A stretch of DNA of 64,000 nucleotides from Demequina sp. NBRC 110052 (GTDB lineage: Bacteria > Actinomycetota > Actinomycetes > Actinomycetales > Demequinaceae): NCBI RefSeq assembly GCF_002090075.1, contig NZ_BBRI01000004.1, positions 186,001-250,000 of the forward strand, given 5' to 3'. The position numbers were made by a program, and so were the translations under genes. Shown here piece after piece: positions 1 through 64,000 of this stretch. Positions within the stretch are counted from its first letter, which is position 1; each line of letters opens with the position of its first letter. The notes under the pieces were generated by a model, which had not been told where the DNA came from, searched no databases, and worked only from the letters and a program-made list of their open reading frames with translations.

Positions 1-2
1 GC

Positions 3-260
3 GACGACCTGGATGCGTACGTGCAGCGCATGGAGAGCCTCGAGAAGCTCGTCGGCGAGCACGCGGGCGTCGCGCGTGCGGTGGCGATGTCCGCAGGCCG
101 CGAGCTGCGCGTGGTGGTGGAGCCCGACGAGGTGGACGACGAGGGCGTCCGGTCCCTGGCGCGTACAATTGCTGAGCACATCAGCCAGGACTTCACGTTC
201 CCCGGAGAGATCAAGGTGACGGTGATCCGCGAGCTTCGCGCGGACGCCGTCGCAGGATAG
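3..260 (+). CDS. rny: Ribonuclease Y, C-terminal fragment
   Basis: Only the last 85 residues are in the window; the reading frame is open to the left edge and ends with TAG. The visible part ([20 protein letters not shown], then [16 protein letters not shown], then [13 protein letters not shown]) is the conserved tail that follows the HD domain in RNase Y, the membrane-anchored endoribonuclease that starts mRNA decay. The catalytic HD and KH domains lie outside. miaB starts 2 nt after the stop, so the two are probably co-transcribed. The family call is strong because this tail is distinctive. Confidence 0.85.
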
Positions 261-262
261 GC

Positions 263-1783
263 ATGACCCAGACGACCCTCGCCCCCACCTACCTCGTCCG
301 TACCCTCGGGTGCCAGATGAACGTCCACGACTCCGAGCACATGGCGGGACTGCTGGAAGGCGCTGGCTACGCCCCCGCACCCGACGGGGCCGACGAGGCC
401 GATGTGGTCGTCATCAACACGTGCGCCGTCCGCGAGAACGCGGCTACGCGCCTGTACGGCAACCTCGGTCAGCTCGCCTCAGTGAAGCGGCAGCGCCCTG
501 GCATGCAGATCGCCGTGGGAGGCTGCCTTGCGCAGAAGGATCGCGGCGAGATCGTCGAGAAGGCTCCGTGGGTGGACGTCGTGTTCGGCACGCACAACAT
601 CGACGTGCTGCCCGCGATGCTCGAGCGCGCGCGTCACAACGCGCAGGCGCAAGTCGAGATCGAGGAGTCGCTGAAGGTCTTCCCCTCGACGCTTCCCAGC
701 CACCGCGACGCGATCGCCTCCGGGTGGGTGTCGATCTCGGTCGGCTGCAACAACACGTGCACGTTCTGCATCGTGCCGTCGCTGCGCGGCAAGGAGCGCG
801 ATCGCAGGCCCGGCGAGATCCTCGCGGAGGTCGAGGCGCTCGTGGCGCAGGGCGCCGTCGAGGTGACGCTGCTCGGCCAGAACGTGAACTCGTACGGCGT
901 CGAGTTCGGCGACCGCGGCGCGTTCGCCAAGCTTCTGCGAGCCTGCGGGGAGATCGAGGGCCTTGAGCGTGTGCGCTTCACCTCGCCCCACCCTGCCGCG
1001 TTTACCGATGATGTGATCGAGGCGATGGCCGCCACCCCGAACGTGATGCCGAGCCTGCACATGCCGCTGCAATCGGGCTCGGACCGCATCCTGCGTGCGA
1101 TGCGTCGCTCGTACCGCTCAGAGAGGTTCCTGGGGATCCTTGACAAGGTGCGTGCCGCGATGCCCGACGCCGCGATCACCACGGACATCATCGTCGGGTT
1201 CCCGGGAGAGACCGAAGAGAACTTCGCCGAGACGCTGCGGGTCGTCGAGCAGTCGCGCTTCACGTCGGCGTTCACCTTCCAGTACAGCCCGCGTCCTGGC
1301 ACCCCCGCGTTCGACCTGGCACCGCTTCCCAAGGAAGTCGTGCAGGAGCGGTTCGAACGGCTGGTGGCGCTGCAGGATCGCATCGCGCTCGAGGACTCGC
1401 AGGCGCTCGTGGGGCGCACCGTCGAGCTCATGGTGCTCGACGGTGCCGGACGCAAGGACGGGGCGACTGCGCGCCTGTCCGGGCGCGAGCCGGGAAACCG
1501 ACTCGTGCACTTCTCGCTCCCCGACGGGATGCGCGCCGACGGTGACGACGCTCCCCGTCCCGGCGACATGGTGACGGTGCAGATCACCCGCGGCGCCGGC
1601 TATCACCTCATCGCGGACTCGGCGGCCGACGGCGGGACGTACGCGGTGCGCCGCACGCGTGCAGGCGACGTGTGGGCAGCGGTCCAGCGCGGAGAGCACA
1701 GCCACGCGGATGCCTGCGGGACGCCCGGCGCGCCCGCCGGCCCCGTGAGTCTGGGCCTGCCGACGCTTCGCGTCGGTGTCTGA
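263..1783 (+). CDS. miaB: tRNA-2-methylthio-N6-dimethylallyladenosine synthase MiaB
   Basis: Radical-SAM methylthiotransferase that adds the 2-methylthio group to i6A37 of tRNAs reading UNN codons, acting after MiaA. The 506-residue protein has the N-terminal UPF0004 domain with three auxiliary-cluster cysteines (C17 in TLGCQMN, C54 in NTCAVREN, C88 in VGGCLAQ), then the radical-SAM motif CNNTCTFC (C162, C166, C169), and a C-terminal TRAM-like region at about residues 385-455. It continues some 50 residues past the TRAM region with a poorly conserved tail ending PTLRVGV. ATG lies 2 nt after rny and its ribosome-binding region lies in rny. Its end overlaps miaA by 8 nt. MiaA and MiaB in sequence make the whole ms2i6A37 pathway. 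Confidence 0.96.
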
Positions 1784-2750
1784 CGTGGCTGGCGCCGCGC
1801 CCGCGGGCCGGGAGGCGCCTCCGGTCATCGCCGTCGTCGGTGCGACGGCCACGGGCAAGTCCGCGGTGAGTCTCGGCCTAGCCGAAGCCCTCGATGCGGA
1901 GATCATCAACGGCGACTCCATGCAGTTCTACCGGGGCATGGACATCGGCACCGCCAAGCTGCCGATCGATGGGCGGCGGGGCATCCCGCACCACGAGCTG
2001 GACTGGCTCGACGTGCACGAGGACGCCTCCGTGGCCGCCTTCCAGGAGCGCGCGCGAGCCGACATCGACGCGATCCACGCGCGGGGCCGCCGCGCCATCG
2101 TCGTCGGCGGTTCCGGCCTGTACCTGCGTGCCCTGCTCGACGTGTTCGAGTTCCCCCCGACGGATCCCGAGGTGCGTGCGCGCCTCGAGGCGCGCGCGGA
2201 AGCGGAGGGGCCGGGCATGCTGCATCGGGAGCTCGCGGCGGTGGACCCGGCCGCGGCGGCGAAGATCGATGCCGCCAACGCCAAGCGCATCGTCCGTGCG
2301 CTGGAGATCAACGAGATCACCGGCGCGCCCATGGACAGCTCGCTTCCCCGGCACGCGTACGCGTTGCCGGCCGTGCAGGTGGGCCTGGAGCTCGCGTACG
2401 ACGTGCTGGACCCGCGGATCGACGCGCGGGTGGACGCGATGTGGGAGCAGGGCCTGGTGGACGAGGTGCGCGCGCTCGAGTCGCGCGGACTGCGTGAAGG
2501 CGTCACGGCGCGCCGCGCGGTGGGCTACGCGGAGACGCTGCGCCACCTGGACGGCGCGCTGGATGCCGCCGAGACGCGCGCGCTGATTGCGCAGCACACG
2601 CGCCGGCTCGCCCGCAAGCAGCGCAAGTGGTTCGGTCCCGACCCGCGCGTGCGCTGGGTGCAGGCGCCGCTGGACACGGCGGATATCGACCGCGCGACGG
2701 ACGACGCGGTGGCCCAGGTGCACGCCGCCGACCTAGGCTGGGCGTCATGA
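1776..2750 (+). CDS. miaA: tRNA dimethylallyltransferase MiaA
   Basis: Transfers dimethylallyl from DMAPP to N6 of A37 in tRNAs that read UNN codons; its product is the MiaB substrate. The 324-residue protein has the P-loop GATATGKS (about residues 22-29), the [18 protein letters not shown] substrate motif and the [12 protein letters not shown] motif of the family, plus the RKQRKWF basic segment near the C-terminus. I chose GTG at 1776, which overlaps the miaB stop. A second GTG three codons downstream is possible. Its TGA overlaps the ATG of dapF. Confidence 0.95.
2734..2739 (+). promoter_or_regulatory. Putative -10 element for a leaderless dapF transcript
   Basis: TAGGCT inside the 3' end of miaA, followed by 7 nt and then the dapF ATG. 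It belongs to the recurring TANNNT + 6-7 nt + start pattern of this window. No convincing -35 is visible. dapF could also be expressed by coupling with miaA. Confidence 0.4.
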
Positions 2751-3616
2751 CAGCCCCCACCTCGCTGCGTTTCACCAAGGGTCACGGCACTGAGAACGAC
2801 TTCGTGCTGCTCTTCGACGAGCACGGCGAGGCAGCGCCGACGCCCGCGATGGTGCGGTTCCTGTGCGACAGGCGCGCCGGGCTGGGCGGCGACGGGCTCA
2901 TCCGCGCGGTCCGCGCGGGAAGCGACGACGCTGGGGCAGGATTCCCGGCGGACGCCTGGTTCATGGACTACTGGAACGCCGATGGCACCACCGCGCAGAT
3001 GTGTGGCAACGGCGTGCGCGTGTTCGCACGCTTCCTGGAGCGCGAGGCCGGTGTGGACTTGAGCGAGGGCCTTGCCATCGGCACCCGCGCAGGCGAGCGT
3101 ACGGTGACGTCCCTGGGAGACGGCCGCTACCGCGTCGGAATGGGCGTGTGGCGCCTGGGCACGGACGACGCGGTGGTCGCCGCGCATGGGATGACGCCGC
3201 CTCGTCCGGCCCAGCAGGTGGACATGGGCAATCCGCACCACGTCGTCGCCCTCGCCTCCGTCGAGGAGCTCGCAGCTCTTGACCTCCACGTGGCGCCCGC
3301 AGTGGAGCCGGTGCCGACCGAAGGCACCAACGTCGAGTTCGTGGTCGCACTGGGCACGTCCGAGGTGGACGGGGTCGAGCGCGGACGCGTGCGGATGCGC
3401 GTGCACGAGCGTGGAGTGGGGGAGACGCGCTCGTGCGGCACGGGCGCGTGCGCCGCAGCCCTGGCGGTGCGTGCGTGGGCAGGTCCCGGGGCTCCGGACG
3501 TGTGGGATGTCGAGGTGCCCGGCGGCGTCGTGACGGTGCGTGTTGACGACGACACGACCACCCTCGAGGGCCCGGCGGTGCTGGTCGCCGACGGCACGGT
3601 GGAGAGCGTCCGCTGA
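2747..3616 (+). CDS. dapF: Diaminopimelate epimerase
   Basis: Converts LL- to meso-diaminopimelate, the lysine precursor and, in many bacteria, the peptidoglycan cross-linking residue. The 289-residue protein begins with the conserved FTKGHGTENDFV segment. Both catalytic cysteines are present: C86 in QMCGNGVRVF and C230 in ETRSCGTGACAAA. GNPHHVV and GTNVEFV are typical family motifs. The ATG at 2747 overlaps the miaA stop (ATGA). A longer open frame begins at 2627 inside miaA, but the family N-terminus matches 2747. A TAGGCT hexamer just upstream may also give a leaderless message. Confidence 0.96.
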   Translation: MTAPTSLRFTKGHGTENDFVLLFDEHGEAAPTPAMVRFLCDRRAGLGGDGLIRAVRAGSDDAGAGFPADAWFMDYWNADGTTAQMCGNGVRVFARFLEREAGVDLSEGLAIGTRAGERTVTSLGDGRYRVGMGVWRLGTDDAVVAAHGMTPPRPAQQVDMGNPHHVVALASVEELAALDLHVAPAVEPVPTEGTNVEFVVALGTSEVDGVERGRVRMRVHERGVGETRSCGTGACAAALAVRAWAGPGAPDVWDVEVPGGVVTVRVDDDTTTLEGPAVLVADGTVESVR

Positions 3617-3640
3617 CACTTCTGAGCAGTTCCTGAGGAA

Positions 3641-3663
3641 GCCCTGACGATGCCGCGTCGGGC
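3641..3663 (+). terminator. Hairpin after dapF
   Basis: GCCC-T-GACG pairs with CGTC-GGGC around a 6-nt loop, with one bulged T. It lies 24 nt past the dapF stop and before the surface-protein gene. There is no T-run, so termination is inferred only from position and stem strength. Confidence 0.4.
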
Positions 3664-3757
3664 CTCGTATCTGCCCTTCCGGGACGGTTGACTGGCCGTC
3701 GAGCCGCGCGCGGGACCGAGAGTCGTTCCCCGGCTGTCGCGGCAAGGGGAGCAGAGA

Positions 3758-5176
3758 ATGCGATACACCTGGATCGCGCGCGCCGGCGCGGCGTCGGCGC
3801 TGGCGGCGGTAGGCGCCCTCGTGGCGGCGCCGGCATTTGCGGCGTCCGACGACGTGCAGACGGACACCGTCCTGTGGGACGGCGTCGACGACGACACCGG
3901 CGAGATCACCGACGCGATCGCGCTGAGTCACGACCTGTGGGGCTCCGGCGTGGACGTGTACGGCTGGTTCAACACGGACGCGTTCGACGCGTTGTTCGAC
4001 ATCGCGACTGTCTCCTATGGCTCGGACAGTGTCAGGCTCGGCCTCGACGGGGACCTGACCCCGGTGAGCACGGACTACGTCGACTTCGGCACCACGGTGC
4101 TGAGCGGGACGGCGCAGGTCTCGTTGTCAGACGAGGACCCCGTCGAGCCCGCTGATCACGACTTCACCGTCACTGTGACGCTCACCATCGAGGGAAGCTA
4201 CGCCGCCTGGAACGTCGAGGTGGAGCCCAGCGTCACCGAGGACGACGTCGCGGCGGCGATGGTGAGCGACATCGTGGTGGACGTGGAGGGCAACCTCGGT
4301 TCCGACGGCGGCACCGTGTGGGAGCAGACCGGTCCCGACTCGTTCATCTCGCACGATGAGTTCGAGTTCGCCAGCGATAACTCTTTCGACCACGTCATCG
4401 CGTGGAAGATGCTGGGCGAGGCCGCCGTCGCCGATGTCGAGGACGGTGACGACGTCGCGGCCTTCTTCGCCACTCTCGGCGAGGCGGGTGAGGTGACGTT
4501 CATGCTCTCTCTCCAGAGCTATGACGCGTGCTCGATCGACGAGGCCGTCGCCGCTCAGCGCGCAGCCGCCCCCACGCTGGACGCCACCTTCGGCGAGAAC
4601 CTCGAGACGATCCTCACGCCAAACTGCTGGATCCCCGGCACGATGCCGCAGGTGAGCGCGGGCGAGCCCTTCGACGTCGAGTTGCCATTGACCTTCTCCG
4701 ACGAGATCGTCGCGATGCTCTCTGACAGCCTTGCCGTCGTCGATGCGCCCGTCGTGGTGGTCCCGCTCGACGTTCCCGAGGGTGTCTCGGCCGAGGCGCT
4801 CCATGACCTGAACACGGGCGAGTGGACCCTGCACCTGAGTGGCGTGATCGCGAACCCCGGGGCGACGACGCTGCGGTTCGGCACGTTCTTCGATCTCGAC
4901 ACGAGCGAGATCGGCTACCTCGAGACGAGCGGAGGCAGCGAGCGGATGGAGGTCGAAGGTCCGTCCCTACCCGGCCTGTGGGAGATCCCCGTCAACGTCG
5001 CGGGAGCGGCGCCGACCGACCCGCAGTCCGGCGATGACGGTGCGGGCGCCGACGCCGGTGCCGACGGCGACGAGCTCGCCGCGACCGGGGTGGAGGCGTC
5101 GGTGTCCTTCACCGCCGCGGCGATCCTTGCCTCCCTTGGCGTGGCCGCGGTCATCGGCTCGCGACGGCGCGTCTGA
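3758..5176 (+). CDS. Secreted acidic LAxTG (sortase-anchored) surface protein of unknown function
   Basis: The 472-residue protein has a clear signal peptide (RIW-like basic start, hydrophobic core, cleavage near APAFA-AS at about residue 29). The exported part is very rich in Asp, Glu, Thr and Val. Its C-terminus is a cell-wall sorting signal: LAATG at residues 440-444, a hydrophobic stretch (AAAILASLGVAAVIG), then SRRRV. LAxTG motifs are used by class E sortases of high-GC actinobacteria. I recognise no domain in the body; two cysteines (in YDACSID and TPNCWIP) could form a disulfide. The ATG follows an AAGGGGAG ribosome site. It stands alone, bounded by a hairpin upstream and a convergent terminator downstream. 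Adhesin or surface-layer role is only a guess. Confidence 0.85.
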   Translation: MRYTWIARAGAASALAAVGALVAAPAFAASDDVQTDTVLWDGVDDDTGEITDAIALSHDLWGSGVDVYGWFNTDAFDALFDIATVSYGSDSVRLGLDGDLTPVSTDYVDFGTTVLSGTAQVSLSDEDPVEPADHDFTVTVTLTIEGSYAAWNVEVEPSVTEDDVAAAMVSDIVVDVEGNLGSDGGTVWEQTGPDSFISHDEFEFASDNSFDHVIAWKMLGEAAVADVEDGDDVAAFFATLGEAGEVTFMLSLQSYDACSIDEAVAAQRAAAPTLDATFGENLETILTPNCWIPGTMPQVSAGEPFDVELPLTFSDEIVAMLSDSLAVVDAPVVVVPLDVPEGVSAEALHDLNTGEWTLHLSGVIANPGATTLRFGTFFDLDTSEIGYLETSGGSERMEVEGPSLPGLWEIPVNVAGAAPTDPQSGDDGAGADAGADGDELAATGVEASVSFTAAAILASLGVAAVIGSRRRV

Positions 5177-5187
5177 CCCGAATCGGC

Positions 5188-5220
5188 CTCGCCGCGCGCC
5201 ATCACCGGACGCGCGGCGGG
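5188..5220. terminator. Convergent terminator hairpin
   Basis: CTCGCCGCGCG (5188-5198) pairs with CGCGCGGCGGG (5210-5220), an 11-bp stem with one G-T pair and an 11-nt loop. It sits between the surface protein (+) and the methyltransferase (-), so it could serve both. No T-run. Confidence 0.6.
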
Positions 5221-5248
5221 GCCCTTCGCTGGGTGGAGCGGGCGAGCG

Positions 5249-5869
5249 CTACGCGGCGTCGACCCTCAGCACCCGGAACCCCTTGGCCGAGGCGATCTTC
5301 TCCACGGCCCCCCACCCTGCGTCGGGCGCCTGGGCTGAGAGCCACTTCGCGAGGGAGTCCGCGCCGAGGTTCTTCTGGATCACGAGGTAGGCCTCTCCTC
5401 CAGGGGCGAGCCGGGGGAGCCAGGTCCGCAGCAGCGCGTGCAGCGCATCCTTCCCGACGCGGATGGGCGGGTTGGACCAGATCGTGTCGTAGCGCGCATG
5501 CGGATCCACCTCGTCGGCGGCGACAGCCTCGATCGGCGCGAGCGGATGGCGTGCACCGACGCGCGCGACGTTGCGCCGCAGGAGGTCGAGCGCGCGCTGG
5601 TTGACGTCCACGGCGGTGACCACGGCATCAGGCGCGCGCAGCGCGGCGGTGAGCGCGAGGGGACCCCAGCCGCAGCCCAGGTCGAGCACGCGGCCACGCG
5701 GCTCGGGTACGGTCCGCAGCAGCACCTGGGTGCCGAGATCCACGTGGCCAGGGGAGAACACGCCCCCGGCGGTCTCGAGCTCGAGCTCGCGGCCCGCCAG
5801 AGAGACGGAGATCGTGCGTCGCTCGTCTGCCGACGCGGGCTGCGCGCTGAAGTAATGGTCCTCGCTCAC
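5249..5869 (-). CDS. RsmC-like class I SAM methyltransferase
   Basis: The 206-residue protein has the MTS small-domain fold: SAM motif I VLDLGCGWGPLAL, an acidic motif II (VTAVDVNQRALDLL), and the base-methyltransferase motif NPP in TIWSNPPIRVG, followed by GGEAYLVIQKNLGA. These features match 16S rRNA guanine-N2 methyltransferases of the RsmC/YbxB type, but the N-terminal half of full-length RsmC is absent, so the rRNA target is unproven. I prefer the GTG at 5869 because a TACGCT hexamer lies 6 nt upstream of it (leaderless pattern). An ATG at 5911 would add 14 residues of unlikely Arg/Gly-rich sequence. Divergent from hflX. Confidence 0.85.
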   Translation of the reverse strand: MSEDHYFSAQPASADERRTISVSLAGRELELETAGGVFSPGHVDLGTQVLLRTVPEPRGRVLDLGCGWGPLALTAALRAPDAVVTAVDVNQRALDLLRRNVARVGARHPLAPIEAVAADEVDPHARYDTIWSNPPIRVGKDALHALLRTWLPRLAPGGEAYLVIQKNLGADSLAKWLSAQAPDAGWGAVEKIASAKGFRVLRVDAA

Positions 5870-5875
5870 GCCTGA

Positions 5876-5881
5876 AGCGTA
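5876..5881 (-). promoter_or_regulatory. Putative -10 for the methyltransferase gene
   Basis: On the minus strand TACGCT is followed by TCAGGC and then GTG, the 6-nt leaderless spacing seen repeatedly in this window. It helps decide the start codon of the methyltransferase. Confidence 0.45.
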
Positions 5882-5934
5882 ACTGTCCCCAGACCCTCGT
5901 CGGCGGCGCACCGGGGTGAGACAATGGACGATCT

Positions 5935-7461
5935 ATGACTGACCGACTGCACCCTGTCGACGAGGCCGACGAGATCGACACCGATCTCGACGCGGCCGCC
6001 GACCCAACCGCCCGCTCCCGCGCCGATGCGATGCTAGAGCGGGTCCTGTCGCGCGCCGGCACCGCCGTCGCGCAGGGCTCGACCGCCGCCACCGACTACG
6101 ACGGTGACCAACTCGATCGCGAGGAACGTGCCGCACTGCGCCGTGTGTCCGGACTGTCGACCGAGCTTGAGGACATCACCGAGGTCGAGTACCGCCAGCT
6201 GCGCCTCGAGAAGGTCGTGCTCGTGGGCCAGTGGTCGCGCGGCACTCTCGAGGACGCCGAGGTGTCGCTGCGCGAGCTCGCCGCGCTCGCCGAGACCGCG
6301 GGCTCCGAGGTGCTCGACGGCGTGCTTCAGAGGCGCCCGAACCCTGACCCGGCGACCTACATCGGCTCGGGCAAGGCCGCCGAGGTGGGCGAGCTCGTCA
6401 AAGCCCTCGGAGCCGACACCGTCATCGTCAACGACGACCTCGCGCCCAGCCAGCGGCGCGCGCTCGAGGATGTCATCAAGATCAAGGTCATCGACCGCAC
6501 GGCGCTCATCCTGGACATCTTCGCGCAGCATGCGAAGTCCAAGGAGGGCAAGGCCCAGGTCGAGCTCGCGCAGCTCGAGTACCTCCTGCCGCGACTGCGC
6601 GGCTGGGGCGAGTCGATGTCCCGCCAGGCCGGCGGACGCGTCGCAGGCGGTGAGGGCATCGGCTCGCGCGGACCCGGCGAGACGAAGATCGAGCTCGACC
6701 GCCGCCGCATCCGCACGCGGATGGCTCAGCTGCGCCGCCAGATCAAGGCGATGGAACCTGCGCGCGCCGTGCGGCGAGAGCGTCGTCTTGGCATGGCGAA
6801 CGTCGCGATCGTCGGCTACACGAACGCGGGCAAGTCCTCGATCCTCAACCGCGTCACGGGTGCGGGCGTGCTCGTGGAGAACGCGCTGTTCGCGACGCTC
6901 GACCCCACCGTGCGCCGCTCGCAGACCCCCGACGGGCGCGCCTTCACCGTCTCCGACACGGTCGGCTTTGTGAAGGACCTGCCCCACCAGCTGGTGGCGG
7001 CCTTCGCCTCGACGCTCGAGGAGGCGGCGAACGCCGACCTCATCCTGCACGTGGTGGACGCCTCGCATCCCGACCCCGAGGGTCAGATCCGTGCGGTCCA
7101 CGAGGTGCTCGCCGATGTGCCCGGCGCGAGCGACGTCACCGAGCTGCTCGTGCTCAACAAGTGCGATGTCGCAGACCACGCGACCGTGCTGCAACTGCGG
7201 TCTCGGCGCGAACCCACCATCGAGGTGTCAGCCCTGACGGGCGAGGGCATCCCCGAGCTGCTGGAGCGCATCGGCGAGCTGCTGCCGCGGCCCGCCGTGC
7301 GCGTCGAGCTCGTCGTGCCCTACACGCGCGGCGACCTCGTCAGCGAGGCGCACACGCACGGGGAGGTCCTCGACGAAGCGCACGAAGCCGACGGCACCCA
7401 CCTCGTCGCGCTCGTCGATGCACCTCTCGCCGCGCGGCTCGAGGAGGCTGCCGTCCGTTGA
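5935..7461 (+). CDS. hflX: GTPase HflX
   Basis: Ribosome-associated GTPase that splits stalled 70S or 100S ribosomes. The 508-residue protein has the glycine-rich N-terminal HflX domain (TYIGSGKAAEVGEL, then PRLRGWGESMSRQAGG and GIGSRGPGETKIELDRR), then the GTPase domain with G1 GYTNAGKSS (about residue 294), G3 DTVGFVKDLPHQLVAAF and G4 NKCD. An N-terminal extension of about 60 acidic residues precedes the HflX domain, as in other actinobacteria. A GACAAT hexamer ends 9 nt before the ATG, so the leader, if any, is very short. Part of the lexA neighbourhood conserved across actinobacteria. Confidence 0.95.
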   Translation: MTDRLHPVDEADEIDTDLDAAADPTARSRADAMLERVLSRAGTAVAQGSTAATDYDGDQLDREERAALRRVSGLSTELEDITEVEYRQLRLEKVVLVGQWSRGTLEDAEVSLRELAALAETAGSEVLDGVLQRRPNPDPATYIGSGKAAEVGELVKALGADTVIVNDDLAPSQRRALEDVIKIKVIDRTALILDIFAQHAKSKEGKAQVELAQLEYLLPRLRGWGESMSRQAGGRVAGGEGIGSRGPGETKIELDRRRIRTRMAQLRRQIKAMEPARAVRRERRLGMANVAIVGYTNAGKSSILNRVTGAGVLVENALFATLDPTVRRSQTPDGRAFTVSDTVGFVKDLPHQLVAAFASTLEEAANADLILHVVDASHPDPEGQIRAVHEVLADVPGASDVTELLVLNKCDVADHATVLQLRSRREPTIEVSALTGEGIPELLERIGELLPRPAVRVELVVPYTRGDLVSEAHTHGEVLDEAHEADGTHLVALVDAPLAARLEEAAVR

Positions 7462-7510
7462 GCGATGAGCGACGGGCCCGCCGTGGGCCGCGGATGCGCG
7501 GTGCGGCGAG

Positions 7511-9493
7511 GTGACCACGCACGAGTCGGTCGACGATGCCTTGAATGCGCCCGACGCAGCGACGAGCCACGAGGTCGATGCGCTCCTCGCACGCGCGGTC
7601 GAGAGCCTCGGAGGCCATCCACGTGAGGGCCAGGCGCGCATGGCGCGCGTCGTCGCGGACGCTCTGCAGGGCGGCGAGCATGCGCTGGTCCAGGCAGGCA
7701 CGGGCACGGGAAAGTCGCTCGGCTACCTGGTCCCTGCGGTCGCTCACGCCGTCGCCGCGCACGAGCGCGTCGTGGTGTCGACCGCGACGCTCGCACTGCA
7801 GCGTCAGGTGTACGCGAAGGACCTGCCGCTGGTCCTCGACGCGCTCGAGCCGCTGATCGGCTCGCGGCCCGAGGTCGCGCTGTTCAAGGGGCGCTCCAAC
7901 TACCTGTGCAAGCACAAGATGGCCGGCGGTTATCCCGAGCCCGAGGATGAGCAGCTGTTCGAGGTAGGGCCCACGAGCGAGCTGGGCCGCCAGGTCGCAC
8001 GTCTGCACGAGTGGGCCGAGGAAACCGACACGGGCGATCGAGACGACCTGGTCCCGGGTGTGCCGCACCGGGCCTGGGCGCAGGTCTCCGTCTCGGGCCG
8101 CGAGTGTCTCGAGTCGAAGTGCCCGCTGGCGCAGGAGTGCTTCTCGATGAAGGCGCGTGCCGATGCCGCACGCGCGAGCATCGTCGTGACGAACCACGCC
8201 GTGCTCGGAGTGCAGGCCACGAGTCACGACCTGCTGGGCGATCACGATGCCCTGATCATCGACGAGGCGCACGAGCTCGTGCAGCGAATCACGTCGTCAG
8301 CGACGCATGAGCTCACGGTCCGCGGACTCGACCGTGCCGCGACCGCAGCCCGGCGCTGCGGCCTCACCACCGACGACCTGGACCGTGCGGCGCGAGCCGT
8401 CGACTCGGCGCTCGGTGACGAGAACGTCGGGCGGCTGCGCCTCGGACTGCCCGAGGCGCTCGCCGCCTCGGTAGAGCTCGCGAGGGCGGCGGCCCGCACG
8501 CTGGTGAGCGAGGTGTCCAAGGTCGCCGAGAAGGCGGGAGCCGCGGCCAAGGTTGCGACAGCGCAGCTGACGGAGATCGTCGACGTGTGCGAGGAGCTCC
8601 AGGGTGAGCACGGACGCTATGTCATCTGGCTCGCGCCTCCCGACGGCGACTACGACGCGACGCGACCGTCGCGCATTCTCGCCGCGCCGCTCGACGTCGC
8701 CGGGCTGATCGGAGGCAGGCTCGCCTCCGAGAAGGCCACCGTCATGACCTCAGCGACGCTCGCGCTGGGAGGCGGGTTCGAGGCGATCGCCCGCCACCTT
8801 GGCATCGAGGATCCCGTGACGCTGGACGCGGGGAGCCCGTTCGACTACGCGAAGCAGGGAATCCTGTACGTCGCCTCGCATCTGCCGCGACCGACCGCCG
8901 GCGGCATCTCCGACGAGGCACTCGACGAACTCGTCGCTCTCGTAGAGGCCGCAGGAGGTCGCACGCTGGGTCTGTTCAGCTCGCATCGAGCCGCGCAGGC
9001 GGCGACTGAGGCGCTGCGCGAGCGACTCGACGTGCCCGTGCTCAACCAGTTGGACGACCAGGTCTCGACCCTCGTAGAGACGTTCAAGGCTGAGCCGCGC
9101 GCGTGCTTGCTCGGGTCGACCTCGCTGTGGCAGGGCATCGATGTGCCGGGCGCGACGGCGTCACTGGTCGTCATCGACCGCATCCCGTTCCCGCGACCCG
9201 ACGATCCCGTGGCACAGGCGCGGACCGAGGCGGTGGCTCAGCGAGGAGGTAACGGCTTCATGGCGGTCAGTGCGACGCATGCGGCGCTGCTCATGGCGCA
9301 GGGCGCGGGGCGGCTCATCCGCTCGCGCGAGGACAGGGGAGTCGTCGCGGTGCTGGACTCGCGCCTGGCGACCGCGCGCTACGGCGGGTTCCTCGCGCGC
9401 TCCATGCCTCCGCTATGGCCCACGAAGGACCGGGACGCGGTACTGGCGGCGCTGCGCCGCCTGGATGCCACCGCCGCCGCTGACGGGCGCTGA
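7511..9493 (+). CDS. DinG/YoaA-type iron-sulfur DNA helicase
   Basis: Superfamily 2 (XPD-like) 5'-3' helicase of 660 residues. Visible are the Q-like and Walker A region (QAGTGTGKSLGYLVP, about residue 63), the Fe-S cysteines (one in NYLCKHK near residue 133 and three in ECLESKCPLAQEC near 199-211), the DEAH box IIDEAHEL (about residue 250), and C-terminal helicase motifs GSTSLWQGIDVPG and QGAGRLIRSREDRG. The N-terminal exonuclease domain of Bacillus DinG is missing, as in E. coli DinG/YoaA. GTG start, 49 nt after hflX. It converges with lexA with 12 nt between stops. Probable role in repair of replication blocks; no SOS box is visible in front of it. Confidence 0.9.
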   Translation: MTTHESVDDALNAPDAATSHEVDALLARAVESLGGHPREGQARMARVVADALQGGEHALVQAGTGTGKSLGYLVPAVAHAVAAHERVVVSTATLALQRQVYAKDLPLVLDALEPLIGSRPEVALFKGRSNYLCKHKMAGGYPEPEDEQLFEVGPTSELGRQVARLHEWAEETDTGDRDDLVPGVPHRAWAQVSVSGRECLESKCPLAQECFSMKARADAARASIVVTNHAVLGVQATSHDLLGDHDALIIDEAHELVQRITSSATHELTVRGLDRAATAARRCGLTTDDLDRAARAVDSALGDENVGRLRLGLPEALAASVELARAAARTLVSEVSKVAEKAGAAAKVATAQLTEIVDVCEELQGEHGRYVIWLAPPDGDYDATRPSRILAAPLDVAGLIGGRLASEKATVMTSATLALGGGFEAIARHLGIEDPVTLDAGSPFDYAKQGILYVASHLPRPTAGGISDEALDELVALVEAAGGRTLGLFSSHRAAQAATEALRERLDVPVLNQLDDQVSTLVETFKAEPRACLLGSTSLWQGIDVPGATASLVVIDRIPFPRPDDPVAQARTEAVAQRGGNGFMAVSATHAALLMAQGAGRLIRSREDRGVVAVLDSRLATARYGGFLARSMPPLWPTKDRDAVLAALRRLDATAAADGR

Positions 9494-9505
9494 TCGCCCG
9501 GCTCG

Positions 9506-10219
9506 TCAGAGCCTTCGCATCACAGAGACGACCTTGCCCATGATCTGCGCGTGCGTGCCGTCGATGGGCGTGTACGCGGGGTTGTGCGGCACGAGCCACA
9601 CCTGGCCGTCCTTGCGTCGGAAGGTCTTCACCGTCGCCTCGTCGTCGAGGAGTGCCGCGACGATGTCCCCGTTGTCGCACGAGGCCTGCCGGCGCACGAC
9701 GACCCAGTCGCCGTCGCAGATCGCGGCGTCCACCATCGAGTCGCCGGAGACCTTGAGCATGAACAGCTCACCCTCGCCGGTCAGCTGACGCGGGAGCGCG
9801 AAGACGTCCTCCACCGCCTGATCCGCCAGGATCGGGCCACCTGCCGCGATGCGGCCCACGAGGGGAACCGAGACGCTCGCGCCGGCGCCTTCGTCCGCCA
9901 CGGCGTACACGGCCGCCGTCGTCTGGGGGGTGGACTCGACCTCCTCGGGAAGGACCACCTCGATGGCGCGGGGACGGTGAGGGTCGCGCCGGAGCATGCC
10001 CTTGGACTCGAGAGCGCTGAGCTGGTGCTTGACGGACGACGTCGACGTGAGGCCTACCGCCTCGCCGATCTCGCGCATCGACGGCGGGTAGCCGCGGCTC
10101 GCGACCGAGTCACGGATGTGCTCGAGGATGCGGCGCTGGCGCTCCGTGAGCGCGCCGTTCGCCTCGACGTCCGGGAACTCGTGGACGGTCGCTCCCTGCT
10201 CGTTCGGCTCCTGCGCCAT
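9506..10219 (-). CDS. lexA: LexA repressor
   Basis: SOS transcriptional repressor, 237 residues. An N-terminal winged HTH ([32 protein letters not shown]) is followed by a linker and the S24 self-cleavage domain. The cleavage bond is A126-G127 in GRIAAGG, and the catalytic pair is S161 (SGDSMVD) and K198 (ATVKTF). RecA-promoted self-cleavage lifts repression. The ATG follows a GAGGAG ribosome site. Its own promoter carries an SOS box, so it is autoregulated, and it is divergent from the LysM gene with two more boxes. Confidence 0.97.
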
Positions 10220-10266
10220 GGCCGCTCCTCCTCGCGATGTCAGACCCCGGTGGTGGTCTTGTCTCG

Positions 10267-10307
10267 ACCGTAGAGCAGCAGGACCACGAAATCAAACACA
10301 TGTTCGA
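10267..10307 (-). promoter_or_regulatory. lexA promoter with overlapping SOS box
   Basis: Reading the minus strand, TTGATT (10295-10290) and TACGGT (10272-10267) are separated by 17 nt, a good -35/-10 pair. A 16-bp actinobacterial SOS box, TCGAACATGTGTTTGA (10307-10292), overlaps the -35. LexA bound here would block its own promoter. Confidence 0.7.
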
Positions 10308-10314
10308 GCGTGTC

Positions 10315-10375
10315 TTGTGCCGGAGCGTCCGGCGTGCTACAACTAGAACATACGTTCGATAGAACATACGTTCGA
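10315..10375 (+). promoter_or_regulatory. LysM-gene promoter with perfect tandem SOS boxes
   Basis: TTGTGC (10315-10320), 17 nt, then TACAAC (10338-10343) form the promoter. Directly after the -10 come two identical 16-bp copies of TAGAACATACGTTCGA (10344-10359 and 10360-10375), head to tail without a spacer. Each holds the palindromic GAAC-N4-GTTC core of a LexA site. The second copy abuts the AAGGAG ribosome site, so LexA would cover the start point and leader. Confidence 0.75.
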
Positions 10376-10386
10376 AGGAGCGAGAG

Positions 10387-10704
10387 ATGACCATCGGAAC
10401 CGTGACCGTGACTGCACCCCGTACCCCGGTGGCGCGCCTGCGCCGCGCGCTCGTGGTGGTCGTGCTGCTCGCCGTCGGGCTGCTCGTCGCGCCGCAGGCC
10501 TTCGCCGGCACGGATGAGCCCGTGCAGTCCTCGGTGTCGACCTACACCGTGTCGTCAGGTGACACGCTGTGGGACATTGCCTCCTCGCTCACGCCCGCCG
10601 GTGGCGATGTGTCGGTGACGGTTGCTGACATCATCCAGCTGAACCGCATGGAGGGCTCCGGCCTGATCGCGGGGGAGCAGATCCTGGTGCCGGTCCGGGG
10701 CTGA
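10387..10704 (+). CDS. SOS-controlled LysM-domain envelope protein (YneA/ChiZ/DivS-like position)
   Basis: Small 105-residue protein with a basic N-terminus, one hydrophobic segment (about residues 21-40, ALVVVVLLAVGLLVAPQAFA) and a C-terminal LysM domain (about 52-102: YTVSSGDTLWDIASSL, then IIQLNRME, then LIAGEQILVPV). The hydrophobic segment may be a signal peptide or an anchor. Genes with this layout next to lexA and nrdR (Bacillus yneA, Corynebacterium divS, mycobacterial Rv2719c/chiZ) block or modulate division during SOS; that role is inferred here. It has the strongest SOS operator in the window and an AAGGAG site 6 nt before ATG. Confidence 0.88.
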   Translation: MTIGTVTVTAPRTPVARLRRALVVVVLLAVGLLVAPQAFAGTDEPVQSSVSTYTVSSGDTLWDIASSLTPAGGDVSVTVADIIQLNRMEGSGLIAGEQILVPVRG

Positions 10705-10818
10705 GTCTCGGCGGAGGGCGGGTCGCGCGCGGGCGCGCCGCCGGTCGGGTGGCACGTGGATGCGCGTCGCACCAGGTGTGGCGTGCGTGACGCGTGTGAT
10801 TCGTGGGAGAGTAGGGGC

Positions 10819-11283
10819 ATGTACTGCCCCTTCTGCAGGCACTCCGACTCCCGCGTGGTCGACTCGCGTGTCGCCGATGACGGCACGTCGATTCGCCGCA
10901 GGCGCGAGTGCCCCCATTGCGGGAAGCGCTTCTCTACCGTGGAGACCGCCACGCTGATGGTCGTCAAGCGGTCCGGCGTTGCCGAGCCATTCAGCCGCGA
11001 CAAGGTGGTGACGGGCGTACGCAAGGCATGCCAGGGCAGGCCAGTGAGTGACGACGACCTCGCGAAACTCGCCTACCGGGTCGAGGACACGCTCCGCGAA
11101 GGAGGCCAGGCTGAGGTGGACGCACTCCAGGTCGGGCGCGCCATTCTGCCCCCTCTGCGGGAGCTCGATGAGATCGCCTACCTGAGGTTCGCGAGCGTGT
11201 ACCAGGACTTCAACAGCCTCGACGACTTCCAGGCGGCGATCGATCGGCTCCGCGAAGAGGACGCCGCCCGCGCGGACGGCTGA
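10819..11283 (+). CDS. nrdR: Transcriptional repressor NrdR
   Basis: Regulator of ribonucleotide reductase genes that senses ATP/dATP. The 154-residue protein starts with the zinc ribbon (C3, C6, C31, C34 in MYCPFCRH and ECPHCGKRF), followed by the ATP-cone domain ([46 protein letters not shown]-like). A longer open frame from 10756 has no family similarity, and the zinc ribbon fixes the start at 10819. It follows the LysM gene after a 114-bp gap with no clear Shine-Dalgarno site. A terminator follows. Confidence 0.95.
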
Positions 11284-11289
11284 CATGAG

Positions 11290-11325
11290 ACGAGCCGCCC
11301 AGGGCTGAGACCCTGAGCGGCTCGT
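11290..11325. terminator. Convergent terminator between nrdR and serA
   Basis: ACGAGCCGC (11290-11298) pairs perfectly with GCGGCTCGT (11317-11325), and an inner CAGGG/CCCTG stem extends it. It lies between convergent nrdR and serA. Confidence 0.7.
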
Positions 11326-11361
11326 GTCACCGCGTGGCCCAGGTGGGCCGAGTGCTCACTG

Positions 11362-12558
11362 CTAGGACAGCACTCGCACCTGGACCGTTCCAGTCATGTT
11401 CCGCAGGACCTCGACGGCCTCGCGGCTCAGCCCAGAGGCGACGTCCGTCACCACGTATCCGAGCTCGCCGCGCGTGGCGAGCAGCTGCGCATCGATGTTG
11501 ACGCCGTGCTCCGCGAACACCTGGTTGACCGCCGCGAGCACACCGGGCACGTTCTCGTGCAGGTGAGCGACGCGGTGCGAGCCCTGCACCTGATCGAGCG
11601 ACAGGTTCGGCAGGTTGACCGACAGCGAAGTGGAGCCGTGCGCGACGTAGTCCCGCAGGCGCGAGGACACGAACTGGCCGATGTCGCGCTGCGCCTCTTC
11701 GGTCGAGCCGCCGATGTGTGGCGTGAGGATCACGTTCGGCACGTGCTGCAGCTCGGAGACGAACGGGTCGCCCTTCTTCTTGGGCTCGACCGGGAACACG
11801 TCGATCGCCGCGCCGCCGATGTGGCCGGACTCGAGTCCGTCCTTGAGCGCCTCGACGTCCACGATGAAGCCGCGCGAGAGGTTGAGGAACATCGCGCCTG
11901 GCTTCATGGCCTCGAACTGCTCGCGGCCGAAGAACCCCGAGTTCCCCTGGCGTCCGTCCACGTGCAGCGTGACGATATCGGCCTCGGCGAGCAGGGCGTG
12001 GAGCGACGGCATGGGAGTGGCGTTGCCGAGCGCAAGCTTCTCGGCCATGTCGAAGAAGATGACGTTCATGCCCAGCGCCTCGGCGATGACTGACAGCTGC
12101 GATCCGATGTTGCCGTAGCCGACGATGCCAAGCGTGCGCCCGCGGATCTCGTGCGCGCCGATGGCGCTCTTGGACCAGACGCCGTCGTGCATCGCGCGGT
12201 TGTGCTCGGCGAGGCGACGCGTCAGCGAGACCATCTCGGCCACAGCCATCTCGACTACGGAGCGCGTGTTCGAGTACGGCGCGTTGAACGCGGCGATGCC
12301 GTGGCGCGCTGCGGCCGACAGGTCGATCTGGTTGGTGCCGATCGAGTAGGCGCCGACCGCGAGCAGCGAGGGCGAGGCCTCGATGACGCGCTCGGTCAGA
12401 TGCGTCTTGGAGCGGATGCCGAGCAGTTCGACGCCCTTCAGGGCCTCGATCAGCTCGTCCTCGTCCATGGCGCCGTCGTGGGCTTCGACCTCGATGCCTG
12501 CGCCGTGGAGGATCTCGTGGGCGCGGGGGTGGAGGGACTCAAGTAGTAGTGCTCGCAC
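11362..12558 (-). CDS. serA: D-3-phosphoglycerate dehydrogenase (E. coli-type, with ACT domain)
   Basis: First committed step of serine synthesis. The 398-residue protein resembles E. coli SerA along its length: substrate domain (GIRSKTHLTERVIEA, FNAPYSNTRSVVEMA), Rossmann NAD site (LGIVGYGNIGSQLSVIAEALG), catalytic region (LNLSRGFIVDVEAL, LTPHIGGSTEEAQ), then a C-terminal ACT domain (HLHENVPGVLAAVNQVFAEHG), which in E. coli binds serine for feedback inhibition. The longer Mycobacterium-type intervening domain is absent. I use GTG at 12558 (VRALLLESLHP). An in-frame TTG at 12579 would add seven residues. Neither has a clear ribosome site. Confidence 0.93.
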   Translation of the reverse strand: MRALLLESLHPRAHEILHGAGIEVEAHDGAMDEDELIEALKGVELLGIRSKTHLTERVIEASPSLLAVGAYSIGTNQIDLSAAARHGIAAFNAPYSNTRSVVEMAVAEMVSLTRRLAEHNRAMHDGVWSKSAIGAHEIRGRTLGIVGYGNIGSQLSVIAEALGMNVIFFDMAEKLALGNATPMPSLHALLAEADIVTLHVDGRQGNSGFFGREQFEAMKPGAMFLNLSRGFIVDVEALKDGLESGHIGGAAIDVFPVEPKKKGDPFVSELQHVPNVILTPHIGGSTEEAQRDIGQFVSSRLRDYVAHGSTSLSVNLPNLSLDQVQGSHRVAHLHENVPGVLAAVNQVFAEHGVNIDAQLLATRGELGYVVTDVASGLSREAVEVLRNMTGTVQVRVLS

Positions 12559-12648
12559 GGGCGTTATCGTCTCGCACAATCAGGAGATTTCCCAACTCGG
12601 TGCGCCGGGGAGCGTGGAGAGGACTCGTGCAGGCGCTCTCTGCTGCTG

Positions 12649-14838
12649 TCAGCCGAGTCCGACGGGCAGCGCTCCTGTGTGCACGACGTCGAGGTGGCGC
12701 GTGGGTCGCGTGAGCGACACGTACAGGTCGCCTGGGCGGGTGGCGATGAGGGTTGGCTCGAGGACCACGGCGACGTCGAACTCGAGGCCCTTGGCGGCGA
12801 CCGCGCCGATGACCTCGATGGGGGAGCCGTCGCCGAGCCGCTCGCGCACCTGGGGTGCGAGGCTCTCGGGCGCGATCACCGCGACGAGTCCGCCGTCGCC
12901 CTGGTCGAGCCAGGCCTGGCGCTCGAGCGCCTGCGCCGTCGCGCGGCTCACCGCGTCGTCGGCTCGGTGGTAGGCGACCGCGTCGTCCACGTCGCGCGCC
13001 GCGCTCATGTCGCTCACGGGCAGGCCTGCGGCGCGTGCGAAGGACTGCGCGGCCTCTGCCACTGCGGAGGGGATGCGATACGAGACGGTGAGCTCGCGCA
13101 GGTTCCAATGCGCCCCGAAGACAGGGTCCATCGCCTCGGGCCACCAGCGTGCGCCAGCGGCGGACGCAGTCTGTGCGACATCGCCGACGATCGTGAACGA
13201 GCGGGTGGGGCAGCGGCGCACGAGCATGCGCCAGGCCATGGGGCTCAGCTCCTGCGCCTCGTCCACGACCACGTGTCCGTACGTCCACGAGCGGTCAGCG
13301 GCGGCGCGCTCCGCGACGCTGAGCCTCGACTCGGTGCCGCGCATGCGTGACGCGAGCGTCTCGGCGTCCACCTTGATCATGGTGTGGGCGCCGAAGCTCT
13401 CGATCACGTCCTTCGCGTACTGCAGCTCCTCCGCGGTGAGGTCCGACTGATCGGCGCGCGGCCCGCCGCCCGGCATGTCGCCGAGCAGCTCCGCAGCTTC
13501 GTCGAGCAGCGGCACGTCGGCGTCCGTGAACGGCGCCGATGCGGGCCTGAGCAGCAGTGCGCGCTCGGCCTCGGACAGGCCGGGCGCGGCGTTGTCGAGC
13601 AGGTGAGCCTTGGAGAAGAGATCCCGCAGCAGCTGCGCGGGAGTGAGGGGCAGCCAGCACAGGTTGATCGCGATGCGGATGTTCTTGTTGTCGCGGATCT
13701 CGCGCTCGACCTCGACCCTGTCCTCGGCGTCGAGGGTCTGCTCGAGCTGCTCGACGAGCTGCGTGGTGAGCCGCGAGATCATGTCCTTCGCGAACGTCGC
13801 GCGCGCCTCGTTGTGAGGCCGGCCGTCGCGTCGGGCGCGAGCCTGCGCATCGCGGATGTCTGATCGACGGATGACGACGGTGCGCCCGTCGATCCGCACC
13901 TTCTGGTCGCCTCGCGGCACTCGCTGCCGCTCGCGCACGGCTTTCTTGATGACGGTGGCCATGTCGGTGCGGCCCTTGATCGAGGCGACCTCGTCGGACT
14001 CGACGGCGGTGATCGCGACTCCCTTGACGAGCCCGGCGAGGGTAGTCGAGACGGCCCCCGTCTCACCGAGCGACGGGAGCACGTGGTCGATGTACCGCAG
14101 GAACTGGCGCGACGGTCCGATGAGGAGCACGCCGCGTCGCTCGAGCTGTTCGCGGTGGTGGTACAGCAGGTAGGCGGCACGGTGCAGGGCCACGGCGGTC
14201 TTGCCGGTGCCGGGGCCGCCCTGGACCACGAGCGCGCCCTCGATGGGTGCGCGGATGACGGCGTCCTGCTCGGCCTGGATCGTGGCGACGATGTCGCCCA
14301 TGCGGCCCGTGCGTCGGGCGTCGAGCGCGGCGAGCAGCGCTCCTTCGCCCGCGAGGGTGCCCTCGCGGCCGGAGGCGCGCAGGGCCTCGACGTCCAGCAC
14401 GTCGTCCTCGACTGCCGTGACGGTGCGCCCGCGCGTGGTGAGGTGGCGGCGGTTCATGACGCCGCCGGGGTTCGCGGCGGTCGCGGAGTAGAAAGCCCGC
14501 GCCGCTGGCGCGCGCCAGTCGGTCAGGAGCGGCACATGCTCTTCGTCCGACAGTCCGATGCGGCCCACATAGAGCGTGTCGCCCGCGGTCATGTCCAGGC
14601 GTCCGAAGCACAGCCGATCCTCGACGGCGTCGAGCTGCGCGATGCGGTCCTCGTAGAGCGTGGCGAACGCGTCGCGCTCGGAGCGGTTCTGTGGCGAGCC
14701 CGAGGGGCCCTCGCGCCTGACCTCGCCCAGGCGCGCCTCCGCTTCGGCGCGGAGCGCGTCGAGGCGCCCATACAGCGTGTCGACCACGCGCTGCTCGATC
14801 TCGAGTCCGTGCGTGGTGGCGGTGGCGTCATCCTGCAT
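12649..14838 (-). CDS. HelD/HelR-family RNA polymerase-associated ATPase
   Basis: UvrD-like (SF1) motor of 729 residues. An N-terminal coiled-coil arm (about residues 10-60: LEIEQRVVDTLYGRLDALRAE) precedes motor domain 1 with Walker A GGPGTGKT (about 207-214); VVDEAQELSPMAWRML is the Walker B box and GDVAQTAS the next motif. The C-terminal region has LTVSYRIP and VSLTRPTRHL. This order, with a large insertion between the motifs, fits HelD/HelR, which detach stalled RNA polymerase from DNA and in some actinobacteria give rifampicin tolerance. I start at ATG 14838, with GAGGTG just upstream; ATG at 14883 lacks a ribosome site. It is upstream of serA on the same strand, 90 bp away. Confidence 0.88.
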   Translation of the reverse strand: MQDDATATTHGLEIEQRVVDTLYGRLDALRAEAEARLGEVRREGPSGSPQNRSERDAFATLYEDRIAQLDAVEDRLCFGRLDMTAGDTLYVGRIGLSDEEHVPLLTDWRAPAARAFYSATAANPGGVMNRRHLTTRGRTVTAVEDDVLDVEALRASGREGTLAGEGALLAALDARRTGRMGDIVATIQAEQDAVIRAPIEGALVVQGGPGTGKTAVALHRAAYLLYHHREQLERRGVLLIGPSRQFLRYIDHVLPSLGETGAVSTTLAGLVKGVAITAVESDEVASIKGRTDMATVIKKAVRERQRVPRGDQKVRIDGRTVVIRRSDIRDAQARARRDGRPHNEARATFAKDMISRLTTQLVEQLEQTLDAEDRVEVEREIRDNKNIRIAINLCWLPLTPAQLLRDLFSKAHLLDNAAPGLSEAERALLLRPASAPFTDADVPLLDEAAELLGDMPGGGPRADQSDLTAEELQYAKDVIESFGAHTMIKVDAETLASRMRGTESRLSVAERAAADRSWTYGHVVVDEAQELSPMAWRMLVRRCPTRSFTIVGDVAQTASAAGARWWPEAMDPVFGAHWNLRELTVSYRIPSAVAEAAQSFARAAGLPVSDMSAARDVDDAVAYHRADDAVSRATAQALERQAWLDQGDGGLVAVIAPESLAPQVRERLGDGSPIEVIGAVAAKGLEFDVAVVLEPTLIATRPGDLYVSLTRPTRHLDVVHTGALPVGLG

Positions 14839-15003
14839 GGCATACACCTCGGGTGCTGTGCGTTGTCCGGCGAAGGCAGTCATCCATTATCGCAGGCGCG
14901 ACGCCCGCGCACGACCATGTGCGCGATGTCGGACGGCGGGGGCATCTCGCCGGTCGCGAACGCAGCCGGTCGCGTCGGAGCTGCGTGGAATGATGGAGGG
15001 ATC

Positions 15004-15912
15004 ATGGAACGACCGATGGTGACCTGGGACCCGGACGGGGTCGAGCGGTGGGCGCGCGAGGCGCCCTCCGACAGTGCTGTGATGGTGCATTCGCTGCGCG
15101 GCTTCATCGACGCGGGCAAGACCGGGCTGCTGGTCGCCGAGCATCTGCTGGAGATCGGCGAGCCCGTGCGGCTGGCGACGTTCGACATCGACCAGCTGCT
15201 CGACTACCGCTCTCGGCGCCCCGAGATGACGTTCTCCGTCAACGAGTGGACGTCGTATGACGAGCCGCATCTGGTGCTCGACATGGTGCACGACGCGGAG
15301 GGCTCGCCCTACCTGCTGCTGCACGGCTTCGAGCCGGACATCCAGTGGGAGGGCTACATCCGTGCCGTGCGCGACATCGCCGACCGGCTGCGGGTGGGGC
15401 TCACGCTGGGCACCCACGGGATCCCCATGGCCGCGCCTCACACGCGGCCGCTCGGAGTGACCGTGCACGGCACGCGGCAGGAGCTGCTGCCCGACCAGCC
15501 GAGCCCCTTCGGCACCATCACGGTGCCTGCGAGCGCGCAGAACCTGCTCGAGTACAGGTTCGGCCAGTGGGACCGGGACGTGGTGAACGTCGCGGTGCAC
15601 GTCCCGCACTACCTCGGCCAGTCGTCTTACCCGCAGGCCGCCCAGCGCGCCCTGTTGTCCCTCGAGGACCTCTCGGGGCTCGCGCTGCAGCCGCATGGTC
15701 TGGACGCCGTGGCGGCGGAGGCCGACGACGAGATCGAGCGACAGCTCGGTGAGTCGGAGGAGGTCGTCGCCGTCGTGAAGGCGCTCGAGGAGCAGTATGA
15801 CGAGTACCAGGAGTCGCGCGACGACCAGATGCTGCGTGACGGGATGCTTCCGTCGGCGGACGAACTGGGCGAGGAGTTCGAGAAGTACCTGCGCCAGCAG
15901 CGCCGCGACTGA
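15004..15912 (+). CDS. PAC2-family protein
   Basis: The 302-residue protein matches the PAC2 (proteasome assembly chaperone 2-like) family common in actinobacteria: MVHSLRGFIDAGKTGLLVAEHLL at the N-terminus, FDIDQLLDYRSRRP, the GFEPDIQWEGY motif, THGIPMAAPHTRP, and VPHYLGQSSYPQAAQRAL. The C-terminal 70 residues are acidic and probably coiled. The molecular role in bacteria is not established. ATG with GGAGGG 3 nt upstream. It is divergent from the HelD-like gene and followed by a long palindrome. Confidence 0.88.
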   Translation: MERPMVTWDPDGVERWAREAPSDSAVMVHSLRGFIDAGKTGLLVAEHLLEIGEPVRLATFDIDQLLDYRSRRPEMTFSVNEWTSYDEPHLVLDMVHDAEGSPYLLLHGFEPDIQWEGYIRAVRDIADRLRVGLTLGTHGIPMAAPHTRPLGVTVHGTRQELLPDQPSPFGTITVPASAQNLLEYRFGQWDRDVVNVAVHVPHYLGQSSYPQAAQRALLSLEDLSGLALQPHGLDAVAAEADDEIERQLGESEEVVAVVKALEEQYDEYQESRDDQMLRDGMLPSADELGEEFEKYLRQQRRD

Positions 15913-15921
15913 GCAGCCATT

Positions 15922-15949
15922 CTCGGCGTGTCGCGCGCGACACGCCGAG
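15922..15949. repeat. Perfect 28-bp palindrome after the PAC2 gene
   Basis: Left half CTCGGCGTGTCGCG (15922-15935) is the exact reverse complement of 15936-15949. It begins 10 bp after the PAC2 stop. It can fold as a 12-bp stem with a GCGC loop and so may terminate PAC2, but there is no T-run. A protein-binding site is the alternative. Confidence 0.6.
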
Positions 15950-15995
15950 GGAATCGCGGTCGCACGTCGCTTTTCGGGGCGCATGCATGACACAC

Positions 15996-16125
15996 TTGAT
16001 CCTGGTTGCAAGAACGTAGTGTGCAGGAACCCGCTCCGATGAGTGGGAGAAGTCATTGCGGCGACAAGCGCGGCACGGTGTCGCGCTTCCCTCCCAGGGC
16101 ACGACAAACAAAGGGAGACACCCGC
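15996..16125 (+). promoter_or_regulatory. cspA promoter region and long leader
   Basis: TTGATC (15996-16001) and TAGTGT (16017-16022) are a possible promoter with a short 15-nt spacer. It implies a leader of about 95 nt before the cold-shock gene, in line with long 5' UTRs of cspA genes. AAGGGAG precedes the ATG. Confidence 0.35.
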
Positions 16126-16329
16126 ATGGCGCAGGGTTCCGTGAAGTGGTTCAACGCAGAGAAGGGCTTTGGGTTCATCGCCCAGGACGGCGGCGGTGCC
16201 GACGTCTTCGTCCACTACTCCGCGATCGAGACCGATGGCTACCGCTCGCTCGACGAGCAGCAGCGCGTCGAGTTCGAGGTGACGCAGGGCCCCAAGGGCC
16301 CGCAGGCGTCGAACGTTCGTCCGCTCTGA
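16126..16329 (+). CDS. Cold-shock protein (CspA family)
   Basis: 67-residue single-domain OB-fold RNA chaperone that binds single-stranded RNA and DNA. RNP1 (KGFGFIA, residues 14-20) and RNP2 (DVFVHYSAI) are both intact, and the C-terminus [14 protein letters not shown] is typical of actinobacterial Csp proteins. The ATG at 16126 has AAGGGAG upstream. A longer open frame back to 16006 is the leader and not coding. Flanked by hairpins on both sides, so probably monocistronic. Confidence 0.95.
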
Positions 16330-16339
16330 TCGGATGACG

Positions 16340-16357
16340 TGCGTCCCTAGGGACGCA
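16340..16357 (+). terminator. Short palindromic hairpin after the cold-shock gene
   Basis: TGCGTCC-CTAG-GGACGCA, a perfect 7-bp stem with a 4-nt loop, starts 11 nt after the stop. It has no T-run. Confidence 0.5.
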
Positions 16358-16370
16358 ACGCTGGAACTTC

Positions 16371-16406
16371 GCTGAGGGGCGGGGCCGTGAGGCCCCGCCC
16401 CTCAGC
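16371..16406. terminator. Strong convergent terminator, overlapping a stop codon
   Basis: A perfect 16-bp stem: GCTGAGGGGCGGGGCC (16371-16386), loop GTGA, then its complement (16391-16406). The right arm contains the stop codon of the minus-strand spermidine-synthase-like gene (16402-16404). It lies between that gene and the cold-shock gene. Confidence 0.75.
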
Positions 16407-17184
16407 CGTTCCAGTCCTCCTGGACGCCCGTCGGCAACGGTGCCGACGCCGCGTAGCGACGCAGCGACGGGGCGTCGACCGGCCCCGCGACGAGGATCAC
16501 GTTCCCGCGCCGGCGGCCCTTGAGCACGGCGTGCTCGGCGATCGCGATCACGTCCCCGAACGCGCGCCTCGCGGAGGCGACGTCTTCGCGCGAGGCTGCG
16601 GACGGCGACCCTGGACGTGCCCCCACATTCGCGACGACGAGCCCGCGAGGCCGCAGGGTCCGGCGGGCTTCGCTCCACCATGCGTCGCCGGCGAGATGCT
16701 CTGGCGTCCAGGCTCCCGCGAACGCGTCCCGCACTACCAGGTCCAGGCTGTCATCAGTGCGCCCCGCCAGGGCCTCCAGGCCATCCTGGGCGCGGATGCG
16801 CAGGCGCGGAGCCCGCGGCAGGTCCCACCACGTCCGCACGAGTTCGGGCAGCGTCGTGTCGACGTCGACGGCGATGTGCCCGGAGTCGGGGTACACGTGC
16901 GCCAGGTGGCGCGGCAGCGCGCAGGCAGCGGCGCCAACGTGCAGCGCGAGCATGCGCGCGGGCGGACGCCAGGCCGCGATCGCGGCGGCCGCATGCCTCA
17001 TGTACTCGAAGTCGAGTGTCGCGGGATCCTCGCGCAGGGGAGAGCTGGGAACATTGTTGACCCACAGAGTCGTTGTTCCATCAGACTCGTCACGGAGCTC
17101 GGCCGACCCGGTCGAGATGGTGAAAGGAACACCGCGGGGGACGTGGGGAGCGACGCCTCCTCGGGGTCGCTGCGCACGTGCCAT
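16402..17184 (-). CDS. Spermidine synthase-like (fused SAM-fold) protein
   Basis: The 260-residue protein has the Rossmann methyltransferase fold of polyamine aminopropyltransferase relatives: LALHVGAAACALPRHLAHVYP (motif I), IAVDVDTTLPELVR (acidic loop), DGLEALAGRTDDSLDLVVRDAF and LRPRGLVVANVG. Many actinobacteria have such stand-alone relatives without a proven substrate. The usual GGGxG is replaced by HVGAA, which argues against normal spermidine synthesis. The ATG at 17184 has TACCCT 6 nt upstream (leaderless pattern). The stop is inside a terminator stem. Confidence 0.75.
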   Translation of the reverse strand: MARAQRPRGGVAPHVPRGVPFTISTGSAELRDESDGTTTLWVNNVPSSPLREDPATLDFEYMRHAAAAIAAWRPPARMLALHVGAAACALPRHLAHVYPDSGHIAVDVDTTLPELVRTWWDLPRAPRLRIRAQDGLEALAGRTDDSLDLVVRDAFAGAWTPEHLAGDAWWSEARRTLRPRGLVVANVGARPGSPSAASREDVASARRAFGDVIAIAEHAVLKGRRRGNVILVAGPVDAPSLRRYAASAPLPTGVQEDWNG

Positions 17185-17190
17185 GGCCCC

Positions 17191-17196
17191 AGGGTA
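17191..17196 (-). promoter_or_regulatory. Putative -10 for the spermidine-synthase-like gene
   Basis: Minus-strand TACCCT, then GGGGCC, then ATG: the 6-nt leaderless spacing. Confidence 0.4.
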
Positions 17197-17225
17197 AAGG
17201 GCTGGTACAGAACCAGGCGAGGAAC

Positions 17226-17231
17226 TAGACT
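17226..17231 (+). promoter_or_regulatory. Putative -10 for the DUF3040 gene
   Basis: TAGACT about 41 nt before the ATG. The leader contains a strong AAGGAGG site. The -35 is not convincing. Confidence 0.35.
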
Positions 17232-17272
17232 GACACTACGACCAACCGGTCGAGGTCGAAGGAGGTGGCGAC

Positions 17273-17662
17273 ATGCCGCTGTCGGAGTACGAGCAGCGCG
17301 TTCTCGAGCAGCTCGAGCGCGATCTCGGCAGCGACCCTCAGCTCGGCCGTGCGATGAAGCGCGGTCCGCGTCCGCGGGCGCGCATCGCCGTCGGCGCCCT
17401 GGGCGTGCTGGTTGGTCTGGGCGTGGTGGTCATCGGCGCCGTCTCGCAGATGCTGTGGCTCGGTGTGCTCGGCTTCGCCGTCATGATCGGCGTGGCGCTG
17501 TGGGCGCTCCTCGCTCCCGCGCCCACCCAGGGAGCCGCGAAGGGCTCCTCGAAGGGCGACGGCCCGCGCGGAGGCAAGTCCGCGCGCCGCAAGGACGAGC
17601 GGTCCTTCATGCAGAGGCTCGAGGAGCGCTACGAGCGCCGCCGCGAGCAGGGCGATCTCTGA
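17273..17662 (+). CDS. DUF3040 membrane protein
   Basis: 129-residue protein of the actinobacterial DUF3040 family. It begins with the diagnostic MPLSEYEQRVLEQLERDL amphipathic helix, followed by two membrane segments (about residues 43-60 and 64-83) and a cytoplasmic basic tail with KDERSFMQRLEERYERR. Function unknown; in many actinobacteria the family lies beside the dcw cluster, as here. AAGGAGG is well spaced before the ATG. Converges with the transglutaminase gene. Confidence 0.9.
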   Translation: MPLSEYEQRVLEQLERDLGSDPQLGRAMKRGPRPRARIAVGALGVLVGLGVVVIGAVSQMLWLGVLGFAVMIGVALWALLAPAPTQGAAKGSSKGDGPRGGKSARRKDERSFMQRLEERYERRREQGDL

Positions 17663-17727
17663 CCCTTCCGCGTCGCGCGGACCCTTTCACGTCACTTCAC
17701 TCCACTGCGCTTCGCTGAGCGCGCGAC

Positions 17728-19890
17728 TCAACGCTGCGGGCGCTGGCGCACGTCGCTGAGCACCGCATCCACATCGCCCTCGAGCGCTGTGACGTCTCCA
17801 CGGAACCCCTCGGGCAGGTAGCGCTCCTCGACGATCGCCGTGACGAGCGCCATGAGGCTCGCATCCGCTCCGTCAGTGAGGGGCGACCCCGCCTCCGCAG
17901 CGCTCATGCGCACGTGCGTCGCCGCTTCGTACGGCGTCATCGCGTCGGGCCATCGCCACGGCTCTGGCAGTCCCGCTCGCAGGCGTGACCAGGCGCCCTC
18001 GACCGGCGTGACGTGGGCAGTCCCAGCGCGTCGGTCGCGCCGCACGGTGAGCCACACGACGAGCGCGGCAGCGCCGGCGAGCCCGCCGAGCAGGAGGACC
18101 CAGACGAACGGCGAGCCTCCCGATGCGCCCCCTGCCTCACCCGTCGGCGTGGTCGCGGTGGGGGTGGGCGTCGCCGGTGCGCTCACGGTCGCGGAGGGGG
18201 TCGCGCTCGCACTGGGCTCGGAGGATGGCTCGGCCGTCGCGGTGGGGGACGGCTCGGAGCCGTCGTCGCCGCTGCCGGCGGAGTACTCCGGCGGCGCGCC
18301 GGTCTGCACGGCGGGCGTCGGTTCGAAGCGCACCCAGCCGGTGCCGGGGAAGTACAGCTCGGGCCACGCGTGGGCGTTGCCGCCAACCACGGTGTACAGG
18401 CCGTCGGGGTCGCGCGAGCCGCCCAGGAAGCCGACGCCGATGCGCGCCGGGATGTCCATGAGGCGCGCCATCATGACCATGGTGGTCGCGAACTGCTGGC
18501 AGTAGCCGCGCCGGCTGTCGAGGAAGGCGCTGACTGCGTCGCCTCCGGTGAGGACCGCGGAGGTGTCGTACACGAACTCGGTCGGGTCGCGCAGGTACTG
18601 CTGCAGCGCCACGGCGATCTCATACCGCGACGTCGCAGACGCGTCCGCAGCGATCTGGCGTGCGAGGGCTCCGACGCGGTCGGAATCGAGCGCGTCGGGC
18701 ACCCGGAGGTACTCGTCGCCCGGGTCCTCGCCCGACGCGGCGGCGAGGCGCTCGGCGGAGATCCAGTCGGCGGCGTAGACGAGCGAGTAGGACAGCCCTG
18801 CGGTGCTCGAGTTCGCGCTGCGCACCTCGTCGTACGTGCCGTCGTAGCGCCACGTGTCGTCGACGTCGACCGTGCGTGGCACGGTCGTGATCGGAAGCGC
18901 GGTCTCCGCGAGGGTGTCGATCGAGATCTCGACCGAGTCGAGCGTCGCGGTGTCCCACCCTTCGGCGACCGAGGGCCACAGCACGCCGAGGTCCGCCGGT
19001 CCGCCGGCGACATCGCCGCGGTCGCGGTTCCACTCGGCGCCGGTGAACTCGGTGGCGGTGTAGAGCCGCAGCACGTCGACGTGCTCGCCGGTGGTCGTGT
19101 AAGTGAGCACGCGCGAGGACGACTGCGAGGTCAGCGCGTCACGCAGGTCCAAGTTGAGGTTGAGCCTCGTCGCGCTGCCGTCCGACGGCCCTTGGGCGCG
19201 GGGCAGGGCGCCCCATCCCGGCATGTGCGGGGCGAGCGGCGCGACGAGGGCGGCCAGGCCGACGATCGCCGCCGCGGCCGGCAACCATGCGGTGGCGGGC
19301 GGGACTCGCGACACGTCGGCATGATCCGAGGTCAGCGCCATGATCGCCAGCCAGATCGCCAGCACGCCGAGCAACGCGGCGACGGGCGCGTCGAACGGGA
19401 TGAGCGCCGCAGGGAGCCACGGGAGCAGCAAGGGCGCGCCCGCCATGCCTGCAGCGCGCCACGCCACGGCGAGATGCTCCGCGACGAGGAACACGATCAG
19501 TACCAGCACGGTGACCACGGCGCGCACGCCGTCGGTCGCGTCGAGGGGCACCGGGGCGAACAGCACATCCTGGATGCCGTTGTCGAGCACGCGCCACACG
19601 GAGCGCAACGCGGCGGGCGTGGGCAGGACGCTCCCGAGACCGCTCGTCTGCGCATAGGTCGAGACGACGAGCAGTACGGCCACGACGAGTCCGACGAGCG
19701 TCGGGATCACGCGAGACCGGGTCATGGCGCGCGCGACGGTGACCGCGGCCGCGACGGCGGCGAGCGCGAGCGCGGCGCCCAGCCACACGTCCGTCATGTC
19801 GATCGGAGTCGAGTACGCGGCGAGCGGTCCGGCGCTCGCGAGCGCGACCGCGGGCGTGGCCTGCCAGGAGGGCCTGCGACGCTCGCTCAC
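17728..19890 (-). CDS. Membrane transglutaminase-like protein (TgpA family)
   Basis: 720-residue protein. About six N-terminal membrane helices (residues 1-200) are followed by an outside domain and a transglutaminase core: catalytic Cys in RRGYCQQFATTMVMMARLM, His in GGNAHAWPELYFPG, and FEPTP in the position of the third residue. A Ser/Thr/Pro/Ala-rich linker, another membrane helix (FVWVLLLGGLAGAAALVVWL) and a DUF4129-like cytoplasmic tail complete it. GTG at 19890 overlaps the stop of the DUF58 gene (GTGA), so it is the third gene of a MoxR - DUF58 - transglutaminase operon. Substrate unknown; TgpA in Pseudomonas is essential. Confidence 0.88.
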   Translation of the reverse strand: MSERRRPSWQATPAVALASAGPLAAYSTPIDMTDVWLGAALALAAVAAAVTVARAMTRSRVIPTLVGLVVAVLLVVSTYAQTSGLGSVLPTPAALRSVWRVLDNGIQDVLFAPVPLDATDGVRAVVTVLVLIVFLVAEHLAVAWRAAGMAGAPLLLPWLPAALIPFDAPVAALLGVLAIWLAIMALTSDHADVSRVPPATAWLPAAAAIVGLAALVAPLAPHMPGWGALPRAQGPSDGSATRLNLNLDLRDALTSQSSSRVLTYTTTGEHVDVLRLYTATEFTGAEWNRDRGDVAGGPADLGVLWPSVAEGWDTATLDSVEISIDTLAETALPITTVPRTVDVDDTWRYDGTYDEVRSANSSTAGLSYSLVYAADWISAERLAAASGEDPGDEYLRVPDALDSDRVGALARQIAADASATSRYEIAVALQQYLRDPTEFVYDTSAVLTGGDAVSAFLDSRRGYCQQFATTMVMMARLMDIPARIGVGFLGGSRDPDGLYTVVGGNAHAWPELYFPGTGWVRFEPTPAVQTGAPPEYSAGSGDDGSEPSPTATAEPSSEPSASATPSATVSAPATPTPTATTPTGEAGGASGGSPFVWVLLLGGLAGAAALVVWLTVRRDRRAGTAHVTPVEGAWSRLRAGLPEPWRWPDAMTPYEAATHVRMSAAEAGSPLTDGADASLMALVTAIVEERYLPEGFRGDVTALEGDVDAVLSDVRQRPQR

Positions 19891-21149
19891 GACGCGATTC
19901 CTCTCAGCGCGGCCGACCAGGCTGCGGGGAGGTCGGCGAGCGTGGGCGTGACGCCGACGCGCCATCCGGCCCGTGCGAGACGCGAGACGAGCGCGGCGTC
20001 CTCGCCCACGAGCAGGGCGGTCGTGGTGCCCGCTCCGCCCAGGCCGGCCATCGCGTCGGACGCGTCGGAATCGTCCAGGGTGCGCGGGTTCACGACGGCG
20101 ATCGCGATGCCGCCGCGCGAGACCTCGTGAGCGGCGGTGCGGGCGGCGTCGGCGAGGCGCGCAGGTCCGTCAGGCGTGCTCGCCGTGACCAGCGCGAGCG
20201 CCGTGAGCAGCGCGCTGCGCGACTCCGGCGCCCGCGCGCCGTACTCGCGTGACTCGTCCAGGCCTGCGCCGAGCAGGCGAACGGCGTGCCCGGAGGCGAG
20301 CGACGCGAGGGCCACGGATCCGGCGATCCCGATCGCGTCCTCGGCGGCATCGGGCTCGCCGGCGGCGTCCAGGATGACAGTGACGGAGGGGCGCGACGCG
20401 TGCTCGTCTGCGCGCACCACGAGCTCGCCGCGTCGCGCGGACGACTTCCAATGCACGCGGCGGGGGTCGTCGCCGTGGCGGTACTCGCGGAGCGCCGCGT
20501 CATCGGTCGCGGGGCTGGTGGCGCCGCGCAGCGATCGGTCGGAGCCCGCGAGAGCCGCGCCGCGGTCGCGCGACAGATCCACGATGCGTGGCCATACGAC
20601 TGCGTCCTGCTCGGCGCCGATCGGGGTGTCGGCCCACAGCGTGCCGAGCGGATCCGCGACCCTGGCGACGGCGGGCCCGAGCGGCCACGTGCCGCGCGCG
20701 ACGGGGGAGAGCGAGTAGGTCAGGGTGACCCTGCCGGGCTCGCGCAGCACGGTCGCGCTCGTCGAGCCGTCGCCGGTGAGCTCGGAGGCCGCCTGCTCGC
20801 GCACATCGAGACGGGGTACGTGGCGCTGCGAGCGTCGCGACATCACGACCACCTCGACCCGGCCGTCGGCACCTGCTGTGAGCGGGTGGGGCGAGATCGT
20901 GCGCGAGGCGGAGCGGTAGCGGCGACGCATCACTGCGATGCTCGCCTGCAGCCACAGGGCGCCTGCGGCGACGCCGACGACCAGCACGAGCCCGACGACT
21001 ACGACCGTGAGCGACGCCATCCCGATGCCGAGCGCCGTGATGACGAGCCCGCCGGCGATCATGCCGATGCCGCGCGCGGTGAGCACGGTCTCGGTCCTGC
21101 CTGGGCGCGAAGCCTGCGGCGCGGTGGGGGCCGCGTGGGTGCGGGTCAT
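19887..21149 (-). CDS. DUF58 protein with N-terminal membrane helices
   Basis: 420-residue protein. Two adjacent membrane helices (about residues 27-68) precede a region ending in the DUF58 signature LREYRHGDDPRRVHWKSSAR and a von Willebrand A-like fold (VTVILDAAGEP). DUF58 proteins pair with MoxR ATPases and are thought to assemble or activate membrane or metal-dependent complexes. It starts 2 nt after the MoxR stop and overlaps the transglutaminase start, so the three are one operon. Confidence 0.9.
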   Translation of the reverse strand: MTRTHAAPTAPQASRPGRTETVLTARGIGMIAGGLVITALGIGMASLTVVVVGLVLVVGVAAGALWLQASIAVMRRRYRSASRTISPHPLTAGADGRVEVVVMSRRSQRHVPRLDVREQAASELTGDGSTSATVLREPGRVTLTYSLSPVARGTWPLGPAVARVADPLGTLWADTPIGAEQDAVVWPRIVDLSRDRGAALAGSDRSLRGATSPATDDAALREYRHGDDPRRVHWKSSARRGELVVRADEHASRPSVTVILDAAGEPDAAEDAIGIAGSVALASLASGHAVRLLGAGLDESREYGARAPESRSALLTALALVTASTPDGPARLADAARTAAHEVSRGGIAIAVVNPRTLDDSDASDAMAGLGGAGTTTALLVGEDAALVSRLARAGWRVGVTPTLADLPAAWSAALRGIAS

Positions 21150-21151
21150 GC

Positions 21152-22159
21152 TCAGCGGCGGCCCTCCGCGCGGCTGGGGGCCGCGTTCCTGGCCTCGGTC
21201 GGCACTGCGGTGCGGGCGACGATCGCGTTCAGGATCCGCGAGGAGTCCTGGCCCGCGAGCCGCGCCTCTGCCGAGGACACGAGCCGGTGCGCGAGGACGG
21301 GAAGTGCGAGCGCCTTCACGTCGTCGGGCAGCACGTGGTTGCGTCCGGCCATGGCGGCACGTGCCTTGGTCGCCTCGAGCAGCTGCAGCGAGGCGCGCGG
21401 CGAGGCGCCCAGGCGCAGCCCCGGGTCGGTGCGCGTGGCGTTCGCGAGGTCGACGATGTACTGCTTGATCGCAGGCGCCGCGTAGACGCGGCGGGCCACA
21501 TTCACGTGGCGCAGGAGTGTCGCAGTGTCGGTGACGGGGCGCACGTCCTCGAGCGGGTCGGCGCCGTCGTGCGTGTCGAGCATCGCGATCTCGTCGTGAG
21601 GGGCCGGATACCCGACTGACAGCTGCGTCATGAAGCGATCGCGCTGCGCCTCGGGGAGAGGGTAGGTGCCTTCCATCTCCACGGGGTTCTGGGTCGCGAC
21701 GACGATGAACGGCTCCGGCAGGCGGTGCGTGGTGCCGTCGACGGTGACGCGGCGCTCCTGCATCGACTCGAGCAGCGCGGCCTGCGTCTTGGGGGAGGCG
21801 CGGTTGATCTCGTCGGCGATGACCACCTGGGCGAAGATCGGGCCCGGCCGGAAGTCGAAGCGGTGCTCGTCCGTGCGGTAGACGCTGACCCCGGTGACGT
21901 CCGAGGGCAGCAGGTCTGGCGTGAACTGGATCCGGCCCACGGTCGAGTCGATGGAGGCTGCCAGCGCACGCGCGAGGGTGGTCTTGCCGACTCCGGGCAC
22001 GTCCTCCATGAGCAGGTGTCCCCGCGCCAGCACGGTCGCGAGAGCGGCGTCGACTGCGGCGCCGAGGCCAGACAGTGCAGTGCCGACGGACTCGCGCACC
22101 TGGGATGTCGTCTCGGCGACTTCGTCGAGCTCTGCCCCCGTGGGGATGGCGTGACCCAT
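21152..22159 (-). CDS. MoxR-type AAA+ ATPase
   Basis: 335-residue AAA+ chaperone of the MoxR group: Walker A DVPGVGKTTLARALA, Walker B VVIADEINRASPKTQ, sensor 1 FIVVATQNPVEMEGTYPLPEAQ, and a C-terminal lid with DPGLRLGASPRASLQLL. MoxR proteins act with vWA/DUF58 partners in complex assembly. I start at ATG 22159, which has GAGGAGGAG upstream. An open frame continues to 22585 across the shared promoter region and is not coding. Divergent from mraZ; its promoter region carries MraZ-like repeats. Confidence 0.93.
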   Translation of the reverse strand: MGHAIPTGAELDEVAETTSQVRESVGTALSGLGAAVDAALATVLARGHLLMEDVPGVGKTTLARALAASIDSTVGRIQFTPDLLPSDVTGVSVYRTDEHRFDFRPGPIFAQVVIADEINRASPKTQAALLESMQERRVTVDGTTHRLPEPFIVVATQNPVEMEGTYPLPEAQRDRFMTQLSVGYPAPHDEIAMLDTHDGADPLEDVRPVTDTATLLRHVNVARRVYAAPAIKQYIVDLANATRTDPGLRLGASPRASLQLLEATKARAAMAGRNHVLPDDVKALALPVLAHRLVSSAEARLAGQDSSRILNAIVARTAVPTEARNAAPSRAEGRR

Positions 22160-22187
22160 GGACTCCTCCTCATGACTTCCGCGTCCG

Positions 22188-22236
22188 AGCCTAGACGATG
22201 CTGTGGTGCATCGCAGGTCCCTCCACTTCATTTCAC
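22188..22236 (-). promoter_or_regulatory. moxR promoter with two MraZ-like repeats
   Basis: On the minus strand, GTGAAA (22236-22231) and GTGGAG (22226-22221) occur 10 bp apart, the same period as the mraZ operator. They end about 27 bp upstream of a TAGGCT -10 (22193-22188). GTGGAGGGA is shared exactly with the mraZ side. Binding by MraZ is inferred. Confidence 0.45.
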
Positions 22237-22258
22237 GCGTCTTACCAGGATTGATGGC

Positions 22259-22321
22259 TTGATTCGGGACGAATTTCGCCAGAATCTCCCTCTTCGTGGA
22301 GGGAAGTGGAGTAAAGTGGGG
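22259..22321 (+). promoter_or_regulatory. mraZ (dcw) promoter and triple MraZ box
   Basis: TTGATT (22259-22264), 17 nt, GAATCT (22282-22287) form a possible promoter. Just downstream are three direct repeats spaced exactly 10 bp: GTGGAG at 22296, GTGGAG at 22306 and GTGGGG at 22316. MraZ is known to bind such short G-rich direct repeats with about one helical turn spacing upstream of its own gene, so this is the likely autoregulatory operator of the dcw cluster. Confidence 0.7.
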
Positions 22322-22358
22322 CCAACGCTCGATTCGTGGCACGGGGGAGGTGACGGAC

Positions 22359-22826
22359 GTGACTGAGGCTGCGGCGCATGGCCTGGGCCCCACGGGGGTG
22401 CTCCTGGGCACGTTCATGCCGCGCCTCGACGACAAGGGGCGGCTGATCCTCCCGGCGAAGTTCCGCGGGCGTCTCGCGTCCGGCCTCGTCGCCACGCGCG
22501 GCCTGGACCGCTGCATCTTCGTGTTCCCCATCGACGAGTTCACCGAGGTGCACAACCGTCTGCGCAAGGCGCCGCTCGAGAACAAGGGCGCGCGCGACTA
22601 TCTGCGCAGCTTCCTCGCGTACGCGCAGGACGACATCCCTGACAAGCAGGGCCGCGTGCTGCTGTCGCAGCCCCTGCGCAAGTACGCGGGCATCGACCGC
22701 GAGGTCGCGGTCGTCGGCATGGGCTCGCGCGTCGAGATCTGGGACGTCGAGGCCTGGGAGGCCTACCTGGAGGCGGGCGAGGAGGCGTACGCGCAGACGG
22801 CGGCCGAGGTGTTCGACGACATGTAG
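22359..22826 (+). CDS. mraZ: Transcriptional regulator MraZ
   Basis: AbrB-like DNA-binding regulator at the head of the dcw cluster. The 155-residue protein has two MraZ repeats: LGTFMPRLDDKGRLILPAKFR, then LAYAQDDIPDKQGRVLLSQPLRKYAG, with DRCIFVFP between them. I start at GTG 22359, which has GGGGGAGG 8 nt upstream. This adds about 12 residues before the usual family N-terminus; a GTG at 22396 would start exactly at the domain but lacks a ribosome site. A 130-bp gap separates it from rsmH. Confidence 0.93.
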   Translation: MTEAAAHGLGPTGVLLGTFMPRLDDKGRLILPAKFRGRLASGLVATRGLDRCIFVFPIDEFTEVHNRLRKAPLENKGARDYLRSFLAYAQDDIPDKQGRVLLSQPLRKYAGIDREVAVVGMGSRVEIWDVEAWEAYLEAGEEAYAQTAAEVFDDM

Positions 22827-22955
22827 CAGGCCAGCCGCGCCCCGTGGCCTCCTCCCGCGCAGCTCTGACGGACTTCCCCCCGCCAGAGGGCCCGGAGGGA
22901 GACCAGGGGGCACGGCACGAGACAGGGCGAGAGCCGAAAGAAGAAGGGAGGGACA

Positions 22956-23945
22956 ATGGAGAAGGACACAGCGAGCCGCCACCGGCCGGTGATGCTGGAC
23001 CGCTGCGTGGACCTCCTCGCGCCCGCCCTCACCCGCCCTGGCGCGGTCGCAATCGACGGCACGCTCGGCATGGGAGGGCACACCGAGGCCCTCCTCGAGC
23101 GTTGCCCTGAGGCGCGCGTGGTCGGCATCGATCGGGATGCGCAGGCGATCGCTCTCGCCTCGGAGCGCCTCGCGCGCTTCGGGGACAGGTTCGTCGCGCA
23201 CCACGCCACCTACGACGACATCGCGGGCGCGCTCGCCGAGGTCGACGCGGAGGCTGCCGACGGCATCCTCCTGGACCTGGGCGTCAGCTCGCTTCAGATC
23301 GACGAGGCGGAGCGCGGCTTCTCGTACGCGCAGGACGCCCCGCTCGACATGCGCATGGACCGGTCCGAGCCCGTCACGGCCGCCGACCTGCTGCGTGACG
23401 CCGACGAGCGCGAGCTCGCGCGCATCCTGCGCGTGTACGGCGAGGAGCGGTTCGCGCCGCGCATCGCCCGCGCGATCGTGCGCCGGCGCGATAGTGAGCC
23501 GCTCAGCCGCTCCACCGAGCTCGCCGAGCTGGTGCTCGAGGCCATGCCCGCAGCCGCGCGTCACGCGCCCGGCGGTCACCCGGCCAAGAGGACATTCCAG
23601 GCGCTGCGCATCGCCGTCAACCGTGAGCTCGAGGTGCTCGAGCGCGCGATCCCCGCGGCGATCGACGCGACCGCGGTGGGCGGACGCATCGTCGTCATGA
23701 GCTACCACTCGCTCGAGGACCGTCTCGTCAAGCACGCGTTCGCCGAGGGCGCCGAGGTCGACGCGCCTCCTGGCCTGCCCGTGATCCCCGACGACGCGCA
23801 GCCCTACCTGCGCCTGCTCACCCGCGGGGCGGAGAAGGCCTCGGAGGACGAGGCTCTCGCCAACCCCAGGTCCAAGCCCGTACGCCTGCGCGCCGCCGAG
23901 CGCGTGCGCCCCACCCCCGCGTCTCGCGCAAGGAGAGCCGCATGA
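22956..23945 (+). CDS. rsmH: 16S rRNA (cytosine-1402-N4) methyltransferase RsmH
   Basis: Class I SAM methyltransferase for C1402 of 16S rRNA, 329 residues. Motifs: [13 protein letters not shown] at the N-terminus, the SAM site [27 protein letters not shown], the [12 protein letters not shown] catalytic region, the [14 protein letters not shown] substrate loop, and [16 protein letters not shown] near the C-terminus. ATG with GGGAGGG upstream. Its stop overlaps the ATG of the ftsL-like gene, marking the start of a tightly coupled run. Confidence 0.96.
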
Positions 23946-24448
23946 GCGCCGCACCGCTCCGCCGTCAGCCCGCCACCCCTGCACGCCCCGCCGCTCCCGG
24001 CACGCGGACCGCCACGGGCCGTGCCGCCACCGCGCGTGCGGCGACGGCTGCCGCGCCGGCCCGCCACGGCGTCGGGCGTGCGCAGGAGGCGCCGCGCCGC
24101 GAGCAGGCGCCCCGCCGCGGCGAGCACCTGCGCGCCGTGTCCGCGCCCGAGCAGGCGCGCTCGCTCGTGCCGTTCGTCGCGCTGTGCCTCGCGATCATCG
24201 TCGCCGCGCTCGGCACGGTGCTGATGATCAACATCGCGATGACCGAGGGTGCCTACGAGCGGCGCGACCTGAAGATCGAGATCGATCAGCTCGCGAAGGA
24301 GCGCTCGACGCTCGTGACGCAGCTCGAGGCGAACGCCGCGCCCAGTGCGCTGACTGCGCGCGCCTCCGAGCTGGGCATGGTGCCCGCGGATACGCTCGGC
24401 GTCGTGTCGCTGAGGGATTCCCGGGTCCTCGAGTCGAGGCTCGGCTGA
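23942..24448 (+). CDS. ftsL: FtsL-like division protein
   Basis: 168-residue bitopic membrane protein in the ftsL position between rsmH and ftsI. A long Ala/Arg/Pro-rich cytoplasmic tail (residues 1-73) precedes one membrane helix (about 76-98, [21 protein letters not shown]) and an outside coiled coil ([28 protein letters not shown]). FtsL sequences are poorly conserved, so the name rests on topology and position. It probably joins FtsQ and DivIC to activate FtsW-FtsI. Overlaps rsmH by 4 nt and ftsI by 1 nt. Confidence 0.82.
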
Positions 24449-26241
24449 TGGCTCGTTCTCTCGCGCCGGTCGTCGCGAGTCCGCTGCGCCGGCAGCGGCT
24501 GGTCTCCCTCGCGCTGCTCGCCGTGGTGGTCGTGTTCGTGGTGCGCCTCGTGTCGGTTCAGGCCGTCAACGCGGCGGAGCTGTCCGAACTGGCGCTCGAC
24601 ACGCGTCTCACGACCGCGACCGTCGACTCCGAGCGCGCGGACATCGTGGACCGCAACGGAGTGGTGCTCGCGCAGTCGGTGCAGCGCTATCACGTGTTCG
24701 TCAACCAGCAGACGCTCGCCGAGTGGAAGCGCTACGACGAGGGCACACTGGTGGCCGAGGGCCCGATCGATGCGGCGCGCATCCTGGCCCCGCTGCTCGG
24801 CATGAGCGAGTCGGAGCTCGCCGCAGACCTGGTGGGGGACAAGACCTTCCAGTACATCGCGAAGTACGTGACTCCAGAGGTGTGGGCCCTCATCGACGAT
24901 GAGGGGATCTCGGGCATCGACCGGGAGCCGGTGTCCCAGCGGATCTACCCCAACGGCGCGGTCGCGGGCAACGTGATCGGCTTCATGGGCGGGCGCGCCG
25001 ACGAGCCCGGCGTGTTCGGCCTCGCGGGCATCGAGCTCGCGCTCGAGGACACGCTCGAGGGCGAGGACGGCTCGATCACCTACGAGCGCGGCATCAACAG
25101 CGCGGGCGGCACCGTCATCCCCACGGGCATCCTCGACGAGCAGGCCGCGAAGGACGGCGACACCGTCGTGCTCACGATCGACCGCGACATCCAATACATG
25201 ACGCAGCAGCTGCTCGACACCGCGGTGGCGAACACCGGATCGGCGAGCGGCATCGTGATCGTCGAGGACGCGAAGACGGGCGAGATCTACGCGCTCGCCG
25301 ACTCGAACTCCGTCGACTCGTCCGACCCCGGCGCGACCCCTGCGGCCGACCGCGGCTCCAAGGCGGTCTCCAACGTGTTCGAGCCCGGCTCGACCGCCAA
25401 GATCATCACCATGGCGGCCGCGCTCGAGGAGGGCATCGCCGTGCCCACCTCGCGGTACACGGTGCCCTACGAGTACACGACGGAGAACAACCAGACCTTC
25501 AAGGACTCGCACGAGCACGCGGACCAGAAGATGACGCTGGCGGGGATCCTCGTCGCGTCGTCCAACACCGGCACCGTGATGGTCGGCCAGGAGATCCCTC
25601 AGGAGACGCGCTACGAGTACCTCCAGAGGTTCGGGCTCGGGACCAGCACCGACGTCGGCCTGCCCTCCGAGTCGTCAGGCATCCTGCGGTGGTGGGAGGA
25701 CTGGGACGGCCGCTCCAAGTACGCCGTGCTGTTCGGCCAGGCGGTCTCCGTGACGGCGCTCCAGACCGCGCAGGTCTACCAGACTGTCGCCAACGGTGGC
25801 GTGCGGGTGCAGCCCACGGTCGTGGCCGGTTACGAGAGCCCCGACGGCACCTACACGCCGCGCGAGACCGCGGAGCCCGTGCGCGTCATCTCTGAGGACA
25901 CGGCGGACTCGCTCATGCGCATGCTTGAGGACGTGACCGAGGACGGCACGGGAACGCTCGCCCGGATCGAGGGCTACCGCGTCGCAGGCAAGACGGGAAC
26001 CGCGCAGTCGTTCGCGCACGACGGCACCCAGAACGGCGTGGTCGCGTCCTTCGTGGGCGTGGCTCCTGCCGACGACCCGCGTATCGTCGTATCGGTCATC
26101 ATGCTCAACCCCAGCACGTCCATCTGGGGCGGCACGGTGGCGGCGCCGGTGTTCCGCGACGTGGCAACATTCACCCTGCAGTCGCTGGGTGTCCCGCCAT
26201 CGACCGGCGAGGCGAACCCGTACCCGACCAGCTGGGAGTGA
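24448..26241 (+). CDS. ftsI: Division-specific peptidoglycan transpeptidase FtsI (PBP3, class B)
   Basis: Septal transpeptidase, 597 residues. A short cytoplasmic tail, one membrane helix (about 17-38), a non-penicillin-binding domain with RADIVDRNGVVLA, and the transpeptidase domain with all three active-site motifs: STAK (S315, K318), SSN (371-373) and KTG (515-517). These are the targets of beta-lactams. The ATG at 24448 uses the last base of the ftsL stop. The open frame upstream is ftsL in another frame. It overlaps murE by 4 nt. Confidence 0.96.
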   Translation: MARSLAPVVASPLRRQRLVSLALLAVVVVFVVRLVSVQAVNAAELSELALDTRLTTATVDSERADIVDRNGVVLAQSVQRYHVFVNQQTLAEWKRYDEGTLVAEGPIDAARILAPLLGMSESELAADLVGDKTFQYIAKYVTPEVWALIDDEGISGIDREPVSQRIYPNGAVAGNVIGFMGGRADEPGVFGLAGIELALEDTLEGEDGSITYERGINSAGGTVIPTGILDEQAAKDGDTVVLTIDRDIQYMTQQLLDTAVANTGSASGIVIVEDAKTGEIYALADSNSVDSSDPGATPAADRGSKAVSNVFEPGSTAKIITMAAALEEGIAVPTSRYTVPYEYTTENNQTFKDSHEHADQKMTLAGILVASSNTGTVMVGQEIPQETRYEYLQRFGLGTSTDVGLPSESSGILRWWEDWDGRSKYAVLFGQAVSVTALQTAQVYQTVANGGVRVQPTVVAGYESPDGTYTPRETAEPVRVISEDTADSLMRMLEDVTEDGTGTLARIEGYRVAGKTGTAQSFAHDGTQNGVVASFVGVAPADDPRIVVSVIMLNPSTSIWGGTVAAPVFRDVATFTLQSLGVPPSTGEANPYPTSWE

Positions 26242-27833
26242 CGTTGCAGGAGATGGAGCTCCGGCCCGCGCATGCGCGGCCGGCAGCGCTGGGCCGCGTG
26301 GCCGAGCGCATCGGCGTGGAGATCGAGGACGCCGCCGCGGCGGCGCTCGAGGTCACGGGAGCGACGGTGGACTCGCGCGGGGTGCGTCCTGGCGACCTGT
26401 TTGGCGCCTTCCCAGGGTTCACGGTGCACGGCGCGACGTTCGCGGCCGACGCGGTGGCGGCGGGTGCGGTCGCGGTCCTCACCGACGCGGAAGGCGCGTC
26501 GCAGATGGCCGACGCCGGGGTTGCGGTGCCCGTGCTCGTCACCGGCGCGCCGCGCGCCGCGATGGGGGAGGCGGCCGCGCTGATCTACGGCGACCCGTCG
26601 CGCGAGCTGGCCTTCGTGGGCGTGACCGGCACCAACGGCAAGACCACGACGAGCTACTTCATCGAGTCCGCGCTGGCGCGCGTGCATGAGCACACGGGCA
26701 TCATGGGCACGGTCGAGCTGCGGCTGGGCGACGAGACGATCGAGAGCCCGCGCACCACCGTCGAGTCGCCCGTGCTGCACGGACTCCTCGCACGCATGCG
26801 CGAGGAAGGCGTGACCGCTGCGGTGACCGAGGTCAGCTCGCACGCGGCGGCGCTCGACCGCATCGCGGGCGTCGACTTCTCTGTCGCCGTCTTCACGAAT
26901 CTGCAGTGGGACCACCTGGACTTCCACGGGACCATGGAGAACTACCTCGCGGCGAAGGCGCGTCTGTTCGAGCCCGGTCGTGCGCGTCGGGGCGTGATCA
27001 ACGTGGACGACGAGTGGGGGCGCAGGCTCGTCGAGCACGTGACCATCCCCGTCGAGCGGGTCTCCACGCGACCCGAGTCCGTGCACGAGGCGGAATGGAC
27101 GGTCACCGAGGCGGACATCGGCCTTGACGGCGTCGGCTCGCATTTCGTGTTCACGGGGCCCGACGGCACGGAGCACCGCGCCGAGAGCCCGCTGCCGGGG
27201 CTGGTCAACGTGAGCAACGCCATGGTCGCGATCGTCGCCGCGCATGCCGCAGGTGTGCCGCTCGACGAGGCGATCGCGGGAGTCGCGGGCGGTCACGAGG
27301 TGCCCGGCCGCATGGAGCGCGTGATCGAGCGCAGCGACGTGGATCCGCTCGCGATCGTCGACTATGCGCATACGCCCGACGCGCTGACGCTGGCGCTCGA
27401 GGGCGTGCGTCCCATCACCCCTGGCAGGCTCATCCTCATCTTCGGCTCGGACGGGGACCGCGACCAGGGCAAGCGCCCGGTGATGGGTGAGATCGCGGCT
27501 CGTCTCGCGGACGTCATCGTGCTGACCGACGAGAATCCCCGCTCGGAGGAGCCCGCCGCGATCCGCGCGGCCATTCGCGAGGGGATCGAGAGGGTGCGTC
27601 CCGACCTGACCGACGTCCACGAGGTTGAGCCGCGCGTCGAGGCCGTGGCGTACGGCCTGCGCCTCGGACGCCCTGGAGACACCGTCATCGTCACCGGCAA
27701 GGGCCACGAGCCGACTCAGGAGATCGCAGGCGTGTTCCATCGCTACAACGATCGCGACGCCTACCTCGCCGCGCACGCTGCCCTTGTGGCCGAGCGGGAC
27801 GCGGCCGACGCGTCGGACGGCGGAAGGGCGTGA
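26238..27833 (+). CDS. murE: UDP-MurNAc-tripeptide ligase MurE
   Basis: ATP-dependent Mur ligase that adds the third, dibasic amino acid to UDP-MurNAc-L-Ala-D-Glu. The 531-residue protein has the N-terminal UDP-binding domain, the ATP loop GVTGTNGKTTTSYF (about residues 129-137), EVSSHAAALDRI and the C-terminal domain with DYAHTPDALT. The substrate-specificity motif reads TDENPRSEEP: ENPR in place of the DNPR typical of meso-DAP enzymes, so the amino acid added (DAP, Lys or Orn) cannot be fixed from this alone. GTG at 26238 overlaps the ftsI stop; ATG at 26253 is an alternative. Confidence 0.93.
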   Translation: MTLQEMELRPAHARPAALGRVAERIGVEIEDAAAAALEVTGATVDSRGVRPGDLFGAFPGFTVHGATFAADAVAAGAVAVLTDAEGASQMADAGVAVPVLVTGAPRAAMGEAAALIYGDPSRELAFVGVTGTNGKTTTSYFIESALARVHEHTGIMGTVELRLGDETIESPRTTVESPVLHGLLARMREEGVTAAVTEVSSHAAALDRIAGVDFSVAVFTNLQWDHLDFHGTMENYLAAKARLFEPGRARRGVINVDDEWGRRLVEHVTIPVERVSTRPESVHEAEWTVTEADIGLDGVGSHFVFTGPDGTEHRAESPLPGLVNVSNAMVAIVAAHAAGVPLDEAIAGVAGGHEVPGRMERVIERSDVDPLAIVDYAHTPDALTLALEGVRPITPGRLILIFGSDGDRDQGKRPVMGEIAARLADVIVLTDENPRSEEPAAIRAAIREGIERVRPDLTDVHEVEPRVEAVAYGLRLGRPGDTVIVTGKGHEPTQEIAGVFHRYNDRDAYLAAHAALVAERDAADASDGGRA

Positions 27834-29188
27834 GGCCGCTCGCCGCCCAGTGGGTGGCCAACGCCGTCGGCGGGGAGCTCGTCGCTCCCGTCGACATCAC
27901 CGTGACCTCGGTCGAGAAGGACACGCGCGAGATCGCTCCGGGGGCGCTGTACGCGGCGTTCATCGGCGAGCGTGTGGACGGCCACGACCTAGTCCCAGAC
28001 GCGCTCGAGGCGGGTGCCGCACTGTGCCTCGTGTCGCAGCCGGTCGACGCTCCGCACATCCTGGTGGACGACGTCGCGGTCGCTCTCGGCGCCCTCGCGC
28101 AGGCCTACCTGGCGGTGTTGCGCACCGAAGGCGAGATCACCGTCATCGGCATCACGGGCTCGAACGGCAAGACCACCACCAAGGACCTGCTCGCGCAGCT
28201 CCTGCCCGATGCGGTCGCGCCGGTCGGCAGCTACAACAACGAGATCGGCCTGCCGCTGACGGTGCTGCGCGCCGACTCCTCGACGCGGCACCTGGTGCTC
28301 GAGATGGGCGCGAGCGCGCCCGGCGACATCGCGTACCTGACGCGCATCGCGCCGCTGGACATCGCGGTGGTGCTGACCGTCGGCACCGCGCACCTGGGCG
28401 GCTACGGCTCTCCCGAGGCGCTCGCGGAGGAGAAGGCCTCGCTGCTGGGCGGCCTCGCGCCAGGTGGCACCGCGATCCTCAACGCCGACGACCCGCGGGT
28501 CGCGGCCATGTCGGGCCGCGCCGACGCGGTCCTCACCTTCGGCGTCACCGGCGGCGACACGCGCGCGCTGGGGCTCAGGACGGACCGCGGCCGTGCGTCG
28601 TTCGAGCTCGAGGGCCTCGGCAGGCGCACGCTCTCCCTGGTCGGGGAGCACCACGTGACGAACGCGCTCGCCGCGTACTCCGTCGCGCTGCAGTGCGGGC
28701 TCGAGCCGGCGTCGGCCTGGGACGCGCTCGCCGCCGCCCGGCCGCTATCGGCGCACCGCATGGCACTGACCGAGCGCGCCGACGGCATCCGGATCCTCGA
28801 CGACAGCTACAACGCCTCGCCCGAGTCGATGCGGGCCGCGCTCCGCGCGCTCAAGGACGTCGCTCAAGGTGGCAGGTCGATCGCCGTCGTGGGGGAGATG
28901 CTCGAGATGGGCGACGCCTCGCTGGCCGGGCACGAGGAGATCGGGCTCGATGCCGTGAGGCTGCGACTCGACCTGCTGCTCGTCGTCGGCGAGGGCGCCC
29001 GGCCCGCCTACGTCGCCGCCGTCCGCGAGGGCTCATGGGGCGACGAGGCCGCATACGTCGATACGATAGGCGAGGCCCGCGAGGTGCTTGAGGCACGCGC
29101 AGCGCCCGGGGACACCATCCTGATCAAGGCGTCCCACGGGTCGGGGCTGTGGAAGCTGGCCGACGACCTCGTGGGGGACGGTGCATGA
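27830..29188 (+). CDS. murF: UDP-MurNAc-tripeptide--D-alanyl-D-alanine ligase MurF
   Basis: Adds D-Ala-D-Ala to complete the pentapeptide precursor. The 452-residue protein has the N-terminal MurF domain with VEKDTREIAPGALYAAF, the ATP loop GITGSNGKTTTKDLLAQLL, EMGASAPGDIAYLTRIA, NADDPRVAAM and the C-terminal LDDSYNASPESMRAAL motif. GTG overlaps the murE stop, and the MurF stop overlaps the mraY start, so expression is coupled on both sides. Confidence 0.95.
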   Translation: MRPLAAQWVANAVGGELVAPVDITVTSVEKDTREIAPGALYAAFIGERVDGHDLVPDALEAGAALCLVSQPVDAPHILVDDVAVALGALAQAYLAVLRTEGEITVIGITGSNGKTTTKDLLAQLLPDAVAPVGSYNNEIGLPLTVLRADSSTRHLVLEMGASAPGDIAYLTRIAPLDIAVVLTVGTAHLGGYGSPEALAEEKASLLGGLAPGGTAILNADDPRVAAMSGRADAVLTFGVTGGDTRALGLRTDRGRASFELEGLGRRTLSLVGEHHVTNALAAYSVALQCGLEPASAWDALAAARPLSAHRMALTERADGIRILDDSYNASPESMRAALRALKDVAQGGRSIAVVGEMLEMGDASLAGHEEIGLDAVRLRLDLLLVVGEGARPAYVAAVREGSWGDEAAYVDTIGEAREVLEARAAPGDTILIKASHGSGLWKLADDLVGDGA

Positions 29189-30273
29189 AGGCGGTAGTCG
29201 CCGCGGGCGGATTCGCGCTGCTGGTGTCCCTGCTGGGGACCCCGCTCCTGATCCGGTACCTCACGCGCAGGCAGTTCGGGCAGTTCATCCGTCAGGACGG
29301 CCCCGCCTCGCACCACGTCAAGCGCGGTACTCCCACCATGGGTGGCGTCGTCATCATCCTCGCCGCGGTGATCGGCTGGATCGGCGGCAACCTGTTCATC
29401 GGCCGCACGCCCAGCGCGTCGTCGATGCTCGTGGTGTTCCTTTTCGTCGGGCTGGGCTTCGTGGGCTTCCTCGACGACGCGATCAAGATCTCGCGCGAGC
29501 GCTCGCTCGGGTTGAAGGCGCGCTGGAAGATCCTGGGCCAGGCGGTCGTGGGCATCACGTTCGCGGTGCTGGTGCTGCAGTTCCCCAACGGCGACGGCAT
29601 CACGCCCGCCTCCACCGCGATCTCGTTCCTGAGGGATACACGACTGGACCTCGCGATCCTGGGGCCCGCCGTGGGCATCGTGCTGTTCGTCCTGTGGGCG
29701 AACTTCCTCATCACCGCGTGGTCGAACGCCGTCAACCTCACCGACGGCCTGGACGGACTCGCCACGGGCGCCTCGCTCATCTTCTTCGGCGCGTACACGA
29801 TCATCGCGATCTGGCAGCTCAACCAGAACTGCCAGCTCGGATCGAGCAATGACGCGCTCTGCTACGAGGTGCGCGACCCGCTGGATCTGGCCGTGCTCGC
29901 CGCGGCGATCGCGGGCGCGTGCTTCGGCTTCCTGTGGTGGAACACCTCGCCCGCACGCATCTTCATGGGCGATACGGGCTCGCTCGCGCTGGGCGGCGCG
30001 ATCGCGGGACTCACCATCGTGACCCGCACCGAGTTCCTCGGCCTCGTCATCGGCGGGCTCTTCGTTCTCGTGGTCGCCTCGTCGGTGCTGCAGATCGGCT
30101 GGTTCAAGCTCTCGGGTGGCAAGCGCCTGTTCAAGATGGCGCCGCTGCATCACCACTTCGAGCTGCTCGGCTGGAACGAGGTCACGATCGTGGTCCGCTT
30201 CTGGATCATCGCAGGCCTGTGCGGCGCCATCGGCGTGGGCATCTTCTACGCCGAGTGGGTGGCGAACCTGTGA
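29185..30273 (+). CDS. mraY: Phospho-MurNAc-pentapeptide transferase MraY
   Basis: Makes lipid I by moving phospho-MurNAc-pentapeptide to undecaprenyl phosphate. The 362-residue protein has ten predicted membrane helices and the family motifs KRGTPTMGG, FLDDAIKI (catalytic aspartates), NAVNLTDGLDGLA, IFMGDTGSLALGG and PLHHHFEL. The ATG at 29185 overlaps the murF stop; an earlier in-frame start at 29149 would fall deep in murF and lacks support. The stop overlaps the murD GTG. Confidence 0.96.
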   Translation: MKAVVAAGGFALLVSLLGTPLLIRYLTRRQFGQFIRQDGPASHHVKRGTPTMGGVVIILAAVIGWIGGNLFIGRTPSASSMLVVFLFVGLGFVGFLDDAIKISRERSLGLKARWKILGQAVVGITFAVLVLQFPNGDGITPASTAISFLRDTRLDLAILGPAVGIVLFVLWANFLITAWSNAVNLTDGLDGLATGASLIFFGAYTIIAIWQLNQNCQLGSSNDALCYEVRDPLDLAVLAAAIAGACFGFLWWNTSPARIFMGDTGSLALGGAIAGLTIVTRTEFLGLVIGGLFVLVVASSVLQIGWFKLSGGKRLFKMAPLHHHFELLGWNEVTIVVRFWIIAGLCGAIGVGIFYAEWVANL

Positions 30274-31631
30274 GCATCGCCGGCCTGAGGGTGCTGATCC
30301 TCGGCGTCGGCGTCGCGGGCACGTCGGCCCTGCGCGCATGCCGCGAGGACGGCGCCGTCGCGGTGACGGTCGACGCGAACGGCGAGGCTGACCATCGCGA
30401 CGTGAGCGAGGTGGACCTCGCGTCCTTCGACGTCGTGATGGCGTCGGCGGCCTTCGCGCCGCACTCCCCGGCGATCCGGGCGTGTCAGGAGGCAGGGCTG
30501 CCGATCTGGTCGGAGATGGAGTTCGCGTGGCGCGTGCGCCGCGAGGGCGTGCCGTGGGTGCTCGTCACCGGCACCAACGGCAAGACCACCACGACGCAGA
30601 TGGTCGGCGCGATCGCTGCGGCCGGCGGCCTCGATGTTGCCGTGTGCGGCAACATGGGCATCCCCGTGATCACCGCCGCGCGTGAGAACCATGACCTCGT
30701 GGCGGTCGAGATCGCGAGCCTGCAGCTGCACTTCACCGAGACCGTCTCGCCGCACGCGGCCGTGTGCCTCAACGCGGACGATGATCACACCGACTGGCAC
30801 GGCTCACTCGAGGCCTACCGCGCGGCGAAGGCTCGCGTGTACCGGCACACGCAGGTCGCGTGCGTGTATCCCGCCGCCGACGCGCTCGTCGAGTCGATGG
30901 TCGCCGACGCTGACGTGGTGGACGGCTGCCGCGCGATCGGCATCACGCTCGGGTCCCCAGGGCTCAGCCAGCTGGGCGTCGTCGAGGGCATTCTCGTGGA
31001 TCGCGCGTTCGGCGATGATCGGCGCCGTGCCGCGCTCGAACTGGGCCACGTCGAAGACCTGGCACACCTCGTCGCGGGTGCCGTGCCGCCGTACCTCGTC
31101 ACCAACGCGCTCGCGGCCGCCGCGCTCGCGCGCGCCGTAGGGGTCGCGCCCGACGCGGTGGGCGAGGGACTGCGCGGCTTCAGCCTCGACGCGCATCGGA
31201 CGGCATTCGTGCGCTCGCTCGACGGCGTGGACTACGTGGACGACTCGAAGGCCACGAACGCGCACGCCGCGATCGCCGCGTTCGGCGGGATGGCGCCCGG
31301 CTCGGTCGTGTGGATCGCAGGAGGTCAGCCCAAGGGGCAGGTGTTCGACGACCTCGTCGAGGCCGTCGCCGACCGTGTGCGCGCAGTCGTGCTGATCGGC
31401 GCGGACCCGGCACCGCTCGCCGCCGCGCTCGCGGGACACGCGCCGGATATCCCCGTGACGCGCGTCGAGCCGGGGGAGGATGTGATGGCGAGGGCCGTGC
31501 ATGCGGCCCGCGTGCTCGCGCAGTCAGGCGACACGGTGCTGCTGTCTCCGGCCTGCGCGTCGTTCGACCAGTTCCGCAGCTACGCGGATCGAGGAACGGC
31601 CTTCGCCACGGCGGCGCAGGCCCTGGACTAG
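30270..31631 (+). CDS. murD: UDP-MurNAc-L-alanine--D-glutamate ligase MurD
   Basis: Adds D-Glu to UDP-MurNAc-L-Ala. The 453-residue protein starts with a Rossmann-like UDP domain (LRVLILGVGVAGTSALRAC), followed by the ATP loop VTGTNGKTTTTQMVGAIA, VEIASLQLHFTE and NADDDHTDWH, then the C-terminal DDSKATNAHAAIAAF and WIAGGQPKGQVFDDL. GTG at 30270 overlaps the mraY stop. ftsW follows after 26 nt. Confidence 0.95.
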   Translation: MSIAGLRVLILGVGVAGTSALRACREDGAVAVTVDANGEADHRDVSEVDLASFDVVMASAAFAPHSPAIRACQEAGLPIWSEMEFAWRVRREGVPWVLVTGTNGKTTTTQMVGAIAAAGGLDVAVCGNMGIPVITAARENHDLVAVEIASLQLHFTETVSPHAAVCLNADDDHTDWHGSLEAYRAAKARVYRHTQVACVYPAADALVESMVADADVVDGCRAIGITLGSPGLSQLGVVEGILVDRAFGDDRRRAALELGHVEDLAHLVAGAVPPYLVTNALAAAALARAVGVAPDAVGEGLRGFSLDAHRTAFVRSLDGVDYVDDSKATNAHAAIAAFGGMAPGSVVWIAGGQPKGQVFDDLVEAVADRVRAVVLIGADPAPLAAALAGHAPDIPVTRVEPGEDVMARAVHAARVLAQSGDTVLLSPACASFDQFRSYADRGTAFATAAQALD

Positions 31632-31657
31632 GCGTCGGCGGCGCCGGGGGTGGTGCC

Positions 31658-32881
31658 ATGACGACGACGGCGAACCGCCGCACCGACCGCGGCGCGCCCC
31701 CGAGCGGCTCGCCTGTGGCGACCTACTACCTGCTGGCCGCGGCGACGAGCATCCTGGTCCTGATCGGCCTCGCCGTGGTCCTGTCGAGCTCCTCGATCGC
31801 GTCCCTCGCGTCGGGAAAGGACACGGAGGGGAGCCCCTTCTCGCTGTTCCTCGTCCAGCTCGCGGCGCTCGCGCTCGGCCTGGCAGCGCTCATCCTCGGG
31901 TCGCGCATGCCGATCAAGTGGTGGAAGGGCATGACACCGCTCGTGTTCTACGGGTCGATCGGCCTGCTCGTCGTGGTCGCTGTCGCAGGTGAGGCGTTCG
32001 GCGGAAACCAGAACTGGATCCGCATCGCGGGCTTCTCGGTGCAGCCCTCCGAGTTCGCGAAGCTGGGACTCGCGCTGTACCTGGGCCTCGTGCTGTCGCG
32101 GATGCGCCACGAGCTGACGTCGCTCAAGGCGATCGCGGTGCCGGGCGGCATCGCCGCCGCCGTCGTCATCGGGCTCGTGCTGTCAGGCAAGGACATGGGA
32201 ACCGCGATGGTGCTCATGGCCATCACTGCCGCGGCGTACTGGGTGGCGGGCCTTCCCGCGCGCTTCTTCGGCCTCGGCGCGGTCGCGGGCGGCATCCTGG
32301 TCACGTTCCTCGTGTTCGCGGCCGATTCGCGCACCAAGCGCATCCTGGACTGGGCGAGCACCGAGTGCGACGCCAACGACGCGTGCTACCAGCAGACGCA
32401 CGGCACGTGGGCGCTCGCGTCGGGCGGACTGTGGGGTCTCGGACCGGGCATGAGCCGCGAGAAGTGGGGCTACCTGCCCGCAGCGGACAACGACTTCATC
32501 TTCGCGATCATCGGCGAGGAGTACGGGCTCATCGGCGCGCTGCTGGTCATCGTCGCGTTCGTCATGATCATCGTCGCGGTGATGCGCCTGGTGCACCGCC
32601 ACCGCGACCCGTTCGTTCAGATCACCGCCGGCGCCATCGGCGTGTGGATCGTCGGCCAGGCGTTCGTCAACATCGCGGTGGTGCTGGAGCTGCTCCCCGT
32701 GCTCGGCGTGCCTCTGCCGCTGCTGTCCTCGGGGGGGTCGTCCATGATCGCCTCGCTCGCGGCGATCGGCGTGCTCATGGCCTTCGCGAGACGCGAGCCA
32801 GGCGCCCAGGAGGCGTTCGCCGCGCGCCCGTCCGTCATCCGTCGCTCGATCGCCGTCGTGTCCAGGAGCCGCCGTGGCTGA
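31658..32881 (+). CDS. ftsW: Septal peptidoglycan glycosyltransferase FtsW
   Basis: SEDS-family glycan polymerase that works with FtsI at the septum. The 407-residue protein has about ten membrane helices, the conserved WIRIAGFSVQPSEFAKLGLALY segment with its catalytic region, a large outside loop (STECDANDACYQQTHGTWALASGG, broken by two cysteines), GMSREKWGYLPAADNDFIFAIIGEEYG, and PLPLLSSGGSSMIASL. ATG at 31658; the long upstream open frame is murD in another frame. Its end overlaps murG by 8 nt. Confidence 0.94.
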   Translation: MTTTANRRTDRGAPPSGSPVATYYLLAAATSILVLIGLAVVLSSSSIASLASGKDTEGSPFSLFLVQLAALALGLAALILGSRMPIKWWKGMTPLVFYGSIGLLVVVAVAGEAFGGNQNWIRIAGFSVQPSEFAKLGLALYLGLVLSRMRHELTSLKAIAVPGGIAAAVVIGLVLSGKDMGTAMVLMAITAAAYWVAGLPARFFGLGAVAGGILVTFLVFAADSRTKRILDWASTECDANDACYQQTHGTWALASGGLWGLGPGMSREKWGYLPAADNDFIFAIIGEEYGLIGALLVIVAFVMIIVAVMRLVHRHRDPFVQITAGAIGVWIVGQAFVNIAVVLELLPVLGVPLPLLSSGGSSMIASLAAIGVLMAFARREPGAQEAFAARPSVIRRSIAVVSRSRRG

Positions 32882-33989
32882 GCCCATCCTGTTGGCGGGC
32901 GGTGGCACCGCCGGCCACGTGAATCCGCTGCTGTCCACCGCGGCCGAGCTGTCCGAGCGCGGGCACAGGGTCGCCGCCCTCGGCACCGCCGAAGGCCTCG
33001 AGACCGATCTGGTGCCGCGCGCTGGCGTCGAGCTGTTCACGGTTCCCAAGGTGCCGATGCCTCGCCGCCCCTCCGGCGATCTGCTGCGCTTGCCGGGGCG
33101 TCTGCGCGCTGCCATCCGCGCCGCGGGCGACGCGATCGACGCGATCGACGCGAAGGCTGTCGTCGGTTTCGGAGGCTATGTCTCCACACCCGCATACCTG
33201 GCGGCCCGCAGGCGACGGCTCCCGGTGATCGTGCACGAGGGCAACGCGAAGCCTGGGCTCGCGAACCGACTTGGCGCCCGCTGGGCCGCCGCCGTCGCAG
33301 CGACGTTCCCCGGAACGCCGCTGAAGGGAGCCGTGGTGACGGGCCTGCCGCTGCGCGCGGAGCTGCGCGATCTCGCGTTGTCGCTCACCGACGCGGGTGC
33401 ACGCGGCGAGATCCAGGCGCTCGCCCGCATGTCCCTGGGATGGTCGGCCGATGCGCCGGTGCTCGTGGTCACGGGCGGCTCGCTCGGCGCGGCGAGCCTC
33501 AATACAGCCACGGCCCAGGCCGCGGCGCGCCTTGTGGCGCACGGCGTGCATATCATCCACCTCACGGGGCGCGGCAAGTCGGACGAGGCGCTGCGTGCGC
33601 GGGGCGACCTGAGCGCCGCGCATCGCGAGATGTACCGCGTCGAAGAGTATGCGCACGACATGTCCACCGTGCTGTCCGCCGCCGGCGCCGTCGTCGCGCG
33701 AGCAGGCGCGGGCATGGTGTGCGAGCTCAGTGCACTCGGCATCCCTGCGCTGTACGTGCCGCTGCCGCACGGCAACGGCGAGCAGGGCCTCAACGCGCTC
33801 CCCGCCGTGGAGGCGGGAGCGGCGACGCTCATCCAGGACGCGGACCTCACGCCTGCGGCGATCGAGATGGCCGCCGAGCGCATGCTGCTGGACCGCGAGG
33901 CGCCCGCACGCATGCGCAGCGCCGCCGCGCGCATCGGCATCGCGGATGGCGCGGCGCGCCTGGCGGATCTGATCGAGGAGCAGCTGTGA
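32874..33989 (+). CDS. murG: Lipid II synthase MurG
   Basis: GT28 glycosyltransferase that adds GlcNAc to lipid I at the inner face of the membrane. The 371-residue protein has ILLAGGGTAGHVNPLL (N-terminal loop), VVGFGGYVSTPAYLAA, VIVHEGNAKPGLANRL, VVTGGSLGAASLN, and the UDP-GlcNAc site ARAGAGMVCELSALGIPALYVPLPHG followed by EQGLNALP. GTG overlaps ftsW, and the stop overlaps the murC GTG. Confidence 0.95.
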   Translation: MAEPILLAGGGTAGHVNPLLSTAAELSERGHRVAALGTAEGLETDLVPRAGVELFTVPKVPMPRRPSGDLLRLPGRLRAAIRAAGDAIDAIDAKAVVGFGGYVSTPAYLAARRRRLPVIVHEGNAKPGLANRLGARWAAAVAATFPGTPLKGAVVTGLPLRAELRDLALSLTDAGARGEIQALARMSLGWSADAPVLVVTGGSLGAASLNTATAQAAARLVAHGVHIIHLTGRGKSDEALRARGDLSAAHREMYRVEEYAHDMSTVLSAAGAVVARAGAGMVCELSALGIPALYVPLPHGNGEQGLNALPAVEAGAATLIQDADLTPAAIEMAAERMLLDREAPARMRSAAARIGIADGAARLADLIEEQL

Positions 33990-35341
33990 CCGACCGCATC
34001 CACTTCATCGGCGTCGGGGGGTCCGGCATGTCCGCCGTGGCGCGCCTCACGGCAGCGACGGGCGTGGACGTCTCGGGCTCCGACGCGCGCGAGAGTGCGT
34101 ACTTCCTCGCCCTCAAGGACGCCGGCATGGACGTGCGGGTGGGCCACGATCCCGCGCTCGTCGACGGCGCCTCCGCCGTGGTCATCTCGACCGCGGTGCG
34201 CGAGACCAACCCGGAACTCGCCCGCGCGCGAGAGCTCGGCATCCCGGTGCTGCATCGCTCCGTCGCCCTCGCGAACGCGCTCGCTGGCCAACGGCTGATC
34301 GCTGTCGCCGGGTCTCACGGCAAGACCACCACCTCGGCGCTCACCGCGCACCTGCTGCACGCGTGCGGCATCGACGCGAGCTACGCGGTGGGCGCGCGTG
34401 TGCTCGGCATCGAGGGCGCTGTCGCGGGCGGCTACGCGGGCACGGCTGGCATCGGCGTGGTCGAGGCCGACGAGTCCGACGGCTCGTTCCTGCGCTATGA
34501 CCGCGAGGTCGCGATCCTGCTCAACATCGAGCCCGATCACCTGGACCACCACGGCACGGTCGAGGCGCTGCACGCGGCCTTCGAGGAGTTCGCGTCGGCC
34601 GCAGAGCTCGTGGTGGCGTGCCTCGACGACCCTGTGGTGCGCGCGATGGGGGAGCGGCTCAGCGCTGCGGGCCATCGAGTGGTCACGTACGGCAAGAGCA
34701 AGGACGCCGACGTGCGCGTCACCAAGACGGGTGTGCTCGTCTCGGGCGTCGCCGTGCCGATGACGCCTGCGCTGCCCGGTACGCATCAGCGCCTCAACGC
34801 CGCCGCCGCGTGGGCGGCCGCGGTGCACCTGGGCGCCGACCCCGGGGAAGCGGCCGACGCGGTGGGCACCTTCGGGGGCACCGGGCGGCGGTACCAGCTG
34901 CGCGGCGAGGTCGACGGGATCCGCGTGATCGACGACTACGCGCATCACCCCACCGAGGTGGCGGCGTTGCTGGCGGGCGCGCGCGAGGCGGGGACCGGTC
35001 ACCTCGTGGTGCTGTTCCAGCCGGCGCTGTTCAGCCGCACGCAGCTGCATGCCGGCGCGTTCGCCGAGGCGCTGTCGATCGGCGACGCGGACGTGGTGGT
35101 CTCGGCCGTGCACGGCGACCGCGAGGATCCCATTCCTGGCGTCGATTCGCATCTCATCGTGGATGCCGCGGCCATGCCGGAGGGTTCTACGATCGCGCTT
35201 GTCCCCGCCCTCGAGGACGCGGCTCAGGAGGCGGCACGGCTCGCGAAGCCAGGCGATACGGTCCTAACCGTGGGCTCGGGCACCGTCACGCAGGCCGCCG
35301 ACTGGATCCTCGACGCCCTGAGGATGCGCGCGGATGACTGA
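33986..35341 (+). CDS. murC: UDP-N-acetylmuramate--L-alanine ligase MurC
   Basis: First Mur ligase, adding L-Ala to UDP-MurNAc. The 451-residue protein has the UDP site IHFIGVGGSGMSAVARL, the ATP loop VAGSHGKTTTSALTAHLL, EADESDGSFL, NIEPDHLDHHGT and the C-terminal DDYAHHPTEVAALL with FQPALFSRT. GTG at 33986 overlaps the murG stop. The stop lies 8 nt inside ftsQ. Confidence 0.96.
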   Translation: MTDRIHFIGVGGSGMSAVARLTAATGVDVSGSDARESAYFLALKDAGMDVRVGHDPALVDGASAVVISTAVRETNPELARARELGIPVLHRSVALANALAGQRLIAVAGSHGKTTTSALTAHLLHACGIDASYAVGARVLGIEGAVAGGYAGTAGIGVVEADESDGSFLRYDREVAILLNIEPDHLDHHGTVEALHAAFEEFASAAELVVACLDDPVVRAMGERLSAAGHRVVTYGKSKDADVRVTKTGVLVSGVAVPMTPALPGTHQRLNAAAAWAAAVHLGADPGEAADAVGTFGGTGRRYQLRGEVDGIRVIDDYAHHPTEVAALLAGAREAGTGHLVVLFQPALFSRTQLHAGAFAEALSIGDADVVVSAVHGDREDPIPGVDSHLIVDAAAMPEGSTIALVPALEDAAQEAARLAKPGDTVLTVGSGTVTQAADWILDALRMRADD

Positions 35342-36308
35342 CCGTCCCACGCCGCCGCCCGCTCCCCGCGGGACGGTGGGGCGTGCAGGCGCGCGACCGC
35401 CGGCCGTGGCCCCGCAGCGGCGAACCGCACCCAGTTCCAGCCGTGAGTCCTCGGGCCGCGCCCCCGCGTCGGGCAGGTCCACGACGGTGACGACCGCGTC
35501 GGCAGGGCGGCCCGTGATCCGGGACGAGCCGTCGCCATGGCAGCGCGTCGTGCAGCCCGCGGGTGCGGTGACGCTGAGGCTGCAGGAGCGGCTGAAGGAG
35601 CGCACGAAGGCGGACCGCCGCCGGCTCGCGCAGGTGTGGGGCAAGCGCCTCGCAATCGTCGCGGCAGTGGTGGCGGTCGCGTGGGTGGTGGCGCTCTCGC
35701 CGGTGTTCCGGTTCGAGCAGCGCGCGGCCGAGGTGACGGGCGCGGGAACGTTCGTGGACATGACGATCGTCGACGCGGCCATCGCGGCCCACGACGGCGA
35801 GTCGCTCGTGCTGCTCGACGGCGGGCATCTCGAGGACCAGCTGCGCGAGGTGCCTGCGGTCGCCGACGCGCAGGTGGAGAAGGTGTGGCCCAAGGGCCTG
35901 CTCGTGACGCTCACGGCGCGCGAGCCGGTGGCGGCGATCCCGCAGGAGGACGGCACGTTCCTGTTGGTGGACGACGAGGCTGAGACGGTGTTCCGAGAGG
36001 AGGCACCCCCGGCGGACCTGCCGGTGGTGCAGGTGCCCGTGGCTGACGGCGCCCGCGTGCTCGCGGCGGTGCTCGGCGTGATCGACGAGCTGCCTGTGGA
36101 TCTGCGCGCGCGGGTGGAGAACATCGAGGCGCCGACCGAGGACTCGGTGCGCTTCACGCTGCGCGATGGACCCCAGGTCGAGTGGGGCGGGGTGGACGAG
36201 TCGGCCACCAAGGCGCAGGTGCTCGAGATCCTGCTCGCGTCGGAGGCTGCCGCGGGCGCGAAGGTGATCGATGTGTCCGCTCCGACGCTGCCGATCACCA
36301 CGTCGTGA
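35334..36308 (+). CDS. ftsQ: Cell division protein FtsQ
   Basis: Bitopic division protein that recruits FtsL/DivIC to the divisome. The 324-residue protein has a Pro/Arg/Thr-rich cytoplasmic region of about 100 residues, one membrane helix (about 104-122, RLAIVAAVVAVAWVVALSP), then a POTRA domain (FRFEQRAAEVTGAGTFVDMTIVDAAI) and an FtsQ beta domain (VEKVWPKGLLVTLTAREPVAAI). The ATG overlaps the murC stop. The cytoplasmic tail is longer than in E. coli FtsQ but usual for actinobacteria. A 156-bp gap with its own signals separates it from ftsZ. Confidence 0.92.
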   Translation: MTDRPTPPPAPRGTVGRAGARPPAVAPQRRTAPSSSRESSGRAPASGRSTTVTTASAGRPVIRDEPSPWQRVVQPAGAVTLRLQERLKERTKADRRRLAQVWGKRLAIVAAVVAVAWVVALSPVFRFEQRAAEVTGAGTFVDMTIVDAAIAAHDGESLVLLDGGHLEDQLREVPAVADAQVEKVWPKGLLVTLTAREPVAAIPQEDGTFLLVDDEAETVFREEAPPADLPVVQVPVADGARVLAAVLGVIDELPVDLRARVENIEAPTEDSVRFTLRDGPQVEWGGVDESATKAQVLEILLASEAAAGAKVIDVSAPTLPITTS

Positions 36309-36464
36309 GGCGGGCGCTGCCGCGCCGATCCGAGATTATTCGGCGACACGCGCGCGCCTGACGCGCATCGGGCCGATGCGCCCTTACCGTCGTGGTGGAA
36401 GAAGTTGACATAACTATAACCCTCATGTTGAAGGTTAAGGTTCAGGGCTCTAGGGGAGGCGACC
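36309..36464 (+). promoter_or_regulatory. ftsQ-ftsZ intergenic region with hairpin and likely ftsZ promoter
   Basis: This is the longest gap inside the dcw cluster. GCGCATCGG (36363-36371) and CCGATGCGC (36373-36381) form a perfect inverted repeat. An AT-rich island follows with TATAAC (36415-36420), an inverted repeat TAACC (36417-36421) / GGTTA (36433-36437) and a tandem AAGGTT pair (36431-36442), then AGGGGAGG before the ATG. I infer a separate ftsZ promoter here. TTGACA at 36405 has no matching -10 at normal spacing. Confidence 0.5.
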
Positions 36465-37637
36465 ATGGCCGCACCGCAGAACTACATCACCAATATCAAG
36501 GTCGTCGGCGTCGGCGGCGGTGGCGTCAATGCGGTCAACCGCATGATCGACGTCGGCCTCAAGGGCGCCGAGTTCATCGCGATCAACACCGACGCCCAGG
36601 CGCTGCTCATGTCCGACGCGGACGTGAAGCTCGACATCGGCCGCGAGCTCACGCGCGGACTCGGCGCGGGCGCCGACCCCGAGGTGGGTCGCAAGGCCGC
36701 CGAGGACCACGAGGACGAGATCGCTGAGGCCCTGCGCGGCGCCGACATGGTCTTCGTCACCGCAGGCGAGGGTGGCGGCACCGGCACGGGCGGCGCGCCC
36801 GTCGTCGCTCGCGTCGCGCGCTCGCTCGGCGCCCTCACCGTCGGCGTCGTGACGCGACCCTTCGGCTTCGAGGGCCGACGCCGCGCGGACCAGGCCGAGA
36901 CGGGCATCACGTCCCTGCGCAACGAGGTCGACACTCTCATCGTCATCCCGAACGACCGCCTGCTGGACATCAACGACTCGCAGCTGTCGGTGCTCGGCGC
37001 GTTCGCCGCCGCCGACCAGGTGCTGCAGGGCGGCGTGCAGGGCATCACCGACCTGATCACCACACCCGGTCTCATCAACGTCGACTTCAACGACGTCAAG
37101 TCCGTCATGCAGGGCGCGGGCACCGCGCTCATGGGAGTCAGCTCGGCACGCGGCGAGGCGCGCGCGCTCGAGGCCGCCGAGGGCGCGATCTCGTCGCCGC
37201 TGCTCGAGGCCTCGATCGAGGGCGCGCATGGCGTGCTGCTGTCGATCTCGGGCGGATCGAACCTCGGCATCCGCGAGGTCGAGTCCGCCGCGCGGCTCGT
37301 GCGCGAGGCGGCACACCCCGAGGCGAACATCATCTTCGGCACCGTCATCGATGACTCGCTCGGCGACGAGCTGCGCATCACCGTGATCGCGGCGGGCTTC
37401 GACGGCGGCGCGCCGCCGTACCGTGCGCACGAGGGCGCGCTCGGCGCAGTCGACGGCGTGGCCCCCGCGCCCGCCGCCGAGGCGCTCGAGCCAGTCGATG
37501 CGCCCGTCGAGAAGTCGGCGATCCCCACGCCCATCGAGGCCGATGACGACGAGCCCGCTCCCGTCACCGACACCATCCACGTGCGCCCCACCGTCGCATC
37601 CTCGGACGAGCTCGACGTGCCGGAGTTCCTCCGATAG
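36465..37637 (+). CDS. ftsZ: Cell division GTPase FtsZ
   Basis: Tubulin homologue that forms the Z ring. The 390-residue protein has [18 protein letters not shown] at the N-terminus, the tubulin signature [13 protein letters not shown], the T7 loop region [11 protein letters not shown] and [17 protein letters not shown] variable acidic linker of about 60 residues (from residue 320) leads to the conserved C-terminal tip [10 protein letters not shown], which binds SepF and other partners. AGGGGAGG precedes the ATG. pgeF and sepF follow on the same strand. Confidence 0.98.
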
Positions 37638-37660
37638 CGCACACGCCGCGAGGCAGCGCG

Positions 37661-38392
37661 ATGGGCTCCGGCGAGACAATCGACGCCGGACTGCCCGTCA
37701 CGGCGTTCTTCACGACGCGCCACGGCGGCGTCTCCGTGGGCCCGTATGGCGCGCTGAATCTCGCGACCCACGTGGGCGACACGCCCGATGCGGTGGCCCG
37801 CAACCGTGACCTCGTCGCGGAGCGGGCCGGAGCCCCGATCACGTTCCTGACCGCGGAGCACGGCATCGCGGTCGCGCGCCTCACCGAGCCCCTCGACCGC
37901 GCACCCGCAGCGGACGTGCTCGTCACTGACACGCCGGGGGTGGCGCTCGCAGCCATCGCCGCGGACTGCGTGCCGCTGCTGCTTCACGACTCCGCGACGG
38001 GCGCCGTCGCCGCGGCGCACGTGGGCCGCGAGGGACTGTACCTCGGGGCTGTCGACTCGGCCGTGGCCGCGCTGCTCGACCTGCGTGCGGCAGGCGTGAG
38101 CGGCGAGATCTCGGCCGCCATCGGCCCCGCGATCTGTGGTGCCTGCTACGAGGTCCCGCTCGAGATGCGCGAGCGCGTGGCGGAGCGGCACCCGGCGGCG
38201 CGCGCGAGCACGCGCGCAGGCACCCCGTCGCTCGACCTCCCGCGCGCGACAGAGACGCGACTCGCCGAGCTGGGAGCGGCGCAGATCGCGCGCCAGCGGG
38301 CGTGCACGCTCGAGACGCCGGACCTGTTCTCGCACCGCCGCGACGGCGTGACGGGAAGGCATGCAGGCGTCATCGTCTGCGAGGCTCGCTAG
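37661..38392 (+). CDS. pgeF: PgeF/YfiH-family purine nucleoside phosphorylase (multicopper-oxidase-like)
   Basis: 243-residue protein of the YfiH family, usual neighbour of ftsZ and sepF in Gram-positives. Reported activities are zinc-dependent purine nucleoside phosphorolysis/adenosine deamination; in E. coli PgeF removes a wrongly incorporated L-Ser from a peptidoglycan precursor. Motifs: FFTTRHGGVS, LTAEHG, AADCVPLLLHD, and AIGPAICGACYEV. The usual HAGWRG metal loop reads HVGREG. ATG lies 23 nt after ftsZ. Confidence 0.88.
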   Translation: MGSGETIDAGLPVTAFFTTRHGGVSVGPYGALNLATHVGDTPDAVARNRDLVAERAGAPITFLTAEHGIAVARLTEPLDRAPAADVLVTDTPGVALAAIAADCVPLLLHDSATGAVAAAHVGREGLYLGAVDSAVAALLDLRAAGVSGEISAAIGPAICGACYEVPLEMRERVAERHPAARASTRAGTPSLDLPRATETRLAELGAAQIARQRACTLETPDLFSHRRDGVTGRHAGVIVCEAR

Positions 38393-38472
38393 CGGCGTGT
38401 CGGTCCCGGTGCGCGCCCGATGCGCGAACTACCGTGAAGCACACAGGCCCTGCACTATCTAAGGAGAAGGGG

Positions 38473-38967
38473 ATGGCCATGGGCGCAATGCGCAAGGCGA
38501 TTCAGTACCTCGGCTTCGACGTCTCCGACCACGAGGACTACGACTACGCCGAGGACGAGCTCGCGCCGGTCACCAACCTTCACGACGTCTCCGCCGCCCG
38601 CGAGCAGCACGCCCGCACCGGCGCGACCAGCGCCGTCAAGGCGCATCGCGCCGAGCGTCAGCACGTCGCACCCGTCGCGCCGACGGACCTGCGCCGCATC
38701 CAGACCATCAAGCCGCGCACCTACAACGACGCGCGACTCATCGGCGAGGCCTTCCGCGAGGGCGTGCCGGTGATCATGAACCTCACCGAGATGTCCGACG
38801 CGGATGCCAAGCGCCTCGTCGACTTCTCTGCGGGTCTGTCCTTCGGCCTGCACGGCTCGATCGAGCGCGTCACCACGTCGGTGTTCCTGCTGTCGCCGGC
38901 GCACGTGGAGATCGGCTACGACACTGAGTCGCACCAGAACGACCAGGCGTTCTACAACCAGGCCTGA
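38473..38967 (+). CDS. sepF: Cell division protein SepF
   Basis: Anchors FtsZ to the membrane; the main FtsZ partner in actinobacteria. The 164-residue protein has an N-terminal amphipathic helix (MRKAIQYLGF), an acidic linker, and the C-terminal SepF domain (TIKPRTYNDARLIGEAFREGVPVIMNL, DAKRLVDFSAGLSFGL, VFLLSPAHVEI). AAGGAG is 6 nt before ATG 38473; ATGs at 38479 and 38488 are possible. A strong hairpin follows. Confidence 0.94.
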   Translation: MAMGAMRKAIQYLGFDVSDHEDYDYAEDELAPVTNLHDVSAAREQHARTGATSAVKAHRAERQHVAPVAPTDLRRIQTIKPRTYNDARLIGEAFREGVPVIMNLTEMSDADAKRLVDFSAGLSFGLHGSIERVTTSVFLLSPAHVEIGYDTESHQNDQAFYNQA

Positions 38968-38978
38968 CGCACACGTCA

Positions 38979-39007
38979 CGACGCCCCCGCCCGCGGCGGG
39001 GGCGTCG
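38979..39007 (+). terminator. Strong hairpin after sepF
   Basis: A perfect 13-bp stem, CGACGCCCCCGCC (38979-38991) with GGCGGGGGCGTCG (38995-39007), and a 3-nt loop. It starts 11 nt after the sepF stop. Confidence 0.65.
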
Positions 39008-39019
39008 TCGTGCGTCAGT

Positions 39020-39025
39020 TAGGCT
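39020..39025 (+). promoter_or_regulatory. Putative -10 for a leaderless yggT transcript
   Basis: TAGGCT, then CATCGC, then GTG. Directly follows the sepF terminator, so an independent promoter here makes sense. Confidence 0.45.
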
Positions 39026-39031
39026 CATCGC

Positions 39032-39322
39032 GTGAATGTGATCGTCCAAGTCCTGCAGACCCTGGTGTTCCTGTTCGTCCTGTTCCTTTTGGGGCGCGTG
39101 GTGCTCAGCTGGGTGACGATGCTCGCGCGCGACTGGCGGCCCTCGGGCGCGTCTCTCTTCGTCGTGGAGGCGATCTACACCGTGACCGACCCGCCCGTGA
39201 AGTTCGTGCGCAGGATCATCCCGCCGCTCACGATCGGGCAGATCCGCTTCGACGTCGCGATCATCGTGCTGTTCTTCGCCTGCTACTTCGTGAACATCGC
39301 GCTGGCGCTCATCCAGGTGTGA
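39032..39322 (+). CDS. YggT-family membrane protein
   Basis: 96-residue protein with two membrane helices (about residues 4-24 and 73-93) joined by a cytoplasmic loop with VVLSWVTMLARDW and EAIYTVTDPPVKFVRRIIPP, the hallmark of the YggT family. It lies between sepF and divIVA in most Gram-positives; in some species it affects division or osmotic tolerance, but the mechanism is unknown. GTG start with a -10-like TAGGCT 6 nt upstream. Confidence 0.92.
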   Translation: MNVIVQVLQTLVFLFVLFLLGRVVLSWVTMLARDWRPSGASLFVVEAIYTVTDPPVKFVRRIIPPLTIGQIRFDVAIIVLFFACYFVNIALALIQV

Positions 39323-39394
39323 GCCGCCTCGGCGGGGCGCCCGCGCCTCGCCTGGCCCGCACGGAACTCAAGTGCAGGCCGATACGTAAGTGAG

Positions 39395-39400
39395 TAGAGT
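39395..39400 (+). promoter_or_regulatory. Putative divIVA -10
   Basis: TAGAGT about 50 nt before the divIVA ATG. The leader carries AAGGGGGT as ribosome site. The -35 is weak. Confidence 0.35.
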
Positions 39401-39449
39401 GACCGATATGACTCGTCCGGCATCACCGGGCACCGCAAGGGGGTAACCC

Positions 39450-40862
39450 ATGGCACTGCTGACCGCCGAGGATGTCCTGAACAAGGCTTTCTCCAAGACG
39501 AAGTACCGCGAGGGCTTCGACCAGGACGAGGTGGACGACTTCCTCGATGAGGTCGCGCACACGATCTCCGTGCTGACCGCGGAGCGCGACGACCTCGCGC
39601 AGCGACTTGCTGCGGCGCAGGCCGCCGGGCCCGCCGCCGCAGCGCCTGTCGCTGCTGCGGCTCCCGCCCCCGCGGGCACCGAGGCGTCGTCGCTGCTCGA
39701 GGCCGCGACGGACCCGAACCCGCCGGCCGCGACGGACATGATCGCCATGGCGCAGAAGCTCCAGGCGGAGTACGTCACCGCGGGCGAGGAGGAGAAGGAG
39801 CGCATCCTCGAGCAGGCGCGCGCCAAGGCCGACGAGATCGTCGCGCGCGCCGAGGGCGATGCGCAGGCTCGCATCGATGCGCTCGCGTCGGAGCGGTCCG
39901 AGGTGGAGCGCAAGATCGACGACCTGCGCCGCTTCGAGCGTGACTACCGTGCGCGCCTGAAGACGTACCTTGAGAACCTCCTGGGCGACCTCGATCACGG
40001 CACGGTGCCCACGGGCGTCGCGGCGTCAGGGCCCGCCTTCGCCGCAGCCGTCGTCGAGTCCGGCGATGACGCGGTGGCTGCTTCGGAGCCCGTGACGGAC
40101 GAGGCCGAGGACGAGTCGGTCGACGAGCCCGTCGGCGAGGGCTACGACGCGCCCGCCGCGTCGTGGGACGCCCCGTCCGAGGAGGCAACCCAGGAGGCGA
40201 CCGAGGAGGCTGTCGACGAGCCCGCTCCCGCCACGCCCTCGACCCCGTGGGCGACCGCGGTGCCGGCCGTTCCCGCGGACGAGGAGCCGTCGTTCGACGA
40301 GAGTGCCGAGGCCGGAGCTGAGGGCGAGGCCGTCGAGGAGTCCGCCGCGCCCGAGCAGCCCGCATGGCAGGGCTATCAGCCGCGCGCGTTCGCCCCGGTC
40401 GCGGAGGAGTCCGAGCCCGAGGCCCCGGCCGAGGAGCAGCCAGCGCCCGCGCCGCAGCCCTTCGCGGGCTTCACGCCGCAGCCCATGGCCGCCGAGCCCG
40501 AGCCGGAGCCGCAGCAGGAGGCTGCGCCGGAGACCCCGGCGTCGGGCGGGTACCAGCCGCAGTCCTTCGAGGCTCCGCAGGCGCCCCAGGCTCCTCAGGC
40601 GCCTGTGCGCCAGAGCCTGCAGGGGTTCGGCGCGCCGGCCGCACAGGAGCCCGCCGCACCGGCGGAGCCGCCCACGTACACCGCCCCGACGCCCGTGACC
40701 CCGTCGTGGGCCCCGACCACGGGTGTGACGCCCACGGCTGCCCAGCCGGCGGTCGAGGAGCCGGAGGAGAAGGCTGAGGAGTCGGAGGGTCAGGCGAGCC
40801 CGGACATCTACGACATCCGCGCGATCTTCGGCGAGGTCAATCCCCGCGACACGGATCGCTGA
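39450..40862 (+). CDS. divIVA: Polar growth and division protein DivIVA (Wag31-type) with long tail
   Basis: Coiled-coil scaffold that marks poles and septa and directs wall growth in actinobacteria. The membrane-binding N-terminus is clear (LLTAEDVLNKAFSKTKYREG, then FDQDEVDDFLDEVAHTI). After an Ala/Pro linker, a second coiled coil runs from about residue 97 to 182 (EEEKERILEQARAKADEIVA). A tail of about 280 residues follows, rich in Glu, Pro, Ala and Gln, with repeated units around aromatic residues (GYQPRAF, FAGFTPQPM, GYQPQSF, LQGFGAP), and ends in a conserved-looking tip SPDIYDIRAIFGEV. At 470 residues it is far longer than mycobacterial Wag31 (about 260). Confidence 0.93.
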   Translation: MALLTAEDVLNKAFSKTKYREGFDQDEVDDFLDEVAHTISVLTAERDDLAQRLAAAQAAGPAAAAPVAAAAPAPAGTEASSLLEAATDPNPPAATDMIAMAQKLQAEYVTAGEEEKERILEQARAKADEIVARAEGDAQARIDALASERSEVERKIDDLRRFERDYRARLKTYLENLLGDLDHGTVPTGVAASGPAFAAAVVESGDDAVAASEPVTDEAEDESVDEPVGEGYDAPAASWDAPSEEATQEATEEAVDEPAPATPSTPWATAVPAVPADEEPSFDESAEAGAEGEAVEESAAPEQPAWQGYQPRAFAPVAEESEPEAPAEEQPAPAPQPFAGFTPQPMAAEPEPEPQQEAAPETPASGGYQPQSFEAPQAPQAPQAPVRQSLQGFGAPAAQEPAAPAEPPTYTAPTPVTPSWAPTTGVTPTAAQPAVEEPEEKAEESEGQASPDIYDIRAIFGEVNPRDTDR

Positions 40863-40918
40863 GACATCGCCCACGGGGGCGGTCGGGCCTGACGGTCCGC
40901 CCGCCCCCGTGGCATGTC
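40863..40918 (+). terminator. Strong hairpin after divIVA
   Basis: CCACGGGGGCGG (40871-40882) pairs perfectly with CCGCCCCCGTGG (40901-40912). A lower stem GACAT/ATGTC (40863-40867, 40914-40918) extends it. Starts right at the divIVA stop. Confidence 0.7.
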
Positions 40919-40972
40919 CGGCGTGGGCTCGTCGCGCGCTGTACGCCCTCGGCTGAGCCCGCGCGTCGCACT

Positions 40973-41001
40973 TTGCCGCAGATGCGAATACGGACTAGTC
41001 T
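40973..41001 (+). promoter_or_regulatory. Putative promoter of the traR/dksA-like gene
   Basis: TTGCCG (40973-40978), 17 nt, TAGTCT (40996-41001). The start point would be about 20 nt before the ATG, with AAGAGG as ribosome site. Confidence 0.45.
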
Positions 41002-41028
41002 CGCGTCACTACCGAGAAGAGGTGTGCC

Positions 41029-41481
41029 ATGACGAGCACGGACGTGACGCTGATCGAGGTCGACCCGGCCGACGTCAAGGCGTCGGACGTGAAGACCATG
41101 CCGGTGCGCGACAACGAGGAGGCCTGGAAGGTCGCCGAGGTGCGCGACATCGTGAAGACGCTCACCGCTGATGTGGCGCGCCTGCTCGAGGAGCTGAGCG
41201 AGAACGAGCACGAGCTCGACGATCTGCTCCACACCTCGGAGGGCGCGGGAGACGACCAGGCAGACGCGGGCTCGACTGCGCTCGAGCGCGAGCAGGAGAT
41301 GTCGATCGTCAACAACACCCGCGAGATGCTGCAGGCGAGCGTCGACGCGCTGCGCCGTGTCAAGGCCGGCACGTTCGGCACCTGCCAGTCGTGCGGAGGA
41401 GCGGTCGGCAAGGCACGCCTGCAGGCGTTCCCGCGCGCGACCCTGTGCGTGACCTGCAAGCAGCGCGAGGAGCGTCGTTGA
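41029..41481 (+). CDS. TraR/DksA-family zinc-finger protein
   Basis: 150-residue protein. An N-terminal coiled-coil region (residues about 30-110, with DVARLLEELSENEHELDDLL) is followed by the DksA/TraR C4 zinc finger (GTFGTCQSCGGAVGKARLQAF, then CVTCK). Family members bind the RNA polymerase secondary channel; the DxxDxA tip of true DksA is not evident, so the effect on transcription is uncertain. Often found just before lspA in actinobacteria, and here its stop overlaps the lspA TTG. Confidence 0.88.
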   Translation: MTSTDVTLIEVDPADVKASDVKTMPVRDNEEAWKVAEVRDIVKTLTADVARLLEELSENEHELDDLLHTSEGAGDDQADAGSTALEREQEMSIVNNTREMLQASVDALRRVKAGTFGTCQSCGGAVGKARLQAFPRATLCVTCKQREERR

Positions 41482-41993
41482 CGCTGCGGCCGGCCTTCTG
41501 GCTGGTCGCCGCCGGAGTGGTGGTCGCTGACCAGGCGACCAAGCAGTGGACGCTGTCCGCCCTCGAGGAGGGCGAGCGCGTTCCGGTCATCGGCGATCTG
41601 CTGTCGATCCAGCTCGTCTTCAACTCGGGGGCCGCGTTCTCGGTCGGTGACGAGCGCACGTGGATTCTGACGATCGTCGCCCTCGTGCTGACCGCCGGCA
41701 TCGCCTGGTACGCGCGGCGCGCGAACGGCAGGATCCCCCTGCTGATCTTCGCGCTCGGCCTGGGTGGCGCGATCGGGAACCTGATCGACCGCCTCTTCCG
41801 CCAGCCCTCGTTCGGCGAGGGGCACGTGGTGGACATGATCAACTACGCCGACTTCTTCGTGGGCAATGTGGCGGACATCGCGATCGTGGGCGCCGCAGCC
41901 TGGGGAGTGCTCTACGCGATGACCCGAGGGTCGCTGCTGAAGCCGGATCCCGCCCCGGAGGCCGTGGCCGAGGAGCCGTCCGAGAGTGCCTGA
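41478..41993 (+). CDS. lspA: Lipoprotein signal peptidase LspA
   Basis: Aspartyl protease that cuts the signal peptide of prolipoproteins after diacylglyceryl transfer. The 171-residue protein has four membrane helices and the conserved motifs [28 protein letters not shown] (first catalytic Asp) and [19 protein letters not shown] (second Asp). I use TTG at 41478, which overlaps the upstream stop and has GAGGAG 5 nt before it; no ATG or GTG fits the family N-terminus. The window also contains one clear lipoprotein (62946). Confidence 0.93.
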
Positions 41994-42903
41994 GACGCGC
42001 TACCTGCCGGTGCCCGACGCGGTTGTGGGGGAGCGCGCTGACGCGGGCCTCGCGCGAATGCTGGGCCTGTCGCGCACCAAGGCCGCCGACCTCCTTGAGT
42101 CCGGCGCCGCGGTGCTCGACGGTCGCGTGCTCGGCAAGTCCGATCGCCTGAGCGACGGCATCCTCGCCGTCGATATCCCGGACGAGCGCGAGCCGGGCCC
42201 GGAGCCTGAGATCCCCGGGGGCCTCAAGATCGTGCACGAGGACGAGGACCTCGTGGTCGTCGACAAGCCCGTGGGCGTCGCCGCCCACCCCTCGCCAGGC
42301 TGGACCGGTCCCACGGTTGTGGGAGGACTCGCGTCGGCCGGTGTGAGGCTCGCCGAGGCCGGGCCGCCGGAGCGCCAGGGCATCGTGCACCGCCTGGACG
42401 TCGGCACCTCGGGGCTGATGGCGGTCGCGAAGTCGGTCCCCGCGTACTCCGCGCTCAAGCGTGCGTTCAAGGAGCGCACGGTCGAGAAGATCTATCACGC
42501 TGTCGCGCAGGGCCACCTGGACCCCACCGAGGGCACCATCGACGCCCCGATCGGCAGGCACCCGCACTCCGACTGGAAGTTCGCGGTCGTCGAGGGCGGC
42601 AAGCCCTCGGTGACTCACTATGAGGTCCTCGAGATGTTCCCGGCGGCGTCCTTGCTCGAGATCCACCTGGAGACGGGGCGCACGCATCAGATCCGCGTGC
42701 ACATGGCCGCGATGAAGCATCCCCTCGCGGGCGACCTCACGTACGGTGCGGACCCGGTCCTTGCACAGCGGCTCGGGCTGAGCCGCCAGTGGCTTCACGC
42801 TCAGGAGCTCGCGTTCGAGCATCCGACGCGCGGCGGCGAGGTGAGGGTGCGCTCGGAGTACCCCGACGATCTCGCCAGCGCATTGGAGACCCTGAGAGGC
42901 TGA
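41986..42903 (+). CDS. RluD-family pseudouridine synthase
   Basis: Makes pseudouridine in 23S rRNA (RluD type: U1911/1915/1917 in E. coli, target here inferred). The 305-residue protein has an N-terminal S4 RNA-binding domain ([24 protein letters not shown]), the catalytic motif [11 protein letters not shown] with its Asp, [13 protein letters not shown], and [13 protein letters not shown] overlaps lspA by 8 nt; lspA-rluD pairing is widely conserved. Followed 1 nt later by the acetyltransferase gene. Confidence 0.92.
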
Positions 42904-42904
42904 C

Positions 42905-43414
42905 ATGCACGTGGTCCCCGTCGTCACCGAGCAGCAGTTCGAGGAGGCGCTCGCGCTGCGCATCGCGGTGTTCGTCGACGAGCAGGGCGTGGACCCGGAC
43001 TCTGAGCGCGACGACATCGACGACGACCCGCGCACGCTGCACGCTCTGTGCTACGCGGACACGGGCGCGTTGCTGGGCGTGGGGCGCCTGGTCGCGCCCG
43101 GCACCGACACCGCGCATGGCGCGGGCGCCGGCCTGGGGGCGATGAGTCCGGACGTGCCGCACATCGGGCGCGTGGCCGTGGGAATCGAGGGGCGCGGCGC
43201 GGGTGCCGGCACCGCGCTGATGGCGTTCCTCGAGGCCGAGGCTCTCGCGCGCTTCGGTGAGGAGGGTGCGGTGCGCGTCGAGCTCAGCGCGCAGGATCAG
43301 GCGATGCCTTTCTACGCCCGCCTGGGTTACGAGACGTTCGGCGAGGGATACCTCGACGAGGGCATCGGGCACCACGACGCGTTCAAGATCGTCCGCGCAC
43401 CCCACACCCCTTGA
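42905..43414 (+). CDS. GNAT-family N-acetyltransferase
   Basis: 169-residue GNAT protein. The N-terminus FEEALALRIAVFVDEQGVDPDSE and the acetyl-CoA site (HIGRVAVGIEGRGAGAGTALM) resemble the ElaA/YjcF-type GNAT group. LSAQDQAMPFYARLGYETFG is the typical C-terminal motif. Substrate unknown. Its ATG is 1 nt after the pseudouridine-synthase stop, so the genes are co-transcribed. Confidence 0.88.
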   Translation: MHVVPVVTEQQFEEALALRIAVFVDEQGVDPDSERDDIDDDPRTLHALCYADTGALLGVGRLVAPGTDTAHGAGAGLGAMSPDVPHIGRVAVGIEGRGAGAGTALMAFLEAEALARFGEEGAVRVELSAQDQAMPFYARLGYETFGEGYLDEGIGHHDAFKIVRAPHTP

Positions 43415-43419
43415 CAGTC

Positions 43420-43499
43420 CGAACCAATCTCCCGGCGACTCGCCGATCCACCGCCCGACGCGGCGGTCGGGGCCGGGGTGTCGCTTCCGAGTTGGTTCG
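43420..43499. terminator. Convergent terminator region with outer and inner inverted repeats
   Basis: CGAACCAA (43420-43427) and TTGGTTCG (43492-43499) bracket an inner hairpin CCCGAC (43454-43459) / GTCGGG (43466-43471). The region lies between the acetyltransferase (+) and the hydrolase (-). Confidence 0.45.
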
Positions 43500-43530
43500 C
43501 TCTGTCGGTGGGGCAGGGCGGGAGAGCAGG

Positions 43531-44478
43531 TCAAGGTAGCGGGGTCAGGAAGTCCATGAACTCCAGTGCCGCCGCGGCGATCTGGTCGCGCGCCTCATCG
43601 TCGCTGAGAGTGCCGACGCCGTCTCCTGGCTGCGGGCCGTAGTCGCCGAACTGGGCGTGGCTCGCGCCCTCGACTACGACGAATGAGGCGGTCGCGGGCA
43701 GGTCCGCGCGCGATGCCTCGATCTTCGCGGGAGTAGAGAGTCCGTCCTGCGAGCCCGAGATCGACGTGACCTCGCCGGCGAAGTCTTTCATATCGCCTGC
43801 GGGGTACGAGGCGAAGAGGACCAGTCCGCGAAGATCGTCGTCGACGCCCTCGGCGAGCGCCTCGAGCGCGGCCACTGTCCCGCCCAGCGAGTGCCCGCCG
43901 AGCGCCCACACGTCCGCGTCGACGCCCGTGGAGCGGGCGACGTCGAGACCGTCGAGCGCGAGGAAGCCGATGCCGAGCGGCTGCTTCACGATCACCACGG
44001 GGTGCCCGGCCTCGGCGAGCGGTCGCAGCACGGCCGCGTAGGCGCGCGGGTCCACGCGGGCGCCCGGCTGGAAGGCGAGCGCGGACATGCCCGACGCGTC
44101 GGCGGGCTCGAGCACGATTGTCGTGGCGGTCTCGGTGGCGGTGACCTCAGCGTCGGACTCCATCGCGGTGAGCGCGGGCTCGATCGCGCTGAACGGACGC
44201 AGCCATGCGATCGCGATGACCCAGGCCGCGCCGAGCACGATCCCGACGATGCGTAGCCAGGTGGGCGCGCGTCGGGCGGTGCCGGGGCGGCTGCGCAGGA
44301 TTGAGACGGTGAGCGCTGCGAGCGCGCCGAGCACGGTCAGCAGGAGCAGCACCGCGTAGGCCGGATGCGAGTGCCATACGCCGCCCCACGCGGTGAGGAG
44401 CGCCCACGCCACGACGGCGAGCGCGAGACCCGCGACGGCGCGTGCCGCCCACGAGATCCAGGCGGAGGTGCGGGCCAT
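43531..44478 (-). CDS. Membrane-anchored alpha/beta hydrolase
   Basis: 315-residue protein. Three N-terminal membrane helices (about 10-32, 38-60 and 74-94) are followed by an extracellular alpha/beta-hydrolase domain with nucleophile elbow GGHSLGGTVAALEAL, acid region SISGSQDGLSTP and catalytic His in GASHAQFGDYG. Substrate unknown. ATG has CAGGAG upstream. hrpA lies 33 bp upstream on the same strand, so co-transcription is likely. Confidence 0.86.
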   Translation of the reverse strand: MARTSAWISWAARAVAGLALAVVAWALLTAWGGVWHSHPAYAVLLLLTVLGALAALTVSILRSRPGTARRAPTWLRIVGIVLGAAWVIAIAWLRPFSAIEPALTAMESDAEVTATETATTIVLEPADASGMSALAFQPGARVDPRAYAAVLRPLAEAGHPVVIVKQPLGIGFLALDGLDVARSTGVDADVWALGGHSLGGTVAALEALAEGVDDDLRGLVLFASYPAGDMKDFAGEVTSISGSQDGLSTPAKIEASRADLPATASFVVVEGASHAQFGDYGPQPGDGVGTLSDDEARDQIAAAALEFMDFLTPLP

Positions 44479-44511
44479 GGTGCTCCTGTTCGTGCGGCGT
44501 GTCGACTGCCG

Positions 44512-47500
44512 TCAGCCTACGTCGGCCAGCGCCTTGCGGATGCGCTTGTCGCTGACGGGTCCGTCGGTGCCGAGCGATTGTGCGAACAGCGACACGCGGT
44601 ACTCCTCGATCATCCACCTCGCGTCGTCGAGCGCGGCGCGGCGTGCCGGATCGGGGCGGCCGGCGTCGACCGCGGCGCGGACTGTCTCGTACTCGTCGAG
44701 GACCTGGCGCACCTTCCACGCGTTCTCGGCATCGCGCGCCATCTGCGTGGGTGCCTTCTCAAGTCGCACGAGGGCGGCGCGCAGGTACCGCGCGAGGTGG
44801 CGCAGTCGCGCGGACGGCGTGGTGCCGATGAAGCCTGGCGCGACGATGTCTCCGGCCTGGGCGCGTACGTCGGAGAGCACGTTCAGCAGCGCCATCGACG
44901 TGGAGTTGCGCACGGCGGCGTCCAGGTCTCGCGCGGCTTCGAGCACCGGCAGCACGCGCGTGACGACGGCGTGCACCTCGTCCTCCAGGAGGTCCCTGAG
45001 CGTCGCGCGCGCAGCGGCGTATGCGTCGGCGTCGCGGATCGCGGCGGCGTCGAGACCGCTGGGGGAGCCGGGGGTGGTGAGTGCGGTCACGGCGGCGAGC
45101 TGCAGGTCGTCCACGAGCGCATCGGTGCTGCGGTACGGGGCGGAGGCGAGCAGCAGCGACTGCGCCGACGTCCACCGCGTGGTGACGCGCTTGGTCGCCA
45201 GTCCCACGTCGGCGACGAGCAGGCGCCGCACTCCGGCGGGGTGCGCGGCGTCCCTGGCGTCGGCGTCGGGCAGGATCCGCAGCGACGCGCGCGGCCCCTT
45301 CTCGGCGACGAGCGACGGATAGCCGCGCACGGAGACGCCGCCCACGACCCCCTCGACATGGTCGGGAATGGCTCCGCCGGGGAGTCCGGGCCACGCGGTG
45401 AGCCCCTCCTGCTCCGGGAGGCTGGTGGGCACGGCGGTGGTGGGCATCGCCTGCGGGACCGGCGCACCTCGCCCGCCCGACGCGTCGGGCGCCTTGGCCC
45501 TGCGTCGCCCGGACGGGCGCGGGGCCGCCACGGCGTCGCGTACCGCCGCAGAGGTGCGGGACGCGAGCTCGCGCTGGAGCGCGATCAGACTCGTCGACGA
45601 CGACACGGCGCGTCCGTCCTCGACGGCCTCGAAGGTGATCCTGAGGTGCGAGGGGAGGCGTGCCTCGACGTCCTCCCAGGCATCCTCGGGGATGTCCACT
45701 CCCTTGACTGCGGTGACGGCGCGGGTGAACGCGGCGCGGAACGACTCCGCCATGTCGCCGGCGCGCGCCATGTCTGCCCAGGCTGGTGTCTCGCGCGTCA
45801 GCCACGCAACCACGTCACGTGCGGTGTCAGGGGCAGGGACCAGGAGCCGCCGGACGGGCTTGGGAAGCGCGCGGATCGTCTCGGTCGCGAGTTCATCCAG
45901 CAGTCCCGGCACGAGCCAGTCGAAGCCGTCGGGGACGACGCGCGGCAGCAGCGCGAGCGGGATGCGGACTGTGACGCCGTCGTGCGCGGCGCCGGGCTCG
46001 AACGCGTATTGCAGGGGCAGCGTCAACTCGCCCTGTGGCCACGCGTCGGGGAACGCGTCCGGGTCCACGTCCGCCTCGGGCGGCAGCAGGTCCTCGCGGC
46101 GCAGAGTCAGCAGCTCAGGGGTGTCGCGCCTCGCGCCCTTCCACCAGCGGTCGAAGTGCGCGGCGCTCACGATCGTGGCCGGCAGGCGCTCGTCGTAGAA
46201 GTCGAACAGCGTCTCGTCGTCCGCGATGAGGCCGCGCGTGCGCGAGCGCGCCTCGACGTCGGCGAGCTCGGCGAGGAGTCGCTGGTTGGCCTTCCAGAAC
46301 TGGTGGTGCGAGGTCCATTCGCCCTGCACGAGCGCGTGTCGGATGAACATCTCGCGCGCCTCGTCCGGCCGGATGCGACCCCAGAGGACCGTGCGGTCTG
46401 ACACGATCGGCACGCCGTACAGCAGCACCTTCTCGTGCGCCATCGCCGCGCCGCGCTTGGTGGACCAGTGCGGGTCGGAGTGCGTGCGCTTGGCGAGGTC
46501 GCCCGCGAGCTCCTCGGCCCACTCGGGCTTGATCGCCGCGACGTCGCGCGCCCACAGCCGGCTGGTCTCGACGAGCTCGCCGGCCATGACGAACTCCGGC
46601 GGCTTCTTCGCGAGCGCCGAGCCGGGGTTGATCGCGAAGCGCACGCCGCGCGAGCCCAGGTACTCGTTCGAGGCGCGCTTGCGGGCCTTCCTGATCGCCG
46701 CCTGGCGCTTGTCGCCGGTGAGGTGTGCGAAGTCCGAGGCCTTGACGTCGATGGTCTCCTGCATGCCGATCTGCGACAGCAGGCCCGCGAGCACCGAGCG
46801 GTGGATCGCCTCCTCGTCCCACGCGTGGCGCAGCGCGCCCGTGGCCTTCTCGTCGCCCTCGGGGGTCACTCGCTTCGGTTTGCCCGCGGACATCGTGATG
46901 CCGATGCCCTTGGCGGCCTCGCGGATCTGCTGCACCACGTCCTGCCACTCGCGCACTCGCAGGTAGTGCAGGTGCTCGGCCTTGAGCTCGCGCCGGAACG
47001 CGTTGCCGGACAGGTCCCGGCGGCGTGCGCGCACGTGCTCCCACAGGTTGAGATACGCGAGTAGGTCCGAGGAAGGGTCGGCGAAGCGGCGGTGGAAGGC
47101 GTCGGCGGTCTCGCGGATCTCGGCCGGCCGCTCGCGCGGGTCCTGGATGGACATCGCGGCCGCGATCACCGCGACCTCGTGCGCGACGCCGTGCTGCGCG
47201 GCCTCGACGATCATGCGGGCCTGGCGGGGGTCCATGGGCAGGCGCGCGAGCGAACGTCCGATGCGGGTGAGCCTCGTGGCGCCGTCGCGCTGCTCGATCG
47301 CGCCCAGCTCGGCGAGCAGGTTCATGCCATCCCTGATCGCGCGCGTGTCAGGCGGCTCGACGAACGGGAACGACGCCATGTCCTCCGCTGAGGCGACCAC
47401 GCCGACCGAGATCATCTGCAGCAGCACTGCCGCCAGCGACGTGCGGAGGATCTCGGGCTCGGTGAAGCGCGGGCGGCCCTCGAAGTCGTCCTGGCTGTAC

Positions 47501-48852
47501 AGGCGGATCGCGATGCCGTCGGCGAGGCGTCCCGCACGGCCCGAGCGCTGGTTGGCGCTCGCCTGCGAGATCGGCTCGATCGGCAGGCGTTGCACCTTGG
47601 TGGCCTTGGAGTACCGCGAGATGCGCGCGGTGCCCGGGTCCACGACATAGTGGATGCCAGGCACGGTCAGCGACGTCTCGGCGACGTTGGTGGCGAGCAC
47701 GATGCGGCGCGCAGTGTGACGCTCGAACACGCGGTGCTGCTCGGCTGCGCTCAGCCTGCTGTAGAGCGGCAGCACCTCGATGCGGCGCGGATGCCGCGGG
47801 TTGCGGACGCGATCGCCGTAGTGGCCCTCGAGCGCATCGGCGGCGTCGCGGATCTCCCGCTCGCCGCTGAGGAACACGAGGATGTCGCCCTCGCCCCACC
47901 TCATGAGCTCGTCGCACGCGTCGACGAGGCCCGTCACCAGGTCCTTCTCCTGGCCCTTGGTCTCGCCTTCCAGGGGGCGGTACAGGATCTCGACCGGGTA
48001 CGTGCGACCGGTGACCTCCACGACCGGGGCGAGGCGCGCGTCGGGCGTCTCACTGGCGCGGGACGTGCCCGACGCGTCGGCCGGGTCATCCTCCGGCGGC
48101 ACGTACGGCAGCGGCCCGCCCTTCGCGAAGTGGCGTGCGAAGCGCTGCGAGTCGATCGTCGCCGACGTGATGATGACCTTGAGGTCGGGGCGGCGGGGGA
48201 GCAGGTTCGTGAGGTATCCGAGCAGGAAGTCGATGTTGAGGCTGCGCTCGTGCGCCTCGTCGATGATGAGCGTGTCGTAGGCCCGCAGCTCGGGATCGCG
48301 CTGGATCTGCGCGAGCAGAATGCCGTCCGTCATGACCTTGACGAGCGTGCGACTCGACGACTCGTCGGTGAATCGCACCTGGTAGCCGACCACTCCGCCG
48401 AGGGGCTCGCCGATCTCCTCGGCGATGCGTTCGGCCACCGAGCGCGCGGCGATGCGGCGCGGCTGCGTGTGGCCGATCTGTCCCGCGCGCCCGCGTCCCA
48501 GCTCGAGGCAGATCTTGGGCAGCTGCGTCGTCTTGCCCGAGCCGGTCTCGCCCGCGACAATGACGACCTGGTGGTCTCGGATGGCCGCGGCGATGTCCTC
48601 GCGGCGCGCGCTGACCGGCAGCTCCTCCGGGTAGGCGATGGGCGGGACGACGACGGCGGCGCGCTCGCGGGCGGCCGCTTCGAGCGCCTGCGTGCTGACC
48701 CTCGTGGCGTCCTGCGAGGAGCGGCGCCCGCCGCGTCCCGAGGCTCCGCCGCGCCGACGTTGGCGGCGCCCTCTCGCGCCCGACCCGGCCCCTGCGTCGG
48801 GCGTCTCGCGGCGCGCGTGCTCAGGGGTGTCGGCGTCACTCACGCCGACCAT
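44512..48852 (-). CDS. hrpA: ATP-dependent RNA helicase HrpA
   Basis: DEAH-box RNA helicase linked to mRNA processing and rescue of stalled ribosomes. At 1446 residues it is the largest protein here, longer than E. coli HrpA (1300). A basic Gly/Arg-rich N-terminal extension of about 60 residues precedes VIVAGETGSGKTTQLPKICL (motif I), LIIDEAHERSLN (motif II), VIITSATID (motif III), ATNVAETSLTVPGI and QRSGRAGR (motif VI), then HA2, OB and DUF3418 regions. ATG at 48852 has no ribosome site. A GTG three codons later has GACAAT 7 nt upstream and could be a leaderless start. Confidence 0.94.
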   Translation of the reverse strand: MVGVSDADTPEHARRETPDAGAGSGARGRRQRRRGGASGRGGRRSSQDATRVSTQALEAAARERAAVVVPPIAYPEELPVSARREDIAAAIRDHQVVIVAGETGSGKTTQLPKICLELGRGRAGQIGHTQPRRIAARSVAERIAEEIGEPLGGVVGYQVRFTDESSSRTLVKVMTDGILLAQIQRDPELRAYDTLIIDEAHERSLNIDFLLGYLTNLLPRRPDLKVIITSATIDSQRFARHFAKGGPLPYVPPEDDPADASGTSRASETPDARLAPVVEVTGRTYPVEILYRPLEGETKGQEKDLVTGLVDACDELMRWGEGDILVFLSGEREIRDAADALEGHYGDRVRNPRHPRRIEVLPLYSRLSAAEQHRVFERHTARRIVLATNVAETSLTVPGIHYVVDPGTARISRYSKATKVQRLPIEPISQASANQRSGRAGRLADGIAIRLYSQDDFEGRPRFTEPEILRTSLAAVLLQMISVGVVASAEDMASFPFVEPPDTRAIRDGMNLLAELGAIEQRDGATRLTRIGRSLARLPMDPRQARMIVEAAQHGVAHEVAVIAAAMSIQDPRERPAEIRETADAFHRRFADPSSDLLAYLNLWEHVRARRRDLSGNAFRRELKAEHLHYLRVREWQDVVQQIREAAKGIGITMSAGKPKRVTPEGDEKATGALRHAWDEEAIHRSVLAGLLSQIGMQETIDVKASDFAHLTGDKRQAAIRKARKRASNEYLGSRGVRFAINPGSALAKKPPEFVMAGELVETSRLWARDVAAIKPEWAEELAGDLAKRTHSDPHWSTKRGAAMAHEKVLLYGVPIVSDRTVLWGRIRPDEAREMFIRHALVQGEWTSHHQFWKANQRLLAELADVEARSRTRGLIADDETLFDFYDERLPATIVSAAHFDRWWKGARRDTPELLTLRREDLLPPEADVDPDAFPDAWPQGELTLPLQYAFEPGAAHDGVTVRIPLALLPRVVPDGFDWLVPGLLDELATETIRALPKPVRRLLVPAPDTARDVVAWLTRETPAWADMARAGDMAESFRAAFTRAVTAVKGVDIPEDAWEDVEARLPSHLRITFEAVEDGRAVSSSTSLIALQRELASRTSAAVRDAVAAPRPSGRRRAKAPDASGGRGAPVPQAMPTTAVPTSLPEQEGLTAWPGLPGGAIPDHVEGVVGGVSVRGYPSLVAEKGPRASLRILPDADARDAAHPAGVRRLLVADVGLATKRVTTRWTSAQSLLLASAPYRSTDALVDDLQLAAVTALTTPGSPSGLDAAAIRDADAYAAARATLRDLLEDEVHAVVTRVLPVLEAARDLDAAVRNSTSMALLNVLSDVRAQAGDIVAPGFIGTTPSARLRHLARYLRAALVRLEKAPTQMARDAENAWKVRQVLDEYETVRAAVDAGRPDPARRAALDDARWMIEEYRVSLFAQSLGTDGPVSDKRIRKALADVG

Positions 48853-48919
48853 TGTCCCAAGTCGTGCGCGTACGCCGGACCGGACCCGCGCGTCGGGCTC
48901 GAGTGTCGGTGGCGGGTCC

Positions 48920-48925
48920 TAGAAT
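48920..48925 (+). promoter_or_regulatory. dnaE -10, leaderless
   Basis: TAGAAT, the best -10 hexamer of the leaderless set, lies 7 nt before the dnaE ATG. The message would start at or next to the ATG. No ribosome site is visible. Confidence 0.55.
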
Positions 48926-48932
48926 CGTCGTC

Positions 48933-51900
48933 ATGCCGGCTCGGGACTTCGCTCATCTCCACGTCCACACCGAGTATTCGATGCTCGACGGCGCGGCACG
49001 GATCGGCGACCTCATGACGGAGGTCAAGAGCCTGGGCCAGAGCGCGGTCGCGATCACCGACCACGGCTACATGTTCGGCGCGTACGAGTTCTGGTCGAAG
49101 GCGCAGGCCGCAGGCGTCAAGCCGATCATCGGCATCGAGGCGTACCTCACGCCTGGAACGGCGCGCCAGGACCGCTCGCGTGTGCGCTGGGGCGAGCGCG
49201 GCCAGGAGCAGGACGACGTCTCGTCGGGCGGCGCGTACACGCACGCGACCATGTGGGCCGAGAACACGGCGGGCATGCACAACCTGTTCCGCCTCGCCTC
49301 GTACGCGAGCCTCGAGGGGCACTTCTTCAAGGCGCGCATGGACCGCGACCTGCTGCAGCGCTTCTCGAAGGGCATCATCGCGACCACGGGCTGCCCGTCG
49401 GGCGAGGTGCAGACCAGGCTGAGGCTGGGCCAGTACGACGAGGCGCTGCGCGCCGCCGGCGAGTTCCAGGACATCTTCGGCAAGGACAACTACTTCGTCG
49501 AGCTCATGGACCACGGGCTGAGCATCGAGACGCGCGTGTACGACGACCTGGTGCGCATCTCCAAGGCGATCGGCGCGCCTCTCGTGGCCACGAACGACCT
49601 CCACTACACGAAGCGCGAGGACTCCAAGGCGCACGAGGCGCTGCTGTGCATCCAGTCGGGCTCCAACCTCAACGAGCCCACGTACGACCAGGGCGGCAAG
49701 CGCTTCGCGTTCTCGGGTGACGGCTACTACGTGAAGTCGGCCGAGGAGATGTGGCGCATCTGGGGCGACACTCACCCCGAGGCGCTCACGAACACCCTCG
49801 CGATCGCCGAGCGCTGCGAGGTCGAGTTCAACACCAAGGCCGACTACATGCCGGTCTACGACGTGCCCGCAGGCGAGGACGAGCACTCGTGGTTCGTGAA
49901 GGAGGTCCAGAAGGGCCTGCACGAGCGCTACGGCGAGACGATCCCGGCGGAGGTGCAGGAGCGCGCGAACTTCGAGATCGAAGTCATCGCGGGCAAGGGC
50001 TACCCCGGCTACTTCCTCGTCGTCGCCGACTTCATCCAGTGGGCCAAGGACAACGGCATCCGCGTCGGCCCCGGCCGAGGCTCGGGTGCGGGTTCGATGG
50101 CCGCGTATGCGATGAAGATCACGGACCTCGACCCGCTGGTCCACCAGCTGTACTTCGAGCGCTTCCTCAACCCGGAACGCGAGTCCAAGCCCGACTTCGA
50201 TGTGGACTTCGACGAGCGCCGGCGCTCCGAGGTCATCCGCTACGTGACGGACAAGTACGGCGAGGACAAGGTGTCCATGATCGTCACGTACGGCACCATC
50301 AAGGCCAAGCAGGCGCTCAAGGACGGCGCGCGCGTACTCGGCAAGCCCTTCGCGGTGGGCGAGCAGCTCACCAAGGCCTACCCGGACGCGATCATGGGCA
50401 AGGACATGCCGCTCGGCGCGGTGTACGACGCCGAGCACCCGCGCTATCACGAGGGCGCCGACTTCCGCGCGCTGCTCGAGGCCGACCCCGAGGCGAAGGA
50501 GGTCATGGAGCTCGCGCAGGGCCTCGAGAACCTGAAGCGCCAGTGGGGCGTGCACGCGGCAGGCGTCATCATGTCGTCGGACCCGCTGATCGACATCATC
50601 CCGATCATGCGGCGCGAGCAGGACGGCGCGATCATCACGCAGTTCGACTACCCGACGTGCGAGACGCTCGGCCTGGTCAAGATGGACTTCCTCGGCCTGC
50701 GCAACCTCACGATCCTCGACGACGCGCTCGACAACATCGTCGACAACGGCAAGGACCCGCTGGTCCTCGAGGACCTGCCGCTCGAGGACGAGGGCACGTT
50801 CAAGCTGCTCCAGAGCGGCGACACGCTCGGCGTCTTCCAGCTCGACGGCACCGCCATGCGCTCGCTGCTGCGCCAGATGAAGCCCGACTCGTTCGAGGAC
50901 ATCTCCGCGGTGCTCGCGCTGTACCGACCGGGCCCCATGGGCATGAACTCCCACACGAACTACGCGGAGCGCAAGAACGGGCGCCAGCAGATCGCCCCCA
51001 TCCACCCCGAGCTCGACGAGCCGCTGCGCGAGGTGCTGGGCATCACCTACGGCCTGATCGTCTATCAGGAGCAGGTGCAGCGCATCGCGCAGATCGTCGC
51101 CGGCTACACGCTGGGCGCGGCGGACCTGCTGCGTCGCGCGATGGGCAAGAAGAAGAAGGAGATTCTCGACAAGGAGTTCGGGAACTTCGAGGCCGGGATG
51201 AAGGACAACGGCTACTCGGACGCCGCCATCAAGGCGCTGTGGGACACGCTGCTGCCGTTCGCCGACTACGCCTTCAACAAGGCGCACACCGCCGCATACG
51301 GCGTGCTCTCCTTCTGGACCGCGTACCTCAAGGCGCACTACCCGACCGAGTACATGGCCGCGCTGCTCACCTCGGTCGGCGCCGACAAGGAGAAGTCGGC
51401 CCTCTACCTCGCCGAGTGCCGCCGCATGGGCATCAGCGTGCTCACCCCGGATGTCAACGAGTCCAAGGCGAACTTCTCCGCCGTCGGCACCGACATCCGC
51501 TTCGGCATGGCAGCGGTCCGCAACGTCGGCGCGAACGTGGTCGCCGAGATCGTGAAGGCGCGTGAGGAGAAGGGCGCGTACACGTCGTTCTCCGACTTCC
51601 TCGAGAAGGTGCCCGCGTCGGTGTGCAACAAGCGCACGATCGACTCGCTCATCAAGGCTGGCGCGTTCGACTCGCTCGGGCACACGCGCCGCTCGCTCAA
51701 CACGATCCACGAGCAGGCGATCGACTCCATTGTGGGCGTCAAGCGCCAGGAGGCGACCGGGCAGTTCGACCTGTTCGGCATGGACGAGGAGCTCGGCGGC
51801 GGCGTCACTGTGACAGTGCCGACCCTCGACGAGTGGGACAAGAAGACCCTGCTCAACCTCGAGCGCGACATGCTCGGGCTGTACGTCTCCGACCACCCGC

Positions 51901-52472
51901 TCTCGGGCCTTGAGAACGTGCTGCGCTCCGAGGCGACGCACCAGGTGCTGACCGCCACACCGGCCAACGGGGTCGAGGACGGCTCTCAGATCACCCTCGC
52001 CGGGCTCGTGACGCGCGTGGACCGACGCATCGCCAAGTCTGGCAACGCGTACGCAATCGTCACGCTCGAGGACCTGACGGGCGACACCGAGATCTCGTTC
52101 TTCGGCAAGACGTACGAGACCTACGCGCGGGACCTCGCGGACGACGCGGTGCTCGCCATCAAGGTGCGCGCCCGCGAACGCGGCGACGGCGGAGTGCAGT
52201 TCTCCGCGACGGAGCTGCGCGTGCCGAATCTTCAGGTGCAGGACACCTCACCCCTGGTCATCACGCTGCCCGCGCACCGCGCGACGCCGCCCGTGGTCGA
52301 GGAGGTCAAGTCGATCCTCACGTCGCACCCCGGCGGCATCGAGGTCAAGCTCGTGCTCACAGGCTCGGGCGAGCCGATCACCGTGGCGGTCGCGGACCAG
52401 TACCGGGTCTCGCGCTCGAGCGCGCTGTACGGCGACCTCAAGGCCGCGCTCGGCCCGGGCTGCCTCGCCTGA
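48933..52472 (+). CDS. dnaE: DNA polymerase III alpha subunit
   Basis: Replicative polymerase, 1179 residues. Order: PHP domain (FAHLHVHTEYSMLDGAARI), polymerase palm with the catalytic aspartates in SKPDFDVDFD, GPGRGSGAGSMAAYAMKI and TYGTIKAKQALKDGARVLG, fingers (YRPGPMG, YQEQVQRIAQIVAGYTLG), then HhH and OB domains (ITLAGLVTRVDRRI) and the C-terminal tail. The PHP motifs look intact, in line with a proofreading-type DnaE1. ATG at 48933 fits the family N-terminus; the open frame upstream to 48852 is not coding. Divergent from hrpA. Confidence 0.97.
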   Translation: MPARDFAHLHVHTEYSMLDGAARIGDLMTEVKSLGQSAVAITDHGYMFGAYEFWSKAQAAGVKPIIGIEAYLTPGTARQDRSRVRWGERGQEQDDVSSGGAYTHATMWAENTAGMHNLFRLASYASLEGHFFKARMDRDLLQRFSKGIIATTGCPSGEVQTRLRLGQYDEALRAAGEFQDIFGKDNYFVELMDHGLSIETRVYDDLVRISKAIGAPLVATNDLHYTKREDSKAHEALLCIQSGSNLNEPTYDQGGKRFAFSGDGYYVKSAEEMWRIWGDTHPEALTNTLAIAERCEVEFNTKADYMPVYDVPAGEDEHSWFVKEVQKGLHERYGETIPAEVQERANFEIEVIAGKGYPGYFLVVADFIQWAKDNGIRVGPGRGSGAGSMAAYAMKITDLDPLVHQLYFERFLNPERESKPDFDVDFDERRRSEVIRYVTDKYGEDKVSMIVTYGTIKAKQALKDGARVLGKPFAVGEQLTKAYPDAIMGKDMPLGAVYDAEHPRYHEGADFRALLEADPEAKEVMELAQGLENLKRQWGVHAAGVIMSSDPLIDIIPIMRREQDGAIITQFDYPTCETLGLVKMDFLGLRNLTILDDALDNIVDNGKDPLVLEDLPLEDEGTFKLLQSGDTLGVFQLDGTAMRSLLRQMKPDSFEDISAVLALYRPGPMGMNSHTNYAERKNGRQQIAPIHPELDEPLREVLGITYGLIVYQEQVQRIAQIVAGYTLGAADLLRRAMGKKKKEILDKEFGNFEAGMKDNGYSDAAIKALWDTLLPFADYAFNKAHTAAYGVLSFWTAYLKAHYPTEYMAALLTSVGADKEKSALYLAECRRMGISVLTPDVNESKANFSAVGTDIRFGMAAVRNVGANVVAEIVKAREEKGAYTSFSDFLEKVPASVCNKRTIDSLIKAGAFDSLGHTRRSLNTIHEQAIDSIVGVKRQEATGQFDLFGMDEELGGGVTVTVPTLDEWDKKTLLNLERDMLGLYVSDHPLSGLENVLRSEATHQVLTATPANGVEDGSQITLAGLVTRVDRRIAKSGNAYAIVTLEDLTGDTEISFFGKTYETYARDLADDAVLAIKVRARERGDGGVQFSATELRVPNLQVQDTSPLVITLPAHRATPPVVEEVKSILTSHPGGIEVKLVLTGSGEPITVAVADQYRVSRSSALYGDLKAALGPGCLA

Positions 52473-52505
52473 CGCTGACTCTTCGCGGCGCGCCATGGCG
52501 GACTG

Positions 52506-52511
52506 TACGGT
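52506..52511 (+). promoter_or_regulatory. Putative -10 for the DUF4260 gene
   Basis: TACGGT, then CGCTTC, then ATG: leaderless spacing of 6 nt. Confidence 0.4.
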
Positions 52512-52517
52512 CGCTTC

Positions 52518-52901
52518 ATGACTCCTGAGCATTGGCAAAGACTTGAGGGCGGCGTGCTCGCTGCAGTTGCGCTGTTTGCGGCCGCGATGCTGAGCGGATG
52601 GTGGTGGCCGCTCGCGCTGTTCCTCGTGTTCGACCTGAGCGCGCTCGGCTACCTCGCCGGTACGCGCATCGGCGCGTTCTTCTACAACCTCGTGCACTCG
52701 TACTGGGCGCCGCCGCTCGTGCTTGTGGTGGCCTTCGCCGATGCGGCATGGGGAAGCGGAGGCGCGTGGCGCGTGCTGGTTCTGATCGCATGCGCGTGGT
52801 TCTTCCACGTGGGCATCGACCGCGCGCTCGGGTATGGGCTCAAGCACGACGACAGCTTCCAGCACACGCACCTGGGATGGATCGGGAGGACGTCGGGCTA
52901 G
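52518..52901 (+). CDS. DUF4260 membrane protein
   Basis: 127-residue protein with three to four membrane helices. It matches DUF4260: LEGGVLAAVALFAA at the N-terminus, the FFYNLVHSYWAPPLVL segment and the signature tail IDRALGYGLKHDDSFQHTHLGWIG. Function unknown; family members occur singly in varied contexts. It sits alone between dnaE and hisD with its own -10-like hexamer. Confidence 0.85.
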   Translation: MTPEHWQRLEGGVLAAVALFAAAMLSGWWWPLALFLVFDLSALGYLAGTRIGAFFYNLVHSYWAPPLVLVVAFADAAWGSGGAWRVLVLIACAWFFHVGIDRALGYGLKHDDSFQHTHLGWIGRTSG

Positions 52902-52983
52902 CTGCGTGCGCTGATCGTCGAGTCGCGCGGCGCTCGTGTACCCGTGCTCGTGGGGGCAGGCTCGGGACGGGCGCCGCCGACAT

Positions 52984-52989
52984 TAGGCT
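52984..52989 (+). promoter_or_regulatory. hisD -10, leaderless
   Basis: TAGGCT, then GGGCCC, then ATG. Nearly the same string occurs before dapF and the SseB-family gene. Confidence 0.45.
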
Positions 52990-52995
52990 GGGCCC

Positions 52996-54318
52996 ATGCT
53001 CAGCCGTATCGATCTGCGCGACCGCGACCTGACCGCCCGCGAGCTGCTTGACGTCGTGCCGCGGGCCGAGGTGGACGTCGCCGCAGCCCTCAGGATTGTG
53101 GAACCGATCCTCGCGGACGTGAAGGAGCGCGGCGAGGCGGCCCTGCGCGAGTATGGGGACCGCTTCGATGGCGGCGCTCCCGAGCAGCTGCGGGTCCCGA
53201 GCGCACAGATCGAGGAGGCCCTGCTCGGGCTCGACCCCGCCGTGCGCGAGGGACTCGAAGTCGCCATCGACCGCGTGCGGCGCTATCACGAGGCGACCGT
53301 GCCGCCGCCGGTGAGCGTCGAGCTCGCGCCCGGCGCGACCGTGTCGCAGAGGTGGATCCCCGTGGGACGCGTGGGGCTCTATGTGCCGGGCGGCCTCGCG
53401 GTGTATCCGAGCTCGGTCGTGATGAACGTCGTCGCCGCCCAGGCCGCAGGCGTCGAGTCGATCGCAGTCACGAGCCCGCCGCAGCGCGCGTTCGGCGGCG
53501 CCGTGCACCCGACGATCCTCGCGGCGTGCGCGCTGCTGGGCGTCCACGAGGTGTACGCGGTGGGCGGCGCTCAGGCGATCGGCATGCTCGCGTACGGCGC
53601 GGCTGCGGCGGATGGCGGAGTGCTGTGCGAGCCCGTGGACGTCATCACCGGTCCTGGCAACGTGTACGTGGCTGCGGCGAAGCGCGCGGTCAACGGGACG
53701 GTCGGCATCGACTCGGAGGCTGGCCCCACCGAGATCGCGGTCCTCGCGGACGACAGCGCCGATGCGCGGTTCGTCGCGTACGACCTGCTCAGCCAGGCGG
53801 AGCATGACCCGATGGCGGGATCCGTGCTCATCACGGACTGTCAGGACCTGGCCGACCAGGTCGCGCAGCACCTGACGGACATCGTCGGCTCCACCAAGCA
53901 CGACGTGCGCGCCAAGGAGGCCCTGGGTGGCGTGCAGAGCGCGATCATCCTGACGCACAGCCTGGACCAGTCGGTGCTGGTGGCGGACGCATACGGCGCG
54001 GAGCACCTGGAGATTCACGCGCGCGACGCGGCTGCCGTGGCCGCGCGCATCCGCAACGCCGGTGCGATCTTCGTCGGCGCGTACAGCCCCGTGCCGCTCG
54101 GCGACTATCTTGCGGGCTCGAACCACGTGCTGCCCACGGGCGGCACCGCGCGGTTCTCCTCAGGGCTGGGTGTGACGAGCTTCCTCAAAGCCGTCTCGGT
54201 CATCGAGTACAGCGCCGATGCGCTGGCCGAGGTGGGGGACAAGGTCATCGCGCTCGCGAACGCCGAGGACCTGCCTGCGCACGGCGAGGCGATCGCCGCA
54301 CGCCTGCACCGCGACTGA
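52996..54318 (+). CDS. hisD: Histidinol dehydrogenase
   Basis: Zinc- and NAD-dependent enzyme of the last two steps of histidine synthesis (histidinol to histidine). The 440-residue protein has the NAD region VPGGLAVYPSSVVMNVVAAQ, TGPGNVYVAAAKR, the signature GIDSEAGPTEIAVLADD, the catalytic Glu/His region in LSQAEHDPMAGS, and HVLPTGGTARFSSGLGV. It is separated from hisCBHA by convergent recQ and by mntH, so it has its own promoter. Confidence 0.96.
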   Translation: MLSRIDLRDRDLTARELLDVVPRAEVDVAAALRIVEPILADVKERGEAALREYGDRFDGGAPEQLRVPSAQIEEALLGLDPAVREGLEVAIDRVRRYHEATVPPPVSVELAPGATVSQRWIPVGRVGLYVPGGLAVYPSSVVMNVVAAQAAGVESIAVTSPPQRAFGGAVHPTILAACALLGVHEVYAVGGAQAIGMLAYGAAAADGGVLCEPVDVITGPGNVYVAAAKRAVNGTVGIDSEAGPTEIAVLADDSADARFVAYDLLSQAEHDPMAGSVLITDCQDLADQVAQHLTDIVGSTKHDVRAKEALGGVQSAIILTHSLDQSVLVADAYGAEHLEIHARDAAAVAARIRNAGAIFVGAYSPVPLGDYLAGSNHVLPTGGTARFSSGLGVTSFLKAVSVIEYSADALAEVGDKVIALANAEDLPAHGEAIAARLHRD

Positions 54319-54339
54319 CGCTGACGCGGCGGTCCACTC

Positions 54340-56484
54340 TCAGCGCACGCCGAGCACGAACGGGAGCACTTCGGCGGCGCCCGCCTGTCGCAGGAGTCGC
54401 GATGCGACCGCGAGCGTCCAGCCCGAGTCCGTCGAGTCGTCGACCAGCAGGATGCGCGCGCCTGCGAGCGTGGCGCTGGGCGCGGTCTCGAGGCGCAGCC
54501 GACGCGTCACGGCGGCGAGTCGCTGCGCGGAGTTCACGTCGTGCCGCGTGGGTTCCTCGTGGCCCGCGCGCGGCGAGACTCGTCCGAGCTCGGGTGCGCC
54601 CAGGTACCGCGCGAGGCCCGAGGCGAGGTGCCCGGTCATCGTGGGGCGAGTGATCGACGCGATGCCGACCACACCGTCCAGGCCGTCTCGCACACCCCAT
54701 TCGTCGAGCACTCGCGTCGCGGCGTGCCGCAGGGGGACCGGCAGCTCGGCGTCGAGCGGCGCGCCCTCGTCGTTCCGCGCCGCGAAGAGGTCGCGCAGCG
54801 CGCCTGACCATCCGAGGCCGTCGAGGCGTGCGATCGCGCGCCCGGTCGCTGCCTGCTCCTCGGCCTCGATGCGCCCGCGAAGGTCGAGGCCGAGCGTGGC
54901 CATGCCGGAGGGCCACTGGCGGCGGGGCAGCACCTCGACTCCCACGCGGTCCAGGCCCTGCTGCGCGGACGCGATCGCCTCGGACGTCGGGGGAGCCGGG
55001 AGCGTCACGCCGCCGCACAAGTCGCAGCGTCCGCACGTCCAGCCGTCCTCGAGCGCGGGATCGTCGAGCGTGCGGCGCAGGAAGGCCATGCGGCACCCGT
55101 CCGTGCGCTGGTACTCGAGCATCGTCTGTTCCTCGGTGCGCCGGGCAGCGGCGACGCGTGCGTACCGTTCCGCGTCGTAGCTCCACGGCTCGCCGGTGGC
55201 GACCCATCCGCCCTGGACGCGGCGCACCACGCCGTCGACGTCGAGCACCTTGAGCATCGCCTCGAGCCGTCCGCGGCTCAGGTCCACTGTGGTCTCGAGC
55301 GCGGGGACGCTCGTGGGCCTGTCGCTGTCGAGGGCGGCGAGCGTGGCGCGCACCGTGTCCTCCGGCGGGAACGCCTGCGAGCCGAACCATTCCCAGATCG
55401 CGCGGTCCTCGCGTCCCGGCAGCAGCGCGACCACGGCGCGGTCGACGCCTCGGCCGGCGCGGCCCACCTGCTGGTAGTACGCGATGGGGGAGGAGGGCGC
55501 GCCGAGGTGCACGACGAACGAGAGGTCCGGCTTGTCGAAGCCCATGCCGAGCGCCGAGGTCGCGACGAGCGCCTTGACGCGGTTGTCCTTGAGGTCCTGC
55601 TCGAGCCGTTCGCGCTCGGCGGTGTCGGTGCGGCCCGTGTAGGCGCCTACCTCGAGTCCGGTGGCGCGCAGTTGGGAGGCGACCTCCTCGGCGGCGGAGA
55701 CGGTGAGGCAGTAGACGATGCCAGAGCCCTCGAGCGCGCCGAGCGACTGCGCGAGCCACGCTACGCGCGCGGCGGGATCGGGCAGGTCGAGGACGGCGAG
55801 GTGAAGGGACTCGCGATCCAGCTCCCCGCGCAGCACCAGCACCTCCGCAGCGAGGTCGCCGTGCGTGACGCCCAACTGCTCGGCCACGTCCGCCGTCACG
55901 CGCGCATTCGCGGTGGCGGTCGTCGCGAGCACAGGGATGCCCGAGGGCAGGTCTGCGAGCAGCGTGCGGATGCGGCGGTAGTCGGGCCGGAAGTCGTGAC
56001 CCCAGTCGGAGATGCAGTGAGCCTCGTCAATCACGACGAGCCCGGCGTCGGCCGCGAGCCGCGGGAGCACCTCGTCGCGGAACTGGGGGTTGTTGAGGCG
56101 TTCGGGGGAGCACAGCAGCACGTCGACTTCGCCGGCCGCGATCGCTGCATGGATATCGTCCCACTCGGTCACGTTGGACGAGTTGACGGTGACGGCGCGC
56201 ACTCCGGCGCGCGCGGCTGCGGCGATCTGGTCGCGCATGAGGGCGAGCAGCGGCGAGACGATCACGGTGGGTCCGGCGCCCGCGTCCCGCAGCAGCCGGG
56301 TGGCGACGAAGTACACGGCGGACTTGCCCCAGCCGGTGCGCTGCACCACGAGCGCGCGTGCCTGGCACGAGACGAGCGCCTCGATCGCGGTCCACTGGTC
56401 GTCGCGCAGCGTGGCGTCGTCGCGTCCGACGAGGGTGCGCAGCGCCGACTCGGCGGCGGGTCTGAGGGCGGTCGAGTCGAGCAT
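54340..56484 (-). CDS. recQ: RecQ-family DNA helicase with C-terminal phosphoribosyltransferase-like domain
   Basis: 714-residue 3'-5' helicase. Motifs: LRDDQWTAIEAL (motif 0), P-loop QRTGWGKSAVYF, DEAHCISDWGHDFRPDY, ATSALGMGFDKPDLSFVVH and QQVGRAGR, then a RecQ-type zinc site (Cys in DGCRMAFLRR and CGRCDLC). The last 200 residues are not a normal HRDC domain: ILLVDDSTDSGWTLAVASRLL is the PRPP-binding loop of type I phosphoribosyltransferases, as in ComF. ATG at 56484 has TAGGCT 7 nt upstream, which is why I prefer it to the ATG ten codons before. Converges with hisD. Confidence 0.9.
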   Translation of the reverse strand: MLDSTALRPAAESALRTLVGRDDATLRDDQWTAIEALVSCQARALVVQRTGWGKSAVYFVATRLLRDAGAGPTVIVSPLLALMRDQIAAAARAGVRAVTVNSSNVTEWDDIHAAIAAGEVDVLLCSPERLNNPQFRDEVLPRLAADAGLVVIDEAHCISDWGHDFRPDYRRIRTLLADLPSGIPVLATTATANARVTADVAEQLGVTHGDLAAEVLVLRGELDRESLHLAVLDLPDPAARVAWLAQSLGALEGSGIVYCLTVSAAEEVASQLRATGLEVGAYTGRTDTAERERLEQDLKDNRVKALVATSALGMGFDKPDLSFVVHLGAPSSPIAYYQQVGRAGRGVDRAVVALLPGREDRAIWEWFGSQAFPPEDTVRATLAALDSDRPTSVPALETTVDLSRGRLEAMLKVLDVDGVVRRVQGGWVATGEPWSYDAERYARVAAARRTEEQTMLEYQRTDGCRMAFLRRTLDDPALEDGWTCGRCDLCGGVTLPAPPTSEAIASAQQGLDRVGVEVLPRRQWPSGMATLGLDLRGRIEAEEQAATGRAIARLDGLGWSGALRDLFAARNDEGAPLDAELPVPLRHAATRVLDEWGVRDGLDGVVGIASITRPTMTGHLASGLARYLGAPELGRVSPRAGHEEPTRHDVNSAQRLAAVTRRLRLETAPSATLAGARILLVDDSTDSGWTLAVASRLLRQAGAAEVLPFVLGVR

Positions 56485-56491
56485 GCGGACG

Positions 56492-56497
56492 AGCCTA
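56492..56497 (-). promoter_or_regulatory. recQ -10, leaderless
   Basis: Minus-strand TAGGCT, 7 nt, then ATG at 56484. It helps choose the start codon. Confidence 0.45.
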
Positions 56498-56563
56498 GGC
56501 GTGGCCGGTGACATCGCGCCGCGGGCTCTCCGGGCATGTCGCGCGACGCCGCCCGCTGATGCG

Positions 56564-56604
56564 TATAGTCTGGGCGTCCATCGAAAGTTCGACCCCTCGA
56601 ACTT
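56564..56604 (+). promoter_or_regulatory. mntH promoter and leader palindrome
   Basis: TATAGT (56564-56569) is a good -10. About 9 nt past the likely start point lies a perfect 20-bp inverted repeat, AAGTTCGA-CCCC-TCGAACTT (56585-56604), overlapped by TCGAA-AG-TTCGA (56581-56592). In front of a manganese transporter the natural reading is a metal-repressor operator (MntR/DtxR type), but it could equally act as an RNA hairpin in the 77-nt leader. Confidence 0.5.
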
Positions 56605-56653
56605 GATGGTTCTTAGCGTCGTGATCGTCCCGTCCCCAACGGAAGGCATCCCC

Positions 56654-57919
56654 GTGGCCAGCACCGTGACCCAGCCGAGAAGCACGGCGCCCGCGCGCCA
56701 GCGCGGGCCCATCCGGCGGATCGTCACGCTCCTGGGGCCCGCGTTCGTCGCTGCCATCGCGTACGTGGACCCCGGCAACGTCGCGGCCAACCTGACCGCC
56801 GGCGCCGAGTACGGCTATCTGCTGGTGTGGGTGCTCGTCGCCTCGAACGCGATGGCCGTCTTCATCCAGTACACCTCGGCGAAGCTGGGGCTCGTCACGG
56901 GAAGCAGCCTTCCGGAGCTGCTCGGCACGCGGCTCGGCAAGCGGTCCCGCATTGCGTACTGGCTTCAGGCCGAGGTCGTGGCGGCCGCGACGGACATCGC
57001 CGAGGTGATCGGCGGCGCGATCGCGCTGAACCTGCTGTTCGACATCCCGCTCGTGCTCGGCGGGCTCATCGTCGGCCTGGTGTCCCTGGCCCTGCTGCGC
57101 GTGCAGTCGAGCCGCGGCCAACGCCCCTTCGAGTTCGTGATCATGGCGCTGCTCGCGATCATCGCGATCGGGTTCCTCGTGGGCCTGTTCTTCACGGACA
57201 CGCAATGGGGCGAGGCGGCGGAGGGGCTCGTGCCGCGGTTCGACGGCGCGCCGACGGTGCTGCTCGCAGCCTCGATGCTGGGCGCGACTGTCATGCCGCA
57301 CGTCATCTACCTTCACAGCTCGCTGTCGCGCGACCGCCACGGCTCGGGCCATGCCCACGGTCGGCTCAAGGAGCTGCTGCACGCCACCAAGTGGGACGTC
57401 GTGCTGAGCCTGATCATCGCGGGCTCGGTCAACATCGGCATGCTCATGCTCGCCGCGGGAGCGCTGCGGGGGGTGGCCGGCACGGACTCCATCGAGGGCG
57501 CGTACCTCGCGATCGAGGGCGCGCTGGGCCCGATCATCGCAGCCCTGTTCGCGGTGGGTCTGCTCGCGTCGGGCCTCGCCTCGACGTCGGTGGGCTGCTA
57601 CGCGGGAGCGTCGATCATGAGCGGCCTGATCCACCGCCGCATCCCGCTGTTCGTGCGCCGCTCCATCACCCTCGTCCCCGCGCTGATCGTCCTCGCGAGC
57701 GGCGTCAGCCCCACCTGGGCGCTCGTGATCTCGCAGGTGGTGCTGAGCGTCGGCATCCCGTTCGCCCTGGTGCCGCTGGTCCGGCTGACCTCGGACGTGC
57801 AGCTGATGGGCGTGCACGTCTCGCGCGTCGGCGTCAAGGTCGCGGCGTGGGTCATCGTGGCACTCATCGTGGCGCTCAACGCCGTGCTGCTGGTCCTCAC
57901 CTTCACCGGACAGGTCTAG
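56654..57919 (+). CDS. mntH: NRAMP-family Mn2+/Fe2+ transporter MntH
   Basis: Proton-coupled divalent metal importer, 421 residues, eleven predicted membrane helices. Metal-site motifs are intact: AYVDPGNVAAN in helix 1 and ATVMPHVIYLHS in helix 6 (the Met ligand favours Mn/Fe over Ca/Mg). I start at GTG 56654, with GGAAGG 7 nt upstream; in-frame ATG 56606 lies inside the palindromic leader and would add 16 unlikely residues. Divergent from recQ; followed by a long hairpin. Confidence 0.93.
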   Translation: MASTVTQPRSTAPARQRGPIRRIVTLLGPAFVAAIAYVDPGNVAANLTAGAEYGYLLVWVLVASNAMAVFIQYTSAKLGLVTGSSLPELLGTRLGKRSRIAYWLQAEVVAAATDIAEVIGGAIALNLLFDIPLVLGGLIVGLVSLALLRVQSSRGQRPFEFVIMALLAIIAIGFLVGLFFTDTQWGEAAEGLVPRFDGAPTVLLAASMLGATVMPHVIYLHSSLSRDRHGSGHAHGRLKELLHATKWDVVLSLIIAGSVNIGMLMLAAGALRGVAGTDSIEGAYLAIEGALGPIIAALFAVGLLASGLASTSVGCYAGASIMSGLIHRRIPLFVRRSITLVPALIVLASGVSPTWALVISQVVLSVGIPFALVPLVRLTSDVQLMGVHVSRVGVKVAAWVIVALIVALNAVLLVLTFTGQV

Positions 57920-57933
57920 CCCCATCAGCGCCC

Positions 57934-57988
57934 GCCCGACGCGCGGGCCGGGTGACGCTCGCACGCCGGCCCGGCCGGAGCGTCGGGC
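57934..57988 (+). terminator. Long nested hairpin after mntH
   Basis: Outer arms GCCCGACGC (57934-57942) and GCGTCGGGC (57980-57988) enclose an inner pair GGGCCGG (57945-57951) / CCGGCCC (57966-57972). No T-run. The same outer arms recur at 62860-62911. Confidence 0.5.
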
Positions 57989-58005
57989 CTGCACAGGTGC
58001 GCCAC

Positions 58006-58011
58006 TAGACT
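58006..58011 (+). promoter_or_regulatory. hisC operon -10, leaderless
   Basis: TAGACT, then CGCAGCC, then the hisC ATG. It follows the mntH hairpin, so it is the likely start of the hisCB operon. Confidence 0.5.
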
Positions 58012-58018
58012 CGCAGCC

Positions 58019-59113
58019 ATGACTCTGCCCGTGCGCCCGGACCTCGCGGGACTGCACCCCTACGGTGCGCCCCAGCTGAGCGTCGCGGCGCGCCTGAACG
58101 TCAACGAGAACCCGTACTCGCCGCCGCAAGGCGTGGTCGACGCGATCGCGGCCGCCGTGCACAAGGCCGCGGAGGGCCTCAACCGGTATCCGGACCGCGA
58201 CTTCGTGGCACTGCGCGCGGACCTCGCGCACTATCTGGCCATCGAGTCGCACGTCGGGTTCCTGCAGGTCGAGAACATGTGGGCGGCAAACGGCTCGAAC
58301 GAGGTCATGCTCCACCTGCACCAGGCCTTCGGGGGACCGGGTCGCAAAGTGCTGAGCTTCGCGCCCACGTACTCGATGTACCCGGAGTACGCGCGCGACA
58401 CGATCACCGACTACGTGACGTTGCCGCGCCGCGACGACTTCACGCTCGACACCGACGCGGCGGTCGCCGCGATCGCCGAGATCCAGCCGGTCATGGTGAT
58501 CGTCGCGAGCCCGAACAACCCCACGGGTACCGCGCTGCCGCTGAGCGACGTCGAGGCGCTGTGCCACGCCGCAGACCAGGTGCCTGGGGGCTGCCTCGTG
58601 GTGATCGATGAGGCGTATGCGGAGTTCAGGCGGCGCGGCGTGCCGAGCGCGCTTCAGTTGCTGCCCGAGCACGAGAACCTCGCAGTGAGCCGCACCATGT
58701 CCAAGGCGTTCGCGCTCGCGGGCGGGCGCCTGGGCTATCTCGCGGCGGCCCCTGCGGTCGTGGACGCGCTGCAGATCGTGCGCCTGCCGTATCACCTGAG
58801 CGCGGTCACGCAGGCGACGGCGCGAGCCGCGCTCGCGCATCACCGAGACCTGCAGGCGCAGGTTGATGAGATCCGCGCGGAGCGCGACGACACGGTGCGC
58901 TGGCTGCAGGAGCAGGGCTACACGGTCGCGGAGACGGACGCGAACTTCGCGCTGTTCGGCCCGTTCGAGGATCGTGAGAAGGTGTTCGAGGGTCTCCTGG
59001 AGCGCGGCGTGCTGATCCGCGTCACGGGCCCTGAAGGTTGGCTGCGGGTGTCGATCGGCACTCCGCAGGAGATGGCGCTGTTCCGCAGCGCGCTGCTGGA
59101 GGTCACGGCATGA
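58019..59113 (+). CDS. hisC: Histidinol-phosphate aminotransferase
   Basis: PLP enzyme that makes histidinol phosphate from imidazole-acetol phosphate and glutamate. The 364-residue protein has [11 protein letters not shown] at the N-terminus, [40 protein letters not shown] and the PLP lysine motif [20 protein letters not shown]. Fold-type I transaminase family. Its stop overlaps the hisB ATG, so the two are coupled. Confidence 0.95.
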
Positions 59114-59721
59114 GCGACACGGCCCGTACGGGACGCATCGAGCGAGCGACGAGCGAGTCGCAGGTGCTCGTCGAGCTGAACCTTGACGGTTCGGGGACGA
59201 CGGACATCGACACGGGCGTGCCCTTCTACGACCACATGCTGACGGCGTTGGGCAAGCACTCGCTCATGGACCTCACGGTGAAGGCGACCGGCGACGTGCA
59301 CATCGACTCGCACCACACGGTCGAGGACATCGCGATCTGCATCGGTGAGGCGCTCAAGCAGGCGCTCGGCACCAAGGCCGGCATCTCGCGGTTCGGCGAT
59401 GCCATGGTGCCGTTGGACGAGGCGCTCGCGCAGTGCGTCGTGGACGTCTCAGGGCGCCCCTACTTCGTGCACACGGGCGAGCCCGTGGGGCAGGCGACCC
59501 ACCTGATCGGCGGCAACTTCGCGGGATCGCTCACGGCGCACGCGCTCGAGTCGATCGCGCACCACGCGGGCATCTGCGTGCACATGCGCGTGCTCGCGGG
59601 TCGCGACCCGCACCACATCGTGGAGGCACAGTTCAAGGCGCTCGCGCGTGCGCTGCGTGCGGCCGTCGCCGAGGACCCGCGCATCGCGGGTGTGATTCCC
59701 TCGACCAAGGGCGCGCTGTAG
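59110..59721 (+). CDS. hisB: Imidazoleglycerol-phosphate dehydratase
   Basis: Mn-dependent dehydratase giving imidazole-acetol phosphate, the HisC substrate. The 203-residue protein has both metal-binding repeats: [17 protein letters not shown] and [17 protein letters not shown] with [27 protein letters not shown] and [10 protein letters not shown] are also diagnostic. Monofunctional, without the phosphatase domain of E. coli HisB. ATG overlaps hisC, and its TAG shares its last base with the next GTG. Confidence 0.96.
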
Positions 59722-60218
59722 TGGCGGGTGGCGAGAACGCGGGCCGTGCGGAGTTCGCTGCGGTCTTCACGCGCCTGAACGATCAGCGCGTGCTTGCGGC
59801 AGTGATGGCGTTGGGTGGCTGCAAGGGCCGCACGCTGCTCACCTCCGCCGGCGCGCTGGGCGTGCTGGACGACACGTCGCGCGCGGCCGTGGATCGCGCG
59901 GGCCAGGTGGTCTCGAACTTCGCCAAGAACGTCCCGATCGTCGTGATCGAGCGCACGGACGGGCAGCTTTCGGTGAGGCAGTGGGCGCAAGGGCACGCCG
60001 GCGAGTCGCTGCCCCCCGGCCTGTCGCTGAACGACGCACCCGGCGTGGTGCTGAGCCTGTCCTCGGGCGCGCAGTCGTTCGATGACGTCGCGCCCAGCCA
60101 CGAGGACAAGATCGCCGACGCGCGCATGTCCAAGTGGAAGGCGTTCCGCACGTTGCGCAACCTCGCGAAGGAGACGCGGGGGCGTCTCGAGACCGGCTCG
60201 CAGCCGCCACTAGACTGA
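59721..60218 (+). CDS. Unknown protein inside the histidine operon
   Basis: 165-residue soluble protein between hisB and hisH. GTG overlaps the hisB stop by one base, and hisH starts 4 nt after its stop, so it is surely translated with the his genes. No membrane segment or signal peptide. Notable stretches: [28 protein letters not shown]-like N-terminus with one cysteine, [22 protein letters not shown] in the middle, and a basic C-terminus ([20 protein letters not shown]). I recognise no domain. Position and tight coupling suggest a role tied to histidine synthesis or a conserved hitchhiker in Micrococcales; both are guesses. Confidence 0.8.
60211..60216 (+). promoter_or_regulatory. Putative hisH -10, leaderless
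   Basis: TAGACT at the 3' end of the unknown gene, then GACCCG, then the hisH GTG. TCGAGA 18 nt upstream is a possible -35. hisH may thus have an internal promoter in addition to the hisC promoter. Confidence 0.4.
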
Positions 60219-60222
60219 CCCG

Positions 60223-60879
60223 GTGAGCACCCCCACCGTCTGCGTCTTCGACTACGGCTTCGGCAACGTCCGCTCCGCGACGCGCGCCCTCGAGCACGTG
60301 GGGGCTGAGGTGCATCTGACCGCGGACCGCGACGTCGCGATGCACGCCGACGGGCTCGTCGTCCCTGGTGTGGGCGCCTTCGCGGCCGTGATGGAGGGCC
60401 TCAAGGCCGCGCGCGGCGACCAGATCGTGGGACGCCGCCTCGCGGGCGGACGCCCGGTGCTGGGCATTTGCGTGGGCCAGCAGGTCATGTTCTCGCGCGG
60501 CGTGGAGCACGGCGTGGAGACCGAGGGCCTGGACCAGTGGCCCGGCACGGTCGAGCTGCTGCAGGCTCCCGTGGTGCCGAACATGGGCTGGGCCAGGGTC
60601 GAGGTGCCCGAGGGCTCGGTGCTGTTCGAGGGGATCGCGGACGAGCGCTTCTACTTCGTGCACAGCTACGGTGCGCGCGAGTTCCCGCTGGGCACCACGG
60701 AGGACACGGGACGCTTCGCCGCGCCGCTCGTCACGTGGTCCGAGGCGGGCACCGCGGAGCAGTCGGACCGCTTTGTCGCGGCCGTGGAGAACGGCCCGCT
60801 GAGCGCGACGCAGTTCCACCCTGAGAAGTCCGGCGAGGCCGGGCTCGCGCTGCTGCGCAACTGGGTGCGCTCGCTCTAG
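60223..60879 (+). CDS. hisH: Imidazole glycerol phosphate synthase, glutaminase subunit
   Basis: Class I glutamine amidotransferase that feeds ammonia to HisF. The 218-residue protein has [21 protein letters not shown], the nucleophile elbow [11 protein letters not shown] (catalytic Cys), [15 protein letters not shown] and the His/Glu pair in [19 protein letters not shown] start. HisF itself is not in the window; hisA follows after one extra gene. Confidence 0.94.
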
Positions 60880-60933
60880 CCGACGCGGGCTGCGGCCCGT
60901 ACCGTGAGGGCGGTACCGGAGAGGAGCGAGCGC

Positions 60934-62040
60934 ATGCGGATCCCATCCAGGCGAACCGTCGTCAGCGGCGCCGTCGCGCTCGCATTCGTGGTGGGCGTGG
61001 GATGGACGGCGCTGCTCCAGCACCAGCGCGCCAGCGAGGCGCTTCAGGCATCCATCGAGGCCCTCGAGGAGCCCCGCCAGGCGTGTGAGGCCTCTTACTC
61101 ATCCATGCTTGCGGAACTCCACCTAGCCGAGGACGCTGTGGCAGCCACCCCGCTGCCGGGAGAATCCGTCGAGGTCGAGTCCCTCGCGCTGACCGTGGAC
61201 GCCGCCGCGAAAGCGGACGGCTGCGACATGGGTCCGGGCGACTCGGTCGACGCCAACGAGGAGTACGCCCGCTGGCTCCGCGGCTCCGCCGTAGACGCGC
61301 AGATGCTCGAGGACGCGCTCGCGGGCGGTCAGGAGGCACTCGCCGCCGCCGAGGCCGAGCAGCAGGCGGCCGACGCGCTCGCGGGGCACGTCGCCGACGC
61401 TCAGCGGGTCGCGGACGAGGCACGCACCGCGCTCGCGTCGACCGAGGGCGAGGTCGCCGACGACGCCGTGCGGGCGGCCCTCGCCACAGCGCTCGCCACG
61501 CTCGACGCGGCGCTCGCCGTCGAGCCGCCCGAGGACGCGGATGCCGCCTGGTACGTGAGCCAGTCCGACGCGCTGGCCGGGCTGGTCGACGAGGTGACCG
61601 CCGCGTCGGGCGCGGTGCAGGCCTCGCACGAGGAGTGGGTGGCCGCGCAGGCGAAGCCGGCCACGGCGTCGGGCACGACTGGATCGAGCGGCTCGGGCAC
61701 GACGAGCGCGACCGTCACCAAGGGGTCGGCGGTGGAGTTCTGCGCCGCACTGAACGCGGCGCGCACGGGCAATGGCGTGGCGGCGTTCGGCTCGTGCGGC
61801 GAGTCGGGCGCCCAGGTGGCGCACGCGAAGGAGATGGCGACCGCGGGGACGGTCTGGCACACGGGCAACGAGAACATCGTGGGCTACGCGAGCTCCTACG
61901 ACCGCCTCATCGCGGCCTTCATGGACTCGGCCGACCATCGCGAACTCATCCTCACGGGCGGCTCGCCCGCGCAGGTCGGGTGCTACTGGCGCGAGGGTTC
62001 GCCCGACTACCTGTACTGCTCCGCCGCGTTCACCTGGTGA
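60934..62040 (+). CDS. Membrane-anchored CAP-domain protein
   Basis: 368-residue protein between hisH and hisA. A basic N-terminus and one membrane helix (about residues 9-27, [16 protein letters not shown]) are followed by a long Ala/Glu-rich, probably coiled outside region (to about residue 250), a Ser/Gly/Thr linker and a C-terminal CAP/SCP-like domain: [38 protein letters not shown] and [12 protein letters not shown], with cysteines near the end (VGCYWRE, LYCSAAF). Function unknown. ATG 60934 has GAGAGGA upstream and a TACCGT hexamer at 60900 as possible -10, so it probably has its own promoter. Confidence 0.83.
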
Positions 62041-62064
62041 GCGGAGCGAGACGCGTCGCACCGG

Positions 62065-62070
62065 TACGCT
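62065..62070 (+). promoter_or_regulatory. Putative hisA -10
   Basis: TACGCT 37 nt before the hisA ATG; the short leader has GAGAAAG as ribosome site. -35 not convincing. Confidence 0.35.
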
Positions 62071-62107
62071 GGAGCGCAGTCCGGACCCCACGCGAGAAAG
62101 CGAATCC

Positions 62108-62845
62108 ATGACCGATCAGCCCCGCCTCGAGCTCCTTCCCGCCGTCGACGTCGCCGACGGCCAGGCCGTCCGCCTCACGCAGGGCGAGGCGGGCTCGGAG
62201 ACCAAGTATGGCGACCCCCTCGCGGCGGCGCTGGACTGGGTCAAGGGTGGCGCGGAATGGATCCACCTGGTGGACCTCGATGCGGCGTTCGGGCGCGGTT
62301 CCAACGCGGACCTGCTGGCGTCCGTCGTGAAGGCCGTGGACGTGAAGGTCGAGATGTCGGGCGGCATCCGTGACGACGAGTCGCTCGAGCGTGCGATGGG
62401 CACCGGCTGCGCCCGCGTGAACCTCGGCACTGCGGCTCTGGAGAACCCCGAGTGGACCGCGTCGGCGATCGACCGCTTCGGTGACCGCGTCGCGGTCGGC
62501 CTGGACGTGCGCGGCACGACGCTTGCCGCACGCGGCTGGACCAAGGACGGCGGCGACCTGTGGGAGGTGCTCGCGCGCCTCGACGCCGCTGGCTGCTCGC
62601 GCTACGTCGTCACCGACGTCAGGAAGGACGGCATGCTCACGGGCCCCAACCTGGAGCTGCTCGCGCAGGTGTGCGACGCCACTGACGCGCCGGTGGTCGC
62701 GTCGGGAGGCGTCAGCTCGCTCGCTGACATCGCTGCACTGCGCACGCTCACGCACCAGGGCGTCGAGGGCGCGATCGTCGGCAAGGCGCTGTACAACGGC
62801 AACTTCACGCTCCCGGAGGCCCTGGACATCGCGGGCCGTCCGTAA
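62108..62845 (+). CDS. hisA: Phosphoribosyl isomerase HisA/PriA
   Basis: TIM-barrel isomerase of ProFAR in histidine synthesis. In many actinobacteria the PriA form also does the TrpF step of tryptophan synthesis; whether this one does cannot be read by eye. The 245-residue protein has [15 protein letters not shown] with the catalytic Asp, [25 protein letters not shown] (phosphate site), [19 protein letters not shown] and [15 protein letters not shown] at 62108 fits the family; the open frame upstream belongs to the CAP gene region in another frame. Confidence 0.95.
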
Positions 62846-62859
62846 CAGCCTGGTGGCAT

Positions 62860-62911
62860 GCCCGACGCGGTTTCGGGCGGCCCCAACGTTCCGGGCCCGT
62901 CCAGCGTCGGG
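62860..62911 (+). terminator. Nested inverted repeat after hisA
   Basis: CCCGACGC (62861-62868) and GCGTCGGG (62904-62911) enclose an inner CGGGC/GCCCG pair. Same outer arms and similar size as the hairpin after mntH. Lies between hisA and the lipoprotein gene. Confidence 0.45.
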
Positions 62912-62945
62912 ATTGGAGGGACGACTCCGGAACAAGGGGATGGCG

Positions 62946-63569
62946 ATGAGGATGCGACGATCCGGGCTGGCACTGATGGCGGCCAGCGTGCTGGCACTGT
63001 CCGCGTGCAGCTCCGGCCCGTGGGACGTGGGCGTCGCAGATCCGGGTTCCACCGCCGCAGGGGAGCTGTCGGAGCACGGAGGCGAGCCGTGCCCCGCGGC
63101 GCTGCCGCACTCGAGCGACGAGCACGGACTCGGCATCACGTCGTCGGCGATTCGCACCCCCGCGCCGATGACCTTCGACGCCGCGTGGCTGTGCGAGTAC
63201 GTGACGGACGACGGCACCCTCCAGGAGGACGGCAACGGCATGACGTTCGGGTGGGTGCGCCAGGGAGCGCCCGTGGAGTTCTCCCAGGCGGGACTCGACG
63301 CGCTCGCCGACGTGCTTGCCACGATCGCCCCGCCCGAGGACGCCGAGGGCATGGCCTGCACCTCGGATCTGGGCCCGCGCTACCTCGTCGTGACCGCGTC
63401 GGGCGAGGACCTCACGGGCATCGCGATCGACGACTTCGGCTGCCGGTGGGTGCGCCTCACCGAGGACCCCTACGTGACGGCGCCGGGGGAGAGTCAGGAG
63501 CTGCCCGCAGGCTTCTTGCTGGGCGAGTACGAGATCGTGAGCCAGATCCAGGCGGCGGCGAGAGCCTGA
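62946..63569 (+). CDS. Putative lipoprotein of unknown function
   Basis: About 207 residues. The N-terminus is a lipoprotein signal: basic MRMRRS, hydrophobic core LALMAASVLA and lipobox LSAC followed by SSG. The mature protein is acidic, with cysteines in EPCPAAL, WLCEYV, GMACTSD and FGCRWV that could pair as two disulfides outside the cell. I recognise no domain. Three in-frame ATGs (62940, 62946, 62952) cluster behind AAGGGG; 62946 has the best spacing. Likely LspA substrate. Confidence 0.8.
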   Translation: MRMRRSGLALMAASVLALSACSSGPWDVGVADPGSTAAGELSEHGGEPCPAALPHSSDEHGLGITSSAIRTPAPMTFDAAWLCEYVTDDGTLQEDGNGMTFGWVRQGAPVEFSQAGLDALADVLATIAPPEDAEGMACTSDLGPRYLVVTASGEDLTGIAIDDFGCRWVRLTEDPYVTAPGESQELPAGFLLGEYEIVSQIQAAARA

Positions 63570-63654
63570 CGCCTCCCCTGCGTCGCGCATGCGCCCCGCG
63601 CGGTCTGTGACGAGGTGCACGCGCGCGCTCGTAGGTCACGTCGGCGCCGCGCCG

Positions 63655-63660
63655 TAGGCT
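63655..63660 (+). promoter_or_regulatory. Putative -10 for the SseB-family gene
   Basis: TAGGCT, then GGGCGC, then ATG. Leaderless spacing. Confidence 0.4.
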
Positions 63661-63666
63661 GGGCGC

Positions 63667-64000
63667 ATGAGCGACGAGGACCCCCTCAAGGAGATCCCCG
63701 AGTCGATCTTCGCGGACGACGACGGCAGCGCCGACGCGCGCCTCGCACAGGCGCTCATCCGCCACAGCCGCGGCAAGGCACCGCTGGGCGAGGTCGTGGA
63801 CGCGCTCGCGTACGCCCGCGTGCTGGTGCCGGTGCTCGCGGACGGCGAGCAGCGGGGCATCGGCAAGCACGGGCTCGAGCAGGATCACGTCGCGAGCACG
63901 GGCGTCGTGGCGGTGCAGATGCCCGACGGGCGTGCGGCCCTTCCGATCTTCACCGACGTGGACGCGATGAAGACGTGGAACGCCGACGCGCGCCCCATCC
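63667..64000 (+). CDS. SseB-family protein, N-terminal part
   Basis: Open frame from ATG 63667 to the right edge; 111 residues visible. The sequence (LAQALIRHSRGKAPLGEVVDALAYARVLVPVL, then VQMPDGRAALPIFTDVDAMKTW) matches the SseB N-terminal domain, common in actinobacteria and often found next to hisA/priA. Function unknown. The C-terminus is outside the window. Independent leaderless-type promoter. Confidence 0.85.
   Translation, partial: MSDEDPLKEIPESIFADDDGSADARLAQALIRHSRGKAPLGEVVDALAYARVLVPVLADGEQRGIGKHGLEQDHVASTGVVAVQMPDGRAALPIFTDVDAMKTWNADARPI

Follow-up and report, generated by a model that had tools for sequence, protein, structure and literature searches.

The gene of MraZ, a very widely conserved bacterial regulator, faces away from a moxR operon in a 64,000-nucleotide stretch of the genome of Demequina sp. 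NBRC 110052 (contig NZ_BBRI01000004.1, positions 186,001 to 250,000; hereafter the window), and the DNA between the two genes carries MraZ-like boxes on both strands (Table 1). The original prediction took these boxes for an operator facing both ways, with which MraZ might control not only its own cluster but also the divergent operon for a MoxR ATPase, a DUF58 protein and a transglutaminase. This raises the question of which gene the minus-strand boxes serve, and of how far they belong with the boxes at the mraZ promoter.

The mraZ promoter and its predicted operator

The product of mraZ belongs to the MraZ family by its match to PF02381, which reaches 102.9 bits against a Pfam cut-off of 23 and lies in two stretches, and its structure model (mean pLDDT 60.7) matches the MraZ structures 1n0e, 9qlg and 9sz7 (for 1n0e, Z 16.3 and rmsd 2.7 with 130 aligned residues). 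The window is Demequina-like, its nearest named mraZ loci being those of Demequina with 92-93% protein identity. The DUF3040 gene is a frequent neighbour of mraZ: in the window the moxR operon stands between the two, and in three other loci (L091, L114, L124) the DUF3040 gene comes after a gene for a DinB-type polymerase.

Table 1. Genes and regulatory features around the mraZ promoter, in window coordinates
Feature	Position	Strand	Remarks
DUF3040 gene	17273..17662	+	PF11239; beyond the transglutaminase gene
TgpA-like transglutaminase gene	17728..19965	-	PF11992 + PF01841
DUF58 protein gene	19887..21149	-	PF01882
moxR (AAA_3 ATPase)	21152..22159	-	PF07726, E 3.5e-64; divergent from mraZ
Candidate moxR -10, TAGGCT	22193-22188	-	
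Distal outer box GTGGAG, inverted	22221..22226 (22226-22221)	-	read directly; 75 bp upstream of the proximal array
Distal inner box GTGAAA, degenerate	22231..22236 (22236-22231)	-	GTGGRG in many relatives
TTACCAG, local form of the TGACCTG motif	22242..22248	+	
Proximal operator (predicted MraZ-type), three boxes	22296..22321	+	direct reading of the sequence
Proximal box 1, GTGGAG	22296-22301	+	
Proximal box 2, GTGGAG	22306-22311	+	
Predicted mraZ -10, TAAAGT	22312..22317	+	inferred; between box 2 and box 3
Proximal box 3, GTGGGG	22316-22321	+	
mraZ	22359..22826	+	GTG start at 22359; PF02381, E 9.1e-30
mraW	22956-23945	+	

The three GTGGRG boxes announced for the mraZ side are indeed there, as direct repeats with a GTG core and a period of exactly 10 bp; they overlap the predicted mraZ -10, and the array ends 37 bp before the GTG start. 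In some relatives (L115, L119, L147, L149) a clear -35 of the form TTGACN directly precedes box 1 with a spacer of 17 bp, so that the spacer is taken up by the first two boxes and the third lies over the -10; the -35 of Demequina mraZ promoters is weak or absent. The proximal boxes would thus stand where a repressor is expected. In the named-locus comparison every one of the 81 promoters has this triple with a score of 17 or 18 of 18, which supports its assignment, from sequence, as a canonical MraZ-type operator. The 2.6-Mb genome contains six exact matches to GTGGRG N4 GTGGRG, two of them within the mraZ triple, one for each of its halves; with one mismatch allowed, 81 places were found in the whole genome against 123 for the backwards control, so that the pattern is not enriched and no further target is named.

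Inverted boxes and the TGACCTG motif in the window

The minus-strand boxes are also present as predicted, 10 bp apart and facing moxR, some 33 bp upstream of its candidate -10, and the 9-mer GTGGAGGGA is identical on both sides (22296-22304 on the plus strand, 22226-22218 on the minus strand). The pair scores 10 of 12. When the 350 bp preceding each of 13 other moxR genes were shuffled by mononucleotides, 66 of 650 shuffles also gave a best pair of at least 10, so that in this genome alone the pair does not stand clearly beyond chance; its significance comes from its conservation in relatives. The inner box varies within Demequina, where it is often degenerate, and is better preserved in other families; L036 and L069 are examples of relatives in which both distal boxes are intact.

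Beside the boxes lies TTACCAG, and in 31 of the 36 Demequina-group loci such a motif has its ACC 52-53 bp ahead of the array. Inverted pair and motif were also scored together, as a strict composite of the inverted box pair plus TGACCWG that had to match 17 or more of 19 letters at a distance of 30-190 bp on the upstream side of the array. The window reaches 16 and just misses the threshold, one of its two distal boxes being intact; it thus holds a worn form of an element that other families have in a sharper form.

Two other readings of the motif were discarded. By the grammar of the boxes TGACCTG is not a third distal one: its minus strand offers no GTG core, and in the 81 main composites the motif starts 11-12 bp from the inner box, where a further box would start at 10. 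Nor does it appear to form a divergent minus-strand promoter with the distal boxes: no suitably spaced TANNNT was found by eye in the printed sequences. A scan of 21900-22700 for the sigma-70 consensus on both strands returned no promoter, that of mraZ included, and is uninformative. The distances of TGACCTG to the inner box (sd 0.49) and to the array (sd 0.60) are about equally steady, and the motif is therefore not assignable to the boxes or to the array specifically.

Sampling and conservation of the distal element

The comparison covers 80 mraZ loci from named genomes, of which L031-L065 are from Demequina or near relatives and L066-L110 from other families, and a wider sampling to the order and then the class, giving 274 usable mraZ promoters. 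The loci L001-L030, L181-L210, L282-L286 (repeat loci), L287-L288 and L362-L372 stand outside all analyses. The sample is weighted to close relatives, and all counts below take this kinship as it is. A looser class-wide pattern matched 108 of 196 genomes with controls of similar order and was excluded from the counts.

Conservation of both arrays, which the original prediction had named as a check, is found in the named loci: the proximal triple is general (see above), and of the 36 Demequina-group promoters, window included, 35 have the distal outer box, taken as the best TCCCTCCAC-type match, at 75-77 bp from the proximal array, a steadiness that is partly built in by searches restricted to 60-100 or 70-92 bp. 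The refuting outcome named in the original prediction, moxR-side repeats that are not conserved, thus did not occur. One automatic distance of 66 (L056) comes from the picking of the second box. In Cellulomonadaceae and others the full pair, CYCCAC N4 CYCCAC on the plus strand, is mostly 76-78 bp upstream, with TGACCTG at 55-56. For the group as a whole, the distal boxes combine the grammar of the proximal ones with inverted orientation and a near-constant distance.

The strict composite is present in 89 of the 270 Actinomycetes mraZ promoters with enough upstream DNA and absent from the other 181 (L147, L222, L252 and L323, with less than 190 bp upstream, were left out). Dinucleotide shuffles gave a mean of 0.15 composites and a maximum of 1, the opposite strand gave none, and a flank window further upstream gave 0 of 268. 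By group, the composite is found in 6 of 36 promoters of the Demequina group, in 32 of the 45 named loci outside it and in 52 of the 193 remaining loci; the total of 90 exceeds the above count by one locus too short for the 270-promoter set. The table of composite distances leaves out L118 and L161, which are devoid of a usable mraZ promoter. Distal boxes are absent from two close relatives (L064, L137).

Letters outside the selection bear on the identity of the reader. Of 85 distinct distal sites, 45 have AA before the outer GTGG, and AA stands before proximal box 2 in 55 of 78 cases, about 3% being expected for each; at the two places before GTGG an A is found in 61% and 67% of distal and 74% and 79% of proximal sites, against a background of 14-17%. 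The distal spacer letters thus follow the proximal ones, which argues that MraZ reads both sites.

Several loci deviate from this scheme. Extra direct GTGGGG-like boxes lie upstream of the array in family f35 (L180, L217, L337-L341) and perhaps in f33 (L225, L232, L255), and to judge by their sequence they possibly replace the inverted distal pair. Other loci (L140, L142, L143, L241, L243, L279, from families f17, f19 and f6) have the distal pair without TGACCTG and with another stretch after the pair, often ATTYC...GGAAA. At least three inverted distal boxes stand in tandem in L170 and L244.

Spacing and helical phase

In 81 of the 90 strict composites TGACC lies 54-56 bp before the array. 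The other nine are displaced, to 45, 65, 66, 76, 77, 78 and 108 bp (the last three times, two of them from one genus). Taken as eight lineages (45, 65, 66, 76, 77, 78, 108 and 108), their distances keep the helical phase of the usual 55, with 10.5 bp per turn (R 0.92; simulated p 2e-5 for these eight, relative to spacings drawn evenly from 40-120). In L167, L177, L244 and L347 box 1 still directly follows the -35, so that it is the DNA separating the two sites that has changed in length, and no box has been added. Loci of f35 and f39 with TGACC and a poor pair show distances such as 100 or 113, which are out of phase. The phasing rests only on the strict composite: an earlier, looser table gave distal distances near 88, 99 and 110, and was excluded because the 10-bp period of the boxes can itself fake such steps. 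Spacing shifts by whole turns would fit a bridged or looped complex.

Association of the element with mraZ or moxR

The original prediction made the minus-strand boxes a second MraZ operator, for the divergent moxR-DUF58-transglutaminase operon, which would join this operon to the division regulon. The direction of the boxes and their closeness to the candidate moxR -10 in the window speak for it, as does the frequency of the neighbourhood, since a divergent moxR adjoins mraZ in 171 of the 268 loci with enough upstream DNA (of the 274, L147, L222, L252, L323, L080 and L336 have less than 1000 bp upstream and were left out). Among these 268 loci, the composite occurs with moxR in 66 and without it in 22, and is absent from 105 with and 75 without moxR, an odds ratio of 2.1 with p 0.01, uncorrected for relatedness. 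Relatedness may itself explain this association, many Cellulomonadaceae carrying both.

The spacing points the other way. In the 32 Demequina-group loci having AGCCTA together with the distal box, their separation is 31-41 or 67-80 bp and thus not constant, whereas the distance to the mraZ array stays as given above. In 75 loci that have both a good pair and a divergent moxR, 75-89 bp separate the pair from the mraZ boxes (the search covered 70-92 only) but 56-2119 bp separate it from the moxR start, and in the named loci the moxR start is 193-583 bp from mraZ. The element also persists without moxR: at 22 loci that carry the strict composite there is none in the upstream DNA available (1.2 to 6 kb). 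An upstream DUF3040 gene co-directional with mraZ is present at 15 of them and was not found at the other 7. L049, a near Demequina relative devoid of moxR, also keeps the distal pair, at 75 bp with 11 of 12 letters. Conversely, a divergent moxR is found without the distal element in L137 and in sampled members of f30, f31, f33 and f41; L064 has neither composite nor moxR.

Thirteen genomes with moxR located elsewhere were also considered, taking in each the best moxR match that is followed by a DUF58 gene. None of the 13 genes has an exact box pair in its 350 bp upstream, and on the same strand their best pairs score 7-10 of 12, a level that shuffles reach too; since the window's own pair also scores 10, this excludes a good site and leaves room for a worn one. 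These genes have 42-61% identity to the moxR of the window, and some may be false counterparts.

Genomes without mraZ provide the complementary case. MraZ had no match in any of the 7 sampled genomes of one large-genome genus (f34 g108). Six genomes of this genus without mraZ retain the divergent moxR, and their mraW promoter keeps TAAAGT (6 of 6) and TTGACC (5 of 6); at the promoter position the array scores 11-14 of 18, the best distal pair 6-9 of 12 and the composite 10-13 of 19. No TGACCWG occurs within 190 bp in these six, one of which (L214) has a match further away. L137 belongs to another genus of the same family. A relic, GTGGACTAAAGT, is seen at the mraW promoter in all six (L211-L216), and GTGAGNTAACCCACA lies upstream of mraW in L211, L214, L215 and L216, with one-letter variants in the other two. 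In two genomes of f14 (G014, G032), rated 99% complete, neither MraZ nor MraW was found; these assemblies comprise 500 and 1060 contigs, and the sequence is possibly missing.

Despite the weak positive association with moxR, the presence of the element follows mraZ and not moxR. The drifting spacing, the element without moxR, the 13 moxR genes elsewhere and the six genomes without mraZ all argue against control of the moxR operon through these boxes, which we now regard as very improbable. Of the operator facing both ways, what holds is the MraZ-type operator at mraZ and the conserved MraZ-like boxes on the minus strand; their service to moxR is not supported. As far as sequence comparison can tell, the distal boxes are real and old, and it is mraZ, rather than moxR, to which the evidence ties them. 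In this lineage they may still affect moxR incidentally, lying as they do so close upstream of its putative -10.

Discussion

Based on the comparisons presented here, mraZ and the division cluster probably have a composite operator in the region upstream of mraZ, where the distal pair would serve the mraZ promoter as an auxiliary MraZ operator in inverted orientation. The distal boxes are conserved, inverted and regularly spaced, they have the box grammar of the proximal array, and their presence tracks mraZ; that MraZ occupies and bridges them is what we infer from these features. In this scheme MraZ would bind the three proximal boxes, in the spacer and over the -10, and repress its own transcription. 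At 75-78 bp upstream, the inverted distal boxes would give this promoter another MraZ site, on the same face of the DNA, and one MraZ ring, or two touching rings, could hold both sites with the DNA between them bent or looped. Such a hold may deepen repression or else poise the promoter. The TGACCTG motif beside the distal boxes would form a further part of the unit, with a second protein as partner, and moxR would be no more than its current neighbour. More tentatively, and with slightly less than even confidence, we propose that such a two-site MraZ operator governs the division cluster across much of the Actinomycetes: one ring, or two in contact, would sit on the three boxes and also on the inverted pair, which lies about seven helical turns further upstream, and together with another protein at TGACCTG would close a small DNA loop; this geometry would have been kept for a very long time while the neighbouring genes changed, and would be rebuilt in whole turns whenever the intervening DNA lengthens or shortens.

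Part of this evidence could be read differently. The two MraZ sites may be independent and make no contact, the distal pair either raising the local concentration of MraZ or insulating mraZ from upstream transcription. This would suit the many lineages that manage without a distal pair and the DUF3040-type genes that run towards mraZ at loci without moxR, but the constant inverted orientation, the near-constant distance and the helical phase of the displaced copies speak against it, and we consider it unlikely. It is quite unlikely, in our judgement, that the distal element primarily binds a different regulator, of TGACCTG or of both motifs, which would activate or tune mraZ, the likeness to MraZ boxes being secondary. 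TGACCTG does occur at its usual distance without boxes in L160, L175 and L276, and MtrA comes to mind: it is reported at the Dietzia mraZ promoter in the excerpted text of PMC9602371, and that of PMC2945938 describes a decrease of mraZ expression on mtrA inhibition in M. smegmatis. MtrA was thus considered as a candidate binder of TGACCTG, the published accounts, as excerpted, printing no motif for comparison. Against such a regulator stand the distal boxes themselves, which repeat the proximal grammar in their 10-bp period and spacer letters, and the fact that both motifs are gone from the promoter where mraZ is gone.

The preferred reading, a bridged auxiliary MraZ site, bears on standing questions. 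MraZ forms rings, and the structure comparison made here lists MraZ cryo-EM entries. What the rings do and which targets MraZ has beyond the dcw cluster are long-standing issues, and a deeply conserved, phased second operator would offer a direct and cheap test of whether the ring serves for DNA bridging. The present result also makes a connection of MraZ with the MoxR operon, however tempting, less likely. The TGACCTG motif, in turn, points to a partner that may tune division-gene expression in actinobacteria.

Comparison with known systems

The lac and gal repressors use an auxiliary operator tens of bp away, with a DNA loop and with helical phase preserved. The arrangement proposed here resembles them in having a second operator tens of bp away, with its phase kept among the displaced strict composites; it differs in that MraZ is a ring-forming protein on tandem boxes at 10 bp, and the loop would be deduced from spacing. 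In E. coli, autoregulation of the dcw cluster by MraZ was reportedly described by Eraso et al. in 2014. According to the excerpted text of PMC8475190, MraZ represses its own operon in E. coli and M. genitalium, and that of PMC7761207 gives repression at promoter repeats as established in Burkholderia. To go by the titles of PDB entries, 9sz7 is MraZ with a 4-box promoter DNA and 9r4j is MraZ with natural promoter DNA. No second inverted distal MraZ site was described in the literature searched, whose coverage leaves out most subscription journals.

The E. coli dcw cluster, as cited in the excerpts of PMC8475190 and PMC7761207, has like the present locus repeated boxes upstream of mraZ and a repressor of its own operon; unlike here, a second inverted distal site is not part of these excerpted descriptions. 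The PmraBc promoter of Burkholderia cenocepacia also has repeats near the promoter, which are bound by MraZ and consist of four units of 7 nt with a 3-nt spacer; in the excerpted account (PMC7761207) the promoter-near probe is the one bound, and the repeats lie downstream of the -10, in contrast to those at the Demequina promoter. The Mollicutes operator AAAGTG[T/G] (PMC8475190 and PMC5282649, as excerpted) consists of direct repeats that have a GTG core, a 10-bp period and AA before GTG, as do both sites here; one array is described there, whereas the promoters studied here combine three proximal boxes with an inverted distal pair.
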